This document shows, one piece after another, positions 1 through 64,000 of a DNA stretch of 64,000 bases (position 1 is its first letter; every line of letters starts with the position of its first letter). Below the pieces are notes generated by a model. It worked only from the letters and a program-made list of their open reading frames with translations, was not told the DNA's origin and did not search any database. Source of the stretch: Mucilaginibacter cryoferens (GTDB taxonomy: Bacteria; Bacteroidota; Bacteroidia; Sphingobacteriales; Sphingobacteriaceae); assembly GCF_014205845.1 (NCBI RefSeq), contig NZ_JACHCR010000005.1, forward strand, positions 62,001 through 126,000, given 5' to 3'. The position numbers and the translations under genes are program-made.

Positions 1-1
1 C

Positions 2-379
2 CTTTACATGCAAAATCAGCTATTAAGGGATACTGATGTAATGAGTATGAGCCATGGATTAGAAGTGAGAGTGCCTTTTTTGGATGAAGATTTTACAGCA
101 ACCGCCCAAAATATTTCACAGGCAATCCGGTTTAACAACCAGCAACCAAAAAAAATACTGATCGATAGCTTTAACAACCTGCTCCCAACAGCAGTTTGGA
201 ACAGACCAAAAATGGGTTTTACTTTTCCCCTGCAACAATGGATGAACCAATACAGCCCTATAAGCGACAGCACCCTATACAAAGGCAAGCTGGCACAAAA
301 CACTATTAAAAAATTTAAAAGCAACCAAATACACTGGTCAAAAGCGTTTGCTCTTTACCAGATACAGGCGCATGTGTAA
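2..379 (+). CDS. Asparagine synthetase-like protein, C-terminal part (5' end outside window)
   Basis: Only the last ~125 codons are present; the reading frame is open to the window edge, so the ATG at 8 is probably internal. The segment SMSHGLEVRVPFLD and the following basic helix with PKKILI and the PKMGF motif are typical of the synthetase (ATP-pyrophosphatase) domain of glutamine-hydrolysing asparagine synthetases. Such AsnB-like enzymes are common in polysaccharide clusters, where they are thought to amidate uronic acids or other sugar carboxyls instead of making asparagine. Its stop overlaps the start of the next glycosyltransferase by 8 bp, so it belongs to the same operon. The glutaminase half cannot be seen, so glutamine use is inferred from the family. 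Confidence 0.85.
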   Translation, partial: LYMQNQLLRDTDVMSMSHGLEVRVPFLDEDFTATAQNISQAIRFNNQQPKKILIDSFNNLLPTAVWNRPKMGFTFPLQQWMNQYSPISDSTLYKGKLAQNTIKKFKSNQIHWSKAFALYQIQAHV

Positions 380-1490
380 AAAAATTATCCTTTTTACATT
401 ACAAACATTTAGCACCACCGGCGGCATTCAAAAAATGACCCGTACCCTGGGGCATTCGCTATACCGCCTCTCTCAAACCAATAAGTGGAATTTTGAGTTA
501 TGGTCTGCTTATGACAAGCAAGAAGATTTGATGCCACAATATATGCCTGCCAGCACTTTCAAAGGTTTTGGTGTTAACCGAGTGGGCTTTGTTCTAGAAG
601 CTATCAGCAAATCGCTAAGGCCCGATGTCATTATTTTAAGCCATATCAACCTGGCAATTATAGGCCTGATTATAAAATTAGTTAACCCCAAATGCAAGGT
701 TTGGCTTATTGCACACGGCATTGAGGTTTGGCGGCCACTATCATTTGTAAAAAAAACTGTGCTAAAGCATTGCGATAAAGTAATATGCGTAAGCAACTTT
801 ACCTGCGAGCAAATGGTAAAAAGGCACCATATTAACCCGGCTATTTGCGAGGTGTTAAACAATGCCATAGATCCTTTTATGAAACTGCCTGCAAGTTTCA
901 TAAAACCGCAGCATTTAATTGCCCGGTACAAATTAAAACCAGATCAACCTGTTATATTTACGTTAACCCGTCTTGCATCAACAGAGCAATACAAAGGCTA
1001 TGAGCATGTTATACAAGCTATTAGTAGTATAAAGAATAACTACCCCAACATAAAGTATATTCTATCAGGAAAATACGATGCCAAAGAAGAGATCAGGATA
1101 AAAAACCTGATAGAACAGCATCATGCTACAGACCAGGTAATACTTACCGGCTTTATTGAAGAGGATGAGCTATCCGATCACTTTTTATTGGCCGATATGT
1201 TTGTATTACCAAGTAAAAAAGAAGGTTTTGGTATTGTATTTATTGAAGCCCTGGCTTGCGGCCTGCCCGTTATTTGTGGCAATGCCGATGGTAGTATTGA
1301 TGCCATAAGAAACGGCGAACTTGGCCATGCTATAAACGTAGATGATGTAACCGAACTTAGTAAATGTATATACCAACATTTACAATCGCCACCAACACCT
1401 GCCAAACGCGAGTACTTGCAACAACAATGCATCCAACATTTTAACGAAACAGATTACATGCAAAAACTACAACTGCTATTAACCCAATGA
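372..1490 (+). CDS. GT4-family glycosyltransferase
   Basis: This is a GT-B fold glycosyltransferase of about 372 aa that transfers a nucleotide-activated sugar to a growing glycan on the cytoplasmic side of the membrane. The N-terminal half carries the loop TFSTTGGIQKMTR, typical of the acceptor domain. The C-terminal half has the GT4 signature, with the EGFGIVFIEALACGLPVI stretch containing the E-x7-E pair that contacts the donor nucleotide sugar. I chose the ATG at 372 because the protein then begins MCKKIILFTL, the usual beta-1 strand; the longer frame from 348 would lie inside the upstream gene. The 3' end shares an ATGA with the ABC permease gene. Donor and acceptor are not predictable. 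Confidence 0.9.
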   Translation: MCKKIILFTLQTFSTTGGIQKMTRTLGHSLYRLSQTNKWNFELWSAYDKQEDLMPQYMPASTFKGFGVNRVGFVLEAISKSLRPDVIILSHINLAIIGLIIKLVNPKCKVWLIAHGIEVWRPLSFVKKTVLKHCDKVICVSNFTCEQMVKRHHINPAICEVLNNAIDPFMKLPASFIKPQHLIARYKLKPDQPVIFTLTRLASTEQYKGYEHVIQAISSIKNNYPNIKYILSGKYDAKEEIRIKNLIEQHHATDQVILTGFIEEDELSDHFLLADMFVLPSKKEGFGIVFIEALACGLPVICGNADGSIDAIRNGELGHAINVDDVTELSKCIYQHLQSPPTPAKREYLQQQCIQHFNETDYMQKLQLLLTQ

Positions 1491-2350
1491 GTATGCTACC
1501 CGAAGAAAAGTGGGATATTGAACTAACCCCACACAGCAGCTTGTTTGATTTAAAACTGAATGATGTATGGCATTACCGCGATTTGCTAATGCTGCTTGTA
1601 AGGCGCGATTTTGTTTCTTTTTACAAACAAACTATTCTGGGGCCGCTATGGTTTTTTATCCAACCGCTATTTACCACCATTATTTACACCTTTATATTTG
1701 GCAACCTGGCCAATATCTCTGCAGATAACTTAGATAAACCACTATTTTACATGGCAGGGATTACAGCCTGGAATTATTTTGCCGATTGCCTTACAAAAAC
1801 CTCTTCTGTTTTTACGGCAAATGCGGGCCTTTTTGGTAAAGTATATTTCCCAAGGCTAATTGTTCCGTTAAGTATTGTGGTTTCTAACCTTATCAGGTTT
1901 GGCGTTCAGATGGCGCTCTTTTTTATAACCATGGCTTTTTATGCTATAAAGGGTTCAAACGTTCATCCCAATATTTACCTGTTGTTATTTCCCTTTTTAT
2001 TGATATTAATGGCGATGTTAGGTTTAGGACTCGGCATGATCGTATCTGCCCTCACCACAAAATATCGCGATCTGAGCTTTCTTATCACCTTTGGTATACA
2101 GCTCATGATGTATTTAACTACGGTTATTTACCCCCTATCTACAGTAAAAGAAAAGTACCCAAAATACGAATGGCTGGTTGAGTATAATCCGATGACCCCT
2201 ATCATAGAAGCCTTCAGGTATGGTTTTTTGGGTAAGGGTACATTTACCATGTTATCCCTTGGTGTTACCGCAGCAATAACCACGGTGATACTTTTAGTTG
2301 GGATTGTAATTTTTAACCGTGTTGAACGCACATTTATTGATACTGTATAA
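1487..2350 (+). CDS. ABC-type polysaccharide export permease (Wzm-like)
   Basis: A 287-aa inner-membrane permease of the ABC-2 family with about six hydrophobic segments. The N-terminal part (WHYRDLLMLLVRRDFVSFYK followed by LGPLWFFIQP) is the cytoplasmic amphipathic helix and first membrane helix seen in Wzm, TagG and KpsM proteins. It should form the channel through which a finished lipid-linked polysaccharide is exported to the periplasm, driven by the ATPase encoded 3 bp downstream. The start overlaps the upstream stop as ATGA. An exporter of this type normally moves complete chains, which contrasts with the Wzy-like protein at 24910-26322. Confidence 0.93.
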   Translation: MSMLPEEKWDIELTPHSSLFDLKLNDVWHYRDLLMLLVRRDFVSFYKQTILGPLWFFIQPLFTTIIYTFIFGNLANISADNLDKPLFYMAGITAWNYFADCLTKTSSVFTANAGLFGKVYFPRLIVPLSIVVSNLIRFGVQMALFFITMAFYAIKGSNVHPNIYLLLFPFLLILMAMLGLGLGMIVSALTTKYRDLSFLITFGIQLMMYLTTVIYPLSTVKEKYPKYEWLVEYNPMTPIIEAFRYGFLGKGTFTMLSLGVTAAITTVILLVGIVIFNRVERTFIDTV

Positions 2351-2353
2351 GAT

Positions 2354-3595
2354 ATGTCCACGGTAATAAAAGTCGAGGATCTTTCAAAAGCTTACCAGCT
2401 AGGCGAAATTGGCACAGGAACGATATCGCGCGACCTGGAACGCTATTGGGCGCGAATCCGTGGCAAAGAAGATCCTTTTTTAAAGATAGGTGAAGTTAAC
2501 GATCGCTCAAAAAAAGGCGAAAGTGATATTGTATGGAGCTTAAAGGATATCAATTTTGATATTGAGCAAGGCGATGCAGTAGGTATAATAGGCCGTAATG
2601 GAGCAGGTAAAAGCACTTTGCTAAAAATACTAAGCAGGGTTACCGCCCCCACCACCGGTTCGGTTAAAGTAAAAGGTCGTATAGCCAGCTTGCTGGAAGT
2701 AGGTACAGGCTTTCACCCCGAGTTAAGTGGCAAGGAAAACATCTACCTTAATGGCGCTATACTGGGCATGCGCAAGGCCGAAATAAAACGAAAGTTTGAG
2801 GAAATAGTTGATTTTTCGGGCGTTGAAAGATATATTGATACACCAGTAAAACGCTATTCGTCGGGCATGTATGTGCGCCTGGCCTTTGCAGTGGCCGCGC
2901 ACCTCGAATCGGAGATACTGATTGTTGATGAAGTATTAGCCGTTGGCGATGCCGAATTTCAGAAAAAATGCCTGGGCAAAATGGGCGATGTAAGTAAGGG
3001 CGAAGGCCGCACGGTATTGTTTGTGAGCCACAATATGGCGGCGGTGAGTCAGCTTTGCAGTAAAGCCATTTTATTGAAAAATGGAGGATTAGATAGCTAC
3101 AAAAGTGTAAAATCAATAATTGAGCTTTACTTATCCTCCAATACTAAAAACGACTTTTTTACTTCTACCGATAAAAACAGCTTTTTCAAAAAGGTATTTT
3201 TATTAAATGAGAAACTTCAGCCGAGTACGGCGTTCTTGTTTAACCAAAATATCAATATAAATTTCGAGTTAACCATTTTAGAGATAATGGTAGGCCTAAC
3301 GCTTAGCTTTATTATCAAAGATTCGTACGAAAACGCGATTACAAGCAGCCACTTTTTACTGAGCGGAAAACTGGGTGAAACACTTAGTATTTCGGCGTTC
3401 ATCCCCCCCAATTATATAATACCCGGCAATTACAAACTCGAATCTGTACTGCATATCCCCAATACAAGATTTGTGCAACAATTACCTTTCGTTATCAATT
3501 TTACAATTGAAGACTCGGGAAGCATCCATTCGCTGTACGTAAATAATAATTTAGGGCAAATTGCCTTACCCATTGTTTGGCAACAAATTACATGA
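2354..3595 (+). CDS. ABC-type polysaccharide export ATPase with C-terminal domain (Wzt-like)
   Basis: A 413-aa ATPase partner of the preceding permease. Walker A is GRNGAGKST (residues 80-88), the signature is YSSGM (168-172), Walker B is ILIVDE (188-193) and the switch histidine is H226. The long N-terminal insertion before the core and the VDEVLAVGDAEFQ stretch are typical of Wzt/TagH proteins. Residues ~260-413 form an extra beta-rich domain like the Wzt C-terminal domain, which in known systems binds the modified non-reducing end of the glycan and so selects finished chains. This suggests that chain ends carry a cap. The stop overlaps the next start (ATGA). Confidence 0.93.
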   Translation: MSTVIKVEDLSKAYQLGEIGTGTISRDLERYWARIRGKEDPFLKIGEVNDRSKKGESDIVWSLKDINFDIEQGDAVGIIGRNGAGKSTLLKILSRVTAPTTGSVKVKGRIASLLEVGTGFHPELSGKENIYLNGAILGMRKAEIKRKFEEIVDFSGVERYIDTPVKRYSSGMYVRLAFAVAAHLESEILIVDEVLAVGDAEFQKKCLGKMGDVSKGEGRTVLFVSHNMAAVSQLCSKAILLKNGGLDSYKSVKSIIELYLSSNTKNDFFTSTDKNSFFKKVFLLNEKLQPSTAFLFNQNININFELTILEIMVGLTLSFIIKDSYENAITSSHFLLSGKLGETLSISAFIPPNYIIPGNYKLESVLHIPNTRFVQQLPFVINFTIEDSGSIHSLYVNNNLGQIALPIVWQQIT

Positions 3596-4266
3596 TAGCA
3601 TTTTTACGAAAACTTAAATCATTCTTCAGCCCCCAAAGCAATGCTCAACAAAATCAGCCTCAAAGCCTGGTTAAATACCGGGTTGGTTTAAACACTATCA
3701 TAGATAACTGTAACATTGCCAACCAAACATCTATAGGGGCCAATTGCTATCTGTATAAAACCAGCATAAGCGATTTTACCTACCTGGCCGTAAATGTGAG
3801 TGTGATGAATACCGTTATAGGTAAATTTTGCTCCATCGCCCAGGGCGTAAGCATCTGTACAGGCAGGCATCCTTCATCAACCTTTGTATCAACGCACCCA
3901 GCCTTTTTTTCGCCGCATGCCCAATGTGGGATTACGTTTGCAACAGAAAGCCATTTTAAAGAAATGGGCCAAACCACAATAGGCAACGACGTTTGGATAG
4001 GCACCAATGCCATTATTATGGATGATATAATAATAGGCGATGGCGCAATTATAGGCGCAGGTGCCATAGTAACCAAAAATGTACCGCCTTATGCTATTGT
4101 TGCCGGCAACCCCGCCAAACTGCTGCGATATCGCTTTGAAAAAAATGAGATCGATTTTTTATTAGCATACAAATGGTGGGAAAAAGACCCATCATGGATA
4201 AAAGAAAATTACAAGCATTTTCATGATATAAAATCTTTCATGAAAAATTTTGATACAAACCAATGA
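3592..4266 (+). CDS. Hexapeptide-repeat acetyltransferase (CatB/XAT-like)
   Basis: A left-handed beta-helix acyltransferase of about 224 aa that probably O- or N-acetylates a sugar from acetyl-CoA. Isoleucine-rich hexapeptide repeats run through residues ~30-175 and end in GNDVWIGTNAIIMDD and IGAGAIVTKNVPPYAIVAGNPAK, the acetyl-CoA-binding coil and the usual C-terminal cap of this family. A loop containing TGRHPSSTF and THPAFFS holds the likely catalytic histidines. A longer TTG-initiated frame begins at 3577, but the ATG at 3592 overlaps the wzt stop in the ATGA manner used across this operon, so I prefer it. The 3' end overlaps the fucosyltransferase start by 4 bp. Confidence 0.9.
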   Translation: MIAFLRKLKSFFSPQSNAQQNQPQSLVKYRVGLNTIIDNCNIANQTSIGANCYLYKTSISDFTYLAVNVSVMNTVIGKFCSIAQGVSICTGRHPSSTFVSTHPAFFSPHAQCGITFATESHFKEMGQTTIGNDVWIGTNAIIMDDIIIGDGAIIGAGAIVTKNVPPYAIVAGNPAKLLRYRFEKNEIDFLLAYKWWEKDPSWIKENYKHFHDIKSFMKNFDTNQ

Positions 4267-5129
4267 TCATCGTAAAACTACAGGGGGGATTAGGTAACCA
4301 AATGTTTCAGTATGCAGCAGCGCGAAGCATATCTGGCAATAGCCCGGTTTATTTCGATACCGCCTTTTTGAACAGCCATACACAAAGCACAAGTACGTTT
4401 ACGGCAAGAAATTTAGAGTTGAGTGTTTTTAATAATATTCCATTCCTCGAAGTTGCAAAATTCACTAAGCACTTATTGGAGGGCAAGAAAACTATACACC
4501 GGTATTTGAAACGTATATTTTTACCCCAAGGACGTTTTATTTACCAAACGGAAAAAAACGAGCTTATTGATCTTAGCAAAATAAAATCGTCGCTGGTTTA
4601 TCTGGATGGCTATTTTCAATCCGAAGAATATTTAAAATCCATTAGCGGACAACTGTTGCACGATTTTAAATTCCCTTCACTAACCGGTGAAAGTAAGGCT
4701 ATCGATGATAAAATTGCCGCTGCCGATAACGCTGTCAGTATCCACGTGCGCCGCGGCGATTATTTAAAGCCCGAAATAAATGCCTATCATGGGTTGCTTT
4801 CGCTATCCTATTACCAGGCGGCTCAAAAAAAAGTAGAGGCACAGGTAGTTCGCCCGTCCTATTTTATTTTTTCGGATGATCCTGAGTGGTGCCAGGCTAA
4901 TCTTTCTTTTTTCGGAGATAATGCCACCATAATTTCAAAAACAGGTGATAATAACTGGGAGGATATGTATTTGATGAGCCGGTGCCGGCACCATATTATT
5001 GCAAACAGCAGTTACAGTTGGTGGGGGGCATGGTTAAATAATAATCCGCAAAAAATAGTTATTGCACCCAATAATTGGTTTACATCGGTAAACACTGATA
5101 TTGTACCCGCGCAATGGACCAAGATTTAG
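4263..5129 (+). CDS. Alpha-1,2-fucosyltransferase (GT11)
   Basis: A 288-aa GT11 enzyme that transfers L-fucose from GDP-fucose in alpha-1,2 linkage. The N-terminal KLQGGLGNQMFQYAAAR, the HVRRGDY motif (residues 161-167, the GDP-fucose-binding HxRRxDY signature) and the late SSYSWWGAWL stretch are the three hallmark blocks of the family. It is the only enzyme in the locus whose donor can be named with confidence, so the glycan very likely contains L-fucose, although no GDP-fucose synthesis genes (gmd, fcl) lie in this window. Some GT11 members use galactose acceptors; the acceptor here is unknown. It overlaps the next gene by 16 bp. Confidence 0.93.
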   Translation: MIIVKLQGGLGNQMFQYAAARSISGNSPVYFDTAFLNSHTQSTSTFTARNLELSVFNNIPFLEVAKFTKHLLEGKKTIHRYLKRIFLPQGRFIYQTEKNELIDLSKIKSSLVYLDGYFQSEEYLKSISGQLLHDFKFPSLTGESKAIDDKIAAADNAVSIHVRRGDYLKPEINAYHGLLSLSYYQAAQKKVEAQVVRPSYFIFSDDPEWCQANLSFFGDNATIISKTGDNNWEDMYLMSRCRHHIIANSSYSWWGAWLNNNPQKIVIAPNNWFTSVNTDIVPAQWTKI

Positions 5130-6031
5130 TTTCGATAATTATGCCTGCCTATAACGCTGCCGAATATATCGCTGCAAGCATAGAAAGCGTACTTAACCAA
5201 ACCTATGCCAACTGGGAACTGCTTGTTATTGATGATGGCTCAACAGACAACACCGCAGCCATTGTAAACCAGTTTAAAAATGCCGATCGACGCATAAAAT
5301 ACCTATATCAACAAAATGGCCGGCAGGGCAAAGCCCGAAACCTGGGCATTAAACACAGCAGCGGTACCTATATCGCTTTTTTAGATGCCGACGATAAATG
5401 GACAGCAGACAAGCTCACTATCCAGATAAACATCCTATTTGCTGATAAAAATACCGACCTCCTTTTTTCGCAAGGCTATAGCCTCACCGGCAGCCAGGTT
5501 GAAGATTATAACGTAGAGATTAAAGACGTATGGAACATCACCGATTTCGATGATTTTATCGCCCAAAACCGTATCCCTATTTTATCTGTCTTGGCAAAAA
5601 AAGAGGTGCTACTACAGGTAAACGGATTTACGGAAAATAACCATATTCAAAACGTTGAGGATTACCATTTGTGGTTAAAACTGCTTATCGGCAACAAGAT
5701 ATTTAAATCAATCCCCAACAGGCTTTTTTACTACCGCATTCATAGCAGCCAGTCTACGTTTAATGGTAATAATACCGCAACGCCTGTTTTTTATGTTTAT
5801 CAGGATCTGTTTAATTCGTACCTTGATGATAACGTAAGAGGAGTAATTATAGATAAATTAAAATGGTTCATCTTCAATAAAGATTTTCACCTCGAATGTC
5901 TTCATCTTATTATATCTCATCTCAATTATAAGGGCAAAGCAATGATTGCCTTTATAATTAAAAAGCTGTTTGCAAAGCCAAAGCCGCTATCGCAAAAAGC
6001 CGTGTTTAATCTTGTCTCCGTTTTCGGGTAG
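5114..6031 (+). CDS. GT2-family glycosyltransferase
   Basis: A GT-A fold glycosyltransferase of 305 aa. The N-terminus LVSIIMPAYNAAEYIAASI, the VIDDGSTDNT nucleotide-binding block (residues ~41-50) and FLDADDKW (DXD-type metal site near residue 95) define the GT2 domain. A VEDYHLWLKL segment in the second half contains the acidic residue that probably acts as the catalytic base. It starts 16 bp inside the fucosyltransferase gene and is followed by a 34-bp gap, one of the few real gaps in this operon. The sugar transferred cannot be told. Confidence 0.92.
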   Translation: MDQDLVSIIMPAYNAAEYIAASIESVLNQTYANWELLVIDDGSTDNTAAIVNQFKNADRRIKYLYQQNGRQGKARNLGIKHSSGTYIAFLDADDKWTADKLTIQINILFADKNTDLLFSQGYSLTGSQVEDYNVEIKDVWNITDFDDFIAQNRIPILSVLAKKEVLLQVNGFTENNHIQNVEDYHLWLKLLIGNKIFKSIPNRLFYYRIHSSQSTFNGNNTATPVFYVYQDLFNSYLDDNVRGVIIDKLKWFIFNKDFHLECLHLIISHLNYKGKAMIAFIIKKLFAKPKPLSQKAVFNLVSVFG

Positions 6032-6065
6032 TTATTACTATCGGTTATTCAATCCCTGCCGTTAA

Positions 6066-6944
6066 ATGATGTATAAATTATCTGTTATAATTTGCCTATT
6101 TAATGAAGAACTATGCCTGATTACAGCATTGAGATCGTTGTATCTTAATAAAATTCACAAACAAACCGAAGTAATTATTATTGATGATTGCTCAACAAAC
6201 CCGGTAACATTGAGGTTATTGAGCTTATTGGAAAAATTCACCACGTACAAGGTTATCCGCAGCAAACAAAACCTTGGCCTTTCTAATTCCCGCAATCTTG
6301 GATTCGAAAACGCCACCACACCTTACGTATTGCCCCTTGATGCCGATGACGTTTTCCCAGAACGTGCGTTAGACAATATTTATAAAACCTTTGTTGAAAA
6401 TCTTGACTTTGATTTTATAGCGGGCAACTACTATTTAAAAGATGTGCAAAGCGGCAAAACACAGGTTGTTGATTGTAGTAACATAGCCATATCAAATACG
6501 GTTGATATTAAAAAATTAGCAGCCGACTGGAAGCTACTAGGTACAAGCCCATGTAAAAAAGCTACCTGGCAAAAAATTGGCGGATATAATCTTAAATATT
6601 CCTACTCTATCCAGGACGTTGATTTTTGGATAAGGGTATTATCGGGCGGAAGTAAAGGTTTTTATCTAAACCAACCTATTTATACCTGGAACAGATCGGT
6701 AACTGGAATGAACATGAATTTCGATCGCCTTGATATGATCAAGCTGATCGAAGATCATCGGGAGTTTTATTTACTAAACAACTCGGCCGCTGAGCTGGAT
6801 AATAAAGTTTTTGAGGCATATTATCCATATAAACAAAAAAGCGTTTTACTGCCCTTAGGAAAGCTATCCTTCGCGAGGCTTAAGGCAGTCAACAAGCTCC
6901 GGCTTATCAGCTTTTATTTTAAAACGATGTTTAATGGCGCTTAA
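6066..6944 (+). CDS. GT2-family glycosyltransferase
   Basis: A 292-aa GT2 enzyme. The domain starts at once with LSVIICLFNEELCLITALRS, followed by IIIDDCSTN and LPLDADDVFP, which are the nucleotide and metal-binding blocks. NLGLSNSRNLGFENA is the usual donor-site helix. The QDVDFWIRVLSGG segment matches the base-containing acceptor region. Two ATG codons in tandem (6066 and 6069) could both serve as the start. The 3' end overlaps the next gene by 11 bp. Confidence 0.9.
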   Translation: MMYKLSVIICLFNEELCLITALRSLYLNKIHKQTEVIIIDDCSTNPVTLRLLSLLEKFTTYKVIRSKQNLGLSNSRNLGFENATTPYVLPLDADDVFPERALDNIYKTFVENLDFDFIAGNYYLKDVQSGKTQVVDCSNIAISNTVDIKKLAADWKLLGTSPCKKATWQKIGGYNLKYSYSIQDVDFWIRVLSGGSKGFYLNQPIYTWNRSVTGMNMNFDRLDMIKLIEDHREFYLLNNSAAELDNKVFEAYYPYKQKSVLLPLGKLSFARLKAVNKLRLISFYFKTMFNGA

Positions 6945-7764
6945 ACCAACATTTTCCATCATCATCCCAATCTACAATGCGGCCGACACCATAGCAAATT
7001 GTCTGGATAGTATTATAAGCCAGCATTACACCGATTTTGAAGTTTGGCTGATAGACGCAGTTTCTACAGACGAAACCATAACCATTGTAAAGGAGTATCA
7101 ATCGCAATACCCCTACTTCAATATCATATCCGAAAAAGACAAAGGTATTTACGATGCCATGAATAAAGGCATAAATGTATGTAACGGCGAATGGCTCTAT
7201 TTTTTGGGCAGCGATGATACATTATATGATAACTGCGTGCTTACTGCAATAACCGATAAAATTCGGGGATGTGATGATAGGGTAATTTACGGAAACGTGA
7301 TTATGCGTGGCGAGAACCAATGGAACCTCAACAACGTAATATTTAACGGCGAATATGACCTTGAAAAACTGCTCGACCATACCATAAATCACCAGGCAAT
7401 ATTTTATAACAAAGCTGTATTTGAAAAATGTGGCCTTTACGATCTGAAATATAAAACCAATGCCGATTATGATTTAAATTTGAGATGTTACGCCTTAACA
7501 ACTTTCCGCTATGTAAACATCATTGTTGCAAACTTTTTTGTTGGCGGTCAAAGTACCAACTTCCCCGATACTGAATTTCATAAAGATCGTGGCGCATTGT
7601 TTTTTAAATACTTCGGTAAAAAGATTTTCAGTAAATCCTTTATCAATTCAAGACTTTACCTGCAACAGGCCGCCTTGTCGGCCAGGTCGCCCCTTAATAT
7701 ATGGAAAAGAGGCATCTGTTTATTGGCATACACAAAATTAAAATTTCAATCTATTTTAGCTTAA
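6934..7764 (+). CDS. GT2-family glycosyltransferase (WfgS/WcaE-like subgroup)
   Basis: A 276-aa GT2 enzyme. FSIIIPIYNAADTIANCLDS and LIDAVSTDET form the nucleotide-binding half. The sequence EKDKGIYDAMNKGI followed by GEWLYFLGSDD is the characteristic pair of blocks of the subgroup that contains WfgS and colanic acid WcaE-like enzymes. A tyrosine-rich segment with TNADYDLNLR follows, as expected for the acceptor side. It overlaps the preceding gene by 11 bp and ends one base before the next gene. Donor and acceptor are unknown. Confidence 0.9.
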   Translation: MALKPTFSIIIPIYNAADTIANCLDSIISQHYTDFEVWLIDAVSTDETITIVKEYQSQYPYFNIISEKDKGIYDAMNKGINVCNGEWLYFLGSDDTLYDNCVLTAITDKIRGCDDRVIYGNVIMRGENQWNLNNVIFNGEYDLEKLLDHTINHQAIFYNKAVFEKCGLYDLKYKTNADYDLNLRCYALTTFRYVNIIVANFFVGGQSTNFPDTEFHKDRGALFFKYFGKKIFSKSFINSRLYLQQAALSARSPLNIWKRGICLLAYTKLKFQSILA

Positions 7765-7765
7765 C

Positions 7766-8698
7766 GTGTTAAATACGCCTATCCTGTTCATGATATTCAA
7801 CCGGCCCGATACCACTGAGCAGGTTTTTGCCGAAATCCGTAAACAGCAACCCAAATACTTATTTATTGCTGCAGATGGCCCGAGAGACAATAAACCCGAC
7901 GATGTGGAACAGGGTGACAGATGCAGGCAAATAGTATCAAGGGTTGATTGGGATTGCGAGATACAAACTTTATATCAGTCTAAAAACCTGGGTTGCGGCC
8001 TCGCTCCTGCTACCGCCATTACCTGGTTTTTTACACAGGTAATGGAGGGTATAATTTTGGAAGATGACTGCATCCCTAACGGCAGTTTTTTTGAGTTCTG
8101 TGAAAATCTGCTTGCCACCCATCGTCACAACATTAACGTGATGATGATTTGCGGCACCAGCTATCAACCCCAACCGCTAAACAACGATACCTATTATTTT
8201 TCTCAATATCCGCATGTATGGGGTTGGGCTACATGGCGACGGGCCTGGACCAAATACAACTTTAAGCTCGATAACGAAACCAATACAGTAAGAGCCAATG
8301 TAATAAGAAATACCTTCTTCAATAGCAGGGAACGCCGGTTATGGGAAGGCAATATGAAGATGATCATCAACGGGCTCGATGCCTGGGATTATCAGTGGAT
8401 GTACTGGATGTGGAAAAACAATGGCCTATGCGCCGTGCCCTGGAAAAACATGATTTCAAACATTGGCTTTGGGCCGCATGCTACACACACCTTTAATATC
8501 AGTTCAAATCAAAACCAAATGGAGCAGCACACAATTGAGGCTATCCATCATCCGAAACAAATTGCTATCAATAAAAAAGCTGATAGCTATGAACGGTACC
8601 ATATATTAATAGGCTCAAACGGCAGTTACTACGCAAATAAATTAAAGTCGGGTATAAAAAAAATTATCAAAATCCTGTTTAAAAACAATGCCAAATAA
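7766..8698 (+). CDS. Putative nucleotide-sugar-dependent glycosyltransferase (HlpA-like, GT-A fold)
   Basis: A 310-aa protein beginning LNTPILFMIFNRPDTTEQVF, with FIAADGPRD and GIILEDDCIP (EDD at residues 99-101, a probable metal-binding DXD equivalent). This pattern belongs to the nucleotide-diphospho-sugar transferase-like family often annotated in Bacteroidota as HlpA-like; the fold resembles GnT-I. SQYPHVWGWATWRRAW is a strongly conserved block of the family. The start is GTG, one base after the preceding stop. Its enzymatic activity is an inference from fold and context. It overlaps the DUF5672 gene by 11 bp. Confidence 0.8.
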   Translation: MLNTPILFMIFNRPDTTEQVFAEIRKQQPKYLFIAADGPRDNKPDDVEQGDRCRQIVSRVDWDCEIQTLYQSKNLGCGLAPATAITWFFTQVMEGIILEDDCIPNGSFFEFCENLLATHRHNINVMMICGTSYQPQPLNNDTYYFSQYPHVWGWATWRRAWTKYNFKLDNETNTVRANVIRNTFFNSRERRLWEGNMKMIINGLDAWDYQWMYWMWKNNGLCAVPWKNMISNIGFGPHATHTFNISSNQNQMEQHTIEAIHHPKQIAINKKADSYERYHILIGSNGSYYANKLKSGIKKIIKILFKNNAK

Positions 8699-9467
8699 GC
8701 TGGTAGCCGTAATAATTCCCATATACAAACAAAAGCCCGATGCTAATGAATTGCTTTCGCTAAAGCAATGTTTAACAATTTTAAAAAACTATCCCATAAT
8801 ATTCATAGCCCCCGACAAGCTGAATGCAGCTGCATATAAAGAGGCCTGTGAAGGCGCCCCATTTAAACTGGTAACTTTTAGTGACTTCTATTTTGACAAC
8901 CTAGCAGGCTATAATCAGCTTATGCTATCACCCGATTTTTATAAGACTTTTATCGATTATAAATTCATCCTCATTTATCAGCTGGATGCCTACGTTTTTA
9001 AAGATGAGTTAAACTACTGGTGCAGCCAAAACTATGATTTTATTGGCGCGCCACATATACCGCATGAAAACCAGGAAAATGAAATGCAGTTTTTAAAAGG
9101 CTATTCAAAATTTATAAACAGGGTTAACAGTATTTTTAAAACAAAACACAAAGTAAGTAATGTGGGCAACGGCGGTTTTTCTTTACGCAAAACCCAAACC
9201 TGCTACCTGCTGCTTAAAATACTAAAAGGAAAGGTTAAGATTTGGGGGCCCAATAACGAGGATGGTTTCTTTAAATATTGGGGAAATTTGTTTTACCCTT
9301 TCTTTAAACTGCCAACCGACGAATTGGCCATACGGTTCTCTATAGAAGAATCGCCTGCCCTATCCTTAAAAAAACTCAATGGTGAATTACCATTTGGCTG
9401 CCATGCCTTCGAAAAATACGAATGGGCAACCTGGGAACCATTAATTTTTAATAATAACAGATTATAG
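8688..9467 (+). CDS. DUF5672-family putative glycosyltransferase
   Basis: A 259-aa protein with the features of DUF5672: LVAVIIPIYKQ at the N-terminus, FILIYQLDAYVF in the middle (the LDA probably replacing a DXD), DFIGAPHIPH, then GNGGFSLRKTQTC and NEDGFF. The last conserved block, LPFGCHAFEKYEW, closes the family domain. The family is found in glycan gene clusters and is generally taken to be a GT-A-like glycosyltransferase, but I know of no proven reaction for it. The gene lies between two glycosyltransferase genes, with an 11-bp overlap upstream and 1 bp to the next start. Confidence 0.82.
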   Translation: MPNKLVAVIIPIYKQKPDANELLSLKQCLTILKNYPIIFIAPDKLNAAAYKEACEGAPFKLVTFSDFYFDNLAGYNQLMLSPDFYKTFIDYKFILIYQLDAYVFKDELNYWCSQNYDFIGAPHIPHENQENEMQFLKGYSKFINRVNSIFKTKHKVSNVGNGGFSLRKTQTCYLLLKILKGKVKIWGPNNEDGFFKYWGNLFYPFFKLPTDELAIRFSIEESPALSLKKLNGELPFGCHAFEKYEWATWEPLIFNNNRL

Positions 9468-9468
9468 T

Positions 9469-10413
9469 TTGAATCTTCATCTGCCAGATCTTTCAGCTTA
9501 CCGCTCATCCTTTCTACAAAAAGGCGTGATTTATCCGTTGCCAACAGTAGCTACCAAAAAGGATGGTTTATTAAAAATATTGCCATCTGCCCCACCGGAT
9601 AAAACCGGCTGGCCATGGACGGAAGAAAGTAGCCCGATTATTTATAACCCAAACATAACCTGGCCAAGGTTAACTATTATAACCCCTTCATTTAACCAGG
9701 ATAAGTTTTTAGAACAAACAATCCGATCTGTACTATTACAAAACTACCCTAACCTGGAGTATGTTGTAATAGATGGAGGCAGTACAGATGGTTCCAAAAA
9801 AATCATCGAAAAATATGCTCCCTGGATAAGTTATTGGCAAAGCGAAAAAGACAATGGCCAAAGTCATGCCATCAATTTAGGTTTCAGTTTGGCATCGGGT
9901 AGTTATATGGCCTGGATAAACAGCGACGATTACTACCTTAAAGATGTATTCTATATGGTTATCAGCCATTTTCTATCAGCAAAGGTGGATTTTGTATATG
10001 GACAGGCTTACAATTTACATGTAAAAACGGCACGTTTCGAGCTTCTGAAAGTTCATCCTTTGTTAGATTATTTTATCCGCATCCCAACACTGGCCCAACC
10101 ATCGTGCTTTTGGAGCAATAAGATACATCAGCCTATATGGGAAGACCTACACTGCTCGTTAGATTATGAGCTTTGGCTCCGACTGGTAAAGGGCAACAGC
10201 CGAAGATTAATCAACCGGCCATTATCAGTAGCAAACGTACATGAAAATGCCAAAACATCCAGTCCTAAAATGGATGCTGCCAGGGAGAGGGACCACCAAT
10301 TAATATGCAGCAAAAATGCGCACGGGCCTGTATATGATTGGCATAAAAGGATTTTTTTTCACAGGATATATAACCGCATTTATAATTTGCTTTATAAGGT
10401 TAGCCTTAAGTGA
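9469..10413 (+). CDS. GT2-family glycosyltransferase with N-terminal extension
   Basis: A 314-aa protein. The GT2 domain begins at about residue 67 (RLTIITPSFNQDKFLEQTI) and continues with VIDGGSTDGS and a WQSEKDNGQSHAIN block, with SDDYY as the metal site. The ~65 residues before it (LPDLSAYRSSFLQKG and on) are not part of the catalytic fold and may fix the protein to a partner or acceptor. The start is TTG at 9469, since no ATG occurs before the domain and the spacing to the preceding stop is one base. Its 3' end shares a GTGA with the next gene. Confidence 0.88.
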   Translation: MNLHLPDLSAYRSSFLQKGVIYPLPTVATKKDGLLKILPSAPPDKTGWPWTEESSPIIYNPNITWPRLTIITPSFNQDKFLEQTIRSVLLQNYPNLEYVVIDGGSTDGSKKIIEKYAPWISYWQSEKDNGQSHAINLGFSLASGSYMAWINSDDYYLKDVFYMVISHFLSAKVDFVYGQAYNLHVKTARFELLKVHPLLDYFIRIPTLAQPSCFWSNKIHQPIWEDLHCSLDYELWLRLVKGNSRRLINRPLSVANVHENAKTSSPKMDAARERDHQLICSKNAHGPVYDWHKRIFFHRIYNRIYNLLYKVSLK

Positions 10414-11630
10414 AGGTGGTTTTTTGTGCATACGATGGCAAAAATATAATTAACGGGATAAACGCCTGGCTAATTAGATTGCTACCTGCATTGGCAAAAA
10501 AAAACATTGAGGTAAGTGTTATTTTTATAGCCTGGGCCGCCGAAAATGATTGCACCACCATTCCTTTGTTAAGGGCAAAAGGTATAAAATGTACGGTAAT
10601 ACCTACCTCTCACTACACCGAAAAACAAATAAAGTGGATGCTGAAATACCTACATACCGAAAAACCGGATGTATTTGTACCCGGCAATATGGTGCCAGCC
10701 CTACACGCTGCAAAATGGGCCAAAGAAGCCGGTATTGCAACCGTAGCCGTATTGCATAACGACGACGAGGAGTATGCAGCAATAATTGAGCAATTTATTA
10801 CTGAAAACAATGATGCCAATCTAAGCGCGGTTGTCACAGTATCAGACGCCCTGAATCAAAAAGTACAGCAACGCAACAAAAAAATTAAAGTATACCCGCT
10901 GCCTTGCGGCGCACCTGTTCCTAAAGGGAAGACGACCCTAACGCCGGGCGATATATTTAAAGTAGTATACATAGGCCGGATAGTACGGGAACAAAAAAGG
11001 ATAGACGAAATAGCAACAACATTTTGTGCGTGCGCGCAAGGTTTACCCCAAACTGAGTTTTATATTTATGGATCGGGGCCCGATGCTGGTTTGGTGAATG
11101 ATATCATGAGGGAATACAACAACCCATCAAACGTTTTTTTTGCAGGAGGCATTCCGCCCGAAGAAGTTCAAGAGGTTTTACTCTCCAGCCATGTGATAGT
11201 GTTAATGTCCGAATACGAAGGCGTCCCGGTAGCTTTAATGGAAGCAATGGCCTGCGGCGTGGTTCCTGTTTGTAAATCCATCAACTCGGGTATTCCCGAA
11301 TTAGCTCATGATGGTATTACGGGTTTGCTGATAGAGCAACCCAATGACCTTTTATCGAAAATTGAATACCTGCAACAAAACACGCGCAAATGGGATGAAT
11401 TATCTGTTAATTGCAAAAAGCTGATAGATGGTTCGTTCTCCTCGCATAAAAACCTGGCCAGTTGGCTTGGTTTATTAAATGAAATAGCCACCGGTGATAA
11501 AAAAGCAATCGCAATCCCAAACCGGATAAACCTGCGCCCGGCTCACCCCTACCTGGTTGATCTTGATCGCCGGGAACCGCCACTGTTGGTTAAGGCCTTC
11601 AGAAAGTTAAAACGAATTTTGTACAGCTAA
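10410..11630 (+). CDS. GT4-family glycosyltransferase
   Basis: A 406-aa GT-B glycosyltransferase. It starts with the strand MKVVFCAYD and an INGINAWLIRLLPAL acceptor loop. The C-terminal half has VVYIGRIVREQKR (donor domain start) and the signature EYEGVPVALMEAMACGVVPV, with the two glutamates of the E-x7-E motif. The start is a GTG that overlaps the upstream stop as GTGA. The last 40 residues are basic and may bring the enzyme to the membrane. The donor sugar cannot be named. Confidence 0.9.
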   Translation: MKVVFCAYDGKNIINGINAWLIRLLPALAKKNIEVSVIFIAWAAENDCTTIPLLRAKGIKCTVIPTSHYTEKQIKWMLKYLHTEKPDVFVPGNMVPALHAAKWAKEAGIATVAVLHNDDEEYAAIIEQFITENNDANLSAVVTVSDALNQKVQQRNKKIKVYPLPCGAPVPKGKTTLTPGDIFKVVYIGRIVREQKRIDEIATTFCACAQGLPQTEFYIYGSGPDAGLVNDIMREYNNPSNVFFAGGIPPEEVQEVLLSSHVIVLMSEYEGVPVALMEAMACGVVPVCKSINSGIPELAHDGITGLLIEQPNDLLSKIEYLQQNTRKWDELSVNCKKLIDGSFSSHKNLASWLGLLNEIATGDKKAIAIPNRINLRPAHPYLVDLDRREPPLLVKAFRKLKRILYS

Positions 11631-11633
11631 ACA

Positions 11634-12557
11634 GTGTATAGTTTATTAGTCCCCTGTTTTAATTCCGAACAATTTATTGATGGCTTTTTGGCCAATATTG
11701 GTAAATTGAATAAACCGTTTAACGAGGTTTTATTTTATGACGATGCCAGTACCGATAATACGGTTAACCTGTTAACGGCACGGGGCTGCACCGTAATAAA
11801 AGGAGCAATAAATAAAGGCCCCGGCTTTGCCCGTAACGCGCTTGCTGCAGCTGCGCAAGGCGAATGGCTACATTTTCATGATATTGATGATCTGTTAGAT
11901 CCCGATTACCTGGCAAAAGTAGCCGCTATTGCCCAAACAGGCAATTATGATATAGTACTCTGCAATGTTGACTGGTACAATACCGATCAAAAAAAAATAG
12001 TGCTTAGCTGGAAATACTCCAACGAACTGATAAAACAAAACCCGGTTGCGTACACCATAGGCCACCCTATTGGTGGCATAAACGGATTATACCGTAAAGA
12101 AAAGTTTACAGCTAGCGGCGGTTTTGATATCAGCCTGCGTATTTGGGAAGATGCCGATTTGCATGTAAAACTAGCCGGTAACGGCGCCCGGTTTTATGTT
12201 ATTGAAGAGGTACTATCTATCTCTATCCGTTATCCAAACTCGGCAAGTGCCAATCAAACAGCGGGCTGGCTAACCCGGTTGGGGCTTTTAACATCGTATC
12301 AAAAGCTATTTGTTGATGCGATGGCGAGAATAATTATTGGCAAACAGGCGCAGTTAACCGCGAGTACCCTCATTATGGCAAAGCAGTTTGATGCCGCAAA
12401 ATCAGCCCTGGAACTTAGCGAATTATGTGGGCTACAAGTTCCGGATAATTCAAATTCTGTTTGGGCTTTACTCCGGGTTTTACTGCCTGCATCTCTACGT
12501 ATCAAACTACGTTTGGCCCAGCTCAAAATTGCATTTAAAAAAAGCACGGATGGCTGA
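11634..12557 (+). CDS. GT2-family glycosyltransferase
   Basis: A 307-aa GT2 enzyme with a compact N-terminus (YSLLVPCFNSEQFIDGFL), the block FYDDASTDNT and the metal site in HFHDIDDLLDPDY. RIWEDADLHVKLA is the acceptor-side segment with the candidate catalytic acid. The C-terminal ~90 residues are alpha-helical and hydrophobic in places and may sit on the membrane. The start codon is GTG. It ends 8 bp inside the acyltransferase gene when that gene is started at its first suitable ATG. Confidence 0.88.
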   Translation: MYSLLVPCFNSEQFIDGFLANIGKLNKPFNEVLFYDDASTDNTVNLLTARGCTVIKGAINKGPGFARNALAAAAQGEWLHFHDIDDLLDPDYLAKVAAIAQTGNYDIVLCNVDWYNTDQKKIVLSWKYSNELIKQNPVAYTIGHPIGGINGLYRKEKFTASGGFDISLRIWEDADLHVKLAGNGARFYVIEEVLSISIRYPNSASANQTAGWLTRLGLLTSYQKLFVDAMARIIIGKQAQLTASTLIMAKQFDAAKSALELSELCGLQVPDNSNSVWALLRVLLPASLRIKLRLAQLKIAFKKSTDG

Positions 12558-13767
12558 AAAGCAAATACGACCGGTTTACGACAATAAGTTAGAAGGATTA
12601 AGGGGGCTTTGCGCGCTTGTTGTGGCCATATCACATTTCCTCACATTTAACTTTTTCCAATCATCAAAAATACCGTTTTACGGCTTTTTTATTCACCTGG
12701 AGTTTGCACATGAGGCTGTGCTCATCTTTTTCCTGTTATCGGGCTATGTAATTGGCATCAATCATATCCAAACTCCTTTTAATTGGGCTAACGTTATTTT
12801 GTATCTAAAAAAAAGATTTATTCGTTTGTATCCAATCTATTTTATAGCGCTGCTTATTTCGTTTGGTTTTTATATCGATAAAGGATTTTCGGCAAAAGAT
12901 ATAATTGGGCATTTATTCTTTATGCAGGAATTTTTGGTAAAAACAATTTCATCAAATAGCCCTTTATGGTCGCTTAGTTACGAGGTGATCTATTACCTGC
13001 TTTTTTTAGGTTTATGGAAAACCGGTAAATACAATATGGTTACTTGCTTAAGCGTTGGTTTATTGATATTGACATACCTGCTGATTGCCCACGATCTTAC
13101 AAATTTAAAATCGTTATTGATTGGCTCAATATTTTGGATGGCAGGCCTTTATATCGCTCAAACTAAAATAACCTTTGTAGCAACCAGCAAAAGAAAATGG
13201 CAGTCATTTATCAGCTACTTTGCCATTATCCTGTCCATTCATAACTTTGATACGAAGGAGCTTATCCCCCAGATACTGCACCTCAATGTCAACCATACAT
13301 CGATGATAGAAATTGGCGACTTGCTGTATCTGCCAATTTGCTTTATCATAATTATGGAAATAAGCAGCCGCACTATAAAATATATAAATGCGATAAAAGT
13401 ACTGGCTTACACTGTTCCGGCATTTCATCTCTTTTTATTAATCTACTATAAACACCCAATATTGTCAAACATCGATTTGGTGTACGGAACAGGCTATTTT
13501 ATATTCGCACTTGTTGTATTGCCAATCCATATCACCTTCGATCTTTTTGGGCGGCTAAATAATTTAGGGCGGGTCTCTTACGCTTTATATGTTTTCCATT
13601 TCCCGGCACTCTACTTTTTAAATAGCTGGTTATCTAAACATCTTTCGGGCCCCATGCTGTTAATTGTGGGCTTATCCGCTTCCATAATAGTAACTGGTCT
13701 TTTATCGGTGACCGCAGAGCTTGTTATTCAGCCACGGATAAAAAAATATCTCATCAGTAAAAGTTAA
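12550..13767 (+). CDS. Membrane acyltransferase 3 family protein (OafA/YrhL-like)
   Basis: An integral-membrane acyltransferase of about 405 aa with ~10 hydrophobic helices. The N-terminal block LEGLRGLCALVVAISHF holds the conserved arginine and histidine of the family, and FLLSGYVIG follows. NSPLWSLSYEVIYYLLF corresponds to the family SLSxExxxY region. Such enzymes O-acetylate surface polysaccharides from the cytoplasmic acyl-CoA pool. A frame open from 12388 is longer, but its first 54 codons overlap the upstream gene; the ATG at 12550 puts the domain at the right place. This is one of two acyltransferase 3 genes in the window (see 33199). Confidence 0.9.
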   Translation: MAEKQIRPVYDNKLEGLRGLCALVVAISHFLTFNFFQSSKIPFYGFFIHLEFAHEAVLIFFLLSGYVIGINHIQTPFNWANVILYLKKRFIRLYPIYFIALLISFGFYIDKGFSAKDIIGHLFFMQEFLVKTISSNSPLWSLSYEVIYYLLFLGLWKTGKYNMVTCLSVGLLILTYLLIAHDLTNLKSLLIGSIFWMAGLYIAQTKITFVATSKRKWQSFISYFAIILSIHNFDTKELIPQILHLNVNHTSMIEIGDLLYLPICFIIIMEISSRTIKYINAIKVLAYTVPAFHLFLLIYYKHPILSNIDLVYGTGYFIFALVVLPIHITFDLFGRLNNLGRVSYALYVFHFPALYFLNSWLSKHLSGPMLLIVGLSASIIVTGLLSVTAELVIQPRIKKYLISKS

Positions 13768-13802
13768 CTTTGGCAAAAGCACTAATAATTACAACTCGAT
13801 AA

Positions 13803-14948
13803 ATGATCATAAGATTTTTAAAAAAACTATGGATCATTTGCTTTACCGGCAATCCATATCGCATTAAAAGTTTTACAGATCTGTATCATCCAAAAACCGG
13901 TGAACCTATTGATCGCCCCGAATCGCTGACGGGCATTTTGCTGATCGAGCCTGGTCAGCCAATGGTTTATAATTCGTCACTGGTTACCTACAACCAAGCT
14001 CTTCAACAGCAAACTATTGGCAAGCAGGCAAGGTTTAAACTTAATGGTATTTATAAAGAGCCTGAAAAGTACTTGTATAGTATTACAAAAGGCACAGTTT
14101 GGAGCGCTATTGGATTGGTATATGATGCCGAACGGAGATGCTTTGTAGATGAATCTGCAAAGGAGTGGACAGAAGATCTGAACCATTCGGCATTAACAAA
14201 TGTTGTTCACTTTTCGCATAGAACATATCTTGAGGGCGCTACCCTATCCTGCCTAACCAATGGTGCCGACGGTGGCTTCTATCATTTTTTGTTCGAATCG
14301 ATAGTAAAACTTCATTTTGCCCGCACAATAATTAACCAGGTTAACCATATTCTGATTAACGGACCAGCTACAGACTGGAAATTAAAATGGCTGGAAAGGG
14401 CAAATATAGATACCTCAAAAATAATCTGGACTGATAATACCGCACACTACCAATGCGAACAACTACTGTTTACCAGCCGGTTAGTTAACGACCAGCAAAT
14501 AAGCCCCTGGTGTATTCATACATTAAAAGCGTTATTTGATATACAACCGGCAGTCAAACCTGCCGCGAACAAAATTATCTGGATAACCCGAAAGAGCGCT
14601 GCATCAAGAAACATTGTTTGGGAAAGTAAACTCCTGCAACATTTCCCGTCAATTGAAACGGTCGATCTATCAGCCTTAAACGCGGTAGAAACCATAGCAA
14701 AAATGCGATCTGCTACACATATTATTGCCCCTCACGGTGCCGGGCTTAGCAACATATACTTGTGTAATGAAGGCACACATGTGTTAGAATTATATCCACA
14801 AGACGCTTTGTATAAGCCATGTTTTCACAGGCTATCGGCTATATGCGGCCTCAAACATCATGTAGCCTGGCTTAGCTTCAACAACGAAAACAATAGCGAA
14901 CAAGGTCTGGCCTTTTTAAAAAACTTATTAACCGAATTTGCATGTTAA
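13803..14948 (+). CDS. GT61-family glycosyltransferase (DUF563)
   Basis: A 381-aa protein with the GT61 layout. A conserved [14 protein letters not shown] block sits in the middle, then a [12 protein letters not shown] segment, then [14 protein letters not shown]. The C-terminal block, [18 protein letters not shown] followed by LELYP, is the best-known signature of the family and probably contacts the donor. GT61 enzymes are usually eukaryotic xylosyl- or arabinosyltransferases, but bacterial members are common in capsule clusters. A 35-bp gap precedes it and its stop overlaps the next start by 7 bp. Confidence 0.88.
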
Positions 14949-15478
14949 ATTTAATAAGTAAACTGTATGTTATATTTTTCAGGCTAACAGGTATAATCAT
15001 CCACCAACCTGTCATCATAAAACCGGGCACATTTTTATCTCGTGGTTTTTTGAACGGCCACAAGGGAGCTATCACTATCGCGCCCCGATGCGAGTTATCG
15101 CGCGGTGTAATCATAAAAGCTTACGGCGGGAAAGTAACCATTAATAAAAACACCTTTTTTGGCGAATATGTATGTATTTATGGCCATGGAGGTGTAGAAA
15201 TAGGCGAGAATACATTGATAGCCATGCATACCTGTATAGTGAGCGCCAACCACACCGTCCCTAATAAAAGCACATTGATCCGTTCGCAGGGCGATATTTT
15301 GTTGCCTGTTAAAATTGGCAACGACGTTTGGATAGGTGCAGGCGTTAAAGTTTTAGGCGGTGTTACCATTGGTGATGGTTGCGTGGTTGGAGCCGGCTCT
15401 GTAGTAACCAAAAGTTTGCCCCCCTATGCAGTAGTGATGGGCGTACCCGCAAAAATAATTAGCTACCGCAATGACTGA
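14942..15478 (+). CDS. Hexapeptide-repeat acyltransferase (maltose acetyltransferase-like)
   Basis: A 178-aa left-handed beta-helix acyltransferase. Repeats start near residue 40 ([30 protein letters not shown]). [11 protein letters not shown] contains the catalytic histidine typical of the LacA/NodL/WbbJ group, and the end [19 protein letters not shown] with [17 protein letters not shown] forms the acetyl-CoA-binding coils. It probably adds an acetyl group to a sugar of the glycan. It overlaps its neighbours on both sides (7 and 8 bp), so it is co-translated with the GT61 and GT2 genes. Confidence 0.9.
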
Positions 15479-16397
15479 TCTGCTCAGCGTTATTATACCT
15501 ACTTATAATCCCGATGCAAACCGGCTTGCTAAAACTTTAACAGGTTTACAAAATCAAAGTCTGCCATTATCATTATGGGAGTTAATTTTGGTTGATAATA
15601 ATTCAAGTAGCCCTGTAAGCACAGATCTAAGCTGGCATCTCAACCACAAAATTATTCGTGAAACAGAACAAGGGTTAACTTATGCCCGCCTCAAAGGCTT
15701 TAATGAAGCAAAGGGCCAAATTTTAGTATTGGTTGATGATGATAATATATTAGATGAGTATTACCTGCAAAACGTAGCGGAGGCTTTTAGGCATCAACCT
15801 AAATTGGGCGCTATAGGCGGCAAATCGCTACCCCTATTTGAAAGTCCCCCCCCCGATTGGCTGCCTCAATTTTATTCGAGCCTGGCCCTGCGAGATCTGG
15901 GCGATGCAGTTTTAACGGCTACATGGAATAACAGCTACCCTACCTGCGCACCAATAGGTGCGGGGATAGCCCTCAGGAAAGATGCACTAAAATACTACAT
16001 CAAAAAAATCGAAACGCAACAGGGTATTATTACGGATAGAAAAGGTGATTCCTTAAGCTCTGGCGGCGATAACGACATTGTTTTAGAAATACTTAAAGCC
16101 GGCTGGCAAGTGGCCTATTTACCTAACCTAAGTTTGCAGCACATTATCCCGGCGCAAAGAGTAGAGGCCAATTACCTGGCCCGCTTAATAAACAGCAGCA
16201 GTAATTCGTGGGTGCAGCTTTTACAAAGTCACGGGATCAACCCCTGGCCTCAAATTTCTGGCTGGACGCTTGGCTTACGAAAAGCAAAAGCCTGGTTTAC
16301 CTATAAAGCCTGGCAAAACAAGGTAAGCTACATCAAATGGCAGGGAGCCTGCGGTACTTTTGATGGTTTGGTTAAAAAACGAAACCAAACTTTTTAA
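15471..16397 (+). CDS. GT2-family glycosyltransferase
   Basis: A 308-aa GT2 enzyme. [30 protein letters not shown] and [13 protein letters not shown] give the nucleotide and metal-binding blocks, with DDD in place of the usual DXD. A proline-rich stretch ([11 protein letters not shown]) and a [11 protein letters not shown] block follow, a pattern I associate with bacterial GT2 enzymes sometimes labelled GalNAc-transferase-like. [15 protein letters not shown] carries the acceptor-side acids. It overlaps the upstream gene by 8 bp. Confidence 0.88.
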
Positions 16398-16409
16398 TAA
16401 AACACCCAA

Positions 16410-17330
16410 TTGTTACAGTCGGTTATTAACGTTTTATATCGTTATCCAAAAGCACGGTTAGTTCACTTTAATCGTTTTGGAGGCTATTTTAATTACCGTA
16501 AAATACTGCGGGGGCAAAAACAGATGCAGCAGGCATCAAACAGTTTGCCTCCCGTACAATCTGCGTTGGATGGACTACCGGTTTACTTTTTAACCGGTAA
16601 AAAGTATCTGTACCAAACGCTGTTTTGCATCCAATCACTAACAAAAGTGAGCCAGGTTTCTTTTAAATTTATTTTGGTTGACGATGGCAGTTTCGACCAC
16701 GAATTGATAGAACGCATAAATACCCAACTACCCGGGGCCGACGTTATAACCCGCCAAATGATTAACCAAAACCTTAACAATGTGCTACCGCAACACCAAT
16801 ACCCGGTTTTGCATCATAAGCGTAAGGTTTACCCACATATAAAAAAGCTAACCGATGTGCATACCATTCCTGGCAGAGAGTGGAAGCTTGTTTTAGATTC
16901 GGATATGATGTTTTGGGCCAATCCATTAACATTAATCAAGTGGCTCAAACAGCCAGAAAGCCCTTTATATATGTTGGATTGCCAGGACTCCTACGGCTAC
17001 TCTATTGAATTAATGGAGCAACTTTGCGGGCAAACAATACCTCAATTATTAAACGTAGGAACTATAGGTTTAAACAGTAAGGCCATCAATTGGGATAATC
17101 TGGAAAGCTGGACCAAAGCATTGGAAGAAAAGGAAGGTAGCTCCTACTATCTTGAACAGGCTTTAACCGCCATGTTATTGGCTGGGGTTGACGCTGCAAT
17201 ATTGCCAGCTGATGAATACATTGTTAATCCCAACGCCCGCGAGATAGACGAGCGCACAGCAACACTTCACCATTACGTAGATTTATCAAAAGAAGGATAC
17301 TTTAAAAAAGCATGGAGAAAATACATTTAA
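16410..17330 (+). CDS. Unassigned GT-A-like glycosyltransferase
   Basis: I do not recognise a named family. The 306-aa protein has FKFILVDDGSFDHELI (residues ~86-100), which looks like the GT-A nucleotide-binding loop, and WKLVLDSDMMFWANP, with DSD at residues 163-165 as a likely metal-binding DXD. LNVGTIGLNS and YLEQALTAML resemble acceptor-side blocks of glycogenin-like GT8 enzymes, and a histidine near the end (LHHYVDLSK) could complete the metal site. The start is TTG. The gene is packed between two GT2 genes (12-bp gap, 19-bp overlap), which supports a role in the same glycan. Confidence 0.75.
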   Translation: MLQSVINVLYRYPKARLVHFNRFGGYFNYRKILRGQKQMQQASNSLPPVQSALDGLPVYFLTGKKYLYQTLFCIQSLTKVSQVSFKFILVDDGSFDHELIERINTQLPGADVITRQMINQNLNNVLPQHQYPVLHHKRKVYPHIKKLTDVHTIPGREWKLVLDSDMMFWANPLTLIKWLKQPESPLYMLDCQDSYGYSIELMEQLCGQTIPQLLNVGTIGLNSKAINWDNLESWTKALEEKEGSSYYLEQALTAMLLAGVDAAILPADEYIVNPNAREIDERTATLHHYVDLSKEGYFKKAWRKYI

Positions 17331-18274
17331 CTCCCCTGGTTTCTATATGCATCCCGGTTTATAATTGCGAAAGTTATATTGATGAAACTATTGAGTCGGT
17401 AATAAATCAAACCTACAAAAACATCGAAATAATTGTGGTGGATGACGGCTCAACAGATGGTACCTTATTTACACTCGAAAAGCTAAAGACTAATCAGATT
17501 AGCATTTACTACCAGCAAAATGCCGGTGCCGCCGCCGCACGCAATTTAGCCTACAGCAAATCAAACGGGCAATATATCAAATTTCTGGATGGAGACGATA
17601 TCATCAATCCCGAAATGATAGACAGCCAAGTAAATCTTGCTATTGAACACCAGCACTGCATCATTTCGGCAAAATGGGGTCGATTTTACAATAATGATCT
17701 GGATACTTTTAAATTAAGCACCGAAGATTGCTGGCAAACCCTGGCGGCCTATGATTGGATCTGCTCCTCTTGGAAAAACGGGCATTCGATGACGCAATCG
17801 GGCATGTTTTTATTGCCAAAGCAAATTATTGAAAACGCAGGGCTTTGGAACGAACAGCTTACCCTAATTGACGACCTTGATTTTTTTACCCGTGTGATAT
17901 TGAAATGCAAAGCGGTAGTTTTCGATCAAAACTCTACGTTGTATTACCGGTCTGGCAACGGCGGCAGTTTGTCTGATAGAAAACAGGCAGAGGCTATGCA
18001 ATCGGCATTTAGGGCCATTAGCAACGCTACAACAAATCTATTAGCTGTACGGGCAAGTGCCGAGGCAAAACTGGCCTGTGCAAATACCTGGCAGCATTAT
18101 ATTTATCTCGCCTATCCAAAACACAGCAAATTGGCCAACGAGGCACAAAAAAGGGTAGACGAGCTGGGTGGCTCAACATTGAAATTTATGGCAGGTGGCG
18201 TAACCCAAATAATTACCGGTTTAATTGGCTGGAGAGCAACTAAACGCATTAAGCAAATACTTAGCATAAACTAA
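17312..18274 (+). CDS. GT2-family glycosyltransferase
   Basis: A 320-aa GT2 enzyme with a textbook N-terminal half: LVSICIPVYNCESYIDETI, VVDDGSTDGT, a QNAGAAAARN donor-site helix and FLDGDDIINPEM as the metal site. Residues after ~200 contain LIDDLDFFTRVIL, the acceptor-side acidic block, and a helical C-terminal tail. It begins 19 bp inside the previous gene and its stop directly abuts the TTG start of the next gene. The donor is unknown. Confidence 0.91.
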   Translation: MEKIHLTPLVSICIPVYNCESYIDETIESVINQTYKNIEIIVVDDGSTDGTLFTLEKLKTNQISIYYQQNAGAAAARNLAYSKSNGQYIKFLDGDDIINPEMIDSQVNLAIEHQHCIISAKWGRFYNNDLDTFKLSTEDCWQTLAAYDWICSSWKNGHSMTQSGMFLLPKQIIENAGLWNEQLTLIDDLDFFTRVILKCKAVVFDQNSTLYYRSGNGGSLSDRKQAEAMQSAFRAISNATTNLLAVRASAEAKLACANTWQHYIYLAYPKHSKLANEAQKRVDELGGSTLKFMAGGVTQIITGLIGWRATKRIKQILSIN

Positions 18275-19432
18275 TTGAGAATCCTTTTGTCGTTTTTACA
18301 GGATACCGGCGGCGAGCCCCACCCCATACCCGCTTACCGTTTTTGGACATACTATATCAAAAACGGGATAGAAGAAGCAGGGATGTCATTTACGGAAATA
18401 CCCAGGCTCGATTGGGCCGCAGGTTTAGTTCCGTACGAAAACGATCCGGCACTACAGGTATGGAAACAACAAACCTGGCAACAAACCGTAAATTATATAA
18501 AGGCAAACCGGCAGCACTTTGATATTTTCCTTTGCTATTTATACCCCAAGCAAATAGACATACAGGCCATAAAACAGATAAAAGCCATGGGTATACCCTG
18601 TGTTAACTTTTATTGCGATAACGTTCGCTCATTCGCCAAACTTCCCACCGAATTTAAAGTATTTGATTTGATGTGGGTACCCGAATATGAAGCTTTAAAC
18701 TTATATCAAAAAGCAGGGGTTGCGCATATCAATTTACCCATGCCCATGTGGGTTGATGCACGTTACCGGAATTGCCCACAACATGAAACTGATATCATTT
18801 CATTCATCGGGTCAAAGGATAATCTGCGGGCGCAACTTCTGGCAGATGCCATTCAAAAAGGACTTCCATTACAAATCAGGGGGGATGGCTGGGATACAAC
18901 TAACAACCATCACACTGCTTTTCCGCCCTCAACCCCATCCTCTAAAATCACAAACCAAATTAACCTGCTTCGCAATGCCGGCCTTAAAGGCTTTGCAGCT
19001 TACCATATCAATCGATACAAAAAAACACCGCCCACGCATATTACCGCAGCCTATATTTTTAACAAGCCCGATTTTGATGAATATACCAGGCTTAGCCGCG
19101 AAAGCAGCATTACTTTAGGTATAAACAGGGTTCCCACATTTAATACTTTTAGTAGCAACATTTTAACTTACAGCAGGCTTCGCGATTTGGAAGCCCCTAT
19201 GCTTGGCGCTTGTTACCTAACAGAACATACCGCGGGCCTGCCGTATATATATGAGTTAGGTGTAGAAATTGAAACTTTTACCAACGCCGATGAATTAGTT
19301 TACAAAAGCAAAGAACTTGCTGCCTCAAAAAGCAGGCGTGCTGAACTAAGAAAAAACGGACAGCAAAAGGCGCTTACTGTACATTCAATTCCACAATCTT
19401 TACAAAAAATTAAAACGCGGTTGTTTAATTAA
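18275..19432 (+). CDS. CgeB-like glycosyltransferase (GT-B fold)
   Basis: A 385-aa protein that I read as a GT-B glycosyltransferase of the CgeB-like group. The N-terminal half has a Rossmann-like arrangement with IPCVNFYCDNVRSF and MWVPEYEALNLYQKAG. The C-terminal half contains the ESSITLGINRV segment and a YSRLRDLEAPMLGACYLTEH block followed by ELGVEIETF, which is typical of CgeB and Glyco_trans_1_2 proteins. The usual E-x7-E is replaced by this RDLEAP-type block. The start is a TTG directly after the preceding stop. Confidence 0.8.
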   Translation: MRILLSFLQDTGGEPHPIPAYRFWTYYIKNGIEEAGMSFTEIPRLDWAAGLVPYENDPALQVWKQQTWQQTVNYIKANRQHFDIFLCYLYPKQIDIQAIKQIKAMGIPCVNFYCDNVRSFAKLPTEFKVFDLMWVPEYEALNLYQKAGVAHINLPMPMWVDARYRNCPQHETDIISFIGSKDNLRAQLLADAIQKGLPLQIRGDGWDTTNNHHTAFPPSTPSSKITNQINLLRNAGLKGFAAYHINRYKKTPPTHITAAYIFNKPDFDEYTRLSRESSITLGINRVPTFNTFSSNILTYSRLRDLEAPMLGACYLTEHTAGLPYIYELGVEIETFTNADELVYKSKELAASKSRRAELRKNGQQKALTVHSIPQSLQKIKTRLFN

Positions 19433-19441
19433 CAGTAAACT

Positions 19442-20650
19442 TTGACTAAAAAAATCTGCATTATAACTCAATCGCATCTTTGCCATAACCCCAGGGTAGT
19501 AAAAGAGGCAATTGCTTTAGAAAGCGCTGGCTATAAGGTTGCGATCATCACCGGAATTATTTCTGCCGATCTGTATCAACTGGATCTGGAAGCTATAAAA
19601 AATGCGCCCAATATTTGTATCGAAAAAGTATTTGATATTTCGGTTTCATCCGTTCATTCCTTTGCAGATAGGTTATTAACCAAACTGGGCCGGCTTCTGA
19701 TCCGTACATTAAAATTTGAAACGGGCCAGGCATTAGGTTACGGTACAACCCGTTACTATAAAATGGCTCTTGCAACTAAGGCCGACCTATACATTTGCCA
19801 CCAGGAGTTTGCAACGTATCTGGGCACTAAACTATTAAGGAAAGGCCTTAAAGTTTCTTTTGATTTTGAAGACTGGTATTCAGAAGACCTGTTGCCTGAA
19901 GCGCGTACCGAACGCCCCATCAATTTACTTCGCAAGGCCGAATCAACTGCGTTGAACAAAGGTACATTTTGTATCACCACATCAAATGCTATGGCAGCCA
20001 AACTTGTAGCAGTTTATTCAAGTAAACAGCCTGATGTGATCTATAATGTGTTTCCGTCTGAAGATGTGATCTCCAAAAGTCATAAGGTTTTCACAAATCC
20101 CATAAAACTGTTTTGGTTTTCGCAAACTATTGGCCCCGGCAGGGGGCTGGAGCAGTTTATTGAGATGCTCAAAGCCATCAAAACCGGGCTCGAATTACAC
20201 CTGTTAGGTAATGTTAGTGAAAACTATAGCGAAGCATTAATTAGCCTGCTAAGCGGGCAGCATAAGCTACATTTCCACCAGCTTATTGAACCCAATAAAC
20301 TGGCAGCCAAAATAGCTCAATTTGATATCGGTCTGGCTCTTGAGCTTGATACACCCATGAGCCGCAATTATACCATCACCAACAAATTTTTTCAATATGT
20401 GCAATCGGGGCTACCGGTAATTACCAGCGAAACCGCAGGGCAAAACGAGGCCTTTGAGCAGTTTAAACCAGGTTTCAAATTATCACAACAACCAACTGCG
20501 GCACAAATAACGGCACTGGAAAACTGGCTCAATAATACTGATGAATTACAGGCTGCCAGAAACCGGGCTATCGAAGCGGCGGCATTTTACAATTGGGAAA
20601 ACGAATCAAAAAAATTGCTGGCATTAGTAAAAACCGCCATTGAAAAATAA
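19442..20650 (+). CDS. GT4-like glycosyltransferase
   Basis: A 402-aa GT-B glycosyltransferase. It opens with KKICIITQSHLCHNPRVVKEA, a common start in bacterial GT4 proteins. The middle has FDFEDWYSED and the donor domain begins near LFWFSQTIGPGRGLEQFI. The donor-site signature is weak: LALELDTPMSRNYTITNKFF with a YVQSGLPVITSE block replaces the standard E-x7-E. The start is TTG, 9 bp after the preceding stop. It overlaps the next gene by 11 bp. Confidence 0.82.
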   Translation: MTKKICIITQSHLCHNPRVVKEAIALESAGYKVAIITGIISADLYQLDLEAIKNAPNICIEKVFDISVSSVHSFADRLLTKLGRLLIRTLKFETGQALGYGTTRYYKMALATKADLYICHQEFATYLGTKLLRKGLKVSFDFEDWYSEDLLPEARTERPINLLRKAESTALNKGTFCITTSNAMAAKLVAVYSSKQPDVIYNVFPSEDVISKSHKVFTNPIKLFWFSQTIGPGRGLEQFIEMLKAIKTGLELHLLGNVSENYSEALISLLSGQHKLHFHQLIEPNKLAAKIAQFDIGLALELDTPMSRNYTITNKFFQYVQSGLPVITSETAGQNEAFEQFKPGFKLSQQPTAAQITALENWLNNTDELQAARNRAIEAAAFYNWENESKKLLALVKTAIEK

Positions 20651-21599
20651 GGTTAGCTTGCAGATAAACCTTGCTCCCGGCGATTATCCGCATGCCAAAT
20701 ATATTCTTAAGCACCAGTTGGATGTGATGGCAAAACAGGTTGATGAGATCATCCTAACTGTTGATACCCGGCCAAGCAAAGGCCGTTTCTCCGAGGGTTG
20801 GGAAGCCAACAAAGAGCTGCTGCACAAGTTTCTATCTACAGAAATTGAACCCAAATACGCCGTTAAAATTGTACCGGTAGATTATGCTTCGATAACTAAA
20901 CAAAAGGTTGCCGAATACTTTTTTGGTAAAAAAAACATGCCCGATAAGGATTTCAGGGGCGGCCCCTTTTATGCCTATTTCTTTGGGATATACACCGCCG
21001 CTAATAACCTCGTTTTCCATTTAGATTCAGATTTATTTTTGGGCGGCGGCAGTCCTGAATGGATTGCTGAGGCAGTTAATTTTTTTGAAACAGATGCCGC
21101 TTGCTTTGTAATGGCTCCGTTACCAGGCCCGCCCAATAGCGCCGATACGCTAATTGATCAGCAGGTTGTTGATAAAATTGCGCCATATGTCTGGCAGTTG
21201 GAGGGCATGAGTACCCGGATATTTATGATTGATAAAAGCCGGTTTAAAACCAACAAGCTACAATTAACCAGGCCGCCCATGCGGGGCCAGGTAAAAGCAA
21301 TAGTAGAAGGCAACTCCAATGCCGGTTTGCCCGAGCACATGATATCAGCCTATATTAACAAACACCATTTAAAACGGATAGATTTTTTAGGTAGCGGCAA
21401 GGGCCTTTGGTCATTACATCCTCCATATCGTACCCAGGCTTTTTATGAAGGGCTGCCGGGGCTTATCAAAAGGATTGAATCAAATGACCTGCCGCCGGAG
21501 CAACAGGGTTTTTATGACATTATTAATGAGGTTTGCGACTGGTCATCAGCCCGCGAAAAGATTAGGAACAACCGCTGGTGGAAAAAACTACTGAAATAA
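20640..21599 (+). CDS. Unassigned GT-A-like glycosyltransferase
   Basis: I cannot place this 319-aa protein in a named family. VSLQINLAPGDYPHAKYIL, then DEIILTVDTRPSKGRF, then LVFHLDSDLFLGGG (DSD at residues 129-131) read as a GT-A nucleotide-binding domain with a metal site, related distantly to GT2. The second half has GMSTRIFMID, EGNSNAGLPEHMIS and a tryptophan-rich end. The start is a TTG that overlaps the upstream gene by 11 bp, and the spacing to the next gene is 4 bp, so it is a full member of the operon. Confidence 0.72.
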   Translation: MKNKVSLQINLAPGDYPHAKYILKHQLDVMAKQVDEIILTVDTRPSKGRFSEGWEANKELLHKFLSTEIEPKYAVKIVPVDYASITKQKVAEYFFGKKNMPDKDFRGGPFYAYFFGIYTAANNLVFHLDSDLFLGGGSPEWIAEAVNFFETDAACFVMAPLPGPPNSADTLIDQQVVDKIAPYVWQLEGMSTRIFMIDKSRFKTNKLQLTRPPMRGQVKAIVEGNSNAGLPEHMISAYINKHHLKRIDFLGSGKGLWSLHPPYRTQAFYEGLPGLIKRIESNDLPPEQQGFYDIINEVCDWSSAREKIRNNRWWKKLLK

Positions 21600-21603
21600 C
21601 CTC

Positions 21604-22878
21604 ATGAAAAAGCTGCTCATCATATCGCCCTATTTTCCACCGGTAAATGGTGCGGATATGCAGCGCATACGTATGAGCCTCCCCTATTTTGCAGCCAACA
21701 ACTGGGAAGCCGAAGTAATAATGGTTGATGAACAATATACCGACCTGCCTACCGACGAATTGCTTTTACAAAGCATTCCCAAACACATAAAGATCCATAA
21801 AGTAAAGGCGTTAAAAAAAAACATCACATCCAAACTGGGCCTTGGCAGTATTGCTTTACGATGCTTATGGTTTTACAGGCAAAAGATAAAGGCGCTTTTA
21901 AAAACACAACAATACGATCTTATTTATTTTTCTACCACACAGTTCCCGGTTTGTATTTTGGGGGCCTATTTTAAGAAGCGTTTTGGCATCCCTTACGTAA
22001 TTGATATGCAGGACCCCTGGTTTTCTACCTATTACCATGATAAGCCAAAAGCGCAAAGGCCGCCAAAATACTGGTTCTCCTACCGTTTAAACAAATACCT
22101 GGAACCCATTGCCATGAACAGTGCAAGCGGCCTCATCAGTGTTTCTGATGATTATACCGCCGATCTGAAAAACCGTTATCCCCCAATTAAAAATATCCCA
22201 TCGGCCACCATAACCTTTGGCGCCTTTGAGCCGGATATGCAAATAGCCGCGCAAAATAAAAACGCGTTTCCCAATCTGCTCGATGTTCGGTATACCAATA
22301 TCGTTTATATAGGCCGTGGTGGTGCAGATATGCACCTGGCAATTACTCCGCTGTTTAAAGCGCTTAAAGCCGGGTTAGATAAAGGTAATGAGGCTTTTAA
22401 ATTATTAAAGTTATACTTTATAGGCACAAGCTACGCACCAAACGGGCAGGGAAAACCAAGCATTTTACCGCTTGCCCAACAGTTTGGCTTAGCAAACAAT
22501 GTGATTGAAATTACCGATAGGATAAGCTATTATCACACGCTGGTTACCCTGCAGCTGGCCGATGCCTTGTTTATTCCTGGCTCTGACGATCCTAAATATA
22601 CGGCTTCAAAAATTTATCCGTATTTACTTACGCAGAAGCCATTACTGGCTATCTTTAACCGGGCAAGTTCGGTAATAAACATTATGAAAGAATACGGCGT
22701 AAAAGAGGTGTATGATTATGATACCGTTACCGAAGCCAACGTCAACACCTTTTTATCTTCGCTCATCAATGGTGACCTGGAAATGCCCCGTTACCATTCC
22801 CAAGCTATAAATAAATACTCGGCCAGGCAAATGACCTTTAACCAATGCAAACTTTTCGACAGCGTTATTAGTGGATAA
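21604..22878 (+). CDS. GT4-like glycosyltransferase
   Basis: A 424-aa GT-B glycosyltransferase. It starts KKLLIISPYFPPVNGADMQR, the loop typical of GT4 enzymes that act on lipid-linked acceptors. YVIDMQDPWFSTYY is a conserved acceptor-domain block. The donor domain starts near NIVYIGRGGADMH, and ADALFIPGSDDPKYTASKIY with LLTQKPLLAIF replaces the usual glutamate motif, as in some WbuB-like enzymes. It overlaps the methyltransferase gene by 8 bp. Confidence 0.85.
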   Translation: MKKLLIISPYFPPVNGADMQRIRMSLPYFAANNWEAEVIMVDEQYTDLPTDELLLQSIPKHIKIHKVKALKKNITSKLGLGSIALRCLWFYRQKIKALLKTQQYDLIYFSTTQFPVCILGAYFKKRFGIPYVIDMQDPWFSTYYHDKPKAQRPPKYWFSYRLNKYLEPIAMNSASGLISVSDDYTADLKNRYPPIKNIPSATITFGAFEPDMQIAAQNKNAFPNLLDVRYTNIVYIGRGGADMHLAITPLFKALKAGLDKGNEAFKLLKLYFIGTSYAPNGQGKPSILPLAQQFGLANNVIEITDRISYYHTLVTLQLADALFIPGSDDPKYTASKIYPYLLTQKPLLAIFNRASSVINIMKEYGVKEVYDYDTVTEANVNTFLSSLINGDLEMPRYHSQAINKYSARQMTFNQCKLFDSVISG

Positions 22879-23764
22879 AATTAAAAGAACCTTTGGCTTT
22901 ATATTAAACCACCCTTTAGGCAAAAGGCATCCGCTTAAAGCGTTTATCCGTTTTTTAGGCTGGCAGTTTCAAAGTAGCCTGCAACCGGCAAAACTTATTA
23001 TAAAGCCCTATATCGCCGGTATAAATTTTTACGCACGCAAGGGACTTACCGGTATTACGGGCAACATTTACACCGGCCTGCACGAATTTAATGACATGGC
23101 CTTTCTATTGCATTTTTTAACTCCTGATGATATCTTTTTTGATATCGGCGCCAATGTAGGCTCATACACCTTATTGGCTGCGGGCGTATGCAAAGCCAAA
23201 ACCATCGCCATTGAAGCATCTGCAAATACAGCCGCTATCACCGCCAAAAACATCGGTCTTAATCAATTACAAAACAAAGCTACTTTAATAAACGCAGCAG
23301 CGGGCGCAGCGGCAGGCATACTCACCTTTTCAAAAAACGAAGACACCACCAACCACATCATCAGCGCCGGCGAAAGCGCCAACATGGATGTGGAAACTGT
23401 AAACGTGATCAGCATAGATTCGCTCACCCAAACTAACAAACCCTCCCTCATCAAAATTGATGTAGAAGGTTTTGAAACCGAAGTGCTTAACGGAATGAGC
23501 GATACGCTAAAACAAACAACTCTAAAAGCCATTATCATCGAACTGAATGGCAGCGGTTTACGCTATGGTTTTAATGAAGAAGAGATCCATCAAACGTTTT
23601 TATCAAATGGATTTAAGCCATACCAATATGATCCCTTTAAAAGGGAACTAAATTTAATGCCTTCGTTTGGCAGTTATAATACTATTTACTGCCGCGACGC
23701 GACGTTTATTACGGCGCGTTTAAAAACCGCTAAAGGATTTAAAATAATGGGCGAAACTATTTAA
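22871..23764 (+). CDS. FkbM-family SAM-dependent methyltransferase
   Basis: A 297-aa class I methyltransferase of the FkbM family. FFDIGANVGSYTLLAAG (residues ~89-105) is the SAM-binding motif I, IAIEAS is motif II, and LIKIDVEGFETEVLNGM is the family hallmark. In surface-glycan loci such enzymes O-methylate sugars. Because the ABC exporter here has a C-terminal domain that may read chain ends, a methyl cap added by this enzyme is a reasonable inference. The start is GTG and overlaps the previous gene by 8 bp. Confidence 0.9.
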   Translation: MDKIKRTFGFILNHPLGKRHPLKAFIRFLGWQFQSSLQPAKLIIKPYIAGINFYARKGLTGITGNIYTGLHEFNDMAFLLHFLTPDDIFFDIGANVGSYTLLAAGVCKAKTIAIEASANTAAITAKNIGLNQLQNKATLINAAAGAAAGILTFSKNEDTTNHIISAGESANMDVETVNVISIDSLTQTNKPSLIKIDVEGFETEVLNGMSDTLKQTTLKAIIIELNGSGLRYGFNEEEIHQTFLSNGFKPYQYDPFKRELNLMPSFGSYNTIYCRDATFITARLKTAKGFKIMGETI

Positions 23765-23765
23765 C

Positions 23766-24920
23766 ATGCGTTTAGCCATCATCACCACCCACCCCATCCA
23801 GTATTATGCCCCGGTATTTAAACTATTGGCCGAGCAAATGGATGTTAAAGTGTTTTATACCTGGGGTACGCAGGCGCAGGAAAAATTTGATCCCGGTTTT
23901 GGCAAAACCATCACCTGGGACATTCCATTGCTTGAGGGCTACCCCTACGAGTGGGTTAAAAACACGGCCCCAGATCCCGGCTCTCATCATTTTAAAGGCA
24001 TTGTTAATCCGGAGCTTATTAACCAGATAAATACCTGGCAGGCCGAGGCTATACTGGTTTACGGCTGGGCGTATGATAGTCATTTAAAGGTTATCAGGCA
24101 TTTTAAAAACAAATTGCCGCTTTATTTCAGGGGCGACTCTACGCTGTTAGATATTAAAAAAGGGCCGAAACAGGCTTTACGGTCTGTTTTTTTGAGATGG
24201 GTATACAACCATATTAACCACGCTTTTTATGTGGGCAGTAATAATAAGGCTTACTTTAAAAAGTATGGTTTAAAAGACGGGCAGCTGAGTTTTGCACCGC
24301 ACGCTATTGATAACAACAGGTTTGCCGCCAACAGTACCGATGAAGCCGCAAAAATCAGGTCGGGATTAGGTATTAAACCAAACGATGTATTGGTATTATT
24401 TGCCGGTAAGCTCGAAGAAAAAAAATCGCCCCAATTATTGCTGGATGCTTTTTTAACTTTGAACATGCCAAACACCCATTTATTATTTGTTGGTAACGGC
24501 ATTTTGGAGATAGCTTTAAAAACAAATGCCAGCAAAAGCAATAATGTTCATTTCATAACTTTTCAAAATCAATCGGCAATGCCTGCTATATACCAGGCCT
24601 GTAACCTGTTTTGCCTGCCCTCGCAAGGCCCCGGCGAAACGTGGGGGCTTGCCGTAAATGAGGCTATGGCCGCAGGTAAACCGGTGCTGGTATCAGACAA
24701 ATGCGGCTGCGCTGCTAATTTGGTAATTCCCGGCGTTACCGGCCAAATATTTGAAGCAGCAAACTTTGCAGATATAACCACCAAACTTCATTTATTAATT
24801 AAAGACAGGGCCAGGTTAGCTATTTTAGGAGGTAATGCCAAAGAAAAAATAGCCGCATGGAGTTTTAATAACCAGGCAGCTGCCATTTTAAACACTATCA
24901 ATAATACCCATGCAAACTAA
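23766..24920 (+). CDS. GT4-family glycosyltransferase
   Basis: A 384-aa GT-B enzyme beginning RLAIITTHPIQYYAPVF, a distinctive opening found in GT4 proteins near exopolysaccharide polymerase genes. YFRGDSTLL lies in the acceptor domain and VLFAGKLEEKKSP starts the donor domain. The signature GPGETWGLAVNEAMAAGKPVL contains both glutamates of the E-x7-E motif. It is the first gene of the exosortase-linked module and overlaps the Wzy-like gene by 11 bp. Confidence 0.9.
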   Translation: MRLAIITTHPIQYYAPVFKLLAEQMDVKVFYTWGTQAQEKFDPGFGKTITWDIPLLEGYPYEWVKNTAPDPGSHHFKGIVNPELINQINTWQAEAILVYGWAYDSHLKVIRHFKNKLPLYFRGDSTLLDIKKGPKQALRSVFLRWVYNHINHAFYVGSNNKAYFKKYGLKDGQLSFAPHAIDNNRFAANSTDEAAKIRSGLGIKPNDVLVLFAGKLEEKKSPQLLLDAFLTLNMPNTHLLFVGNGILEIALKTNASKSNNVHFITFQNQSAMPAIYQACNLFCLPSQGPGETWGLAVNEAMAAGKPVLVSDKCGCAANLVIPGVTGQIFEAANFADITTKLHLLIKDRARLAILGGNAKEKIAAWSFNNQAAAILNTINNTHAN

Positions 24921-26322
24921 ACAGGCACCGTTAGAGCGTATTATTGTATTATTTGTGCCCTGGGCCCTGGCAGCTTTGCTGGGCAGCGATTACGAGCTAT
25001 CGTACATCATAGCCTGGCTTGGGTCGTTCCTCATATTTTTTCTTACCCTAACGGGTTGGGTTAAACCCATACCCGACGACAGAAGTGTGGCCGAGCAGCT
25101 GATGCGCCCAATTTTTTTGGTGCAGATAATTTTTGCCGGCTATATGGCCTGCACCTCCATATTTTATTTTATGGATGTTTTGGGCTATCAAAATTTCGAA
25201 AAAGTAAGCACAACCTTGGTTGATCAGGATAGGCTGCAGCATGTAGCCCAATGCCAGCGCTACTATTGTTTAGGGCACGCCGCCTTTGTAACAGGTATTT
25301 TGATGTTTATGGATTACGGTACCAAATCAAAATACCATATCTCGCAAGATAAGCTGGCTAATTTACTGATGATGTTTGCGGTTGTAAGCTTCCCTGCATC
25401 CATCCTTTTTATCCGTATACCGGGCTTATCGCAGTTTGCCAACCAATTCAGCTCGTTAAGCTTTATTGCAGGTACGTTAGCGCTCGCTTTTGCCATACCC
25501 TTAAAAAAAATAGGCAATACCCTTATCTGTATCGCCTTTTACTTTTTTAACTTTTACCAGGCCCTTATTTCGGGTTTTAAAGAGCCAATTATTATCAGCG
25601 TATTGGTTTTGGGGATATTTTTATACCCTAACTACAAAAAACTAGTGGCAGGTATCTTTATCCCTATACTGCTGCTTTTGTTTATGTTTTTGCCAACATA
25701 CAACCGTATTTTCAGGCAAAATGCATGGTCGGGTGATGCTTCTGCCGATGAGGCTACCCAACTGGCCCTTGATGCTGCATTAGGTAACGGTGATGCCGGA
25801 GATGTTGAAGACTCCAACTGGGGTTTCCTGGTTTACCGTTTAAGCGAAATTGATATGTTTATTAAGTTTACCCAATCAACTCCAAAAACTGTTGATTTTT
25901 ATGGTTCCAAACTACTCGAACAGTCAGCTATGGCTGTAATTCCACGTATTTTTTGGCCGGATAAACCAAGTACCGAAGAACTGATCATGGAGCGCGTATA
26001 TGACGCGGGCGTAATTAATAGAAATTCGACAGTATCGGCAAAACCGGCATTCATTGTTGATGCTTATCTTACGTTTGGAGGCCTGGGAATATTTGTAACT
26101 ATGCTTATTTACGGAGCAGTAGCGCAAATTATTTCTGTAAAAGCCGAGAAACTTTTTGGAGGTTATATTTTAGGTACAGCATTAATATTCAGTGGCCTGT
26201 TCCAGATCATGTGGCGTGGCCTTAGTTTCGAGTTTTTGATAAACACCGTTTTTTGGAGCTACATTAGTATGTTGGTTATTCATAAAATACTCACCATGTC
26301 TAATATTCTAAAAGAGATTTGA
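24910..26322 (+). CDS. Wzy-like polysaccharide polymerase (exosortase Y-associated type)
   Basis: A 470-aa polytopic membrane protein with about ten to twelve hydrophobic helices and one large periplasmic-type loop (residues ~265-345, with IPRIFWPDKPSTEELIME near its end). A Wzy-like topology beside glycosyltransferases and an exosortase-like gene agrees with the group I remember as exosortase Y-associated Wzy-like proteins. The expected reaction is polymerisation of repeat units, or their transfer, on the periplasmic side. No catalytic residue is proven for this group. Its stop overlaps the next TTG start (TTGA). Confidence 0.8.
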   Translation: MQTKQAPLERIIVLFVPWALAALLGSDYELSYIIAWLGSFLIFFLTLTGWVKPIPDDRSVAEQLMRPIFLVQIIFAGYMACTSIFYFMDVLGYQNFEKVSTTLVDQDRLQHVAQCQRYYCLGHAAFVTGILMFMDYGTKSKYHISQDKLANLLMMFAVVSFPASILFIRIPGLSQFANQFSSLSFIAGTLALAFAIPLKKIGNTLICIAFYFFNFYQALISGFKEPIIISVLVLGIFLYPNYKKLVAGIFIPILLLLFMFLPTYNRIFRQNAWSGDASADEATQLALDAALGNGDAGDVEDSNWGFLVYRLSEIDMFIKFTQSTPKTVDFYGSKLLEQSAMAVIPRIFWPDKPSTEELIMERVYDAGVINRNSTVSAKPAFIVDAYLTFGGLGIFVTMLIYGAVAQIISVKAEKLFGGYILGTALIFSGLFQIMWRGLSFEFLINTVFWSYISMLVIHKILTMSNILKEI

Positions 26323-27458
26323 GGGTATTACAAATTTCGGCCGCATACAAGCCCGCATACATTTATGGCGGCCCAACCATGTCTGTAGCTATGCTGTGCG
26401 AGCAATTGGTAAAAGCAGGTTGCCATATCAGTATGTTTGCCACCACGGCCAATGGCCCCGCCGAGCTTGATGTAAACCCCAATGAAACGTTAATAGTTGA
26501 TGGCGTATGCGTTACCTATTTTAAACGCATCACCAAAGATCACAGTCATCTATCCCCCGCCCTGCTCAAAGCTGTTTGGCAAAATGCCAAAGCTTATGAT
26601 GTGGTGCACATTCATGCCTGGTGGAATTTAGTGTCGGTACTGTCATGCCTCATAGCTGTAATACGCGGCGTGCCGGTTGTAGTTTCGGCGAGGGGCACCT
26701 TAAGCCCTTATTCTTTTCAAAATAAAAATAAGACGATCAAATCCCTCATCCATCATTTACTGAGCCGGCCGGTATTGAAACGCTGCCATATCCACGCCAC
26801 ATCGCAGCGCGAAAATGAGGCTGTAAACAGCATTGTAAACCCCAAAAGCATTACTACCATACCTAACTTTGTAAAGTTGCCGGTTTATCAACCACAGGTA
26901 CAAAAAACTGTCTCAACTCCAATTAAACTCATCTTTTTTTCGAGGATAGAAGAGAAAAAAGGACTGGATATATTGATTAGCGCATTGGCATTGGTTAAAA
27001 CGCCTTTTCACCTTACCATAGCCGGAAACGGTAACCAGGCTTATGTTGAAAGCTTAAAACTATTAGCAAACGATAAAGGCCTTGCGGATAAAGTAACCTG
27101 GGCGGGTTTTATTAATGAAGATAAGTTTGAAATACTGGGGCAGCATGATCTGTTTATCCTGCCATCGCACGATGAAAATTTTGGTAACGCCGTTATTGAA
27201 AGCCTGAGTGCAGGCACACCTGTACTTATTAGCCACGAAGTTGGGCTGGCCAATTATGTAAACATAAACAAGCTGGGCTGGCTTTGTAATACAAACGCGG
27301 ATTCGGTTGCCCAAATAATTGACCAGATAGCAGCCCGGTCAGAAGAGCTAACGCGTATAAGAGCACAGGCACCTCCCATTATTTACCATGACTTTGGTAC
27401 CGATAGCTTAGTTGAAAAATATATAGGTTTGTACCGTAAAATAAGCAAACAGCATTGA
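26319..27458 (+). CDS. GT4-family glycosyltransferase (probably the XrtY-associated XYAG1 type)
   Basis: A 379-aa GT-B enzyme. The opening RVLQISAAYKPAYIYGGPTM is distinctive and matches, from memory, the glycosyltransferase named XYAG1 that accompanies exosortase Y. HIHAWWNLVSV and VSARGTLSPYSF lie in the acceptor domain. The donor site has SHDENFGNAVIESLSAGTPV, with the E-x7-E pair. The start is a TTG overlapping the previous stop; the conserved family opening supports it. Its own stop forms another TTGA with the fusion gene. Confidence 0.88.
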   Translation: MRVLQISAAYKPAYIYGGPTMSVAMLCEQLVKAGCHISMFATTANGPAELDVNPNETLIVDGVCVTYFKRITKDHSHLSPALLKAVWQNAKAYDVVHIHAWWNLVSVLSCLIAVIRGVPVVVSARGTLSPYSFQNKNKTIKSLIHHLLSRPVLKRCHIHATSQRENEAVNSIVNPKSITTIPNFVKLPVYQPQVQKTVSTPIKLIFFSRIEEKKGLDILISALALVKTPFHLTIAGNGNQAYVESLKLLANDKGLADKVTWAGFINEDKFEILGQHDLFILPSHDENFGNAVIESLSAGTPVLISHEVGLANYVNINKLGWLCNTNADSVAQIIDQIAARSEELTRIRAQAPPIIYHDFGTDSLVEKYIGLYRKISKQH

Positions 27459-28873
27459 CTCCCGCATATTCATTTATTATACTTACCTATAACGAAGAGC
27501 AGCACCTGCCGCGCTTACTGGATTCTATTGCCGGATTGAAAGCCCCTGTTTTTGTATTAGACTCGGGCAGCAATGATGGAACCATCGCGATAGCACAAAA
27601 AGCCGGGGCAACAATTTTGCAAAATGCTTTTGAAAACCACCCCAAACAATGGGACTTCGCGCTTAAAAACTTCGATATAAAAACCCCCTGGGTCATTTGT
27701 CTGGATGCCGACCAGGTGGTTACCCCCGAACTGAAAGAAAAACTGATCGGGTTTAAAAACGACGATCATCAGGATGTAGATGGCATTTATTTTAACCGCA
27801 AAAACTTTTTTAAAGGCCGCTGGATAAGGCACGGCGGATACTACCCTTTTTACTTACTTAAAATGATCCGCTACGGTGTTGGTTACTCGGATCTGAATGA
27901 AAACATGGACCATCGCTTCATTGTTCCCGGTAAAACCAAAGTGTGGAAGGACGGACATATACTGGAAGAAAATTTAAAGGAAAACAACATCAGTTTCTGG
28001 ATAGCCAAACACAACCGCTACAGCGATCTGCTGGCGCAGGAAGAGGTAGAGCGCATGCAGCAAATGCGGCAGCAAACCCTTAAGCCATCGCTATTGGGAT
28101 CGCCAGATGAGCGCACAGCCTGGCTTAAACAACTCTGGTGGCAATTGCCGCGGTATGTAAGGCCCATGCTTTACTTTATTTACCGTATGATATTTCAGCT
28201 GGGCATCCTCGAAGGGCGTATTGGTGTGATATTCCATTTTTTACAGGGCTTTTGGTTTAGGCTGATAGTTGATGTTAAAATTGATGAGATCTTAAAAAAC
28301 AAACAAAACTATACCCGGCAAATAAATATAAAACAGGTTTCGCCGATTAAATTTTTGCTCAGTTTCCTGGCGTTGTTTCTGTTGTTCTATTACTTTAACA
28401 TTTTATTTTTTGGTATCACAAGTCCCGGCAATCATTACTACCCATTTTTGGCCAACCATTTAAATTATATACAGGGGCTGCGTTGGATATTGCTTAGCTG
28501 TGCCCAACAGATACTTACATGGTTTGGCTTTAGCGCAGTGCATAATGGCACCCAGTTGCTGGTTGCCGGTAAAGGATCAATAGTGCTGGTTTACTCCTGC
28601 CTTGGGCTTGGGCTGATGAGTTTTTTCTCGGCGTTTATAATTGCTTATCCTAAAAAATTAAAACAAAAGTTTATTTTTTTATTTGCCGGCATTTTTACTA
28701 TCCAGTTTTTAAATGTGCTACGTTTTGTACTTTTAACTTTGTTCTGGAACAAAAGTGCCAATAGCATAATTGACCATCATACCATTTTTAATTTAATACT
28801 GTACATCATTATTATGATAAGCCTGTATTTTTGGGTAAAACAAAAGAGCGAAGCGACTATAAAACATGCTTAA
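27455..28873 (+). CDS. GT2 glycosyltransferase fused to an exosortase-like membrane domain
   Basis: A 472-aa two-domain protein. Residues 1-290 are a GT2 domain of the WaaE/KdtX type: FIILTYNEEQHLPRLL, DSGSNDGT (36-43), LDADQ with DAD at 84-86, and KHNRYS (185-190). Residues ~297-465 are a membrane domain with several helices. It has the exosortase triad in order: C382 in VLVYSCLGLGLMSF, R423 in FLNVLRFVLL and H441/H442 in IIDHHTIFN. Exosortases are transmembrane cysteine proteases/transpeptidases that process C-terminally tagged exported proteins. This suggests a single protein that both extends a glycan and attaches or processes a tagged partner. The start is TTG. A sequencing join is unlikely because the frame is continuous. 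Confidence 0.85.
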   Translation: MTPAYSFIILTYNEEQHLPRLLDSIAGLKAPVFVLDSGSNDGTIAIAQKAGATILQNAFENHPKQWDFALKNFDIKTPWVICLDADQVVTPELKEKLIGFKNDDHQDVDGIYFNRKNFFKGRWIRHGGYYPFYLLKMIRYGVGYSDLNENMDHRFIVPGKTKVWKDGHILEENLKENNISFWIAKHNRYSDLLAQEEVERMQQMRQQTLKPSLLGSPDERTAWLKQLWWQLPRYVRPMLYFIYRMIFQLGILEGRIGVIFHFLQGFWFRLIVDVKIDEILKNKQNYTRQINIKQVSPIKFLLSFLALFLLFYYFNILFFGITSPGNHYYPFLANHLNYIQGLRWILLSCAQQILTWFGFSAVHNGTQLLVAGKGSIVLVYSCLGLGLMSFFSAFIIAYPKKLKQKFIFLFAGIFTIQFLNVLRFVLLTLFWNKSANSIIDHHTIFNLILYIIIMISLYFWVKQKSEATIKHA

Positions 28874-29420
28874 AACCAACCTGGCAACTTATAATAATCA
28901 CCCTTTTCATCCGGGGGGCAGCATGTTGAAAAGGATCTTATGGTTTTATGTTAATGCTGTTTTCTTTAAAACCAGCTTTATTCCCTCCCGTAGTTTTAAA
29001 GTTTTTTTACTGCGGATGTTTGGCGCACAGATAGGCAAAAACGTAACCATTAAACCTGGTGTAAATATAAAGTATCCCTGGTTTTTGCAAATTGGTAACC
29101 AAACCTGGGTGGGCGAAAACGTGTGGATAGATTGCCTGGTACATATTAGCATTGGTGAAAATGTATGCCTATCGCAAGGGGCGGTACTGCTTACGGGCAG
29201 CCACAATTATAAAACCGCATCTTTTAACCTGATAACTAAAAGCGTAATTTTAGAGGATGGAGTTTGGATAGGTGCCGGTGCCATGGTAAACCTGGGTATA
29301 ACCGCCGGGAGCCATGCGGTACTCACCGCCGGTTCTACAGCTACAAAAAACCTGGAACCCTACGGCATTTACCAGGGCAACCCGGCGGTAAAGATCCGCA
29401 ACCGCGAGATAAACCTATAA
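28866..29420 (+). CDS. WcaF-like hexapeptide acetyltransferase
   Basis: A 184-aa left-handed beta-helix acetyltransferase. The order of blocks fits colanic acid acetyltransferase WcaF: an N-terminal helix (ILWFYVNAVFF), then LLRMFGAQIGKNVTIKPGV, IGNQTWVGENVWID, and LTGSHNYKTASF with the catalytic histidine. It closes with GVWIGAGAMVNLG and the YGIYQGNPAVKIR cap. It overlaps the exosortase fusion gene by 8 bp and is followed by a 22-bp gap. It likely acetylates a sugar made by this module. Confidence 0.9.
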   Translation: MLKTNLATYNNHPFHPGGSMLKRILWFYVNAVFFKTSFIPSRSFKVFLLRMFGAQIGKNVTIKPGVNIKYPWFLQIGNQTWVGENVWIDCLVHISIGENVCLSQGAVLLTGSHNYKTASFNLITKSVILEDGVWIGAGAMVNLGITAGSHAVLTAGSTATKNLEPYGIYQGNPAVKIRNREINL

Positions 29421-29442
29421 CAATAAACATTTACCTATATAT

Positions 29443-31014
29443 ATGACTACCCAACAATCGCAAACCCACAAAATTATACTGATTGCTTTAGGCCTGCTCG
29501 TACTCATTTTTGGGGTGATGATATTTATTGCCCCGGCGGCCATATTTCCAGATCCAAGCTGGGGTTTTCAAGTGATGCATAAAATGCAGGCGGGCGGGGC
29601 CTTTAATATAACCAGTAAGCCCGATGCTGCCGATATCAGCAAAAACAATAGCGAGTTTTTATCGTGGTGGTCGCCGGGTCAGTATCTGGCTCCTTACTTT
29701 TTTAAATCGTTATTTAGCATTAACGATGGCCGGGCAGCGGCCATTACTACTACGCTATGTGGTTTATTGGGGATAGCCGGCTTGTACGCTTTCTTTAAAA
29801 AGGTAGGCTTCAGCAAGCTTCTGGCTGCGGTAAGTGTATCTGTAATTGTTATTCAGCAGGCATTTGTAGTGCCTTATGTTTTTTATAACGGCGGCGAAGT
29901 ATTACTCTTCGGCTTTTCGGGATGGTTTTTATATGGGTGTGTAAGCTTCAATAAAGCCAATTGGAAACTTGCCTTATTTTTACTTCTATCTGGCTGGCTG
30001 GGTTTCTTTTGCAAATCATCGTTTTTGTGGATGTACGGAGCGGGATGTTTATACCTGTGGCTCAGCATATCGCAAAAGAAAACAGCCGTACTGGATTGGA
30101 TTAAAAACGGCATCTGGATTGCCATACCCGCCGCGCTATCCTTCGCGGTAATTTTTCTTCACTACATGGCTAAAGGAGCCAATCCGGTCGGCACATCATT
30201 AGGCTTTAAATTTAGCTGGGAAGCGCTGGCCTTTCCGCTGGCTTCGCCAATATTAACGGGATTCTCTTTAGATGATATGTTAAACGGTTTGATAGTGCAT
30301 AGCAACGCTGCCGTGCTCAACCCAACATGGTCGGCAATAGTATTATTTTTAGCCACGGTATTGAGCGTAGTTTTAGTGGTACGTATTATTGGTATTGTTC
30401 CCAATAAAAGCTACGCGCTGCTGCTTGGCGTTTTTTACAGCGTATCGATACTATTTTTTGGATATAGCTTTTTAAAGCAAGCCAATATATCTTACGAGGG
30501 CAGGCATTTGCGAATGATTGGTTTGTTGATAACGCCCGGAGTGGTTTACCTGGTTAGCTTAAGTAAGCCGCCATTTAAATTTGGTTTCGGTTTAGTTTGC
30601 CTGTTCATCGCTTTTTTAAGTCTTATGTATTTTGTACCTAGCTATCATCAAAATGCTACAAAAAATGCCAGGGGAACATCAGGCATAGCGCAGCTGTTTA
30701 TAGACCAGCCCTCCTTAAACCAAATAACCGAGCTTGATAAGAAAAACACCAACGCTATTTTTGTATTTGTAAGTCCCGATCTGGGCCTGGAGATAAACCA
30801 CAACCGCTACGTAATATTAGATCCGATAGACGCTGAGATTAAAATTGACTATGAGGATTATGCACATTATGGCCATGCCGGCCCTATCTTTATTATGCTG
30901 CCGGCAAGCTATATGGGACCAAAATCAAACATTATACGTAAATGCTTCCCTGGCTACAAAGGCTTCCACATGGATATGCTGAGTAACGATTACGTATTAT
31001 ATTCGGCTAAATAA
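29443..31014 (+). CDS. Polytopic membrane protein, possible GT-C glycosyltransferase
   Basis: I do not recognise a named family. The 523-aa protein has about ten hydrophobic helices within residues 1-400 and a soluble C-terminal part of ~120 residues. The first periplasmic loop has FPDPSWGFQVMHKM and SWWSPGQYLAPYFF, a layout like GT-C enzymes of the GT39/ArnT kind, in which an acidic residue in the first loop is catalytic. As the last gene of the locus it could transfer a sugar from a polyprenyl-phosphate carrier outside the membrane. Two strong hairpins follow it within 100 bp. Confidence 0.7.
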   Translation: MTTQQSQTHKIILIALGLLVLIFGVMIFIAPAAIFPDPSWGFQVMHKMQAGGAFNITSKPDAADISKNNSEFLSWWSPGQYLAPYFFKSLFSINDGRAAAITTTLCGLLGIAGLYAFFKKVGFSKLLAAVSVSVIVIQQAFVVPYVFYNGGEVLLFGFSGWFLYGCVSFNKANWKLALFLLLSGWLGFFCKSSFLWMYGAGCLYLWLSISQKKTAVLDWIKNGIWIAIPAALSFAVIFLHYMAKGANPVGTSLGFKFSWEALAFPLASPILTGFSLDDMLNGLIVHSNAAVLNPTWSAIVLFLATVLSVVLVVRIIGIVPNKSYALLLGVFYSVSILFFGYSFLKQANISYEGRHLRMIGLLITPGVVYLVSLSKPPFKFGFGLVCLFIAFLSLMYFVPSYHQNATKNARGTSGIAQLFIDQPSLNQITELDKKNTNAIFVFVSPDLGLEINHNRYVILDPIDAEIKIDYEDYAHYGHAGPIFIMLPASYMGPKSNIIRKCFPGYKGFHMDMLSNDYVLYSAK

Positions 31015-31015
31015 G

Positions 31016-31043
31016 CGAAAAGCTCAAGGCCGAAAGCTTTTCG
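31016..31043 (+). terminator. Hairpin after the polysaccharide locus
   Basis: CGAAAAGCT (31016-31024) and AGCTTTTCG (31035-31043) form a perfect 9-bp stem two bases after the stop of the last polysaccharide gene. The region after it is AT-rich but has no long T tract, so it may act together with the second hairpin. Confidence 0.6.
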
Positions 31044-31072
31044 TATAAAATTAGAATAAATTAGTTATTTCG

Positions 31073-31111
31073 AAATAAGGCTGGCTCACTAATATTGAGC
31101 CAGCCTTATTT
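31073..31111. terminator. Strong bidirectional terminator between convergent operons
   Basis: AAATAAGGCTGGCTCA (31073-31088) and its exact reverse complement (31096-31111) form a 16-bp perfect stem with a 7-base loop. A-rich and T-rich flanks on the two sides let it work in both directions, ending the + strand polysaccharide locus and the - strand adk-obg unit. Confidence 0.85.
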
Positions 31112-31149
31112 GCTTTTGGCCTTCGGCTTTCTAACTCTCTTTAAAAGAG

Positions 31150-32157
31150 TTATACCGTTGCCTTATTTATTTCGGCCCAAAGCAGGTCTTTTAGCCCGGT
31201 AAGATTTTTTTGCGCTACCGATGATATAAATATAGATGGAACGCCTTCGGGGAGTTCCTTTTTCATTTCGGCCTGTAGCTCGTCATCCAGCATATCCATT
31301 TTGGTTACGGCTAAAACGCGGGGCTTGTGCATCAGTTCGGCATTGTACTCCTGTAATTCGTTCAGCAATATCTCGTACTCTTGTTTTATAGTACGCGTGG
31401 TATCCGCAGGTACCATAAACAACAATACCGAGTTACGCTCGATGTGCCTCAAAAACCTAAATCCTAAACCTTTACCTTGCGATGCGCCTTCAATAATACC
31501 CGGAATATCGGCCATTACAAATGAGCGGTTATCGCGGTATGATACGATGCCCAGGTTGGGTACCAATGTAGTAAAAGCATAGTCGGCAATCTCTGGCTTG
31601 GCAGCAGATACTACCGAAAGCAGGGTTGATTTACCCGCATTAGGGAAACCTACCAAACCAACATCGGCTAATATTTTTAATTCAAGTACATTCCAGTCTT
31701 CTTTACCATCTTCGCCGGGTTGGGCAAAACGGGGGGTTTGCTGGGTTGGCGTTTTAAAATGCCAGTTACCTAAACCACCACGGCCACCAGGGGTTAATAT
31801 GCGGGTTTCGCCATCCTGGGTTATCTCAAAAATAACTTCACCGGTTTCGGCATTTTTTACGGTTGTACCCAAGGGTACTTCCAATATCTCGTCTCTACCG
31901 GTTTTACCACTGCGTAAAGAGCTGCCACCCGAATCACCATCGCCGGCAATTACGTGCTTGCGGTACTTGAGGTGCAGCATGGTCCATAACTGGGCATTGC
32001 CTTTAACAATCACATGACCGCCACGACCACCATCGCCACCATCCGGACCGCCCTTAGAGGTTAATATATCACGGTGTAAATGCGCAGAACCCGCCCCTCC
32101 GTGCCCACTGCGGCAACAGATTTTCACATAATCAACAAAATTGGAACCTTGCGACAT
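31150..32157 (-). CDS. obg: Obg/CgtA family GTPase
   Basis: A 335-aa ribosome-associated GTPase with roles in 50S maturation and stress signalling. The glycine-rich Obg fold occupies residues ~1-160 ([14 protein letters not shown] and GGRGGLGN). The G domain follows, with G1 GFPNAGKS (170-177), G3 ADIPG and G4 TKMD. The protein ends soon after the G domain and lacks the extra C-terminal domain of Bacillus-type Obg, as in many Bacteroidota. It lies 123 bp downstream of adk on the same strand, a common pairing in this phylum. Confidence 0.97.
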
Positions 32158-32182
32158 AATTTTCTTCTTTTTTTTGAGACGG

Positions 32183-32245
32183 AAAGTCCGAAAGTTAGTA
32201 AAGTCCGGAAGTTTAAGAATTTGACGTTCCTAACTTTCGGACTTT
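32183..32245. repeat. Inverted repeat between adk and obg
   Basis: AAAGTCCGAAAGTTAG (32183-32198) and its perfect reverse complement (32230-32245) flank a 31-base spacer. Degenerate copies (AAGTCCGGAAGTT, AACTTCCCGTC) extend the symmetry on both sides, so the whole 32178-32272 stretch can fold into a long hairpin in the adk-obg transcript. Confidence 0.8.
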
Positions 32246-32280
32246 ACTAACTTCCCGTCTTCCGGGACTTTAACCTTAAT

Positions 32281-32862
32281 TTAACCTTTTAACCAGGTTT
32301 CAATAATAGCACATACCTGGGCAAAGATATCATCTACCGAGCCAATGCCATTAATGCTTTTAAACTTATCCTGATTTTTATAGAAATCGGCTACAGGAGC
32401 GGTTTTATCATTATACTCGTGAATACGTTTGCTGATAACTTCCGGATTAGCATCATCTGGCCGGCCAGAATCCTTACCACGCAGCAACAGGCGGCGCAAT
32501 AATTCATCGTCACCAACTTCAAGCGCTATCATACCAGATATAGCCGACCCCTTACTGGTTAGCAAGCTATCCAAAGCTTCGGCCTGGGCAACGGTACGTG
32601 GGAAACCATCAAAAATGAAACCCTTCGCATCTTTATTGCTATCCAGTTTATTGCTGATCATGCCAATTACAACCGCATCCGGAACCAGTTTGCCATCGTC
32701 CATCAGTTTCTTAGCTTCTAAACCAAGTTCGGTTCCTTGTGCAATTTCGCCACGTAAAAGATCGCCGGTTGATAGATGGATCAATCCATATTGTTCAATA
32801 AGCTTATGTGACTGAGTCCCTTTCCCAGCTCCGGGAGGACCAAACAATACCAGGTTTAGCAT
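32281..32862 (-). CDS. adk: Adenylate kinase
   Basis: A 193-aa adenylate kinase that converts ATP and AMP to two ADP. The P-loop GPPGAGKGT is at residues 8-16. HLSTGDLLR is the AMP-binding block, FDGFPRTVAQAEAL the lid-proximal motif, and LLLRGKDSGRPDD the short lid region. There is no zinc-finger lid, so this is the short form. It is the first protein gene after tRNA-Arg on the - strand and is probably co-transcribed with obg. Confidence 0.97.
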   Translation of the reverse strand: MLNLVLFGPPGAGKGTQSHKLIEQYGLIHLSTGDLLRGEIAQGTELGLEAKKLMDDGKLVPDAVVIGMISNKLDSNKDAKGFIFDGFPRTVAQAEALDSLLTSKGSAISGMIALEVGDDELLRRLLLRGKDSGRPDDANPEVISKRIHEYNDKTAPVADFYKNQDKFKSINGIGSVDDIFAQVCAIIETWLKG

Positions 32863-32878
32863 GCTCGTTATAAATTAA

Positions 32879-32907
32879 AAGCCTTTCGGTACAATACAGA
32901 AAGGCTT
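32879..32907 (-). terminator. Terminator of tRNA-Arg
   Basis: On the - strand, AAGCCTTTC and GAAAGGCTT pair in a 9-bp stem starting 11 bases after the tRNA 3' end, followed by TTTTAATTTA. It separates the tRNA from adk. Confidence 0.8.
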
Positions 32908-32917
32908 AGGATTTGTG

Positions 32918-32991
<74 letters not shown>

Positions 32992-33057
32992 ATTATTTTA
33001 TTTTCCGGCTCAGTTTTAAGGGGATTCCCTTAATTCGTTGCTTTTTTAAACGGAATG

Positions 33058-33065
33058 CAAAGATA
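33058..33065 (-). promoter_or_regulatory. Candidate -7 box of the tRNA-Arg promoter
   Basis: The - strand reads TATCTTTG, an exact match to the Bacteroidota -7 consensus TAnnTTTG, about 67 bases before the tRNA. I see no well-spaced TTTG -33 box. A small palindrome (TTAAGGG/CCCTTAA, 33016-33033) lies between it and the tRNA. Confidence 0.5.
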
Positions 33066-33198
33066 GATTTTTTTTTTAATTCGTCACATTTTTTTTCAAA
33101 AAACATATAAATCATTCAAAATCACAGCAGTATTTTTGTTTCTGATTTACTTGTTTGTTTTATATATCTTTAAAATTTTTAACTGTACAGCGCCATAA

Positions 33199-34281
33199 GT
33201 GAAGTTTAACAAAAACAACAGCCTTTTTTCTGATATAAAAGAGATTCCAGCTATTCTTGATCAAAAAATATACCCATCGCTAAACGGGTTGCGGGCCGTA
33301 TCCATTATTATGGTGCTTATACATCATTTTATACTTAATTACAATCCTTATTTTCAAAGTCTGGTATTTATTGGCCCTTTAGGTGTAGACATATTTTTTG
33401 TGATCAGCGGCTTTCTGATAACCACTTTATGTATTAAAGAAAAGGTAACCATGGGCCATCTTTCGCTCAAAAACTTTTACATCAGGCGCGCTTTACGCAT
33501 ATTGCCCGTTGCTTATTTATACATTATTGTAATAGCCATACTCAGTTACTTTTTTAAGTTGCATGTTGGCGCTTTAAGCTTTATTTCGTCGGCATTGTTT
33601 ATTGCCAATCTATCTTATTTCCGGAGACTACAGTTTGACTGGAGCCTGGCCCATTACTGGTCACTATCAGTAGAAGAACAGTTTTATATTTTGTTCCCGG
33701 TTTTTATCAAAAAGAAATTCTCATTGTATGTAGGTATCCTTTTGATAGTTGTTTTATTGGCTCCCCTGTTGGTTTACCTGCAAACGATAATAAACTTTTT
33801 AAATATTGAAGTGCTATCCGCGGCATTAAGATATTTGATAAAATTTCAGGGAATCTCTGTAGGTTGTCTTTTTTCGATCTTATTATTCAAGGGTTATTTA
33901 AACTTTGGCCGTTTTGGATTACCTGCTACACTTTTTTCCATTTTTGTTATATTTTTCTTAAAATTTGATGCTTTTTTCACCCTGCAATCTTGTTTTATTA
34001 ACCTAATTATATCAGTTTTTGTGGGTATTATCATCGTTAATAACATAAGCCCTAAAACCAACCTGGTGTACCGTTTTCTGAATTTAAAGCCGCTAAGTTT
34101 TATTGGGATATTATCATACAGCATCTACATTTGGCAGCAAATATTTCTATCGCACGATACCCGGTTTCCATTAACCAAATACCCCATCAACCTGTTGTTT
34201 CTGGTGCTGGTACCGGTGTTATCTTACTTCTATTATGAAAAGTACTTTTTAAAACTGAAGTCGAGGTTTATCAAAAAGTAA
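33199..34281 (+). CDS. Membrane acyltransferase 3 family protein (OafA-like)
   Basis: A 360-aa integral membrane acyltransferase. The block LNGLRAVSIIMVLIHHF near residue 28 carries the conserved Arg and the His-His pair; GVDIFFVISGFLIT, then FYIRRALRILPVAYLY (the RRxxRIxP motif), then HYWSLSVEEQFYILFP follow, which are all hallmark segments of O-acetyltransferases. About ten hydrophobic helices run to the basic C-terminus. The start codon is GTG. It stands alone between tRNA-Arg and a convergent peroxiredoxin gene, away from the large glycan locus, and is visibly AT-rich, so its substrate is unclear. Confidence 0.92.
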   Translation: MKFNKNNSLFSDIKEIPAILDQKIYPSLNGLRAVSIIMVLIHHFILNYNPYFQSLVFIGPLGVDIFFVISGFLITTLCIKEKVTMGHLSLKNFYIRRALRILPVAYLYIIVIAILSYFFKLHVGALSFISSALFIANLSYFRRLQFDWSLAHYWSLSVEEQFYILFPVFIKKKFSLYVGILLIVVLLAPLLVYLQTIINFLNIEVLSAALRYLIKFQGISVGCLFSILLFKGYLNFGRFGLPATLFSIFVIFFLKFDAFFTLQSCFINLIISVFVGIIIVNNISPKTNLVYRFLNLKPLSFIGILSYSIYIWQQIFLSHDTRFPLTKYPINLLFLVLVPVLSYFYYEKYFLKLKSRFIKK

Positions 34282-34292
34282 CTACATAAAAA

Positions 34293-34321
34293 AGCCTGTT
34301 AAGTATTTAGCTTAACAGGCT
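34293..34321. terminator. Bidirectional terminator between convergent genes
   Basis: AGCCTGTTAAG (34293-34303) and CTTAACAGGCT (34311-34321) form a perfect 11-bp stem with a 7-base loop. On the - strand it is followed by six T residues, so it should end the peroxiredoxin transcript; it can also serve the + strand acyltransferase gene. Confidence 0.85.
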
Positions 34322-34343
34322 CAATATTGTATAGTTGACAAAA

Positions 34344-34805
34344 CTATTTTACAACTTCGGCAATTGCTTCAAAGTTAGGTAAGTCGGTAGCTACCTCTAA
34401 TACTTCGGCGTAAATGATGTTTTGGTTCTCATCTATCACAAAAGCAGCGCGTTTTGATACGCCTTTAAGGCCCATCACAAAATCGGCATAAATAGCGTTG
34501 TAAGCGGTTGATACTTCCTTATTAAAATCTGATAACAGATCAAACTGGTAGTTATTCTCTTCTTTAAACTTAGCCAGCGTAAACGGAGAATCGACAGAAA
34601 TACCTAATATAGTGGCATTTAAACCATCGTAGTAACCAAAACTATCTCTCATGGTGCAAAGCTGCGTGGTACAAACGCCGGTAAATGCAAAAGGGAAAAA
34701 ATGTAATACCACTTTACGGCCCTTAAAATCGGCCAGTGATACAGATTGTAATGCTGATGATACTAATGTAAATTGTGGTGCCGCCTGGCCTGTTTGTAAT
34801 GACAT
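34344..34805 (-). CDS. Peroxiredoxin (AhpC/TSA family, AhpE/BCP-like)
   Basis: A 153-aa thiol peroxidase that reduces hydrogen peroxide and organic peroxides. The active-site block FPFAFTGVC gives Thr42 and the peroxidatic Cys45 in the PxxxTxxC arrangement, with a further Cys50 (TQLC) that could act as resolving cysteine. GISVDSPFTLAKFKEE and AAFVIDENQNIIYAE match the later family blocks. The length fits atypical or one-Cys peroxiredoxins. It is a single gene with its own terminator. Confidence 0.93.
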   Translation of the reverse strand: MSLQTGQAAPQFTLVSSALQSVSLADFKGRKVVLHFFPFAFTGVCTTQLCTMRDSFGYYDGLNATILGISVDSPFTLAKFKEENNYQFDLLSDFNKEVSTAYNAIYADFVMGLKGVSKRAAFVIDENQNIIYAEVLEVATDLPNFEAIAEVVK

Positions 34806-35037
34806 ATTGGATGGGTTTTATAGTGCAAATAAATCGTATTTAATTATCAGTTGCTAATTATGGAGATAATCAGATTGTAAATTTAAAAAGCAGCTTCGGG
34901 TATTTAACACATTGCCCTTGTTTTTAACTTTATTTAACAGGCAGTTTTACAAAGCATTACATAGTTTAGTGGTTCAGAAAAGCAACCTGCAAATCTACTT
35001 GTTTAACTGTTATCATCAACCTTATTAAATAACTGCC

Positions 35038-37428
35038 ATGCTTAAAAACTTCATCAAAACTGCTTTCCGCAGCCTTTTAAAAAACAAAGAATTTACCCTT
35101 ATAAACATTTTAGGGCTAGCCTTGGGGTTGGCAACCTGCCTGCTGATTGTTTTTTATGTGGTTGATGAATTAAGTTACGACAGGTTTAATACCAAAGCAG
35201 ACAGGATTTATCGCGTAAATATGGATCTGAAGTATGGCGGCAACGTGTCCTCATTTGCTATAACTCCCCCGCCCCTGGCAGCAACTTTGGCTAATAACTT
35301 TCCCGAAGTTGAAAAATGTGTCCGGCTAATTCATGATGCCGGCGTACGCATTAAAAAGGGAGATCAATTTATACAAGAAGAAAAAGTAGTTTATGCCGAT
35401 TCGCAGCTTTTTGATGTATTTACCTTACCGTTAATTGCGGGTGATGCCAAAACTGCCTTATCGGCACCAAATACAACTGTAATTACCGAAAGCACAGCCA
35501 AAAGATATTTTAACAGCACCGATGTAGTGGGTAAAACGCTTACATTAAGTAATAATACCAACTATACAATTACGGGCGTAATGCGCGATATCCCTAATCA
35601 ATCGCACTTTAATTTCGATTTTTTTCTATCGCTTGCCGCACGTGCAGATGCAAAAAACAACGACTGGAATAACTTTAGTTATACTACCTACATTTTATTT
35701 AAACCGGGTGTCGATCCTAAAAAACTGGAGGCCAAGCTACCTCCACTAATGAAGAAGCAACTCGGCGCCAATTACGATCAGCTGGAAAAAAGCGGCAATT
35801 ATTTCCATCTGAATATAACGCCGCTTACAGATATCCACCTCAAATCAAACCGGCAGTATGAGCTTGGGGTAAATAGCAGCATTACCTATGTATACATATT
35901 TTCGGCAATTGCATTGTTTGTATTATTGATAGCCTGTATCAATTTCATGAACATGTCTACCGCGCGGTCGGCCAACCGGGCAAGGGAGGTTGGTGTGCGC
36001 AAAGTTTTGGGTTCATCGCGTAGCTACCTGATAGCGCAGTTCCTGTCAGAATCATTGCTGGTAACCATTGGGGCGGCTATTATTGCGATATTGGCTGCAT
36101 GGGCATTGCTGCCTTTATTCAATCAAATGGCCGGTAAACAATTGGTAATTACCACACAAACATTTATGTGGTTGTTACCCTCGTTATTGGTTGTTATTAT
36201 TGTAGTGGGCGTTTTGGCCGGCTCCTACCCTGCTTTTTACCTATCGGCATTTCAGCCCATCAGCGTGCTTAAAGGGAAGGTGGCTACCGGTTTTAAGGGT
36301 GGTATGTTTCGTAATATCCTGGTGATTTTCCAGTTTGCAATCTCTATATTTCTCATTATCGGCACATTGGTTATTTATAACCAGCTAACCTACATCCAGC
36401 ATAAAGATCTTGGGTTTAACCGTAACCAGGTATTGGTTGTTAAAAATGTGGATGTATTGCAAAACGCCCAAACCTTTAAACAGGAAGTTTTACAAATAGC
36501 GGGAGTAAAAAATGCATCATTAAGCGGCTTTTTACCAACAGGGGTTATCAGGCAACCGGATGCTGTTTTCAATAATAAAATAGCAAATCCTAAAAATGCT
36601 CTTTTTACAGAAATCTGGCCTATCGACGAAAACTATCTGAACACCATGGGCATGGGAATTGCAAAAGGCAGAGGATTCTCTAACCAATTTGCTACAGATT
36701 CGGCAGCCATCGTTATCAACGAAACCGCTGCCCGGATGCTGGGTTATGGAAACAGCCCGCTTGATAAAAAGCTTTACCGGCCAAACGGCGGGGTAATGAA
36801 GGAGTTTCATGTTATTGGTGTAGTAAAAGATTTCAATTTTAGTTCGTTAAGAGATAATATTACGCCAGTGGTTATGCTATTAAGCGAAGATAAAGGCGCA
36901 CTCAGTATTAAAACCAACGCCAAAAACATGGCCGCATTTGTGGCACAGGTAGAACATAAATGGAACAGTATCTCGCCCAACCAACATTTCGAGTACTCGT
37001 TTATGGACCAGGATTTTAACGCCACTTATCGTACCGAGCAACGTACTGGCACCTTATTTTTATCGTTTACCACCCTGGCTGTTATTATTGCCTGTTTAGG
37101 CCTATTTAGCCTGGCAGCCTATGCCGCCGAACAGCGTAATAAAGAAATAGGTATCCGCAAGGTGTTGGGTGCAAGCGCATCGGCCATTGTAACTATGCTA
37201 TCTAAAGATTTTATTAAACTGGTACTTATTTCATTTGCTATTGCCGCCCCGCTGGCCTGGTTAAGTATGCACCAATGGCTACAGGGCTTTGCCTACCGCC
37301 AAAATATCCAGTGGTGGGTAATCGCGCTTTCGGGTTTGGGCGCCCTTGTTATTGCATTTATTACTATAAGCGCTCAATCATTTAAAGCAGCCATGAGCAA
37401 CCCGGTAGATAGTTTGAAGAACGAATGA
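35038..37428 (+). CDS. ABC transporter permease, MacB/FtsX type (first of a tandem pair)
   Basis: A 796-aa permease with two FtsX modules. An N-terminal membrane helix (FTLINILGLALGLATCLLIV) is followed by a periplasmic MacB-like domain to residue ~280, three helices with the conserved cytoplasmic loop ANRAREVGVRKVLGSSRS, then a second periplasmic domain and a second set of helices with AAEQRNKEIGIRKVLGASAS. Proteins of this type usually work with a separate ATPase, often as exporters or mechanotransmission devices; no ATPase gene is adjacent. It is clearly paralogous to the gene at 37663, with long identical stretches such as ATCLLIVFYVVDELSYDR. Confidence 0.92.
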   Translation: MLKNFIKTAFRSLLKNKEFTLINILGLALGLATCLLIVFYVVDELSYDRFNTKADRIYRVNMDLKYGGNVSSFAITPPPLAATLANNFPEVEKCVRLIHDAGVRIKKGDQFIQEEKVVYADSQLFDVFTLPLIAGDAKTALSAPNTTVITESTAKRYFNSTDVVGKTLTLSNNTNYTITGVMRDIPNQSHFNFDFFLSLAARADAKNNDWNNFSYTTYILFKPGVDPKKLEAKLPPLMKKQLGANYDQLEKSGNYFHLNITPLTDIHLKSNRQYELGVNSSITYVYIFSAIALFVLLIACINFMNMSTARSANRAREVGVRKVLGSSRSYLIAQFLSESLLVTIGAAIIAILAAWALLPLFNQMAGKQLVITTQTFMWLLPSLLVVIIVVGVLAGSYPAFYLSAFQPISVLKGKVATGFKGGMFRNILVIFQFAISIFLIIGTLVIYNQLTYIQHKDLGFNRNQVLVVKNVDVLQNAQTFKQEVLQIAGVKNASLSGFLPTGVIRQPDAVFNNKIANPKNALFTEIWPIDENYLNTMGMGIAKGRGFSNQFATDSAAIVINETAARMLGYGNSPLDKKLYRPNGGVMKEFHVIGVVKDFNFSSLRDNITPVVMLLSEDKGALSIKTNAKNMAAFVAQVEHKWNSISPNQHFEYSFMDQDFNATYRTEQRTGTLFLSFTTLAVIIACLGLFSLAAYAAEQRNKEIGIRKVLGASASAIVTMLSKDFIKLVLISFAIAAPLAWLSMHQWLQGFAYRQNIQWWVIALSGLGALVIAFITISAQSFKAAMSNPVDSLKNE

Positions 37429-37524
37429 TTGGTCATTGGTCATTGGTCATTGGTCATTGGTCATTGGTCATTGGTCATTGGTCATTGGTCATTGGTCATT
37501 GGTCATTGGTCATTGGTCATTGGT
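37429..37524. repeat. Heptanucleotide tandem array (TTGGTCA)n
   Basis: Thirteen perfect TTGGTCA units plus a five-base partial unit (96 bp) begin at the base after the stop of the first permease gene. There is no sequence variation between units, which suggests recent slippage or expansion. Confidence 0.98.
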
Positions 37525-37572
37525 ACAAATTGTAGTATGGCGACGTTGTTTTAATAGTTTGACGAAAATCAC

Positions 37573-37632
37573 AAATAAACTAAATACTTAGTTTATTTTA
37601 ACTTACTCCTTGATTAACTAAATATTTAGTTA
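37573..37632. promoter_or_regulatory. Two related palindromes, candidate operators
   Basis: AACTAAATACTTAGTT (37578-37593) and AACTAAATATTTAGTT (37616-37631) differ at one base and lie 38 bp apart. The second is the core of an 18-bp perfect palindrome (37615-37632), and the first sits in a larger symmetric stretch (37573-37598). Their position, 31-90 bp before the ATG at 37663, suits binding of a dimeric repressor; the regulator is not known. Confidence 0.6.
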
Positions 37633-37662
37633 TAGCTTTATCGTATCAATTACCATAAAGCT

Positions 37663-40035
37663 ATGATCAGAAACTATTTAAAAACTGCGTTACGTTCGCT
37701 GCTAAAAAACAAAGGATTTACATTTATCAACATCCTGGGGCTTGCGCTGGGCTTGGCCACCTGTTTGCTTATTGTATTTTATGTGGTTGATGAATTAAGT
37801 TATGACAGGTATAATACCAAGGCCGATAGGATCTATAGGGTAAACACCGATCTGAAATATGGTGGCGTTACCACTACCTTTGCAATTGCCGCTCCTCCAG
37901 TCGGCGATGCATTGATAAAAACATTTCCCGAAGTTGAAAACTCCACACGGATTGCGCTTGCCGTAAACCTTCGTTTTAAAAAAGGCACCGAAAATGTACA
38001 GGAAACCAAGGCTGTTTATTGCGACCCTGCCATATTTAATATTTTCACCCTGCATATGGTTGCTGGCGATCCCAAAACCGCATTGATCGAACCAAATTCG
38101 ATAGTCATTTCAGAATCGGCTGCCCAAAAGTACTTCAACAGCATCAATGTAGTTGGTAAAACACTTATACTGGCCAGTAATGATAATTCTCTGCATAAAA
38201 TATCCGGTGTTATTAAAGATATGCCGTCACAATCGCATTTTAAAGCAGACTTTTTTCTGCCTTTGGATGCCAACCAAGACCATAACTGGACTCATTTTAA
38301 CTTTAACACCTATATACTACTTAAGCCTGGTGCAAACACCAACCATCTTGAAGCAAAGTTTGATGAACTTATTAGAAAAAATATGACCACACCAAGTTTT
38401 GATTATTCAAAATTTGCGGCTAAAGGCAATTATATCAAACTTAATTTAACACCGCTTAAAGATATACACCTAAAATCAAACCGGCAGCGCGAACTTGCCG
38501 CCAATGGCAATATACAGTATGTGTATATATTTTCGATAATAGCATTATGCATACTTATCCTGGCCTGTGTAAATTTCATGAACCTTTCCACCGCACGATC
38601 ATCAAACCGGGCACGCGAGGTTGGGGTGCGCAAAGTGCTGGGATCATCGCGCAAACATTTAATCGCCCAGTTCTTATCAGAGTCTGTTATCGTTACCTTT
38701 CTGGCTGCCTTTATTGCCGTTTTAATAGCCTGGGCATTATTACCGCCTTTCAACCAGTTATCGGGTAAAGAGCTAACCTTAACCTCTCACATTTTCATTC
38801 AACTGCTGCCCGCTTTATTAGTTATTATATTAGTGGTCGGCGTTTTCGCGGGCGCCTATCCCGCGTTTTTCTTATCTACTTTTCAACCTGTTGATGTTTT
38901 AAAAGGCAAATTGGCAACTGGTTTTAAGGGTGGTAAGTTGCGCGGTACTTTGGTGGTGCTGCAATTTTCTATTTCTATCTTTTTGATCATCGGCACATTG
39001 GTAGTGTATAACCAGCTTAATTACATCAAAAACAAAGACCTTGGCTTTAACCGCGACCAGGTTCTTGTTATAAAAAATGCCACAGCGTTAAATGACCCTA
39101 AAATATTAAAACAGGAAATCAAACAATTACCGGGCGTAGTTAATGCCTCACTGAGCAGCTTTTTACCAACCGGCAGCCTCCGCTTCCCAAATACATTCGC
39201 CGCCGCTTCAGGTCAATCTGCCCAAGCCGAATTTTGGACGGTAGACGAAGACTACCTGGCCACCATGGGAATGAAACTGCTAAAAGGCCGGAATTTTTCA
39301 AACCAGTTTTTATCGGATTCAACGGCGTTGGTTGTAAACGAAACAGCCGCCAAAATGTTGGGGTACGTTGGCAGCGGATCTGACAAGATCATCAACGTTA
39401 AAAAAGAGTATCACATCATAGGTGTGGTTAAAGACTTCAACTTTTCATCCCTTCGCGATAACGTAACTCCATTGGTATTAGTAATGCAGCCCGACTGGAT
39501 GGCATCTTTAAGTGTTAAGGTGAACACGCGTAACCTACCTGCTTTGATGAAACAGATAGAAGCCAAGTGGAAAAACCTGTTGCCCAACCAACAGTTTGAA
39601 TTTTCTTTTATGACTGAGGATTTTAATTCATTGTATATCACCGAGCAACGCATGGGCAACCTCTTCGTCGTATTCACCGCTTTAGCCATCATCATTGCCT
39701 GCTTAGGCCTATTCGGACTGGCCGCTTACGCCGCCGAGCAGCGCAACCGCGAAATTGGTATTCGCAAAATATTGGGGGCAGGTGTATATACCCTGGTTAC
39801 TATGCTTTCTAAAGATTTTATTAAACTGGTTTTAATTTCGATAGTGATAGCAACACCATTGGCCTGGCTGGTAATGCAAAAATGGCTGCAAGGTTATGCC
39901 TACCGGCAAAACATTCAATGGTGGGTATTTGTGGTAACGGCTTTTGCTGCAATTGTGATAGCATTTATTACTATCAGCTTTCAATCTGTTAAAGCTGCCA
40001 TGGCAAATCCCGTTGATAGTTTGAGGAACGAGTAG
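37663..40035 (+). CDS. ABC transporter permease, MacB/FtsX type (second of a tandem pair)
   Basis: A 790-aa permease with the same layout as its upstream neighbour: N-terminal helix, MacB-like periplasmic domain, FtsX module with SNRAREVGVRKVLGSSRKHL, second periplasmic domain, and second FtsX module with AAEQRNREIGIRKILGAGVY. The membrane and cytoplasmic parts are nearly the same in the two proteins, while the periplasmic domains differ much more, as expected if the copies sense or handle different ligands. Two palindromes lie just upstream, so it may have its own promoter. No ATPase is adjacent. Confidence 0.92.
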   Translation: MIRNYLKTALRSLLKNKGFTFINILGLALGLATCLLIVFYVVDELSYDRYNTKADRIYRVNTDLKYGGVTTTFAIAAPPVGDALIKTFPEVENSTRIALAVNLRFKKGTENVQETKAVYCDPAIFNIFTLHMVAGDPKTALIEPNSIVISESAAQKYFNSINVVGKTLILASNDNSLHKISGVIKDMPSQSHFKADFFLPLDANQDHNWTHFNFNTYILLKPGANTNHLEAKFDELIRKNMTTPSFDYSKFAAKGNYIKLNLTPLKDIHLKSNRQRELAANGNIQYVYIFSIIALCILILACVNFMNLSTARSSNRAREVGVRKVLGSSRKHLIAQFLSESVIVTFLAAFIAVLIAWALLPPFNQLSGKELTLTSHIFIQLLPALLVIILVVGVFAGAYPAFFLSTFQPVDVLKGKLATGFKGGKLRGTLVVLQFSISIFLIIGTLVVYNQLNYIKNKDLGFNRDQVLVIKNATALNDPKILKQEIKQLPGVVNASLSSFLPTGSLRFPNTFAAASGQSAQAEFWTVDEDYLATMGMKLLKGRNFSNQFLSDSTALVVNETAAKMLGYVGSGSDKIINVKKEYHIIGVVKDFNFSSLRDNVTPLVLVMQPDWMASLSVKVNTRNLPALMKQIEAKWKNLLPNQQFEFSFMTEDFNSLYITEQRMGNLFVVFTALAIIIACLGLFGLAAYAAEQRNREIGIRKILGAGVYTLVTMLSKDFIKLVLISIVIATPLAWLVMQKWLQGYAYRQNIQWWVFVVTAFAAIVIAFITISFQSVKAAMANPVDSLRNE

Positions 40036-40115
40036 TTTATTGGTGAAAAGTTTTAGAATATGGAACTTTAGATTGAATTTAGAGTTTAAGTTTTGGAACC
40101 AATCATTATACCGCA

Positions 40116-41105
40116 ATGAAAGCTGTTATCATAACCCAACCCGGCGGGCCAGATGTTTTGCAACTTGCCGACAGGCCGCAGCCTACTTATGCCGACAATG
40201 AGGTACTTATCAGGGTAATGGCTGCCGGCGTTAACCGGCCGGATATTTTTCAGCGAAAGGGAAATTATCCGCCACCGGCCGGCGCGCCGCAGGATATTCC
40301 GGGGCTGGAGATAGCTGGCATTGTGGTTGCAATTGGCGCTACCGTAACCCATTTAATGGTTGGCGATAAAGTTTGTGCCCTGGTAATAGGCGGCGGCTAT
40401 GCTCAATATTGTAACGCGCCAGAAGAGCAATGCCTGCCCATACCCGATAACCTTTCTTTTGCCGAAGCCGCCTCGCTGCCCGAAACCATTTTTACCGTTT
40501 GGAGTAATGTATTTGACCGTGCCGGTTTAAAAGACGGTGAAACATTACTGGTACATGGCGGCTCGAGCGGCATTGGCGTAACTGCCATACAAATGGCCAC
40601 AGCCCTGGGGCATACAGTTTATGTAACCGCAGGATCGGACGATAAATGCAGCTTTTGCGAAGCTCTGGGCGCGGCAAAGGCCATCAATTATAAAACAGAG
40701 AACTTTGCCGAGGTTATTCCCCAGATTACCGGTGGCAAGGGAGTGGATGTGATACTGGATATGATAGGCGGCGATTATACCACCGGCAACATAAAATCGC
40801 TTGCTGTTGAGGGTCGGCTGGTGCTCATCAATGCCATGAACGGCAATAATGTACAGGTAGACCTGGCACAGGTGATGAGAAAAAGACTGGTGATTACCGG
40901 CTCCATGCTGCGGTCGCGGGAGATTGAATTTAAGGCGGCAATAGCCCACAAATTAAAAAATGTGATTTGGCCGCTGCTGGTATCTGGTGATATTAAGCCG
41001 GTTATCCACTCCGTTTTTTTGGCAGGACAGGCTGCGCAGGCTCACCGACTGATGGAAAGCAGCGCGCATATTGGCAAAATCATACTTAATTTTGAGCATC
41101 CTTAA
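40116..41105 (+). CDS. NAD(P)H-quinone oxidoreductase, zinc-independent MDR family (PIG3-like)
   Basis: A 329-aa oxidoreductase of the medium-chain dehydrogenase family that reduces quinones or enones with NADPH. The N-terminal half has AAGVNRPDIFQRKGNYPPPAG and PGLEIAGIV; the Rossmann half has HGGSSGIG (residues 147-154), the NADPH-binding motif, and AGSDDKC after it. The zinc-ligand cysteines of alcohol dehydrogenases are missing, as in PIG3/TP53I3 and QOR enzymes. It stands between the permease pair and atpD with its own spacing (80 and 156 bp). Confidence 0.93.
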   Translation: MKAVIITQPGGPDVLQLADRPQPTYADNEVLIRVMAAGVNRPDIFQRKGNYPPPAGAPQDIPGLEIAGIVVAIGATVTHLMVGDKVCALVIGGGYAQYCNAPEEQCLPIPDNLSFAEAASLPETIFTVWSNVFDRAGLKDGETLLVHGGSSGIGVTAIQMATALGHTVYVTAGSDDKCSFCEALGAAKAINYKTENFAEVIPQITGGKGVDVILDMIGGDYTTGNIKSLAVEGRLVLINAMNGNNVQVDLAQVMRKRLVITGSMLRSREIEFKAAIAHKLKNVIWPLLVSGDIKPVIHSVFLAGQAAQAHRLMESSAHIGKIILNFEHP

Positions 41106-41178
41106 GCGCAATTTGGGCGTTCAGAAAATATCATGTAAAAATGGTGATTTTGGTATTTAAATATTTGGATAGAAATCG

Positions 41179-41186
41179 TAACTTTG
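41179..41186 (+). promoter_or_regulatory. Candidate -7 box of the atpD promoter
   Basis: TAACTTTG is an exact match to the Bacteroidota -7 consensus TAnnTTTG, 76 bases before the atpD ATG. TTTG occurs upstream at 41149 and 41164 but neither has ideal spacing, so the -33 element is uncertain. Confidence 0.5.
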
Positions 41187-41195
41187 CGCCTCTGA

Positions 41196-42767
<1,572 letters not shown>

Positions 42768-42900
42768 GATATGAGATTTGAGATATGAGATTTGAGATTT
42801 AACATTTCAAATCTCATACTCATATTAAAAGAACAAGAGATATAGGATATCAGATCGGGACACAAACAGTCTCACATCTCACATCTCATATCTCACATCT
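42768..42900. repeat. GAGAT-family inverted repeat pair between atpD and atpC
   Basis: A purine-rich run built of TGAGATA and TGAGATT heptamers (42768-42800) is followed by inverted copies (AAATCTCATACTCATAT at 42809-42825 and ACATCTCATATCTCACATCT at 42881-42900). The two arms can pair in the atpD-atpC transcript. Related copies lie at 51075-51145 and 55011-55140. Confidence 0.9.
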
Positions 42901-42908
42901 AAAAAGAA

Positions 42909-43163
42909 ATGACTTTAGAAATTCTTACTCCCGATAAAAAGATCTACGAGGGCGAAGCCTCATCGGTAACGGTACCTGGTACTTTGGGATTATTTGAAAT
43001 ATTAAACCACCACGCACCTATCATATCAACCTTACAGGATGGTAAGCTAACTGTACGTGGAGGCAACGCCGGCAAAGAAGAAGTGTTTTTCATTAAAGGC
43101 GGTGTAGTTGAAGTACTAAACAATAAGGTCATTATTTTAGCCGAAGGAATTCAGCATAAATAA
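42909..43163 (+). CDS. atpC: F1F0 ATP synthase subunit epsilon (short form)
   Basis: An 84-aa protein consisting only of the N-terminal beta-sandwich of subunit epsilon (LEILTPDKKIYEGEASSVTV, PGTLGLFEILNHHAPI, FFIKGGVVEV). The C-terminal helical hairpin that inhibits ATP hydrolysis in other bacteria is absent, as is normal for Bacteroidota. It sits 141 bp after atpD, with a repeat pair between them, and a good terminator follows. Confidence 0.95.
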   Translation: MTLEILTPDKKIYEGEASSVTVPGTLGLFEILNHHAPIISTLQDGKLTVRGGNAGKEEVFFIKGGVVEVLNNKVIILAEGIQHK

Positions 43164-43186
43164 ACTATACCCTTATTTTTCAAAAA

Positions 43187-43214
43187 AACGTTCGGGTATA
43201 AGTACCCGGACGTT
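43187..43214 (+). terminator. Rho-independent terminator after atpC
   Basis: AACGTTCGGGTA (43187-43198) pairs with TACCCGGACGTT (43203-43214), twelve base pairs with one G-T wobble and a 4-base loop. An A tract precedes it and nine T residues close it, so it may work on both strands. Confidence 0.9.
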
Positions 43215-43362
43215 TTTTTTTGAAGTTTTTTTGGCAAACGGATTGATAGTACGGCGCTAACCGATACTGTACTATACCATCATTGATTACCTACAGGCAT
43301 TAATACCTACAAATCAACCGCTTATATACTATTAAAGTTAAGTTTGTTTAAAATTATAAATT

Positions 43363-43587
43363 ATGAGAACATCAACTAAAAGGCAAAAGCTAATGGAATA
43401 CCTGGCCGATGCCGGCGACGATAAGATAGACGCCCTTTACACCCTTTTGATCAAAAATACCGAAGAAGATGATGAAGATAGCAATGATGAAACACATGAC
43501 ATCACCGACGAGCAATTTCTGCAATTAGAAAATGAACGTGAAAGTTATATAACAAAAAAGCCAATGCTTCGGGATGATCCAAAGTAA
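43363..43587 (+). CDS. Small hypothetical protein, antitoxin-like
   Basis: A 74-aa acidic protein. The N-terminal helix (RQKLMEYLADAGDDKIDALYTLL), a low-complexity acidic linker and a second part TDEQFLQLENERESYITKK recall small Bacteroidota antitoxins of the addiction-module type, in which a helix-turn-like N-terminus precedes a toxin-binding tail. No toxin gene follows: the next 500 bases have no credible coding region. It may be an orphan antitoxin or an unrelated small protein. The assignment rests on pattern only. Confidence 0.55.
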   Translation: MRTSTKRQKLMEYLADAGDDKIDALYTLLIKNTEEDDEDSNDETHDITDEQFLQLENERESYITKKPMLRDDPK

Positions 43588-44096
43588 TCATACTCAAACC
43601 CCAGCAACCTGGTGCTTTCTAATTATTTTTTGGATGAACAAAATTTTAGCTATAACAACCCTACTAATGAATAAACTGAACCGTAGTGAATAAAAGGTTT
43701 ACATCTAAAAGTTGTTTAAATTAACAGAGCATTCCATTTAATACTTGCAGATACTATGAATTATAAGAGCGTCAAATTTGAAACTTTTCCTGTCATCCAA
43801 CCCATTTCAGGAAGAAAATCGACAACTTACTATGCATGCATAAAATATGTACCGAATACCGTTTTGAACTTTGGTCTATTTTATTAAAATTTATATACTG
43901 TATAAAACAATAAATACGTAATTTTATATCGATAAAATTAAAATGTTCAAAACAAAATACTTTTTCAAAAAATAAATCTTAACTATTGTTATTCTTTGTT
44001 GCTATATCTACCTTACGTTTATTGATTTATACAATCAACAAAACCTGATCAACAACCAGAATAATTTATAAAGTTAGTCTATCTAAAAAAATAAAA
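43588..44096. other. 509-bp AT-rich region upstream of the ilv-leu operon
   Basis: No gene is supported here. A 43-codon frame at 43756-43887 has no recognisable features. The stretch presumably contains the promoter and leader of ilvD, but I find no T-box, leucine-rich leader peptide or clear TAnnTTTG box. A loose promoter-like sequence (TTATTCTTTG) lies near 43990. Confidence 0.5.
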
Positions 44097-45806
44097 ATGA
44101 GTTCATCATCAGATACTACAGCGGCTATAGAATTAAACAAGTATAGCAAAACCTTTACGCAAGACCCAACACAACCGGCCGCGCAGGCCATGCTTTACGG
44201 CATTGGTTTAACAGACGATGATATGCGCAAAGCTCAGGTTGGTGTAGCAAGTATGGGCTACGATGGCAATACCTGTAATATGCACCTGAACGATTTGGCC
44301 AAGATAGTTAAACAAGGTATCTGGGATGAGGATATGGTGGGTTTGATCTTTCATACTATCGGCGTAAGCGATGGCATGAGCAATGGTACCGAAGGCATGC
44401 GCTACTCCTTAGTGAGTCGCGATATTATTGCCGATTCTATTGAAGCCGTAACCGGTGCCCAATATTATGATGGTTTGATCACTTTGCCAGGCTGTGATAA
44501 AAATATGCCGGGCTCTATCATGGCAATGGGGCGTTTAAACCGTCCTTCAATCATGGTTTATGGTGGTACTATCAAACCCGGTCACTGGAAAGGTGAAGAC
44601 CTGAATATCGTATCAGCATTTGAGGCTTTAGGCAAAAGAATGGCCGGTACCATTGAGGATGTTGATTTTATGGGCATTATTAAAAATGCCTGTCCAAGCG
44701 CGGGTGCATGTGGTGGCGTTTATACAGCCAACACCATGGCTGCAGCTATTGAGGCATTGGGCATGAGCTTGCCTTACTCATCATCAAACCCTGCATTAAG
44801 CGAAGATAAAAAAGCCGAATGCCTGGCAGCAGGTAAGGCTATCAAAATATTGTTAGAAAAAGATATTAAACCATCTGACATCATGACCCGCAAGGCATTT
44901 GAAAATGCCATGGTTATTATTATGGTATTGGGCGGCTCAACAAACGCGGTATTGCACATGATAGCCATGGCCAAAAGCGTTGATGTAAAGGTAACACAGG
45001 ATGATTTTCAAACTGTAAGTAACCGTATCCCGGTACTGGCAGATATGAAACCGAGCGGTAAATACATGATGGAAGACCTGCACAACATTGGCGGTGTACC
45101 TGCAGTAATGAAATACTGCCTGGCGCAAGGCTGGTTGCATGGCGATTGCCTTACTGTTACCGGCAAAACCATTGCAGAGAACTTAGCCGAAGTACCTGAA
45201 CTGGAATTTGATACACAAAAAATTATATGGCCGGTCGAAAAACCTGTTAAAGCTACCGGTCACTTACAGATTCTTTATGGCAATATTGCCGAAGGTGGTA
45301 GTGTAGCCAAGATAAGCGGTAAAGAAGGCACCCACTTTGAGGGCCCTGCCCGTGTGTTTGACGGTGAGTTTGAACTGATACATGGTATACAAAGCGGCCG
45401 AGTCAAAAAAGGTGATGTGGTGGTTATCCGCAACGTAGGCCCTAAAGGCGCGCCAGGTATGCCAGAAATGCTTAAGCCAACATCAGCCATTTTTGGTGCA
45501 GGTTTAGGTAGCTCGGTGGCATTAATTACCGACGGACGCTTTAGCGGCGGCACACACGGTTTTGTGGTAGGCCACATCACCCCTGAAGCTTTTGATGGGG
45601 GTGCTATAGGCTTAATTAACGACGATGATAAGATCATTATTGATGCAACAAGCAACACTATCAATGTGATATTAACCGACGAAGAAATGGCAGCACGTAA
45701 AGCAGCATGGAAACAACCCGCTTTAAAAGCAACCAAAGGATTATTATACCGTTACGCCAAAACAGTAAGCTCGGCTGCTGAAGGTTGCGTAACAGATGAA
45801 ATGTAG
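44097..45806 (+). CDS. ilvD: Dihydroxy-acid dehydratase
   Basis: A 569-aa iron-sulfur dehydratase that converts 2,3-dihydroxy-isovalerate and 2,3-dihydroxy-3-methylvalerate to the 2-keto acids of valine and isoleucine synthesis. Cluster and metal-binding blocks are [19 protein letters not shown] and [31 protein letters not shown] is the C-terminal hallmark. It is the first gene of the operon. Its stop codon TAG is the first part of a repeat that begins TAGCCCCCTAACC. Confidence 0.97.
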
Positions 45807-45917
45807 CCCCCTAACCCCCTAAAGGGGGAACAGGAACAAGGCTACATATGTAACATATTAGGAATACAAACAAAAATATACAACTAAAAAAACTCCCCCT
45901 TTAGGGGGCTGGGGGGC
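45806..45917. repeat. Inverted pair of CCCCCT/AGGGGG hairpins between ilvD and ilvB
   Basis: The left arm (45806-45831) contains CCCCCT-AA-AGGGGG; the right arm (45893-45917) contains CCCCCT-TT-AGGGGG in the opposite orientation. About 60 AT-rich bases separate them. Each arm forms a small hairpin, and the two arms can also pair with each other over ~25 bases. Confidence 0.92.
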
Positions 45918-45922
45918 AAAAT

Positions 45923-47677
45923 ATGGAGACGCAGACAATAGTTCAGGAAATAGGTGATATAGCAGAAGAAGCCGCAAAAACACCTGTAGTTGAAGTTTCA
46001 GGATCGGTAGCATTATTGGAGGCATTAATTGTTGAAGGTGTTGATACCATCTTCGGTTATCCGGGTGGCGCAATTATGCCCATCTACGATGCTTTGTTTG
46101 ATTACAATGATAAGCTGAACCATATTCTGGTGCGCCATGAGCAGGGAGGCATTCACGCCGGTCAGGGCTATGCACGTACATCGGGCAAATGTGGTGTTGT
46201 ATTTGCAACCAGCGGTCCCGGTGCAACCAACCTGGTAACAGGCTTAGCCGATGCACAGATCGATAGCACACCGTTGGTTTGTATCACCGGTCAGGTTTTC
46301 GCGCACCTTTTGGGTACCGATGCTTTCCAGGAAACAGATGTGATCAACATCACCACCCCGGTAACCAAATGGAACTACCAGGTAACTGATGCCAACGAGA
46401 TCCCCGAAGTGATCGCCAAAGCTTTCTATATAGCCAAAAGCGGGCGCCCCGGACCTGTTTTGATAGACATTACCAAAAACGCGCAGATCCAGTTATTTAA
46501 CTATAAAGGCTATACCAAGTGTAACCATATCCGCAGCTACAGGCCAAAACCTATAGTTAGGCCACAATATATCCAGGAAGCTGCTGCTTTAATTAACCAG
46601 GCCAAAAAACCATTTATACTTTGGGGACAAGGTGTTATTTTGGGTAGTGCCGAGCAGGAGTTTAAAGCTTTTGTAGAAAAAAGCGGTATCCCGGCGGCAT
46701 GGACCATATTAGGTGCAGGCGCTATACCAACAGATCACCCGCTAAATGTAGGTATGTTGGGCATGCACGGTAACTACGGCCCTAATGTTTTAACAAACGA
46801 GTGCGATGTATTGATCGCTATCGGTATGCGCTTTGACGATCGTGTAACCGGTCGCCTGGACAAATATGCTAAGCAGGCTAAAGTAATCCATTTGGATATT
46901 GACCCTGCCGAGATCGACAAAAACGTAAAATCAACCGTGCCTGTTTGGGGCGATTGTAAAGAAACACTGCCTTTGCTTACCGCATTGGTAGAGGGCAAAC
47001 AACATAACGAATGGCTGGCCAAATTTAATGAATATACCCGCCAGGAGGTTGAGCAGGTAATTGAACCCGAGCTTAACCCAACCACGGCAGAAATGACCAT
47101 GGGTGAGGTTATCAAACAATTAAACGAAATAACCAAAGGTGAGGCCGTAATTGTTACCGACGTTGGTCAGCACCAAATGGTGGCCTGCCGTTATGCCAAA
47201 CTAAATAACACCCGCAGCAATGTTACCAGCGGTGGCTTAGGTACCATGGGCTTTGCCCTGCCCGCAGCCATTGGTGCCAAATTTGGCGCACAGGATCGTA
47301 CTGTAGTTGCTATCATCGGTGATGGTGGTTTCCAGATGACCTGCCAGGAGTTGGGTACCATTATGCAAAGCGGTATTGATGTAAAGATCATCATCCTTAA
47401 TAACCGTTTTCTGGGTATGGTAAGGCAATGGCAAGAATTGTTTAACTCGCGCCGTTACTCTTTTGTTGATATCCAAAGCCCCGATTTTGTGGCGCTGGCA
47501 GCAGCATACCGTATTCCAGGTAAAGTAATTGACGACCGCAAGGACCTTCCATCGGCATTAAATGAAATGCTGAGCAACAAAGGATCATTCCTTTTAGAAG
47601 TGATGGTTACCAAAGAGAACAACGTGTTCCCGATGGTACCACAAGGATGCAGTGTAAGCGAGATCAGGTTAAAGTAA
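45923..47677 (+). CDS. ilvB: Acetolactate synthase large (catalytic) subunit
   Basis: A 584-aa thiamine-diphosphate enzyme that condenses pyruvate with pyruvate or 2-oxobutyrate. The fold begins at VALLEALIVEGVDTIFGYPGG after a ~30-residue acidic lead. RHEQGGIHAGQGYAR contains the cofactor-activating glutamate, and the TPP-Mg motif runs from GDGGFQMT to NNRF. It lies 116 bp after ilvD and is followed directly by its regulatory subunit gene. Confidence 0.97.
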   Translation: METQTIVQEIGDIAEEAAKTPVVEVSGSVALLEALIVEGVDTIFGYPGGAIMPIYDALFDYNDKLNHILVRHEQGGIHAGQGYARTSGKCGVVFATSGPGATNLVTGLADAQIDSTPLVCITGQVFAHLLGTDAFQETDVINITTPVTKWNYQVTDANEIPEVIAKAFYIAKSGRPGPVLIDITKNAQIQLFNYKGYTKCNHIRSYRPKPIVRPQYIQEAAALINQAKKPFILWGQGVILGSAEQEFKAFVEKSGIPAAWTILGAGAIPTDHPLNVGMLGMHGNYGPNVLTNECDVLIAIGMRFDDRVTGRLDKYAKQAKVIHLDIDPAEIDKNVKSTVPVWGDCKETLPLLTALVEGKQHNEWLAKFNEYTRQEVEQVIEPELNPTTAEMTMGEVIKQLNEITKGEAVIVTDVGQHQMVACRYAKLNNTRSNVTSGGLGTMGFALPAAIGAKFGAQDRTVVAIIGDGGFQMTCQELGTIMQSGIDVKIIILNNRFLGMVRQWQELFNSRRYSFVDIQSPDFVALAAAYRIPGKVIDDRKDLPSALNEMLSNKGSFLLEVMVTKENNVFPMVPQGCSVSEIRLK

Positions 47678-47725
47678 AAGAAGCCCCTACCCCCGTTGGC
47701 TAACCGGGAACTAAAAAAAAAAATC

Positions 47726-48328
47726 ATGAGTGAGGATATAGAAAAACAGGAATTTAACATCACGGTTTATACCGAAAACCAGATTGGTTTATTAAACCGG
47801 ATTGCTATTATATTTACCCGTCGTAAAATCAATATCGACAGCCTTAATACGTCTCCATCTGAGATAGAGCGCATTCACAGGTTTAATATTGTGATTAACG
47901 AATCTGAGGATGTGGTACGCAAACTTACCCGCCAGATTGAGAAACAGGTAGAGGTATTAAAATGCTATTACCACACCAACGCCGATGTTATTTGGCAGGA
48001 AATGGCATTATACAAAGTATCAACCGATGTTATTGCCGAAAAGGTAAGCGTTGAGCGTTTATTGCGCGAAAACGGCGCCCGCGTAGTTGTGTTGCGTAAG
48101 GATTATACCGTGTTTGAAACTACCGGCCACCGCGAGGAAACCGATAATCTGATCAGTATTTTACAACCTTACGGCCTGATAGAATTTGTACGCAGCGCCC
48201 GTGTTGCAATTATTAAAGATAGTGACGGATTTAACCGTAAATTGCGTGAGTTTGAGCGCCTTGAACCGGGCGAAGACGTTATTGAGAACGAATATTTAAA
48301 CCAGGGACAAAAAGTATTTACGATGTAA
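47726..48328 (+). CDS. ilvN: Acetolactate synthase small (regulatory) subunit
   Basis: A 200-aa regulatory subunit. The N-terminal ACT domain starts at FNITVYTENQIGLLNRIAII and continues with RRKINIDSLNTSPSE; it binds valine in known systems. The second part (SVERLLRENGARVVVLRKDY) matches the IlvN/IlvH C-terminal domain. I chose the ATG at 47726; the longer frame from a TTG at 47696 would add ten residues lying in a short GC-rich spacer repeat. The stop is followed at once by a CCCCC/GGGGG hairpin. Confidence 0.94.
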   Translation: MSEDIEKQEFNITVYTENQIGLLNRIAIIFTRRKINIDSLNTSPSEIERIHRFNIVINESEDVVRKLTRQIEKQVEVLKCYYHTNADVIWQEMALYKVSTDVIAEKVSVERLLRENGARVVVLRKDYTVFETTGHREETDNLISILQPYGLIEFVRSARVAIIKDSDGFNRKLREFERLEPGEDVIENEYLNQGQKVFTM

Positions 48329-48356
48329 AGCCCCCCAGCCCCCTGAAGGGGGAGTG
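48329..48356 (+). repeat. Single CCCCCT-type hairpin after ilvN
   Basis: GCCCCCCAGCCCCCTGAAGGGGGAG follows the ilvN stop and matches the left arm of the repeat after ilvD. No inverted partner lies before ilvC; the next right-type arm is at 53051-53075, before leuB. Confidence 0.85.
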
Positions 48357-48444
48357 AGAAGTATAACCTTAAATTAATTATAAAATCAAAAATCGGTGAG
48401 ATCGCATAAAATCAGTGAGATCATCAAAAACAAACAATAAAACA

Positions 48445-49503
48445 ATGGCAAAATTAAATTTCGGCGGTACCGAAGAAAATGTGGTTACCCGCGATGAGTT
48501 CCCTTTATCAAAAGCTCAGGATGTACTAAAAGACGAAGTTGTAGCGGTAATTGGCTATGGCGTTCAAGGTCCGGGCCAGGCGTTAAACCAAAAAGACAAT
48601 GGCATTAATGTTATTGTTGGTCAGCGTAAAGGCACCAAAACATGGGATAAAGCTGTAAGTGATGGCTTTGTACCAGGCGAAACCCTTTTTGAAATTGAAG
48701 AAGCTTTAGAAAGAGGAACTGTAATTTGCTACTTATTGAGCGACGCTGCACAAATTGCGGTATGGCCAACTGTTAAAAAACACCTTACTCCGGGTAAAGC
48801 ATTATACTTCTCTCACGGTTTTGGCATCACATTTAACGAGCAAACAGGCATCGTTCCTCCTGCTGATGTTGACGTATTTTTGGTTGCCCCTAAAGGTTCT
48901 GGTACTTCATTACGTCGTATGTTCCTGCAAGGCCGTGGCTTAAACTCAAGCTACGCAATTTTCCAGGATGCTACAGGTAAAGCGTTTGAACGTGTTATAG
49001 CTTTAGGTATTGCTGTTGGCAGCGGTTACTTATTCGAAACCAACTTCAAAAAAGAAGTATTCAGCGATTTAACCGGCGAGCGTGGTACGCTGATGGGTTG
49101 TATCCAGGGTATTTTTGCTGCACAATACGAAGTATTACGTGCAAATGGTCACTCACCATCTGAGTCTTTCAACGAAACTGTTGAAGAACTAACCCAATCA
49201 TTAATGCCTTTAGTTGCAGAAAATGGTATGGACTGGATGTACGCCAATTGCTCAACTACAGCACAACGTGGTGCTTTGGATTGGTGGAAAAAATTCCGTG
49301 ATGCTACTAAACCAGTATTTGAAGACCTATACAAAAGCGTTGCTACAGGTGTTGAGTCACAAAAATCAATTGATTCAAACAGCAAAGAAGATTACCGCGA
49401 AAAACTGGATGCCGAACTGAAAGAATTACGCGAAAGCGAATTATGGCAGGCAGGTAAAACTGTACGCAGCTTACGCCCTGAAAACCAGGTTGTAGAAGCT
49501 TAA
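48445..49503 (+). CDS. ilvC: Ketol-acid reductoisomerase (class I)
   Basis: A 352-aa enzyme that isomerises and reduces acetolactate and acetohydroxybutyrate. The nucleotide-binding motif GYGVQGPGQ is at residues 37-45 of the protein started at the ATG at 48445. YFSHGFGITF and the acidic metal-binding helices (SDLTGERGTLMG, GHSPSESFNETVEELTQS) follow. The length fits the short class I form. A GTG at 48415 is in frame but would give an N-terminus outside the family fold. Confidence 0.96.
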   Translation: MAKLNFGGTEENVVTRDEFPLSKAQDVLKDEVVAVIGYGVQGPGQALNQKDNGINVIVGQRKGTKTWDKAVSDGFVPGETLFEIEEALERGTVICYLLSDAAQIAVWPTVKKHLTPGKALYFSHGFGITFNEQTGIVPPADVDVFLVAPKGSGTSLRRMFLQGRGLNSSYAIFQDATGKAFERVIALGIAVGSGYLFETNFKKEVFSDLTGERGTLMGCIQGIFAAQYEVLRANGHSPSESFNETVEELTQSLMPLVAENGMDWMYANCSTTAQRGALDWWKKFRDATKPVFEDLYKSVATGVESQKSIDSNSKEDYREKLDAELKELRESELWQAGKTVRSLRPENQVVEA

Positions 49504-49511
49504 GGAGCCTC

Positions 49512-49647
49512 ACCCTGCCCTCTCCAAAGGAGAGGGTTCTGTGATGGGCATGTTAAAAAATAAAAACCCTCTCTTTTAATAAGAGAGGGTTTCAATGGAT
49601 ACGATTAATAATCATAAAAGTAAAATCCTCTCCTTTGGAGAGGATTT
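49512..49647. repeat. Three hairpins between ilvC and leuC
   Basis: CCCTCTCC-AAA-GGAGAGGG (49518-49536), AACCCTCTCTT-TTAAT-AAGAGAGGGTT (49565-49591) and AAATCCTCTCC-TTT-GGAGAGGATTT (49623-49647) are all perfect stems. The first and third arms, with their outer GCCTCACC and GGTGAGGC, are in opposite orientation, so the pair brackets the middle hairpin. Confidence 0.92.
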
Positions 49648-49657
49648 AGGTGAGGCT

Positions 49658-51073
49658 ATGGGACAAACATTATTTGATAAGATATGGGATGCGCACGTCG
49701 TCAGTAGCAACGAGGGTTTTCCTGATATCTTATACATCGACACACACTTCATACACGAGGTAACCAGTCCGCAGGCATTTGATGGTCTGCGCACCAGGGG
49801 ATTACCGGTTTTCAGGCCAAAACAAACAGTGGCCACGGCAGATCATAACGTTCCTACAATTGATCAGCACCTCCCAATAAAAGAAGAACTTTCCCGCTAC
49901 CAGGTTGATATGCTCACCAAAAACTGTAAGGAGTTTGGTATCGAGCTTTACGGTTTAGGTCACCCTTTCCAGGGCATCGTACACGTAATAGGCCCCGAGC
50001 TGGGCATAACCCGACCGGGTGGCACTTATGTTTGTGGCGATAGTCATACTTCAACACATGGTGCCTTTGGTGCTATAGCGTTTGGCATAGGTACATCACA
50101 GGTTGAACAGGTAATGGCAACCCAGTGTTTACTGCAATCGCGCCCCAAAAGGATGAAGATTGAAGTGAATGGCAAATTGCAAAAAGGTGTTGGCGCCAAG
50201 GATATCATCCTGTATATCATCTCCAAAACCTCGGCCGCTGGCGGTACAGGTTATGCTGTAGAATATGCCGGCGATACTATCCGCTCGTTGAGCATGGAAG
50301 GCCGCATGACTATCTGTAACATGAGCATCGAAATGGGTGCCCGTTGCGGACTGATAGCGCCTGATGATACCACTATTGAATATGTAAAAGGTCGCGAATT
50401 TGCCCCTAAAGGCGAAGAGTGGGACAAAGCAGTAGCTTACTGGAAAACTTTATACTCAGATGCTGATGCAGCCTTTGATGAAGTATTATCCTTTAAAGCC
50501 GAAGATATTGAGCCAATGATAACCTACGGAACAAACCCCGGTATGGGCATTGGCGTTACACAACACGTTCCCGAAACTGCTTCGTTTGAAGCCAAAGAAC
50601 AGGGATCATACAAAAAAGCCCTTGATTATATGGGCCTGCACGATGATGAGCAGTTATTAGGTAAACCTATTGATTATGTATTCATCGGCAGCTGTACCAA
50701 CTCGCGCATTGAAGACCTACGCCAGGTAGCCGAATTTGTAAAAGGCAAACACAAGGCAGATAGCGTTACCGTATGGGTAGTTCCCGGCTCCAAACAAGTA
50801 CAGGAACAAGCCATCCGCGAAGGTCTCGACAAAATATTTGATGCCGCCGGCTTCCCTTTAAGAGAACCAGGCTGCAGCGCATGTTTAGGTATGAACGAAG
50901 ACAAGATCCCGGCAGGTAAATACTGTGTATCTACCTCCAACCGTAACTTCGAAGGCAGGCAAGGACCAAACTCCCGCACCTTCTTGGCAAGCCCGCTAAC
51001 GGCGGCCGCGAGTGCAATTACGGGGGTGGTTACGGATATACGGTCGTTTTTGTCGGAATCAGAATTAGTGTAA
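49658..51073 (+). CDS. leuC: 3-isopropylmalate dehydratase large subunit
   Basis: A 471-aa aconitase-family subunit that interconverts 2- and 3-isopropylmalate with Leu[15 protein letters not shown] is the family N-terminus, [13 protein letters not shown] binds substrate, and the [4Fe-4S] ligands are in IGSCTNSR and PGCSACLGM. The frame is open from an ATG at 49595, but those 21 extra codons are the third hairpin of the intergenic repeat, so I start at the ATG at 49658. The 3' end runs into a GAGAT-family repeat. Confidence 0.96.
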
Positions 51074-51074
51074 A

Positions 51075-51145
51075 CAGATATGAGAGGTGAGATTTGAGAC
51101 AGCTTCAAAAATCTCATATCTAAAATCTGGTATCTCAAATCTAAA
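51075..51145. repeat. GAGAT-family inverted repeat pair after leuC
   Basis: The left arm CAGATATGAGAGGTGAGA with TTTGAGAC (51075-51100) is answered by AATCTCATATCT and TATCTCAAATCTAAAT (51109-51145). It is the same family as at 42768-42900 and 55011-55140. Confidence 0.9.
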
Positions 51146-51148
51146 TAA

Positions 51149-51430
51149 ATGATACTCGAAGTTGCCATACTCCATGTGATACCCGGCCAGGAAGATGACT
51201 TTTTAAAAGCGTTTTCACAAGCACAGGGCATTATATCAAAAATGGCCGGTTATTATTCCCATCAATTAAAAAGATGCATTGAGCACACAAACCAATTCAT
51301 TTTACTGGTAGAATGGGAAAAACTTACCGACCATACAGTAGGCTTCAGAGCATCAAAAGAATACCAGGAATGGAAAGGTTTATTACATCATTTTTATAGC
51401 CCTTTTCCTACTGTAGAACATTACGAATAA
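51149..51430 (+). CDS. Antibiotic biosynthesis monooxygenase (ABM) domain protein
   Basis: A 93-aa single-domain protein with the ferredoxin-like ABM fold: LEVAILHVIPGQEDDFLKAF, a central helix with SHQLKRCIEHTNQFILLVEW, and FRASKEYQEW. Members are small cofactor-free oxygenases or haem/quinone-binding proteins that act as dimers; many have no known substrate. The gene is inserted between leuC and leuD with a different repeat pair on each side, so it is not an expected part of leucine synthesis. It may be a cargo gene co-transcribed with the operon. Confidence 0.85.
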   Translation: MILEVAILHVIPGQEDDFLKAFSQAQGIISKMAGYYSHQLKRCIEHTNQFILLVEWEKLTDHTVGFRASKEYQEWKGLLHHFYSPFPTVEHYE

Positions 51431-51446
51431 AGAAAAATAATAACGC

Positions 51447-51526
51447 GTCATTGCGAGGTACGAAGCAATCCCCAACTATACAGGGAGGATTTGCATATCG
51501 GAGATTGCGCCGTACCCCCCAATGAC
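51447..51526. repeat. GTCATTGCGAGG-type inverted repeat pair before leuD
   Basis: GTCATTGCGAGGTACGAAGC and AATC (51447-51470) are matched in opposite orientation at 51503-51526 (GATTGCGCCGTACCCC with CCAATGAC). The spacer begins CAATCCCCAACTATACAG, which recurs exactly at 57631-57648. This sequence type is widely dispersed in bacterial genomes. Confidence 0.9.
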
Positions 51527-51540
51527 GAAAACGCAATATT

Positions 51541-52131
51541 ATGAGTACCAAAATATTCAAACATATACAAACCAGCGTGGTGCCTTTGCCTATCGAGAAT
51601 ATCGATACGGATCAAATTATCCCCGCCCGGTTTTTGAAGGCCACTACCCGCGAGGGCTTTGGCAATAATTTATTTCGCGATTGGCGTTTTGATGGCGACG
51701 ATAACCCTAAACAGGAGTTCGTGCTCAACAACCCTAACTATGGCGGCAAAATCCTGGTTGCAGGTAAAAACTTTGGTTGCGGCAGTAGCCGCGAGCATGC
51801 TGCCTGGGCCATTGCCGATTATGGTTTTGATGCCGTGGTAAGCAGCTTTTTTGCCGATATTTTTAAAGGCAACGCGCTGAACAACGGCTTACTACCGGTA
51901 CAGGTAAGCGAAGACTTTTTAAAGAAGATCTTCGATGCTGTTTATGCCGATGAACATGCCGTTGTAGAGATTGACCTGGTTGATCAATTCATTAAAATTG
52001 TAGCCACCGGCGAACAGGAAACTTTTGAGGTTAACCCCTACAAAAAAGCGTGCATGACCAATGGCTACGACGATATCGACTACATCCTGAGCAAAAAGGA
52101 ATTGGTAGAAGAATTTGAAGAGAAGAGGTAA
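51541..52131 (+). CDS. leuD: 3-isopropylmalate dehydratase small subunit
   Basis: A 196-aa subunit with the swivel domain of aconitases. [20 protein letters not shown] is the family N-terminus, and [16 protein letters not shown] contains the substrate-binding serine and arginine. It completes the LeuCD enzyme encoded by leuC 467 bp upstream. The separation by an ABM gene and two repeat pairs is unusual, since leuC and leuD are normally adjacent. Confidence 0.96.
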
Positions 52132-52237
52132 AAGCTGAAAGGTAAAAGGGGAAAGGTCGGGAAATAAAAGGCAAAAACTGAAAGGTAAAAGGTTTGGCCA
52201 GCCGCAAAGACCAATGAACCAGTGAACTAATGAACCA
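52132..52237. repeat. Simple direct repeats between leuD and the methyltransferase gene
   Basis: Copies of CTGAAAGGTAAAAGG (52136-52150 and 52179-52193) are followed by AATGAACCAGTGAACTAATG and AATGAACAA units (52212-52240). The last unit contains the ATG of the following gene. Confidence 0.85.
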
Positions 52238-53029
52238 ATGAACAAAACAATCCAAAGAGAAGGCAAAGGCACAGCGAAGCTGTTCGACGAACGTAGTTTG
52301 GCGAATGATTATGCTACGCTTACGTCTGCGCTTAAACCCGGTCTGCGGGTTTTGGATGTGGGTTGTGGTACTGGTGCTATCAGTAAAGACATAGCGGCCA
52401 AAGTTGGTGATACCGGTCATGTTACGGGTATTGATAATACGGAGTATTTTATACAAAGCGGGAAGGAAACTTATGCTGATGTTAAAAACCTCAGTTTGAT
52501 ATATACCGACCTGTTTGCTTACGAACCGGAAGAACAATTTGACCTGATTGTAGCAGCCCGGGTTTTGCAATGGCTAAACAACCCGGTGGAGGCTTTAAAG
52601 AAAATGTATTCGCTATTAAAACCAGGCGGTGTAGTATCTATATTAGATTATAACCACGAGGCACTGGAATGGCAGCCGCAACCGCCGCCAAGCATGCTTA
52701 GGTTTTACGCCACCTTTTTAAGATGGCGCGGCGATGCCGGCATGAACAACCACATAGCCGAAGACCTGCCCGGATACTTTGAAGAAGCAGGTTTTACAGC
52801 TATCGTGGGGTTTAATGCCGATGAAGTTTATAAAAAAGGCGAACTCAACTTTATCAACAAAGCAGGCATCTGGGCCAAAGTGGCCCAATCGACGCAAATG
52901 GTAGAAGAATGCTATATCGACGATGAACTCCGCCTGCTGGCTATCGATGAATATACCCAATGGGTAGCAACCGATGCTGAGTGCATGACAATGAAACTAA
53001 AAGAAATACGCGGTATAAAACCCGCATAA
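52238..53029 (+). CDS. Class I SAM-dependent methyltransferase
   Basis: A 263-aa methyltransferase. LDVGCGTG (residues 39-46) is the SAM-binding motif I, VTGIDNTEYF motif II and FDLIVAARVLQWL motif IV, with LLKPGGVVSILDYN after it. The remaining ~100 residues form a family-specific C-terminal part. The substrate is unknown; small molecules or quinone precursors are possible. It is inserted between leuD and leuB, with simple repeats before it and a CCCCC/GGGGG hairpin after it. Confidence 0.87.
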   Translation: MNKTIQREGKGTAKLFDERSLANDYATLTSALKPGLRVLDVGCGTGAISKDIAAKVGDTGHVTGIDNTEYFIQSGKETYADVKNLSLIYTDLFAYEPEEQFDLIVAARVLQWLNNPVEALKKMYSLLKPGGVVSILDYNHEALEWQPQPPPSMLRFYATFLRWRGDAGMNNHIAEDLPGYFEEAGFTAIVGFNADEVYKKGELNFINKAGIWAKVAQSTQMVEECYIDDELRLLAIDEYTQWVATDAECMTMKLKEIRGIKPA

Positions 53030-53050
53030 CAATATCTAACTATAAAAACA

Positions 53051-53075
53051 TTCCCCCTTTAGGGGGTTAGGGGGC
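53051..53075 (+). repeat. Single CCCCCT-type hairpin before leuB
   Basis: TTCCCCCTTTAGGGGGTTAG with GGGGC matches the right arm of the repeat before ilvB. The left-type arm that would pair with it is 4.7 kb upstream, after ilvN. Confidence 0.85.
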
Positions 53076-53083
53076 TCGGCTTA

Positions 53084-54175
53084 ATGAAAAAACACATTTT
53101 AGTAATACCCGGCGACGGGATAGGCCCCGAGGTTACTACCTGGGGTAAAGCGGTTTTAGAAAAAATTGGTCAAGATTTCGGCCACGAGTTTACTTTTGAC
53201 GAGGCCCTGATGGGTCACGCCGGTATCGAGGCTACGGGTAACCCGCTGCCCGATGAAACTTTGGCAAAAGCAAAGGCCAGTGATGCCATTTTATTCGGCG
53301 CTATCGGTCACATCAAATACGATAATGATCCGTCGGCAAAGGTTAGACCCGAGCAGGGATTATTAAAAATCCGTAAGGAACTGGGATTGTATGCCAACCT
53401 GCGCCCTATCATGTTATTTGATGAGCTGCTGGATGCATCGAGCCTAAAACCGGAAATTTTGAAAGGAACCGACATTCTTTTCTTCCGGGAACTCACCGGC
53501 GATGTTTACTTTGGCGAGAAAAAACGCAGCGAAGACCGCAATACCGCATCAGATCTGATGATCTATTCCCGTTACGAGGTAGAGCGCATCGCCACTAAAG
53601 CATACGAAGCCGCTATGGTTCGAGGCAAAAGATTATGCTCTGTTGATAAAGCCAATGTACTGGAGACATCACGCCTGTGGCGCGAAGTAGTACAGGAGAT
53701 AGCTAAAAACTATCCCGAGGTAGAAACCGAACACATGTTTATCGATAACGCAGCTATGCAGCTGGTTAAAAACCCTAAAAAGTTTGACGTGGTATTAACC
53801 GCCAACCTTTTTGGCGATATTTTAACCGACGAAGCATCGCAGATTGCAGGGTCAATGGGTATGCTGGCATCGGCATCAATTGGCGATGGCACAGGCTTTT
53901 TTGAGCCTATCCACGGTTCGGCGCATGATATTGCCGGCATGGATAAAGCCAATCCGCTGGCGTCTATCCTATCGGTTGCGTTGATGTTGGAGATCAGCTT
54001 CGGCCTTAAAGACGAAGCCAAGCTCATCACATCAGCCATAGATAAAACGCTTAAAGAAGGTTACCGCACCGGCGATATTGCCGACGCCAATACCGACAAA
54101 GCCAAAATTTTAGGCACAAAGGCAATGGGCCAAAAAGTGTTGGAATATTTAGCCCCACCCAACCCTCCCCGGTAG
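53084..54175 (+). CDS. leuB: 3-isopropylmalate dehydrogenase
   Basis: A 363-aa NAD-dependent dehydrogenase that oxidises and decarboxylates 3-isopropylmalate to 2-ketoisocaproate. HILVIPGDGIGPEV starts the fold, GDVYFGEKKR and DKANVLETSRLW line the active site, NLFGDILTDEAS binds the metal and EPIHGSAHDIAG the NAD. The last residues, APPNPPR, are encoded by the left arm of an intergenic repeat (54151-54182), which also supplies the TAG stop, so the natural C-terminus has been replaced or extended by repeat DNA. Confidence 0.96.
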   Translation: MKKHILVIPGDGIGPEVTTWGKAVLEKIGQDFGHEFTFDEALMGHAGIEATGNPLPDETLAKAKASDAILFGAIGHIKYDNDPSAKVRPEQGLLKIRKELGLYANLRPIMLFDELLDASSLKPEILKGTDILFFRELTGDVYFGEKKRSEDRNTASDLMIYSRYEVERIATKAYEAAMVRGKRLCSVDKANVLETSRLWREVVQEIAKNYPEVETEHMFIDNAAMQLVKNPKKFDVVLTANLFGDILTDEASQIAGSMGMLASASIGDGTGFFEPIHGSAHDIAGMDKANPLASILSVALMLEISFGLKDEAKLITSAIDKTLKEGYRTGDIADANTDKAKILGTKAMGQKVLEYLAPPNPPR

Positions 54176-54254
54176 GGAGGGCTTTAAAAGTCTATTTTAA
54201 TAACAATTAAATAAAAAAAGTCTCCCCTACCGGGAGAGATTTAGAGGGGGCTAC
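54151..54254. repeat. CCCTCCC/GGGAGGG inverted pair overlapping the leuB 3' end
   Basis: The left arm (54151-54182) includes the CCCTCCC-CGGTA-GGGAGGG hairpin and the last codons of leuB. The right arm (54221-54254), CTCCCCTACCGGGAGAGA followed by AGAGGGGGCT, is an inverted relative and ends at the start of the next gene. Confidence 0.9.
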
Positions 54255-54255
54255 A

Positions 54256-55011
54256 ATGAAATGGAACGCTGATTTATACGACCAAAAGCACGCCTTTGTA
54301 TTCAAATTTGGCGAAGATGTTTTGGCTTTGCTGGATGTTAAGGCCGGCGAGCGCATTTTGGATATTGGCTGCGGTACAGGCCATTTAACCAAGCAGATAC
54401 AGGATAAAGGCGCCATTGTAAAAGGCACCGATTATTCGCCGGATATGATAGCACAGGCCCAAACATTATTCCCTGATGTTGATTTCGCGGTAGAGAATGC
54501 GGCCGATTTTTATACCGAGCAAAAGTACGATGCCGTTTTCAGCAACGCTGCCCTGCACTGGGTGCTTGATGCCAACGGCGCTATAAAAAGCATTTATGAT
54601 GCATTGAAACCCGGCGGCCGCTTTGTGGCCGAAATGGGTGGCAAAGGCAACGTAACCAGGTTATTAGAAGCTATCCGCCTGGTATTACAAAACCACGGTT
54701 ACCATGAACAGGCCGATACCAAAGTATGGTTTTTCCCGTCCACAGCCGAATATGCCAAACTATTGGAAGACCACGGCTTCAGGGTAACCTTTACGGCGCA
54801 CTACGACCGTAAAACACCACTACTGGATGGCGACCAGGGCGTAGCCAAATGGGTAACCATGTTTGGTGCCCAGTTTTTAGAAGGCATTGCCGACGACGAA
54901 AAAGAACAAATACTAAAAGAAATAACCCAAAAGCTGGAACCCTACTATAACGAAAGCGGCCAATGGTACGCCGATTATAAAAGACTAAGGTTTATAGCAG
55001 TGAAGGAATAG
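54256..55011 (+). CDS. Class I SAM-dependent methyltransferase (trans-aconitate methyltransferase-like)
   Basis: A 251-aa methyltransferase. LDIGCGTG (residues 35-42) is motif I, KGTDYSPDMIAQAQ motif II, and YDAVFSNAALHWVLD, with ALKPGGRFVAEMGGKGNV after it, matches trans-aconitate methyltransferase (Tam)-like enzymes. Tam esterifies trans-aconitate and related acids, including isopropylmalate in some yeast enzymes; its place between leuB and leuA makes a substrate from this pathway possible, though unproven. A different repeat pair lies on each side, and its stop lies in the downstream GAGAT repeat. Confidence 0.87.
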   Translation: MKWNADLYDQKHAFVFKFGEDVLALLDVKAGERILDIGCGTGHLTKQIQDKGAIVKGTDYSPDMIAQAQTLFPDVDFAVENAADFYTEQKYDAVFSNAALHWVLDANGAIKSIYDALKPGGRFVAEMGGKGNVTRLLEAIRLVLQNHGYHEQADTKVWFFPSTAEYAKLLEDHGFRVTFTAHYDRKTPLLDGDQGVAKWVTMFGAQFLEGIADDEKEQILKEITQKLEPYYNESGQWYADYKRLRFIAVKE

Positions 55012-55140
55012 ATATGAGACGTGAGATTTGAGATATGAGACTTTTTCTTTATCTTAAATCTTGCTTTCAAAAAATAAAGTAAAAAATAAAAACTGATGAC
55101 AGGTGCGAGTCTCAAATCTCATATCTAACATCTCAAATCT
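55011..55140. repeat. GAGAT-family inverted repeat pair before leuA
   Basis: GATATGAGACGTGAGATTTG and AGATATGAGACT (55011-55041) pair with GTCTCAAATCTCATATCT and AACATCTCAAATCT (55109-55140) across ~67 AT-rich bases. It is the longest of the three copies in this window. Confidence 0.9.
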
Positions 55141-55148
55141 AAAATAAT

Positions 55149-56315
55149 ATGTTACACGATCCCAACCGCGTTTATGTTTTTGATACCACGCTTCGCGATG
55201 GCGAGCAGGTACCAGGGTGCCAGTTAACCACCCCCGAAAAGATTGAGATAGCAAAAGAACTGGAACTACTGGGCGTGGATATTATTGAGGCCGGTTTTCC
55301 GGTTTCAAGTCCGGGAGATTTTCAGAGTGTTGTCGAGATATCGAAGGCAGTAACCAACCCTGTTGTTTGCGCGCTAACCCGTGCCAACAAAGGCGATATT
55401 GATGCCGCTATCGAATCATTAAAATATGCCAAACGTCCGCGTATCCATACCGGCATTGGTTCATCAGATATGCACATCAAGCATAAATTTAACAGCACCC
55501 GTGAAGAGATATTGGAGCGCGCTGTTGAAGCTGTAAAGTATGCCAAACGTGCTGTTGAAGATATTGAGTTTTATGCCGAAGATGCCGGCCGTGCCGATGT
55601 GGTTTACCTGGCGCAAATGGTTGAGGCCGTTATTGCTGCCGGTGCTACCGTGGTAAACATCCCAGATACCAACGGCTATTGTCTGCCCGATCAGTACGGT
55701 GCCAAGATCAAATTTTTGAAAGAAAACGTTAAAAATATCGATAAGGCCATCATCTCGGTACATTGCCACAACGATTTAGGCCTGGCAACCGCCAACTCTA
55801 TAGCCGGTTTACAAAACGGTGCCCGCCAGATTGAAGGTACCATCAACGGCATTGGCGAACGCGCCGGTAATACTTCTGTTGAAGAAGTAGTGATGATATT
55901 GAAAGTACACCAGGTGCTGGGCCTGCATACACAAATCGATTCTAAAAGGTTTTATGAATTGAGCCAGATGATTCGTACCCAAATGCGCATGCCGGTACAG
56001 CCTAATAAGGCTATTGTAGGTAGCAACGCTTTCGCGCACAGCTCGGGCATTCACCAGGATGGTTTCCTCAAAATGCGCGAGAATTACGAGATCATTCGCC
56101 CTGAAGATGTAGGCTTTCCGAGCGCCACAATAGTGCTAACCGCGCGCAGCGGCAGGCATGCTCTGAAGTTCCATCTGGAACGCCTTGGCTTTACATTGGA
56201 TAAAGATGAATTAGCCGCTGTTTACAATAAATTTTTAACGCTTGCCGATGTCAAGCTTGATATAAACGATATAGACCTGCACGGCTTAATGGCCCACAGG
56301 CTGGTAAAAAATTAA
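55149..56315 (+). CDS. leuA: 2-isopropylmalate synthase, short form
   Basis: A 388-aa enzyme that condenses 2-ketoisovalerate with acetyl-CoA, the first leucine-specific step. [16 protein letters not shown] is the metal-binding N-terminal motif, [13 protein letters not shown] and [13 protein letters not shown] complete the DRE-TIM barrel, and [10 protein letters not shown] is in the subdomain. The C-terminal leucine-binding regulatory domain of the ~520-aa enzymes is missing, so feedback by leucine is either absent or uses another route. The next gene starts 2 bp after its stop. Confidence 0.95.
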
Positions 56316-56317
56316 TA

Positions 56318-57568
56318 ATGGAAACCGAAACAAAAAACCTGCTCGATTTCGATTCGGCTTACGAACGGATAAAAGGGGTTGTAAAACGCACTCCGCTGGA
56401 GTATAATGCCGGCCTATCGGCAAAGTACGAGTGCGAACTATATTTAAAACGTGAGGACCTGCAAATAGTACGCTCGTACAAACTGCGTGGCGCTTACAAC
56501 ATGATCAGTCAGCTAAACCAGGACGAGCTTGACCGCGGCGTAGTTTGCGCCAGCGCGGGCAACCACGCCCAGGGCGTTGCCTTTAGCTGTAGCCGCTTAG
56601 GTACCAAAGGCGTAATTTTTATGCCCGAAATTACCCCCAAGCAAAAAGTTACCCAAACCGAAATGCACGGGAAGGGCAATATCGAGATCATTTTAACCGG
56701 TGATACTTTCGACGATTGCCTGCGCGAGGCTTTGATATATACCGAAGCCCACCAGATGACTTTTATCCCCCCTTTTGATAATTACCGTATTATAGAAGGC
56801 CAGGGAACCGTAGGTGTAGAGATATTGCAGGATCTGCCCGATATAGAAGCTATCATTATGCCTATAGGCGGTGGCGGCCTGGCGGCCGGTACAGGCAGCT
56901 ACCTCAAGCAACACGTACCAAACATTTACCTGGCCGGTGTTGAACCCGAAGGAGCCCCATCTATGCTGGAAGCCTTTGAACACGGCGGACCGGTTACCCT
57001 AAAAGAGATCAACCGTTTTGTAGATGGCGCCGCCGTAAAATGCGTTGGCAAGCTTACCTACAACCTGTGCCACGAAGTACTGGACGAAATGCTGCTGGTA
57101 CCCGAAGGTAAAGTGTGCACCACCATACTAAAACTATACAATGAAGATGCCATTGTAGTTGAACCTGCCGGCGCCCTATCCGTAGCGGTACTGGATGCCT
57201 GCAAAGATAAAATTAAAGGCAAAAAAGTAGTTTGCGTTATCAGCGGTGGTAACAATGATATTGCCCGTATGCAGGAGATCAAAGAGAAATCGCTGCTGTA
57301 CGAAGGCCTGAAACATTACTTCATCGTTCGCTTTCCGCAACGCCCGGGTGCTTTGAAACTGTTTGTGAACAACGTACTAGGTCCGCATGATGATATTACC
57401 CGTTTCGAGTTCATCAAAAAAACCGAAAAAGAAAACGGCCCCGCCCTGGTAGGCATCGAACTACGCAACGCCAACGACTACCCCGCCCTGCTCAACCGTA
57501 TGGCAGCCCACCGCTTCGAAGTAATTGAGTTGAATAAGGATCAAACGCTGTTTGAGTATTTGGTTTAG
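56318..57568 (+). CDS. ilvA: Threonine ammonia-lyase (threonine deaminase)
   Basis: A 416-aa PLP enzyme that converts threonine to 2-oxobutyrate for isoleucine synthesis. KREDLQIVRSYKLRGAYN contains the Schiff-base lysine, CASAGNHAQGVA binds the phosphate, and PIGGGGLAAGTGSYLK is the glycine loop. Residues after ~330 form one ACT-like domain (YFIVRFPQRPGALKLFV), the short regulatory arrangement found in Bacillus-type enzymes. It is the last gene of the operon, 2 bp after leuA. Confidence 0.96.
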   Translation: METETKNLLDFDSAYERIKGVVKRTPLEYNAGLSAKYECELYLKREDLQIVRSYKLRGAYNMISQLNQDELDRGVVCASAGNHAQGVAFSCSRLGTKGVIFMPEITPKQKVTQTEMHGKGNIEIILTGDTFDDCLREALIYTEAHQMTFIPPFDNYRIIEGQGTVGVEILQDLPDIEAIIMPIGGGGLAAGTGSYLKQHVPNIYLAGVEPEGAPSMLEAFEHGGPVTLKEINRFVDGAAVKCVGKLTYNLCHEVLDEMLLVPEGKVCTTILKLYNEDAIVVEPAGALSVAVLDACKDKIKGKKVVCVISGGNNDIARMQEIKEKSLLYEGLKHYFIVRFPQRPGALKLFVNNVLGPHDDITRFEFIKKTEKENGPALVGIELRNANDYPALLNRMAAHRFEVIELNKDQTLFEYLV

Positions 57569-57877
57569 GGCGGGTTCGGGTTGTGAGGATCGTGATCAGA
57601 TCTCCCGCCACATTATTGCGAGGAACAAATCAATCCCCAACTATACAGAGCACCTCTTCAAATAAGGATCACCAACAACGCTAAAAACATAAAAAGCCTC
57701 CCGAAGCTAAAAACTCCGGGAGGCTTTTGTTTTACTGGTCCGACGCGTGGCCCGTATCCATTTCCATCCTAACCCAGAGAGTTTAGAGTAAGTAGAGTTT
57801 ACTCTAAAATTGCGTAAAAACATAGAAATCAGCGTCAGAAAAAGGGTTACTATACTAGAAATCGCAGCTGTAGAAAA
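57569..57877. other. Intergenic region with repeat half, terminator and small inverted repeat
   Basis: No gene is seen. It holds one arm of the GTCATTGCGAGG family (57610-57648), the terminator listed next, and a TTTAGAGTA/TACTCTAAA inverted repeat (57782-57808) about 70 bases beyond the 3' end of the accessory gene on the - strand. Confidence 0.8.
57692..57728 (+). terminator. Rho-independent terminator of the ilv-leu operon
   Basis: AAAAGCCTCCCG (57692-57703) pairs perfectly with CGGGAGGCTTTT (57717-57728) across a 13-base loop. The A tract before and the T tract after allow termination from both directions, that is for ilvA (+) and for the accessory gene (-). Confidence 0.9.
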
Positions 57878-60800
57878 TCAGTAGCTATCGACATTTCGAT
57901 CGGGAAACACATCATCCGATATTTTTTTGATTAAATCAATTCCAGGCTTTATACCGCCTAATTCATGTTTAGCCAAGCACATTTTTATTAAATATCTTAT
58001 TTCATGAATTGCCTTTGGCGCGACGAAGCTATAACGATATTGCACCATCAAAGCGCTATACACATCAAATAAGTAAAATGAATTTTTTGAAATGGACGCT
58101 ATATAATTCTGTAGCTGTATATTCCAATCACGAGGACGCTCATAAATCGTCAATAGATAAAGCTCATGTCTTTTTAGATCATTCGTTTCAAGCGCAATCG
58201 TTTGATAAATTAAAGGCCCCATTTTACGCGAAAAGAGGTCATTTTTAAACCAATACATAATATTAAAGGGGATATTTTGCAGTATACTGTTGATTTTATC
58301 TTCAACAGTTTCACCAAAATTACCAATTAAAGAAAACGCGGCCCCATCAAAATCTGCATTTCCCTTCAATGCAAGCATTGGTGTTAATGCCATTAATACC
58401 TTAGACATCTGTTCCCATGAACGCATTATCTCAATCATCAGCTCTCTTTTTATTGATGGGTCTACATAATCACTATTTCTTAATGCTCTAGATGAGGTTT
58501 TGATGCTCTGCATTAATATTACAACGGAATAATCATTTAAGATGGTGTGGATACTTTGGTCGTAAGGCCTTTTGTTATCATAATCTCTATCGGCATATTT
58601 ATCCTTTACAGTATCAGGCAAATTAGAGTTCTGAACACCTTCCCCTATCTCATTTCTCATCTTTTCTATCCCATCGGAAGTTGGACGCCAAGTTATTAAG
58701 CGATATGGGTTCATTCCCTCAGGAAGGCCAACTTTTTTGTCCACTATATCACAAGTTATTTTTAAATCTGTTGTTAAAATCTTTAAAGCATCCTCCCTAC
58801 TTCTATCTATTCCGGTATAAAACTCTACCATTTCCGGAAAATTAATATACCGTTTATTTTCAAATATATAATTTGAAAAGTTGGGGCTATGCTGCATTCT
58901 TTGTGCACCAAAATAATATATCCAATAAGAAAATTTAAATTGATAAAAGCTGTTACGTTTAACTATAATGTTATTTGAATGTAAAACATCAAATACTACC
59001 TCTGCATCTAAATCTATAACTCGTTCACTACAAAAATTCTTGACGTCATTTAAAAATTGCTCTCTCAAAAATAAAAAGTTCATTGACTTAATCATTTTCT
59101 CGCAAAAATAACCAAGCACGTATTCACAATCTTTCAAATCTGGCCTTGATTTATAGGTGGGGATTTCTTCCATATCAAACAATAAAAAAAGAATCATTTT
59201 TATCATTTCCGTTCTATTAACGGGGCTATCATCAAAAGATTTTTCAGAAACTTTTAACAGAGTGAGGCAGTTCAAGGGCGTGCGGTGAATGTTTAAAACT
59301 TCTAAATCTGACGTAACCTTCGCGATAATAGCGTCTTCCTCTCCGATATGCTTTTGATCGTTATAAGCTGATACTACTTTTCTAATATTACTTCTACTTA
59401 AAGCTAATAAATGTAAAACATTAAACTTTCTATCGACTGCTCGTTCATTTGAATCATCTCTGAACTTAGAACCATCGACCGTGTGCATAATAATTAGTGG
59501 AAGGTCGCCGTACAAAGCAATTATTTTATTGATGATCTTTGTCGAATCTTTTTCTGTTTCTACCCAAGAGTCAATTATTATACAATTAACATTTTCAATT
59601 TCAATTGATAAACTTTCTGCTTCTTGAGTTATAACCTTTTGTATATTATGAAGTTTAAGATCTCGAAAGTCTATTCGAAGCCATATCGATTTCGAAATTG
59701 TCCATGCTTCTTTAGTCAAATAAAATGATAAGCAAGATAAGCCAAATTGTGGCGGGGCTTTTATTATAGTTGATTGAATATTTTCAATAAAAGAAGAAAT
59801 ATTAACCCTATCCTCTTCGCTTTCTACCGATTCTAATGAAAACTCATCACTTGCACTTAAAAATGGTTCAACCCAAATGATCGGTTGGGATGAAAATGAT
59901 TTTAGAGAATCGTTAAAACGCTTGACTAGTAATCTGGGATAAAAGTCGTCTTCCAATTTAAATTCTTTTTTTTCAAATTTTGAGATCTTTTTTTCTTGAA
60001 TTATTACTTTTCCGTCATCGGTATTTGAAAAATTAACACCAGTCACGAATGAATAATTTTTGGTCCATTGCCTATAGTTAATTTCAAGTATACCACTTTG
60101 ATCAACATTAATAATAGAATATCCTAAATGGTCTTTCTTGTTAGTTAGCAATGGAGGGGCAGAACACATGGTTAATCGGTGGTCATTACTTAAAAGATGA
60201 AAGTGGGATTGATCATGCACATGTCCTGACAAACACAGAGAAAAGCTGTTTTTCAATATCTTTTCCAACTCAATTTGAGACCAATTTGCTAACCAATCGA
60301 GAGGATGGTGCATCATTAATATTTTCGTACTGGAGCTGTCTTTTTGCAACCACTTTTGAAGGCTTCTCGTATCAATCAAAAGTCTACCCCTATCGTTAAT
60401 ATTATTAAAGCCTCCACTTGATAACAATGCAGTATTCAAACAATATATACTAACACCATTTCCTAAATCCCATCCTCTACCTGTAATATTTTGCGCGATA
60501 CCATATTGGGAAAATAATTGTTCGAACAGTTCGTAATTTTCAAATTTTTTTAAAATGATTTCTGGCTGACTAAACATATAGTCATTGAATTTCTTTTCTG
60601 TTAAATTTTGCGAAATAATTCCTTCGTGTTCAATTTCCTTTTCACTTACGTAATTCCTAGAAACATCATGGTTTCCTGGTATACATATCCTTTGAGATAT
60701 GGGAATATTTAAGTTATTTAAGTCCGCGTCAAATCTTTCTAAAAATTTCGTATACAATTCGCTATCTCCACCTGCCAGTACAACATCTCCGCTAAAAGCA

Positions 60801-60934
60801 ATAAAAACATTTTGAGGGTTTAAATATTTTAGTTGTTTTTCTAAATCTTTGAAAAAAGATGACAACAGTACCTCTTGGTCTTCTTCCCAATTGTTGCGAA
60901 AATGCAAATCGGATAAATGAATAATACTTTTCAT
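57878..60934 (-). CDS. Metallophosphoesterase fused to a STAND-like NTPase with degenerate P-loop; candidate defence protein
   Basis: A 1018-aa protein. Residues 1-290 are a calcineurin-like metallophosphoesterase with all metal ligands visible: D9 and H11 (HLSDLHF), D50 (SGD), GNHD (87-90), H209/H210 (MMHHP) and GHVH (237-240). After a linker, residues ~345-590 look like a STAND/AAA-type NTPase. IIKAPPQFGLS (390-400) is at the Walker A place but lacks the lysine, CIIID (451-455) is Walker B-like, and RTPLNCLTLL resembles the post-core proline motif. Residues ~600-1018 are helical with no motif I know. The effector-NTPase-sensor order is typical of Avs-like antiphage proteins. The gene is visibly AT-rich, stands alone and lies between repeats. 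This role is inferred; a housekeeping hydrolase is less likely. Confidence 0.75.
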   Translation of the reverse strand: MKSIIHLSDLHFRNNWEEDQEVLLSSFFKDLEKQLKYLNPQNVFIAFSGDVVLAGGDSELYTKFLERFDADLNNLNIPISQRICIPGNHDVSRNYVSEKEIEHEGIISQNLTEKKFNDYMFSQPEIILKKFENYELFEQLFSQYGIAQNITGRGWDLGNGVSIYCLNTALLSSGGFNNINDRGRLLIDTRSLQKWLQKDSSSTKILMMHHPLDWLANWSQIELEKILKNSFSLCLSGHVHDQSHFHLLSNDHRLTMCSAPPLLTNKKDHLGYSIINVDQSGILEINYRQWTKNYSFVTGVNFSNTDDGKVIIQEKKISKFEKKEFKLEDDFYPRLLVKRFNDSLKSFSSQPIIWVEPFLSASDEFSLESVESEEDRVNISSFIENIQSTIIKAPPQFGLSCLSFYLTKEAWTISKSIWLRIDFRDLKLHNIQKVITQEAESLSIEIENVNCIIIDSWVETEKDSTKIINKIIALYGDLPLIIMHTVDGSKFRDDSNERAVDRKFNVLHLLALSRSNIRKVVSAYNDQKHIGEEDAIIAKVTSDLEVLNIHRTPLNCLTLLKVSEKSFDDSPVNRTEMIKMILFLLFDMEEIPTYKSRPDLKDCEYVLGYFCEKMIKSMNFLFLREQFLNDVKNFCSERVIDLDAEVVFDVLHSNNIIVKRNSFYQFKFSYWIYYFGAQRMQHSPNFSNYIFENKRYINFPEMVEFYTGIDRSREDALKILTTDLKITCDIVDKKVGLPEGMNPYRLITWRPTSDGIEKMRNEIGEGVQNSNLPDTVKDKYADRDYDNKRPYDQSIHTILNDYSVVILMQSIKTSSRALRNSDYVDPSIKRELMIEIMRSWEQMSKVLMALTPMLALKGNADFDGAAFSLIGNFGETVEDKINSILQNIPFNIMYWFKNDLFSRKMGPLIYQTIALETNDLKRHELYLLTIYERPRDWNIQLQNYIASISKNSFYLFDVYSALMVQYRYSFVAPKAIHEIRYLIKMCLAKHELGGIKPGIDLIKKISDDVFPDRNVDSY

Positions 60935-61224
60935 GTAATAAGTTTAGATTTATTTTTTGTTAAAGTAATAAAAAATAAACCATTCCCTCTATCCGAAGTC
61001 TTCTCCCCCTGTTCGAATGTCTCCGACTTCAAACAACTATGCATATATTTAAAAACTACGGTGTATATAGTAAAAGAAAAAGTAGTTGGAAGAAACCTAA
61101 CATATTGGTTCGAAATTAAAAACATTCGAACAGCGTTCTTATCATTAAAAATCAACGAATCTGATAGCATAGTTATTCGGTTTACCGTCCCCAATATCCC
61201 TATCTTCGCCCATACCCCATTAAC

Positions 61225-61461
61225 ATGCCCCTACGCCAAACCATTTCCTTTTTCGATAAGCTCAGTAAACAGGTGATTAGCATACAGGTTGCCGAGTCGG
61301 CGCAGTTGCCGCAAAGCGCAGGGTACTGGAATACCGATACCAACCAGGTATTATTGGGTAGCGACCGGTTTAGCGAATGGGAAACATTAACCGGCCACCT
61401 GGAAAAGCAAATTGAATTTATTTTTGGCTTGCAAAAAGTAACAAGGCCGTTGATAGATTGA
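61225..61461 (+). CDS. Small hypothetical protein
   Basis: A 78-aa frame starting at ATG 61225 (LRQTISFFDKLSKQVISIQV, then YWNTDTNQVLLGSDRFSEWE). I do not recognise a family. The composition is that of an ordinary soluble protein, with GC content like the core genes and unlike the AT-rich gene to its left, and it has no transmembrane or signal segment. It lies divergently from the accessory gene and before the REP cluster. It could be a real small gene; no motif proves it. Confidence 0.5.
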   Translation: MPLRQTISFFDKLSKQVISIQVAESAQLPQSAGYWNTDTNQVLLGSDRFSEWETLTGHLEKQIEFIFGLQKVTRPLID

Positions 61462-61555
61462 ATTGGGAGACGAAAGGGCAGCCATACAGATCATATAACC
61501 AGGCGCAGATTATATTGGCCGAACCTACAGTTCTCTTTTACCTGCATTGATATTA

Positions 61556-61721
61556 CCACGGGTTAAAACCCGTGGCTACAATATTGGTCGGGGCGATGCC
61601 CCTTTGCCTATTGTAATAAATTTATAATTGCAGTTCAAGAGCCATAGGCTCGATGCATACTGTAGCCACGGGTTTCAACCCGTGGAATGCGCAAAAACGT
61701 ATTATGGAGTGCCATCGGCAC
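61556..61721. repeat. Cluster of five REP-like hairpins, two next to GTAG
   Basis: Perfect small stems: CCACGGGTT/AACCCGTGG (61556-61575), GGGGC-GAT-GCCCC (61580-61592), GAGCC-ATA-GGCTC (61639-61651), CCACGGGTT/AACCCGTGG again in the opposite orientation (61666-61685), and GTGCC-ATC-GGCAC (61709-61721). The two CCACGGG hairpins each carry GTAG on their 5' side (on opposite strands), the arrangement of REP elements mobilised by Y1 RAYT transposases. No transposase gene is in the window. Confidence 0.85.
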
Positions 61722-61750
61722 GGCCCATTTTTTCAAATAACGTTTTGCGA

Positions 61751-62200
61751 AGTTAGAACCTATACGGCCGCTCTGTATCGCTACGAGATTGCCACGCTAT
61801 CGCTCGCAACGACAATTTTTTAATATTTTTTAGATATCACCAATCTTCTCGCTTCCCCAATGTGTCGGCAGAGGAGCTTCGGGCGAAAGCGGGCAGAACG
61901 ATGGTGGGCGGTGCGGCTGCAGGGCATAGGAAGTTTTTGCATGCCTAAGGCAATGCGGGTGAGGGCAAAATAATTCCAGCCCAGGTTCTGCCAGCTTTGC
62001 AGGGCAAAGGCCTGTGCGGCAAAGAAGCCTTTCTGCCGACTTGATTTTTGGTTACTTTTCATCAAGGAAAAGTAACTAGGCCCTCCCGCGGCCAAGAGCG
62101 GGTCGATGTTATCGATTACAACGAAATAATGTAGTTAGAACCTATACGGCCACTCTGCATCGCCACGAAATAGCCACGCTATCACTCAACGACAATTTTT
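61751..62200. mobile_element. Segment bounded by ~70-bp direct repeats, possible non-autonomous element
   Basis: The sequence at 61751-61820 recurs at 62133-62200 in the same orientation with about eight substitutions and a 2-base gap; both copies begin AGTTAGAACCTATACGGCC and end AACGACAATTTTT. Between them lie 312 bp containing a GTTACTTTTC-ATCAAG-GAAAAGTAAC hairpin (62051-62076) and a frame of 91 codons (-). The layout could be a non-autonomous element or two repeats that recombined. Confidence 0.55.
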
Positions 62201-62261
62201 ATATCACGTTCGTCAATCATACCCTCTACACAAGGCGCTAAATATAAACATTCGAACAACC

Positions 62262-64000
62262 CTACCTCGCCACACTAAACACATAACTCCCCGATGCCAG
62301 TTCATAAATAGCTTTCCCATCAGCATACTTCAAAAACTTAATACCTTTTGCTTTATCCACCGGTTTGCCACTTTCGGTAACCAACGACGCTGCTTTGGCA
62401 GGCAGGTATAGGGTTGCTTTGGTATTGGCAGGCACGGTGGCGTTGTAGCTTAGCGTGTTGCCAGTAACTTTCCAGCTGCTGTTTATCCTTCCATAGGGCG
62501 AATCATAATAGCCCTTGGCGTAGGTCATCTGCCCGGTAGGATCTGGCTCGGGTTGTAGGATGATTTTTTTGAAGGCGGCCCCATCGCGTTGAATGCCTAA
62601 GGAGTAAGCCATCATCCACTGGCCCACAGCGCCAAAAGAATAATGGTTAAACGAGTTCATACTGTTATTGCCGCCAAAACCATTTTCCACGGTGTAACCA
62701 TTCAGGCGTTCCCAAATGGTGGTAGCTCCCTGGTCAACAGCGTACAGCCATGATGGATAATGTTCATTTTGCAGTACCTTGTATGCCAGGTCGCTGTGAC
62801 CATAATCTGATAACGATTTGCTGATCCAGGCGGTGCCGATGAAGCCCGTCATTAATGAATATTTGGGGCGGGTAACACCGCCGTCGTCCTTATTTTCGCG
62901 TTCTACAGCGCCTTGCAGGTTTTTGGCCATGTAAGGGATGTTTTCGTCGTTAAAAACACCAAGAGACAAGCCTACGGCGTAAGGTGTTTCAATATCGGCA
63001 ACCTTAAATTCAACCTTCGCGTCGCGTGGGGCAAATATGCCGCCGCCAATGAGGCCCAAAGCTTTTTTATCGGCACTTACAAAGGTTTTGTTAAAAAATG
63101 CCTTACGCTCGTTATAGCGTTCCTGGTATCTGGCGGCATCCCCGGGTTTGTTTAAAGCGGTGGCTACCTTAACCATAATCCCGAGGTCGAAAATGTGGTA
63201 GGCGGTTACCAGGTAATCGGTACCCAGCTGGTTATTTTGCGGGCCAAGCCAGTCGCCAAGCTGCCCGTCGCTGCTAAGTCCGGTAGTTTTGTTAATGGTG
63301 GAGTCAACGTAGCTCATATACCTTGCCATGGCATCGTAATGTTCCTTTAGCAAGGCAACATCATCATATTGCTGGTAAGCCTCCCAGGGTATGGTAATAC
63401 CAGCGCTACCCCAAAGCACGCCGCCAAAGCCGCCGCCAACAGGTGCTATATCGGTAAACTTACCGTTGGCCATTTGCAGATCGCGCAGGGCAAAAAGGTG
63501 GCGGCGCAAAAACTGGTCGGTATTGGAAAGATAAGTAGCCGTACGCGAAAAAATACTAATATCGCCCGACCAACCCATGCGCTCGTTACGCTGCGGGCAA
63601 TCTGTAGGGATAGTTAAAAAGTTATCGATGTTTGACCACGTAAGATTTGACCAAAGCTTGTTTACTTTGGCATTTGATGTGTTATAATCGGCCGTAAGCT
63701 TACTTATCGAACTCATGGCCAGGCCCTGTACTGCCGTTAAGCGCAGCGGTTCGTCTATCCCGGTGATCTCTATATACTGGTATCCGTGCGATGTAAAATG
63801 CGGCTGAAATACCTGTGGGCCATCCTTCATGGTATAAATATCCTGGCTTAGGGCTGCCCGGTAGTTTTCGGTCATAATCATGCCCACATTTTTACCAGAT
63901 TCCTTCAGGTTAGGGTACAATACCTCGGCATAGCGGAAGGTGATTTTTTTACCGGCCTCGCCATCTTTAAACGTTATACGCGGTACGCCCACTATGTTTT
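62262..64000 (-). CDS. Alpha-L-rhamnosidase (GH78), C-terminal part; 5' end outside window
   Basis: At least 579 codons are visible on the - strand, open to the window edge; GTG at 63990-63992 is internal (the frame reads NIVGVPRITF across it). DCPQRNERMGWSGD is the hallmark of the GH78 catalytic (alpha/alpha)6 barrel and contains the proposed general acid; TTIWERLNGY holds the second catalytic glutamate. NSFNHYSFGAVGQWM and the beta-rich C-terminal domain complete the family. The enzyme removes terminal L-rhamnose from plant glycosides or pectin. The signal peptide and N-terminal domains are outside the window. Confidence 0.93.
   Translation of the reverse strand, partial: NIVGVPRITFKDGEAGKKITFRYAEVLYPNLKESGKNVGMIMTENYRAALSQDIYTMKDGPQVFQPHFTSHGYQYIEITGIDEPLRLTAVQGLAMSSISKLTADYNTSNAKVNKLWSNLTWSNIDNFLTIPTDCPQRNERMGWSGDISIFSRTATYLSNTDQFLRRHLFALRDLQMANGKFTDIAPVGGGFGGVLWGSAGITIPWEAYQQYDDVALLKEHYDAMARYMSYVDSTINKTTGLSSDGQLGDWLGPQNNQLGTDYLVTAYHIFDLGIMVKVATALNKPGDAARYQERYNERKAFFNKTFVSADKKALGLIGGGIFAPRDAKVEFKVADIETPYAVGLSLGVFNDENIPYMAKNLQGAVERENKDDGGVTRPKYSLMTGFIGTAWISKSLSDYGHSDLAYKVLQNEHYPSWLYAVDQGATTIWERLNGYTVENGFGGNNSMNSFNHYSFGAVGQWMMAYSLGIQRDGAAFKKIILQPEPDPTGQMTYAKGYYDSPYGRINSSWKVTGNTLSYNATVPANTKATLYLPAKAASLVTESGKPVDKAKGIKFLKYADGKAIYELASGSYVFSVAR

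Follow-up and report, generated by a model that had tools for sequence, protein, structure and literature searches.

Two described systems lie closest to the protein studied here. DS-8, as far as the accessible part of its report describes it, is a single antiphage protein that combines an SMPDL3A-like metallophosphatase with a NACHT domain, and mutating either domain abolishes defence (PMC13092281). PDC-S60 is a candidate family in PADLOC; it pools a metallophosphoesterase (MPE) type and a DUF4062 type (models PDLC05051 and PDLC05050), for which no cut-off is given. In addition, STAND modules with eroded NTP motifs (iSTAND, iSTAND2, inactive nSTAND2 and BrxB) occur in conflict systems, and nucleic-acid binding has been proposed for the inactive modules of multi-gene systems, according to the portions of these papers at hand (PMC7159879, PMC8195603, PMC12839542).

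The window, that is, the whole stretch of 64,000 nucleotides from Mucilaginibacter cryoferens that was analysed, carries a gene whose product, judged by profile matches, is a distant relative of DS-8 and PDC-S60. Its open reading frame (57878-60934, minus strand) starts with ATG, encodes 1018 amino acids and has no internal stops. The features of the gene and its surroundings are as follows.

57878..60934, minus strand: whole gene, MPE, pseudo-NACHT core and helical C-terminus, 1018 aa (ORF list, profile matches)
60035..60934, minus strand: N-terminal MPE domain, residues 1-300 (Pfam and ligand alignment)
58730..59902, minus strand: core of NACHT/AAA+ fold, residues 345-735, including helical and winged-helix parts (model, pLDDT 68.1, pTM 0.70)
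59735..59758, minus strand: pseudo-Walker A APPQFGLS, residues 393-400, P-loop Lys replaced by Leu399 (alignments)
59570..59584, minus strand: strand of Walker B, residues 451-455, with Asp455 retained and Ser next to it (alignment)
59276..59296, minus strand: GxP-like segment LNIHRTP, residues 547-553, His550 in the Pro column (alignments)
58910..59065, minus strand: nSTAND_NTPase4 segment, residues 624-675, winged-helix region (PF24406, E=5.7e-12)
57881..58864, minus strand: C-terminal domain, helical and a putative sensor, residues 691-1018 (alignments; low model confidence)
57692..57728, no strand assigned: stem-loop terminator between ilvA and the MPE-NACHT gene (repeat and stem-loop analysis)
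61556..61685, no strand assigned: REP-like palindromic repeats upstream of the MPE-NACHT gene (repeat analysis)

Comparison with known systems

Like DS-8 in its available description, the Mucilaginibacter protein is a single chain with an N-terminal MPE and a NACHT core. The NCBIfam model DS8_antiphage (NF053861) aligns over residues 6-682 (E=1.6e-43) at 148.6 bits, against a curated cut-off of 790. The MPE-type PDC-S60 model matches residues 4-931 (E=1e-58; profile positions 3-938 of 1027), and the sole other PADLOC match is PDC-S10 (residues 48-93, E=0.0011). A PDB sequence search with the whole protein gave no match at E<=0.01, and the core profile gave weak clamp-loader matches (E 0.035).

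The N-terminal domain corresponds to Pfam PF00149 (residues 3-241, E=1.8e-17, above the Pfam cut-off). Residues D9, H11, D50, N88, H89, H209, H238 and H240 are invariant in two alignments of relatives, one of 8 rows and one of 5; we take H89 to be catalytic and the other seven to be ligands. The full catalytic residue set is present, as in the DS-8 metallophosphatase, and the business end of the enzyme looks intact, in agreement with the ligand set that the earlier note had read at the N-terminus.

The core matches Pfam nSTAND_NTPase4 (PF24406) above its cut-off. Modelled with AF2, it adopts a NACHT-type NTPase fold, as expected from the earlier proposal that the middle region folds as a P-loop NTPase; model confidence is medium for the core and low for the C-terminus, and since four of the five input sequences have intact P-loops, the models may borrow the NACHT fold from them. 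NLR NACHT domains rank first in both fold comparisons, with modest Foldseek TM-scores (TMq 0.37 at the best match), and the core probably resembles human inflammasome proteins in shape. Of the STAND hallmarks, the Walker B Asp, the P-loop fold (in the medium-confidence model) and the winged-helix segment are present, and the Walker A motif GxxxxGK[ST] is absent. Set against a DS-8 NACHT core, the model shows the NACHT fold, but Leu399 stands in the Lys column, where a functional ATPase residue would be expected. The predicted long helical C-terminus (residues 691-1018) is also found, and 63 of its 323 columns in residues 691-1013 are invariant across the five proteins described below.

The protein had been likened to Avs sensors. 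The order effector, STAND core, sensor is indeed common to both, but the nearest systems are DS-8 and PDC-S60: no PADLOC Avs model matches at E<=1, and the core comparison ranks NLR NACHT domains first. By overall fold, Avs4 (8dgf_A) does appear among the full-length Foldseek matches, at rank 34 (E=1.2e-4, TMq 0.14). Membership of the Swarozyc NADases was rejected, because the N-terminus is PF00149 and no DUF4062 is present. The iSTAND, iSTAND2, nSTAND2 and BrxB modules, as far as the accessible parts of their reports go, likewise have eroded NTP motifs, some with N-terminal effectors. However, they are parts of multi-gene systems (MoxR-vWA ternary systems, paired STAND proteins, BREX), whereas the Mucilaginibacter protein is apparently alone, with no MoxR or vWA partner gene among the ORFs at 50000-64000. 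It also differs from them in its nSTAND4/DS-8 lineage, its retained Walker B Asp and its specific replacement motif.

A replaced P-loop and exchanged effectors

Aligned with the relatives, APPQFGLS falls without gaps where they have Walker A, which bears out the degenerate P-loop of an MPE-STAND protein that the earlier note had described. The altered motif recurs in a group of five full-length proteins, hereafter called pseudo-core proteins: the Mucilaginibacter protein, L083 and L084 (both from genome G683), L069 (G307) and L063, the last located on the Chryseobacterium sp. plasmid NZ_CP041688.1. They were aligned with 14 other MPE-NACHT relatives (19 proteins in all; about 13 of the 14 are independent, since L065, on a plasmid, and L145, on a viral contig, are near-identical). 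The counts leave out L064, a Pseudomonas mandelii plasmid protein represented by its C-terminal half without the P-loop region, the fragment L085, a 66-position match in G091 and a short MPE match in G060. From two wider genome scans, eight proteins were taken up, each of which matches PDC-S60 over a long part.

In the five pseudo-core proteins the Walker A column reads APPQFGLS, APSEFGLT, APPQFGLT, APPQFGLS and AAPHFGLT, so that A-x-x-x-F-G-L-[S/T] is found in 5/5, whereas 13/14 of the other full-length MPE-NACHT proteins collected have the canonical GxxxxGK[ST]; the exception is a Sinorhizobium plasmid protein with SPQEYGRT. At the GxP-like motif, all five have His (LNIHRT) against Pro in 13/14 of the others. 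The first P-loop Gly is Ala in 5/5, the second (G398) and the Ser/Thr are kept in 5/5, and the Walker B Asp (Asp455) is kept in 19/19. Compensation by a shifted Lys was ruled out, as Lys392, just before the motif, is present in three of five rows only. In STAND proteins the GxP-like Pro packs on adenine. From these replacements we infer that the core has lost ATP binding. DS-8, compared by model and by the available description, needs a NACHT residue for defence, in contrast to a group that has neither the Walker A Lys nor the GxP-like Pro.

Among the five, conservation of the core is lowest in residues 345-540, with 15 of 196 columns invariant. Within this stretch 4/8 columns of the pseudo-Walker A motif are invariant, which suggests selection on the replacement motif; core-wide, however, the motif does not stand out, since 46 of 662 eight-column windows are as invariant or more so. 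In a core tree of 17 rows (L145 and L146 left out), the five fall on one side of a branch with support 100/100, or 100/99 once the motif columns are removed; rooting is at the midpoint, long-branch warnings apply to the trees, and support for forks inside the five is weak.

The five proteins differ in their N-termini. The Mucilaginibacter protein and L084 carry an MPE (37.4% identical between the two), and L063, L069 and L083 carry DUF4062, a TIR-like NADase according to the part of a preprint available (PMC13174449), the domain that links these three of five to the Swarozyc NADases. The assignment rests on PF13271 above the Pfam cut-off in L069, on the name of its record in L063, and in L083, where PF13271 stays below the cut-off, on a match to the DUF4062-type PDC-S60 model (E=1e-61), the match taking in residues 1-199. 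An SGTE motif is found in the DUF4062 domains of all three. Core identity to the Mucilaginibacter protein is 55.8% for L083, 44.1% for L069, 39.9% for L063 and 33.6% for L084, and the core tree groups the Mucilaginibacter protein with L083 (94/93). The closest core thus bears DUF4062 and not an MPE, and effectors have been swapped on a common, apparently nucleotide-blind core. AU tests did not reject the MPE rows as monophyletic within the group (p=0.11) and weakly rejected the DUF4062 rows as such (p=0.038); at least one MPE/DUF4062 exchange is firm, the number and direction of exchanges are not. The second, DUF4062-bearing model of PDC-S60 fits such an exchange. Moreover, L024, an MPE protein with an intact P-loop, matches the DUF4062-type PDC-S60 model through its core (236 bits); together with the pooling of both types in PDC-S60, this indicates that the same exchange may have occurred in the Lys-bearing group too. 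Among DUF4062-STAND proteins elsewhere in the phylum, for which 18 of 23 loci were examined, 10/18 show a P-loop in their longest ORF, and in these it reads GDPG[AS]GKT.

Genomic slot and distribution

The gene is solitary and convergent with ilvA, the end of the ilv-leu operon, beyond a terminator with a 17-pair stem; an alpha-L-rhamnosidase gene (by Pfam) lies on the other side. By Pfam, the nearest neighbours are a leuA-type enzyme, ilvA, a gene of no family and the rhamnosidase, and no recognised defence gene was found beside the gene among the ORFs and in the Pfam scan of the nearest neighbours. Its GC3 of 0.29 is below that of the eight other genes of the window with which it was compared (0.34-0.54). 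On its 5' side lie the palindrome (61556-61685) and a direct repeat of 55 nt (61751 and 62133). The AT-rich, solitary gene with a terminator and 5' repeats on its flanks is as first described; weaker points are that the two terminator-like sites do not exceed the number in shuffles (mean 3.2) and that no repeats resembling element ends were seen. No RNA element reached Rfam gathering scores within 54000-64000.

The gene was not found within 1.5 kb of ilvA in 29/29 congener loci, nor in five longer congener stretches. Both flanks of the slot are present in one of the five congeners read at length (G056), where about 12.7 kb of other genes lie between ilvA (84% identity across 56318-57736) and the rhamnosidase stretch (87% identity). 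Among them are genes for an NTPase that carries TPRs (weak AAA_16/nSTAND5), an ATPase, an IS200-like transposase and a protein whose N-terminus resembles an endonuclease effector (PDC-M68A, E=2.5e-23). In another (G020), ilvA is followed by a RelA/SpoT-like gene matching candidate PDC-S33, and the rhamnosidase flank is not within the 17.3 kb read. The congener with other cargo upholds the earlier view of a candidate defence gene in a variable slot, and horizontal acquisition into an ilvA-rhamnosidase slot is, as part of the explanation favoured below, somewhat probable.

Pseudo-core proteins are rare. Besides the source genome, core profiles were positive in 1/394 genomes drawn from the phylum (G307) and 2/394 drawn from the class (G683, and G091 with its 66-position match, which was dropped); in 46 genomes of the family of G683, only G683 and a fragment in G891 were found, and the 255 genomes from G307's class yielded no positive except G307 itself (these draws overlap). 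The gene was not found in 99 other genomes, except for one short MPE match (residues 4-97). In the two wider scans from which the eight PDC-S60-like proteins come, at least 140 of 395 genomes and 70 of 149 genomes gave a match, mostly over the MPE alone.

As had been anticipated, the relatives lie mostly in variable or defence-like neighbourhoods. L063 is inside a type I restriction-modification cluster containing a pore-forming effector gene, L064 lies about 4.5 kb from CBASS genes, L084 adjoins an AbiEi/AbiEii pair, apparently on a mobile element, and L069 is one gene away from an FRG gene of candidate PDC-S15. The exception is L083, which sits among ordinary genes (judged by its ORFs and by Pfam for three neighbours), with no recognised defence gene beside it.

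Possible modes of action

We are moderately confident in the following explanation: the gene was acquired horizontally, and its product works on its own as an antiphage sensor of the DS-8/PDC-S60 kind, in which an ATP-independent NACHT scaffold frees the MPE. If the protein works like DS-8 and NLRs, sensing would fall to the C-terminus, transmission to the core and action to the N-terminus. The helical C-terminus would recognise a phage-made trigger, and the NACHT-fold core, most likely without a normal nucleotide cycle and without the usual ATP-binding P-loop, would relay the signal, either as a fixed scaffold or as a module that oligomerises or binds nucleic acid independently of ATP. Autoinhibition would be relieved, and the freed MPE would hydrolyse a phosphodiester in a nucleotide, a cyclic nucleotide or a nucleic acid, which would stop the infection. 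We infer the defence role from the relatives; sensing of a trigger by the C-terminus, ATP independence and the MPE substrate are likewise presumed. Counted against this explanation are the distance to the DS-8 cut-off, the need of DS-8, in its accessible description, for a NACHT residue, the small number of full-length pseudo-core proteins (n=5), the position of this gene and of L083 away from recognised defence genes, and the caveats given above on the motif count, the trees and the models.

The main competitor, clearly less probable, keeps the defence role and lets the core bind nucleotide without the Lys, for example as tightly held ADP or ATP, or another ligand, with exchange rather than hydrolysis as the switch. 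Asp455, G398 and the Ser/Thr, retained in 5/5, and the NACHT-like fold would agree with it, but two separate positions of nucleotide contact, the Walker A Lys and the GxP-like Pro, are changed in the same five, and so is the first P-loop Gly. Alternatively, the pseudo-NACHT could be one half of a hetero-oligomer that borrows the active site of another cellular STAND protein, since inactive STAND proteins with variable effectors are paired with an active one, as proposed for nSTAND2 in the part of that paper available (PMC8195603). We consider this improbable; no active STAND gene was recognised beside the Mucilaginibacter gene, L083, L084 or L069 (ORFs, and Pfam for some neighbours).

A role outside defence, as a chromosomal regulator or a nucleotide phosphodiesterase serving the host, would suit a solitary gene behind the ilv-leu operon and an MPE that also resembles housekeeping phosphodiesterases. 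The low GC, the other cargo in the same slot, and the lack of a match in the 99 genomes (bar the short MPE match) and within 1.5 kb of ilvA in the 29 congener loci make it quite unlikely. Least probable by far is a decayed gene with an eroded P-loop: the P-loop is degenerate, but the ORF is full-length, all MPE ligands are kept and the same broken motif stands in four other proteins, a recurrence by which both a pseudogene and a sequencing error were ruled out.

Firing of NACHT and NB-ARC immune receptors is generally believed to require nucleotide exchange. A group that retains the fold, the sensor and effectors that seem active, and in which the P-loop is replaced in a conserved way, is a natural experiment on the purpose of the nucleotide. 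More tentatively than the preferred explanation itself, the group might represent an NLR-like bacterial receptor lineage permanently without the nucleotide switch, its pseudo-NACHT, the A-x-x-x-F-G-L-[S/T] loop fixed, being an ATP-independent scaffold or a receptor for a ligand (perhaps nucleic acid), fitted with swapped killer enzymes, a phosphoesterase or a TIR-like NADase. What is new is that the broken P-loop is conserved within a group and does not reflect decay; in open-access PMC full text (without supplements) we found no paper on this pseudo-P-loop group, nor any lone effector-iSTAND-sensor protein from the DS-8 lineage. The pair in G683 (L083 in the DUF4062 form and L084 in the MPE form), with the MPE-NACHT siblings that have intact P-loops, makes the question directly testable.

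Phage records and viral contigs, as searched, held no pseudo-core copies, and a viral-contig scan with L035 as query gave no match. In PHROGs, residues 445-736 match phrog_100 (989 positions, named as an SbcD-like phage family; E=1.7e-11), so relatives of the wider family are carried by phages. L145 and L146, two MPE-NACHT proteins whose P-loops are intact, are likewise encoded on viral contigs, and these together with the phrog_100 match speak against a purely cellular family.

The ilvA-rhamnosidase interval

The studied gene lies between ilvA and a rhamnosidase gene, in an interval of 4.7 kb (window 57569-62261). In the congener genome G056, the same interval (L118:1362-14049) extends over about 12.7 kb and carries NTPase/TPR, ATPase, IS200-like transposase and endonuclease-effector-like genes. 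Taken together, the two versions make this interval look like a cargo hotspot. Repeats are located upstream of the studied gene:

Window 61556-61685: palindromic CCACGGGTTnnAACCCGTGG repeats, REP-like
Window 61751-61805 and 62133-62187: 55-nt direct repeat, copies 89% identical

Phage and plasmid relatives of the core

Residues 445-736 of the studied protein matched the phage protein family phrog_100, which bears the name SbcD-like, at E=1.7e-11. This match falls in the core of the protein, not in the metallophosphoesterase (MPE) domain, and the real content of phrog_100 may be MPE-NACHT proteins of phages and prophages. In genome G683, the MPE form of the pseudo-core (a NACHT/STAND-fold core with a degenerate P-loop) is found on contig C10. 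The region around it (L084:824-18947) looks like a mobile element or a phage-like region: it encodes a Zot/terminase-like ATPase, a helicase and an AbiE pair, along with small proteins without family.

Outside the pseudo-core group, a more distant MPE-NACHT protein encoded by the Sinorhizobium meliloti plasmid CP050513.1 (L066:5929-9153) has the P-loop SPQEYGRT, where Lys is replaced by Arg, possibly an independent degeneration. The P-loop is intact in the MPE-NACHT protein of IMG/VR contig IMGVR_UViG_2711768047_000009 (L146:3341-6490). Judged by eye, the surroundings of the latter gene read like a lambdoid prophage, with lysis and antitermination type genes, and its position is a typical cargo slot.

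MPE domains in other architectures

In genomes of one Bacteroidota family, f52 (L007-L030), many large ORFs (~590-1590 aa) overlap with PDC-S60, the PADLOC candidate family matched by the studied protein, through the MPE domain only; beyond this domain, they may represent further MPE effector fusions. Related MPE domains are also carried by Klebsiella and Pantoea plasmids (L147:3995-8163 and L148:3995-8171), where they belong to gene clusters of the GTPase-associated GASH type, a further predicted conflict system.
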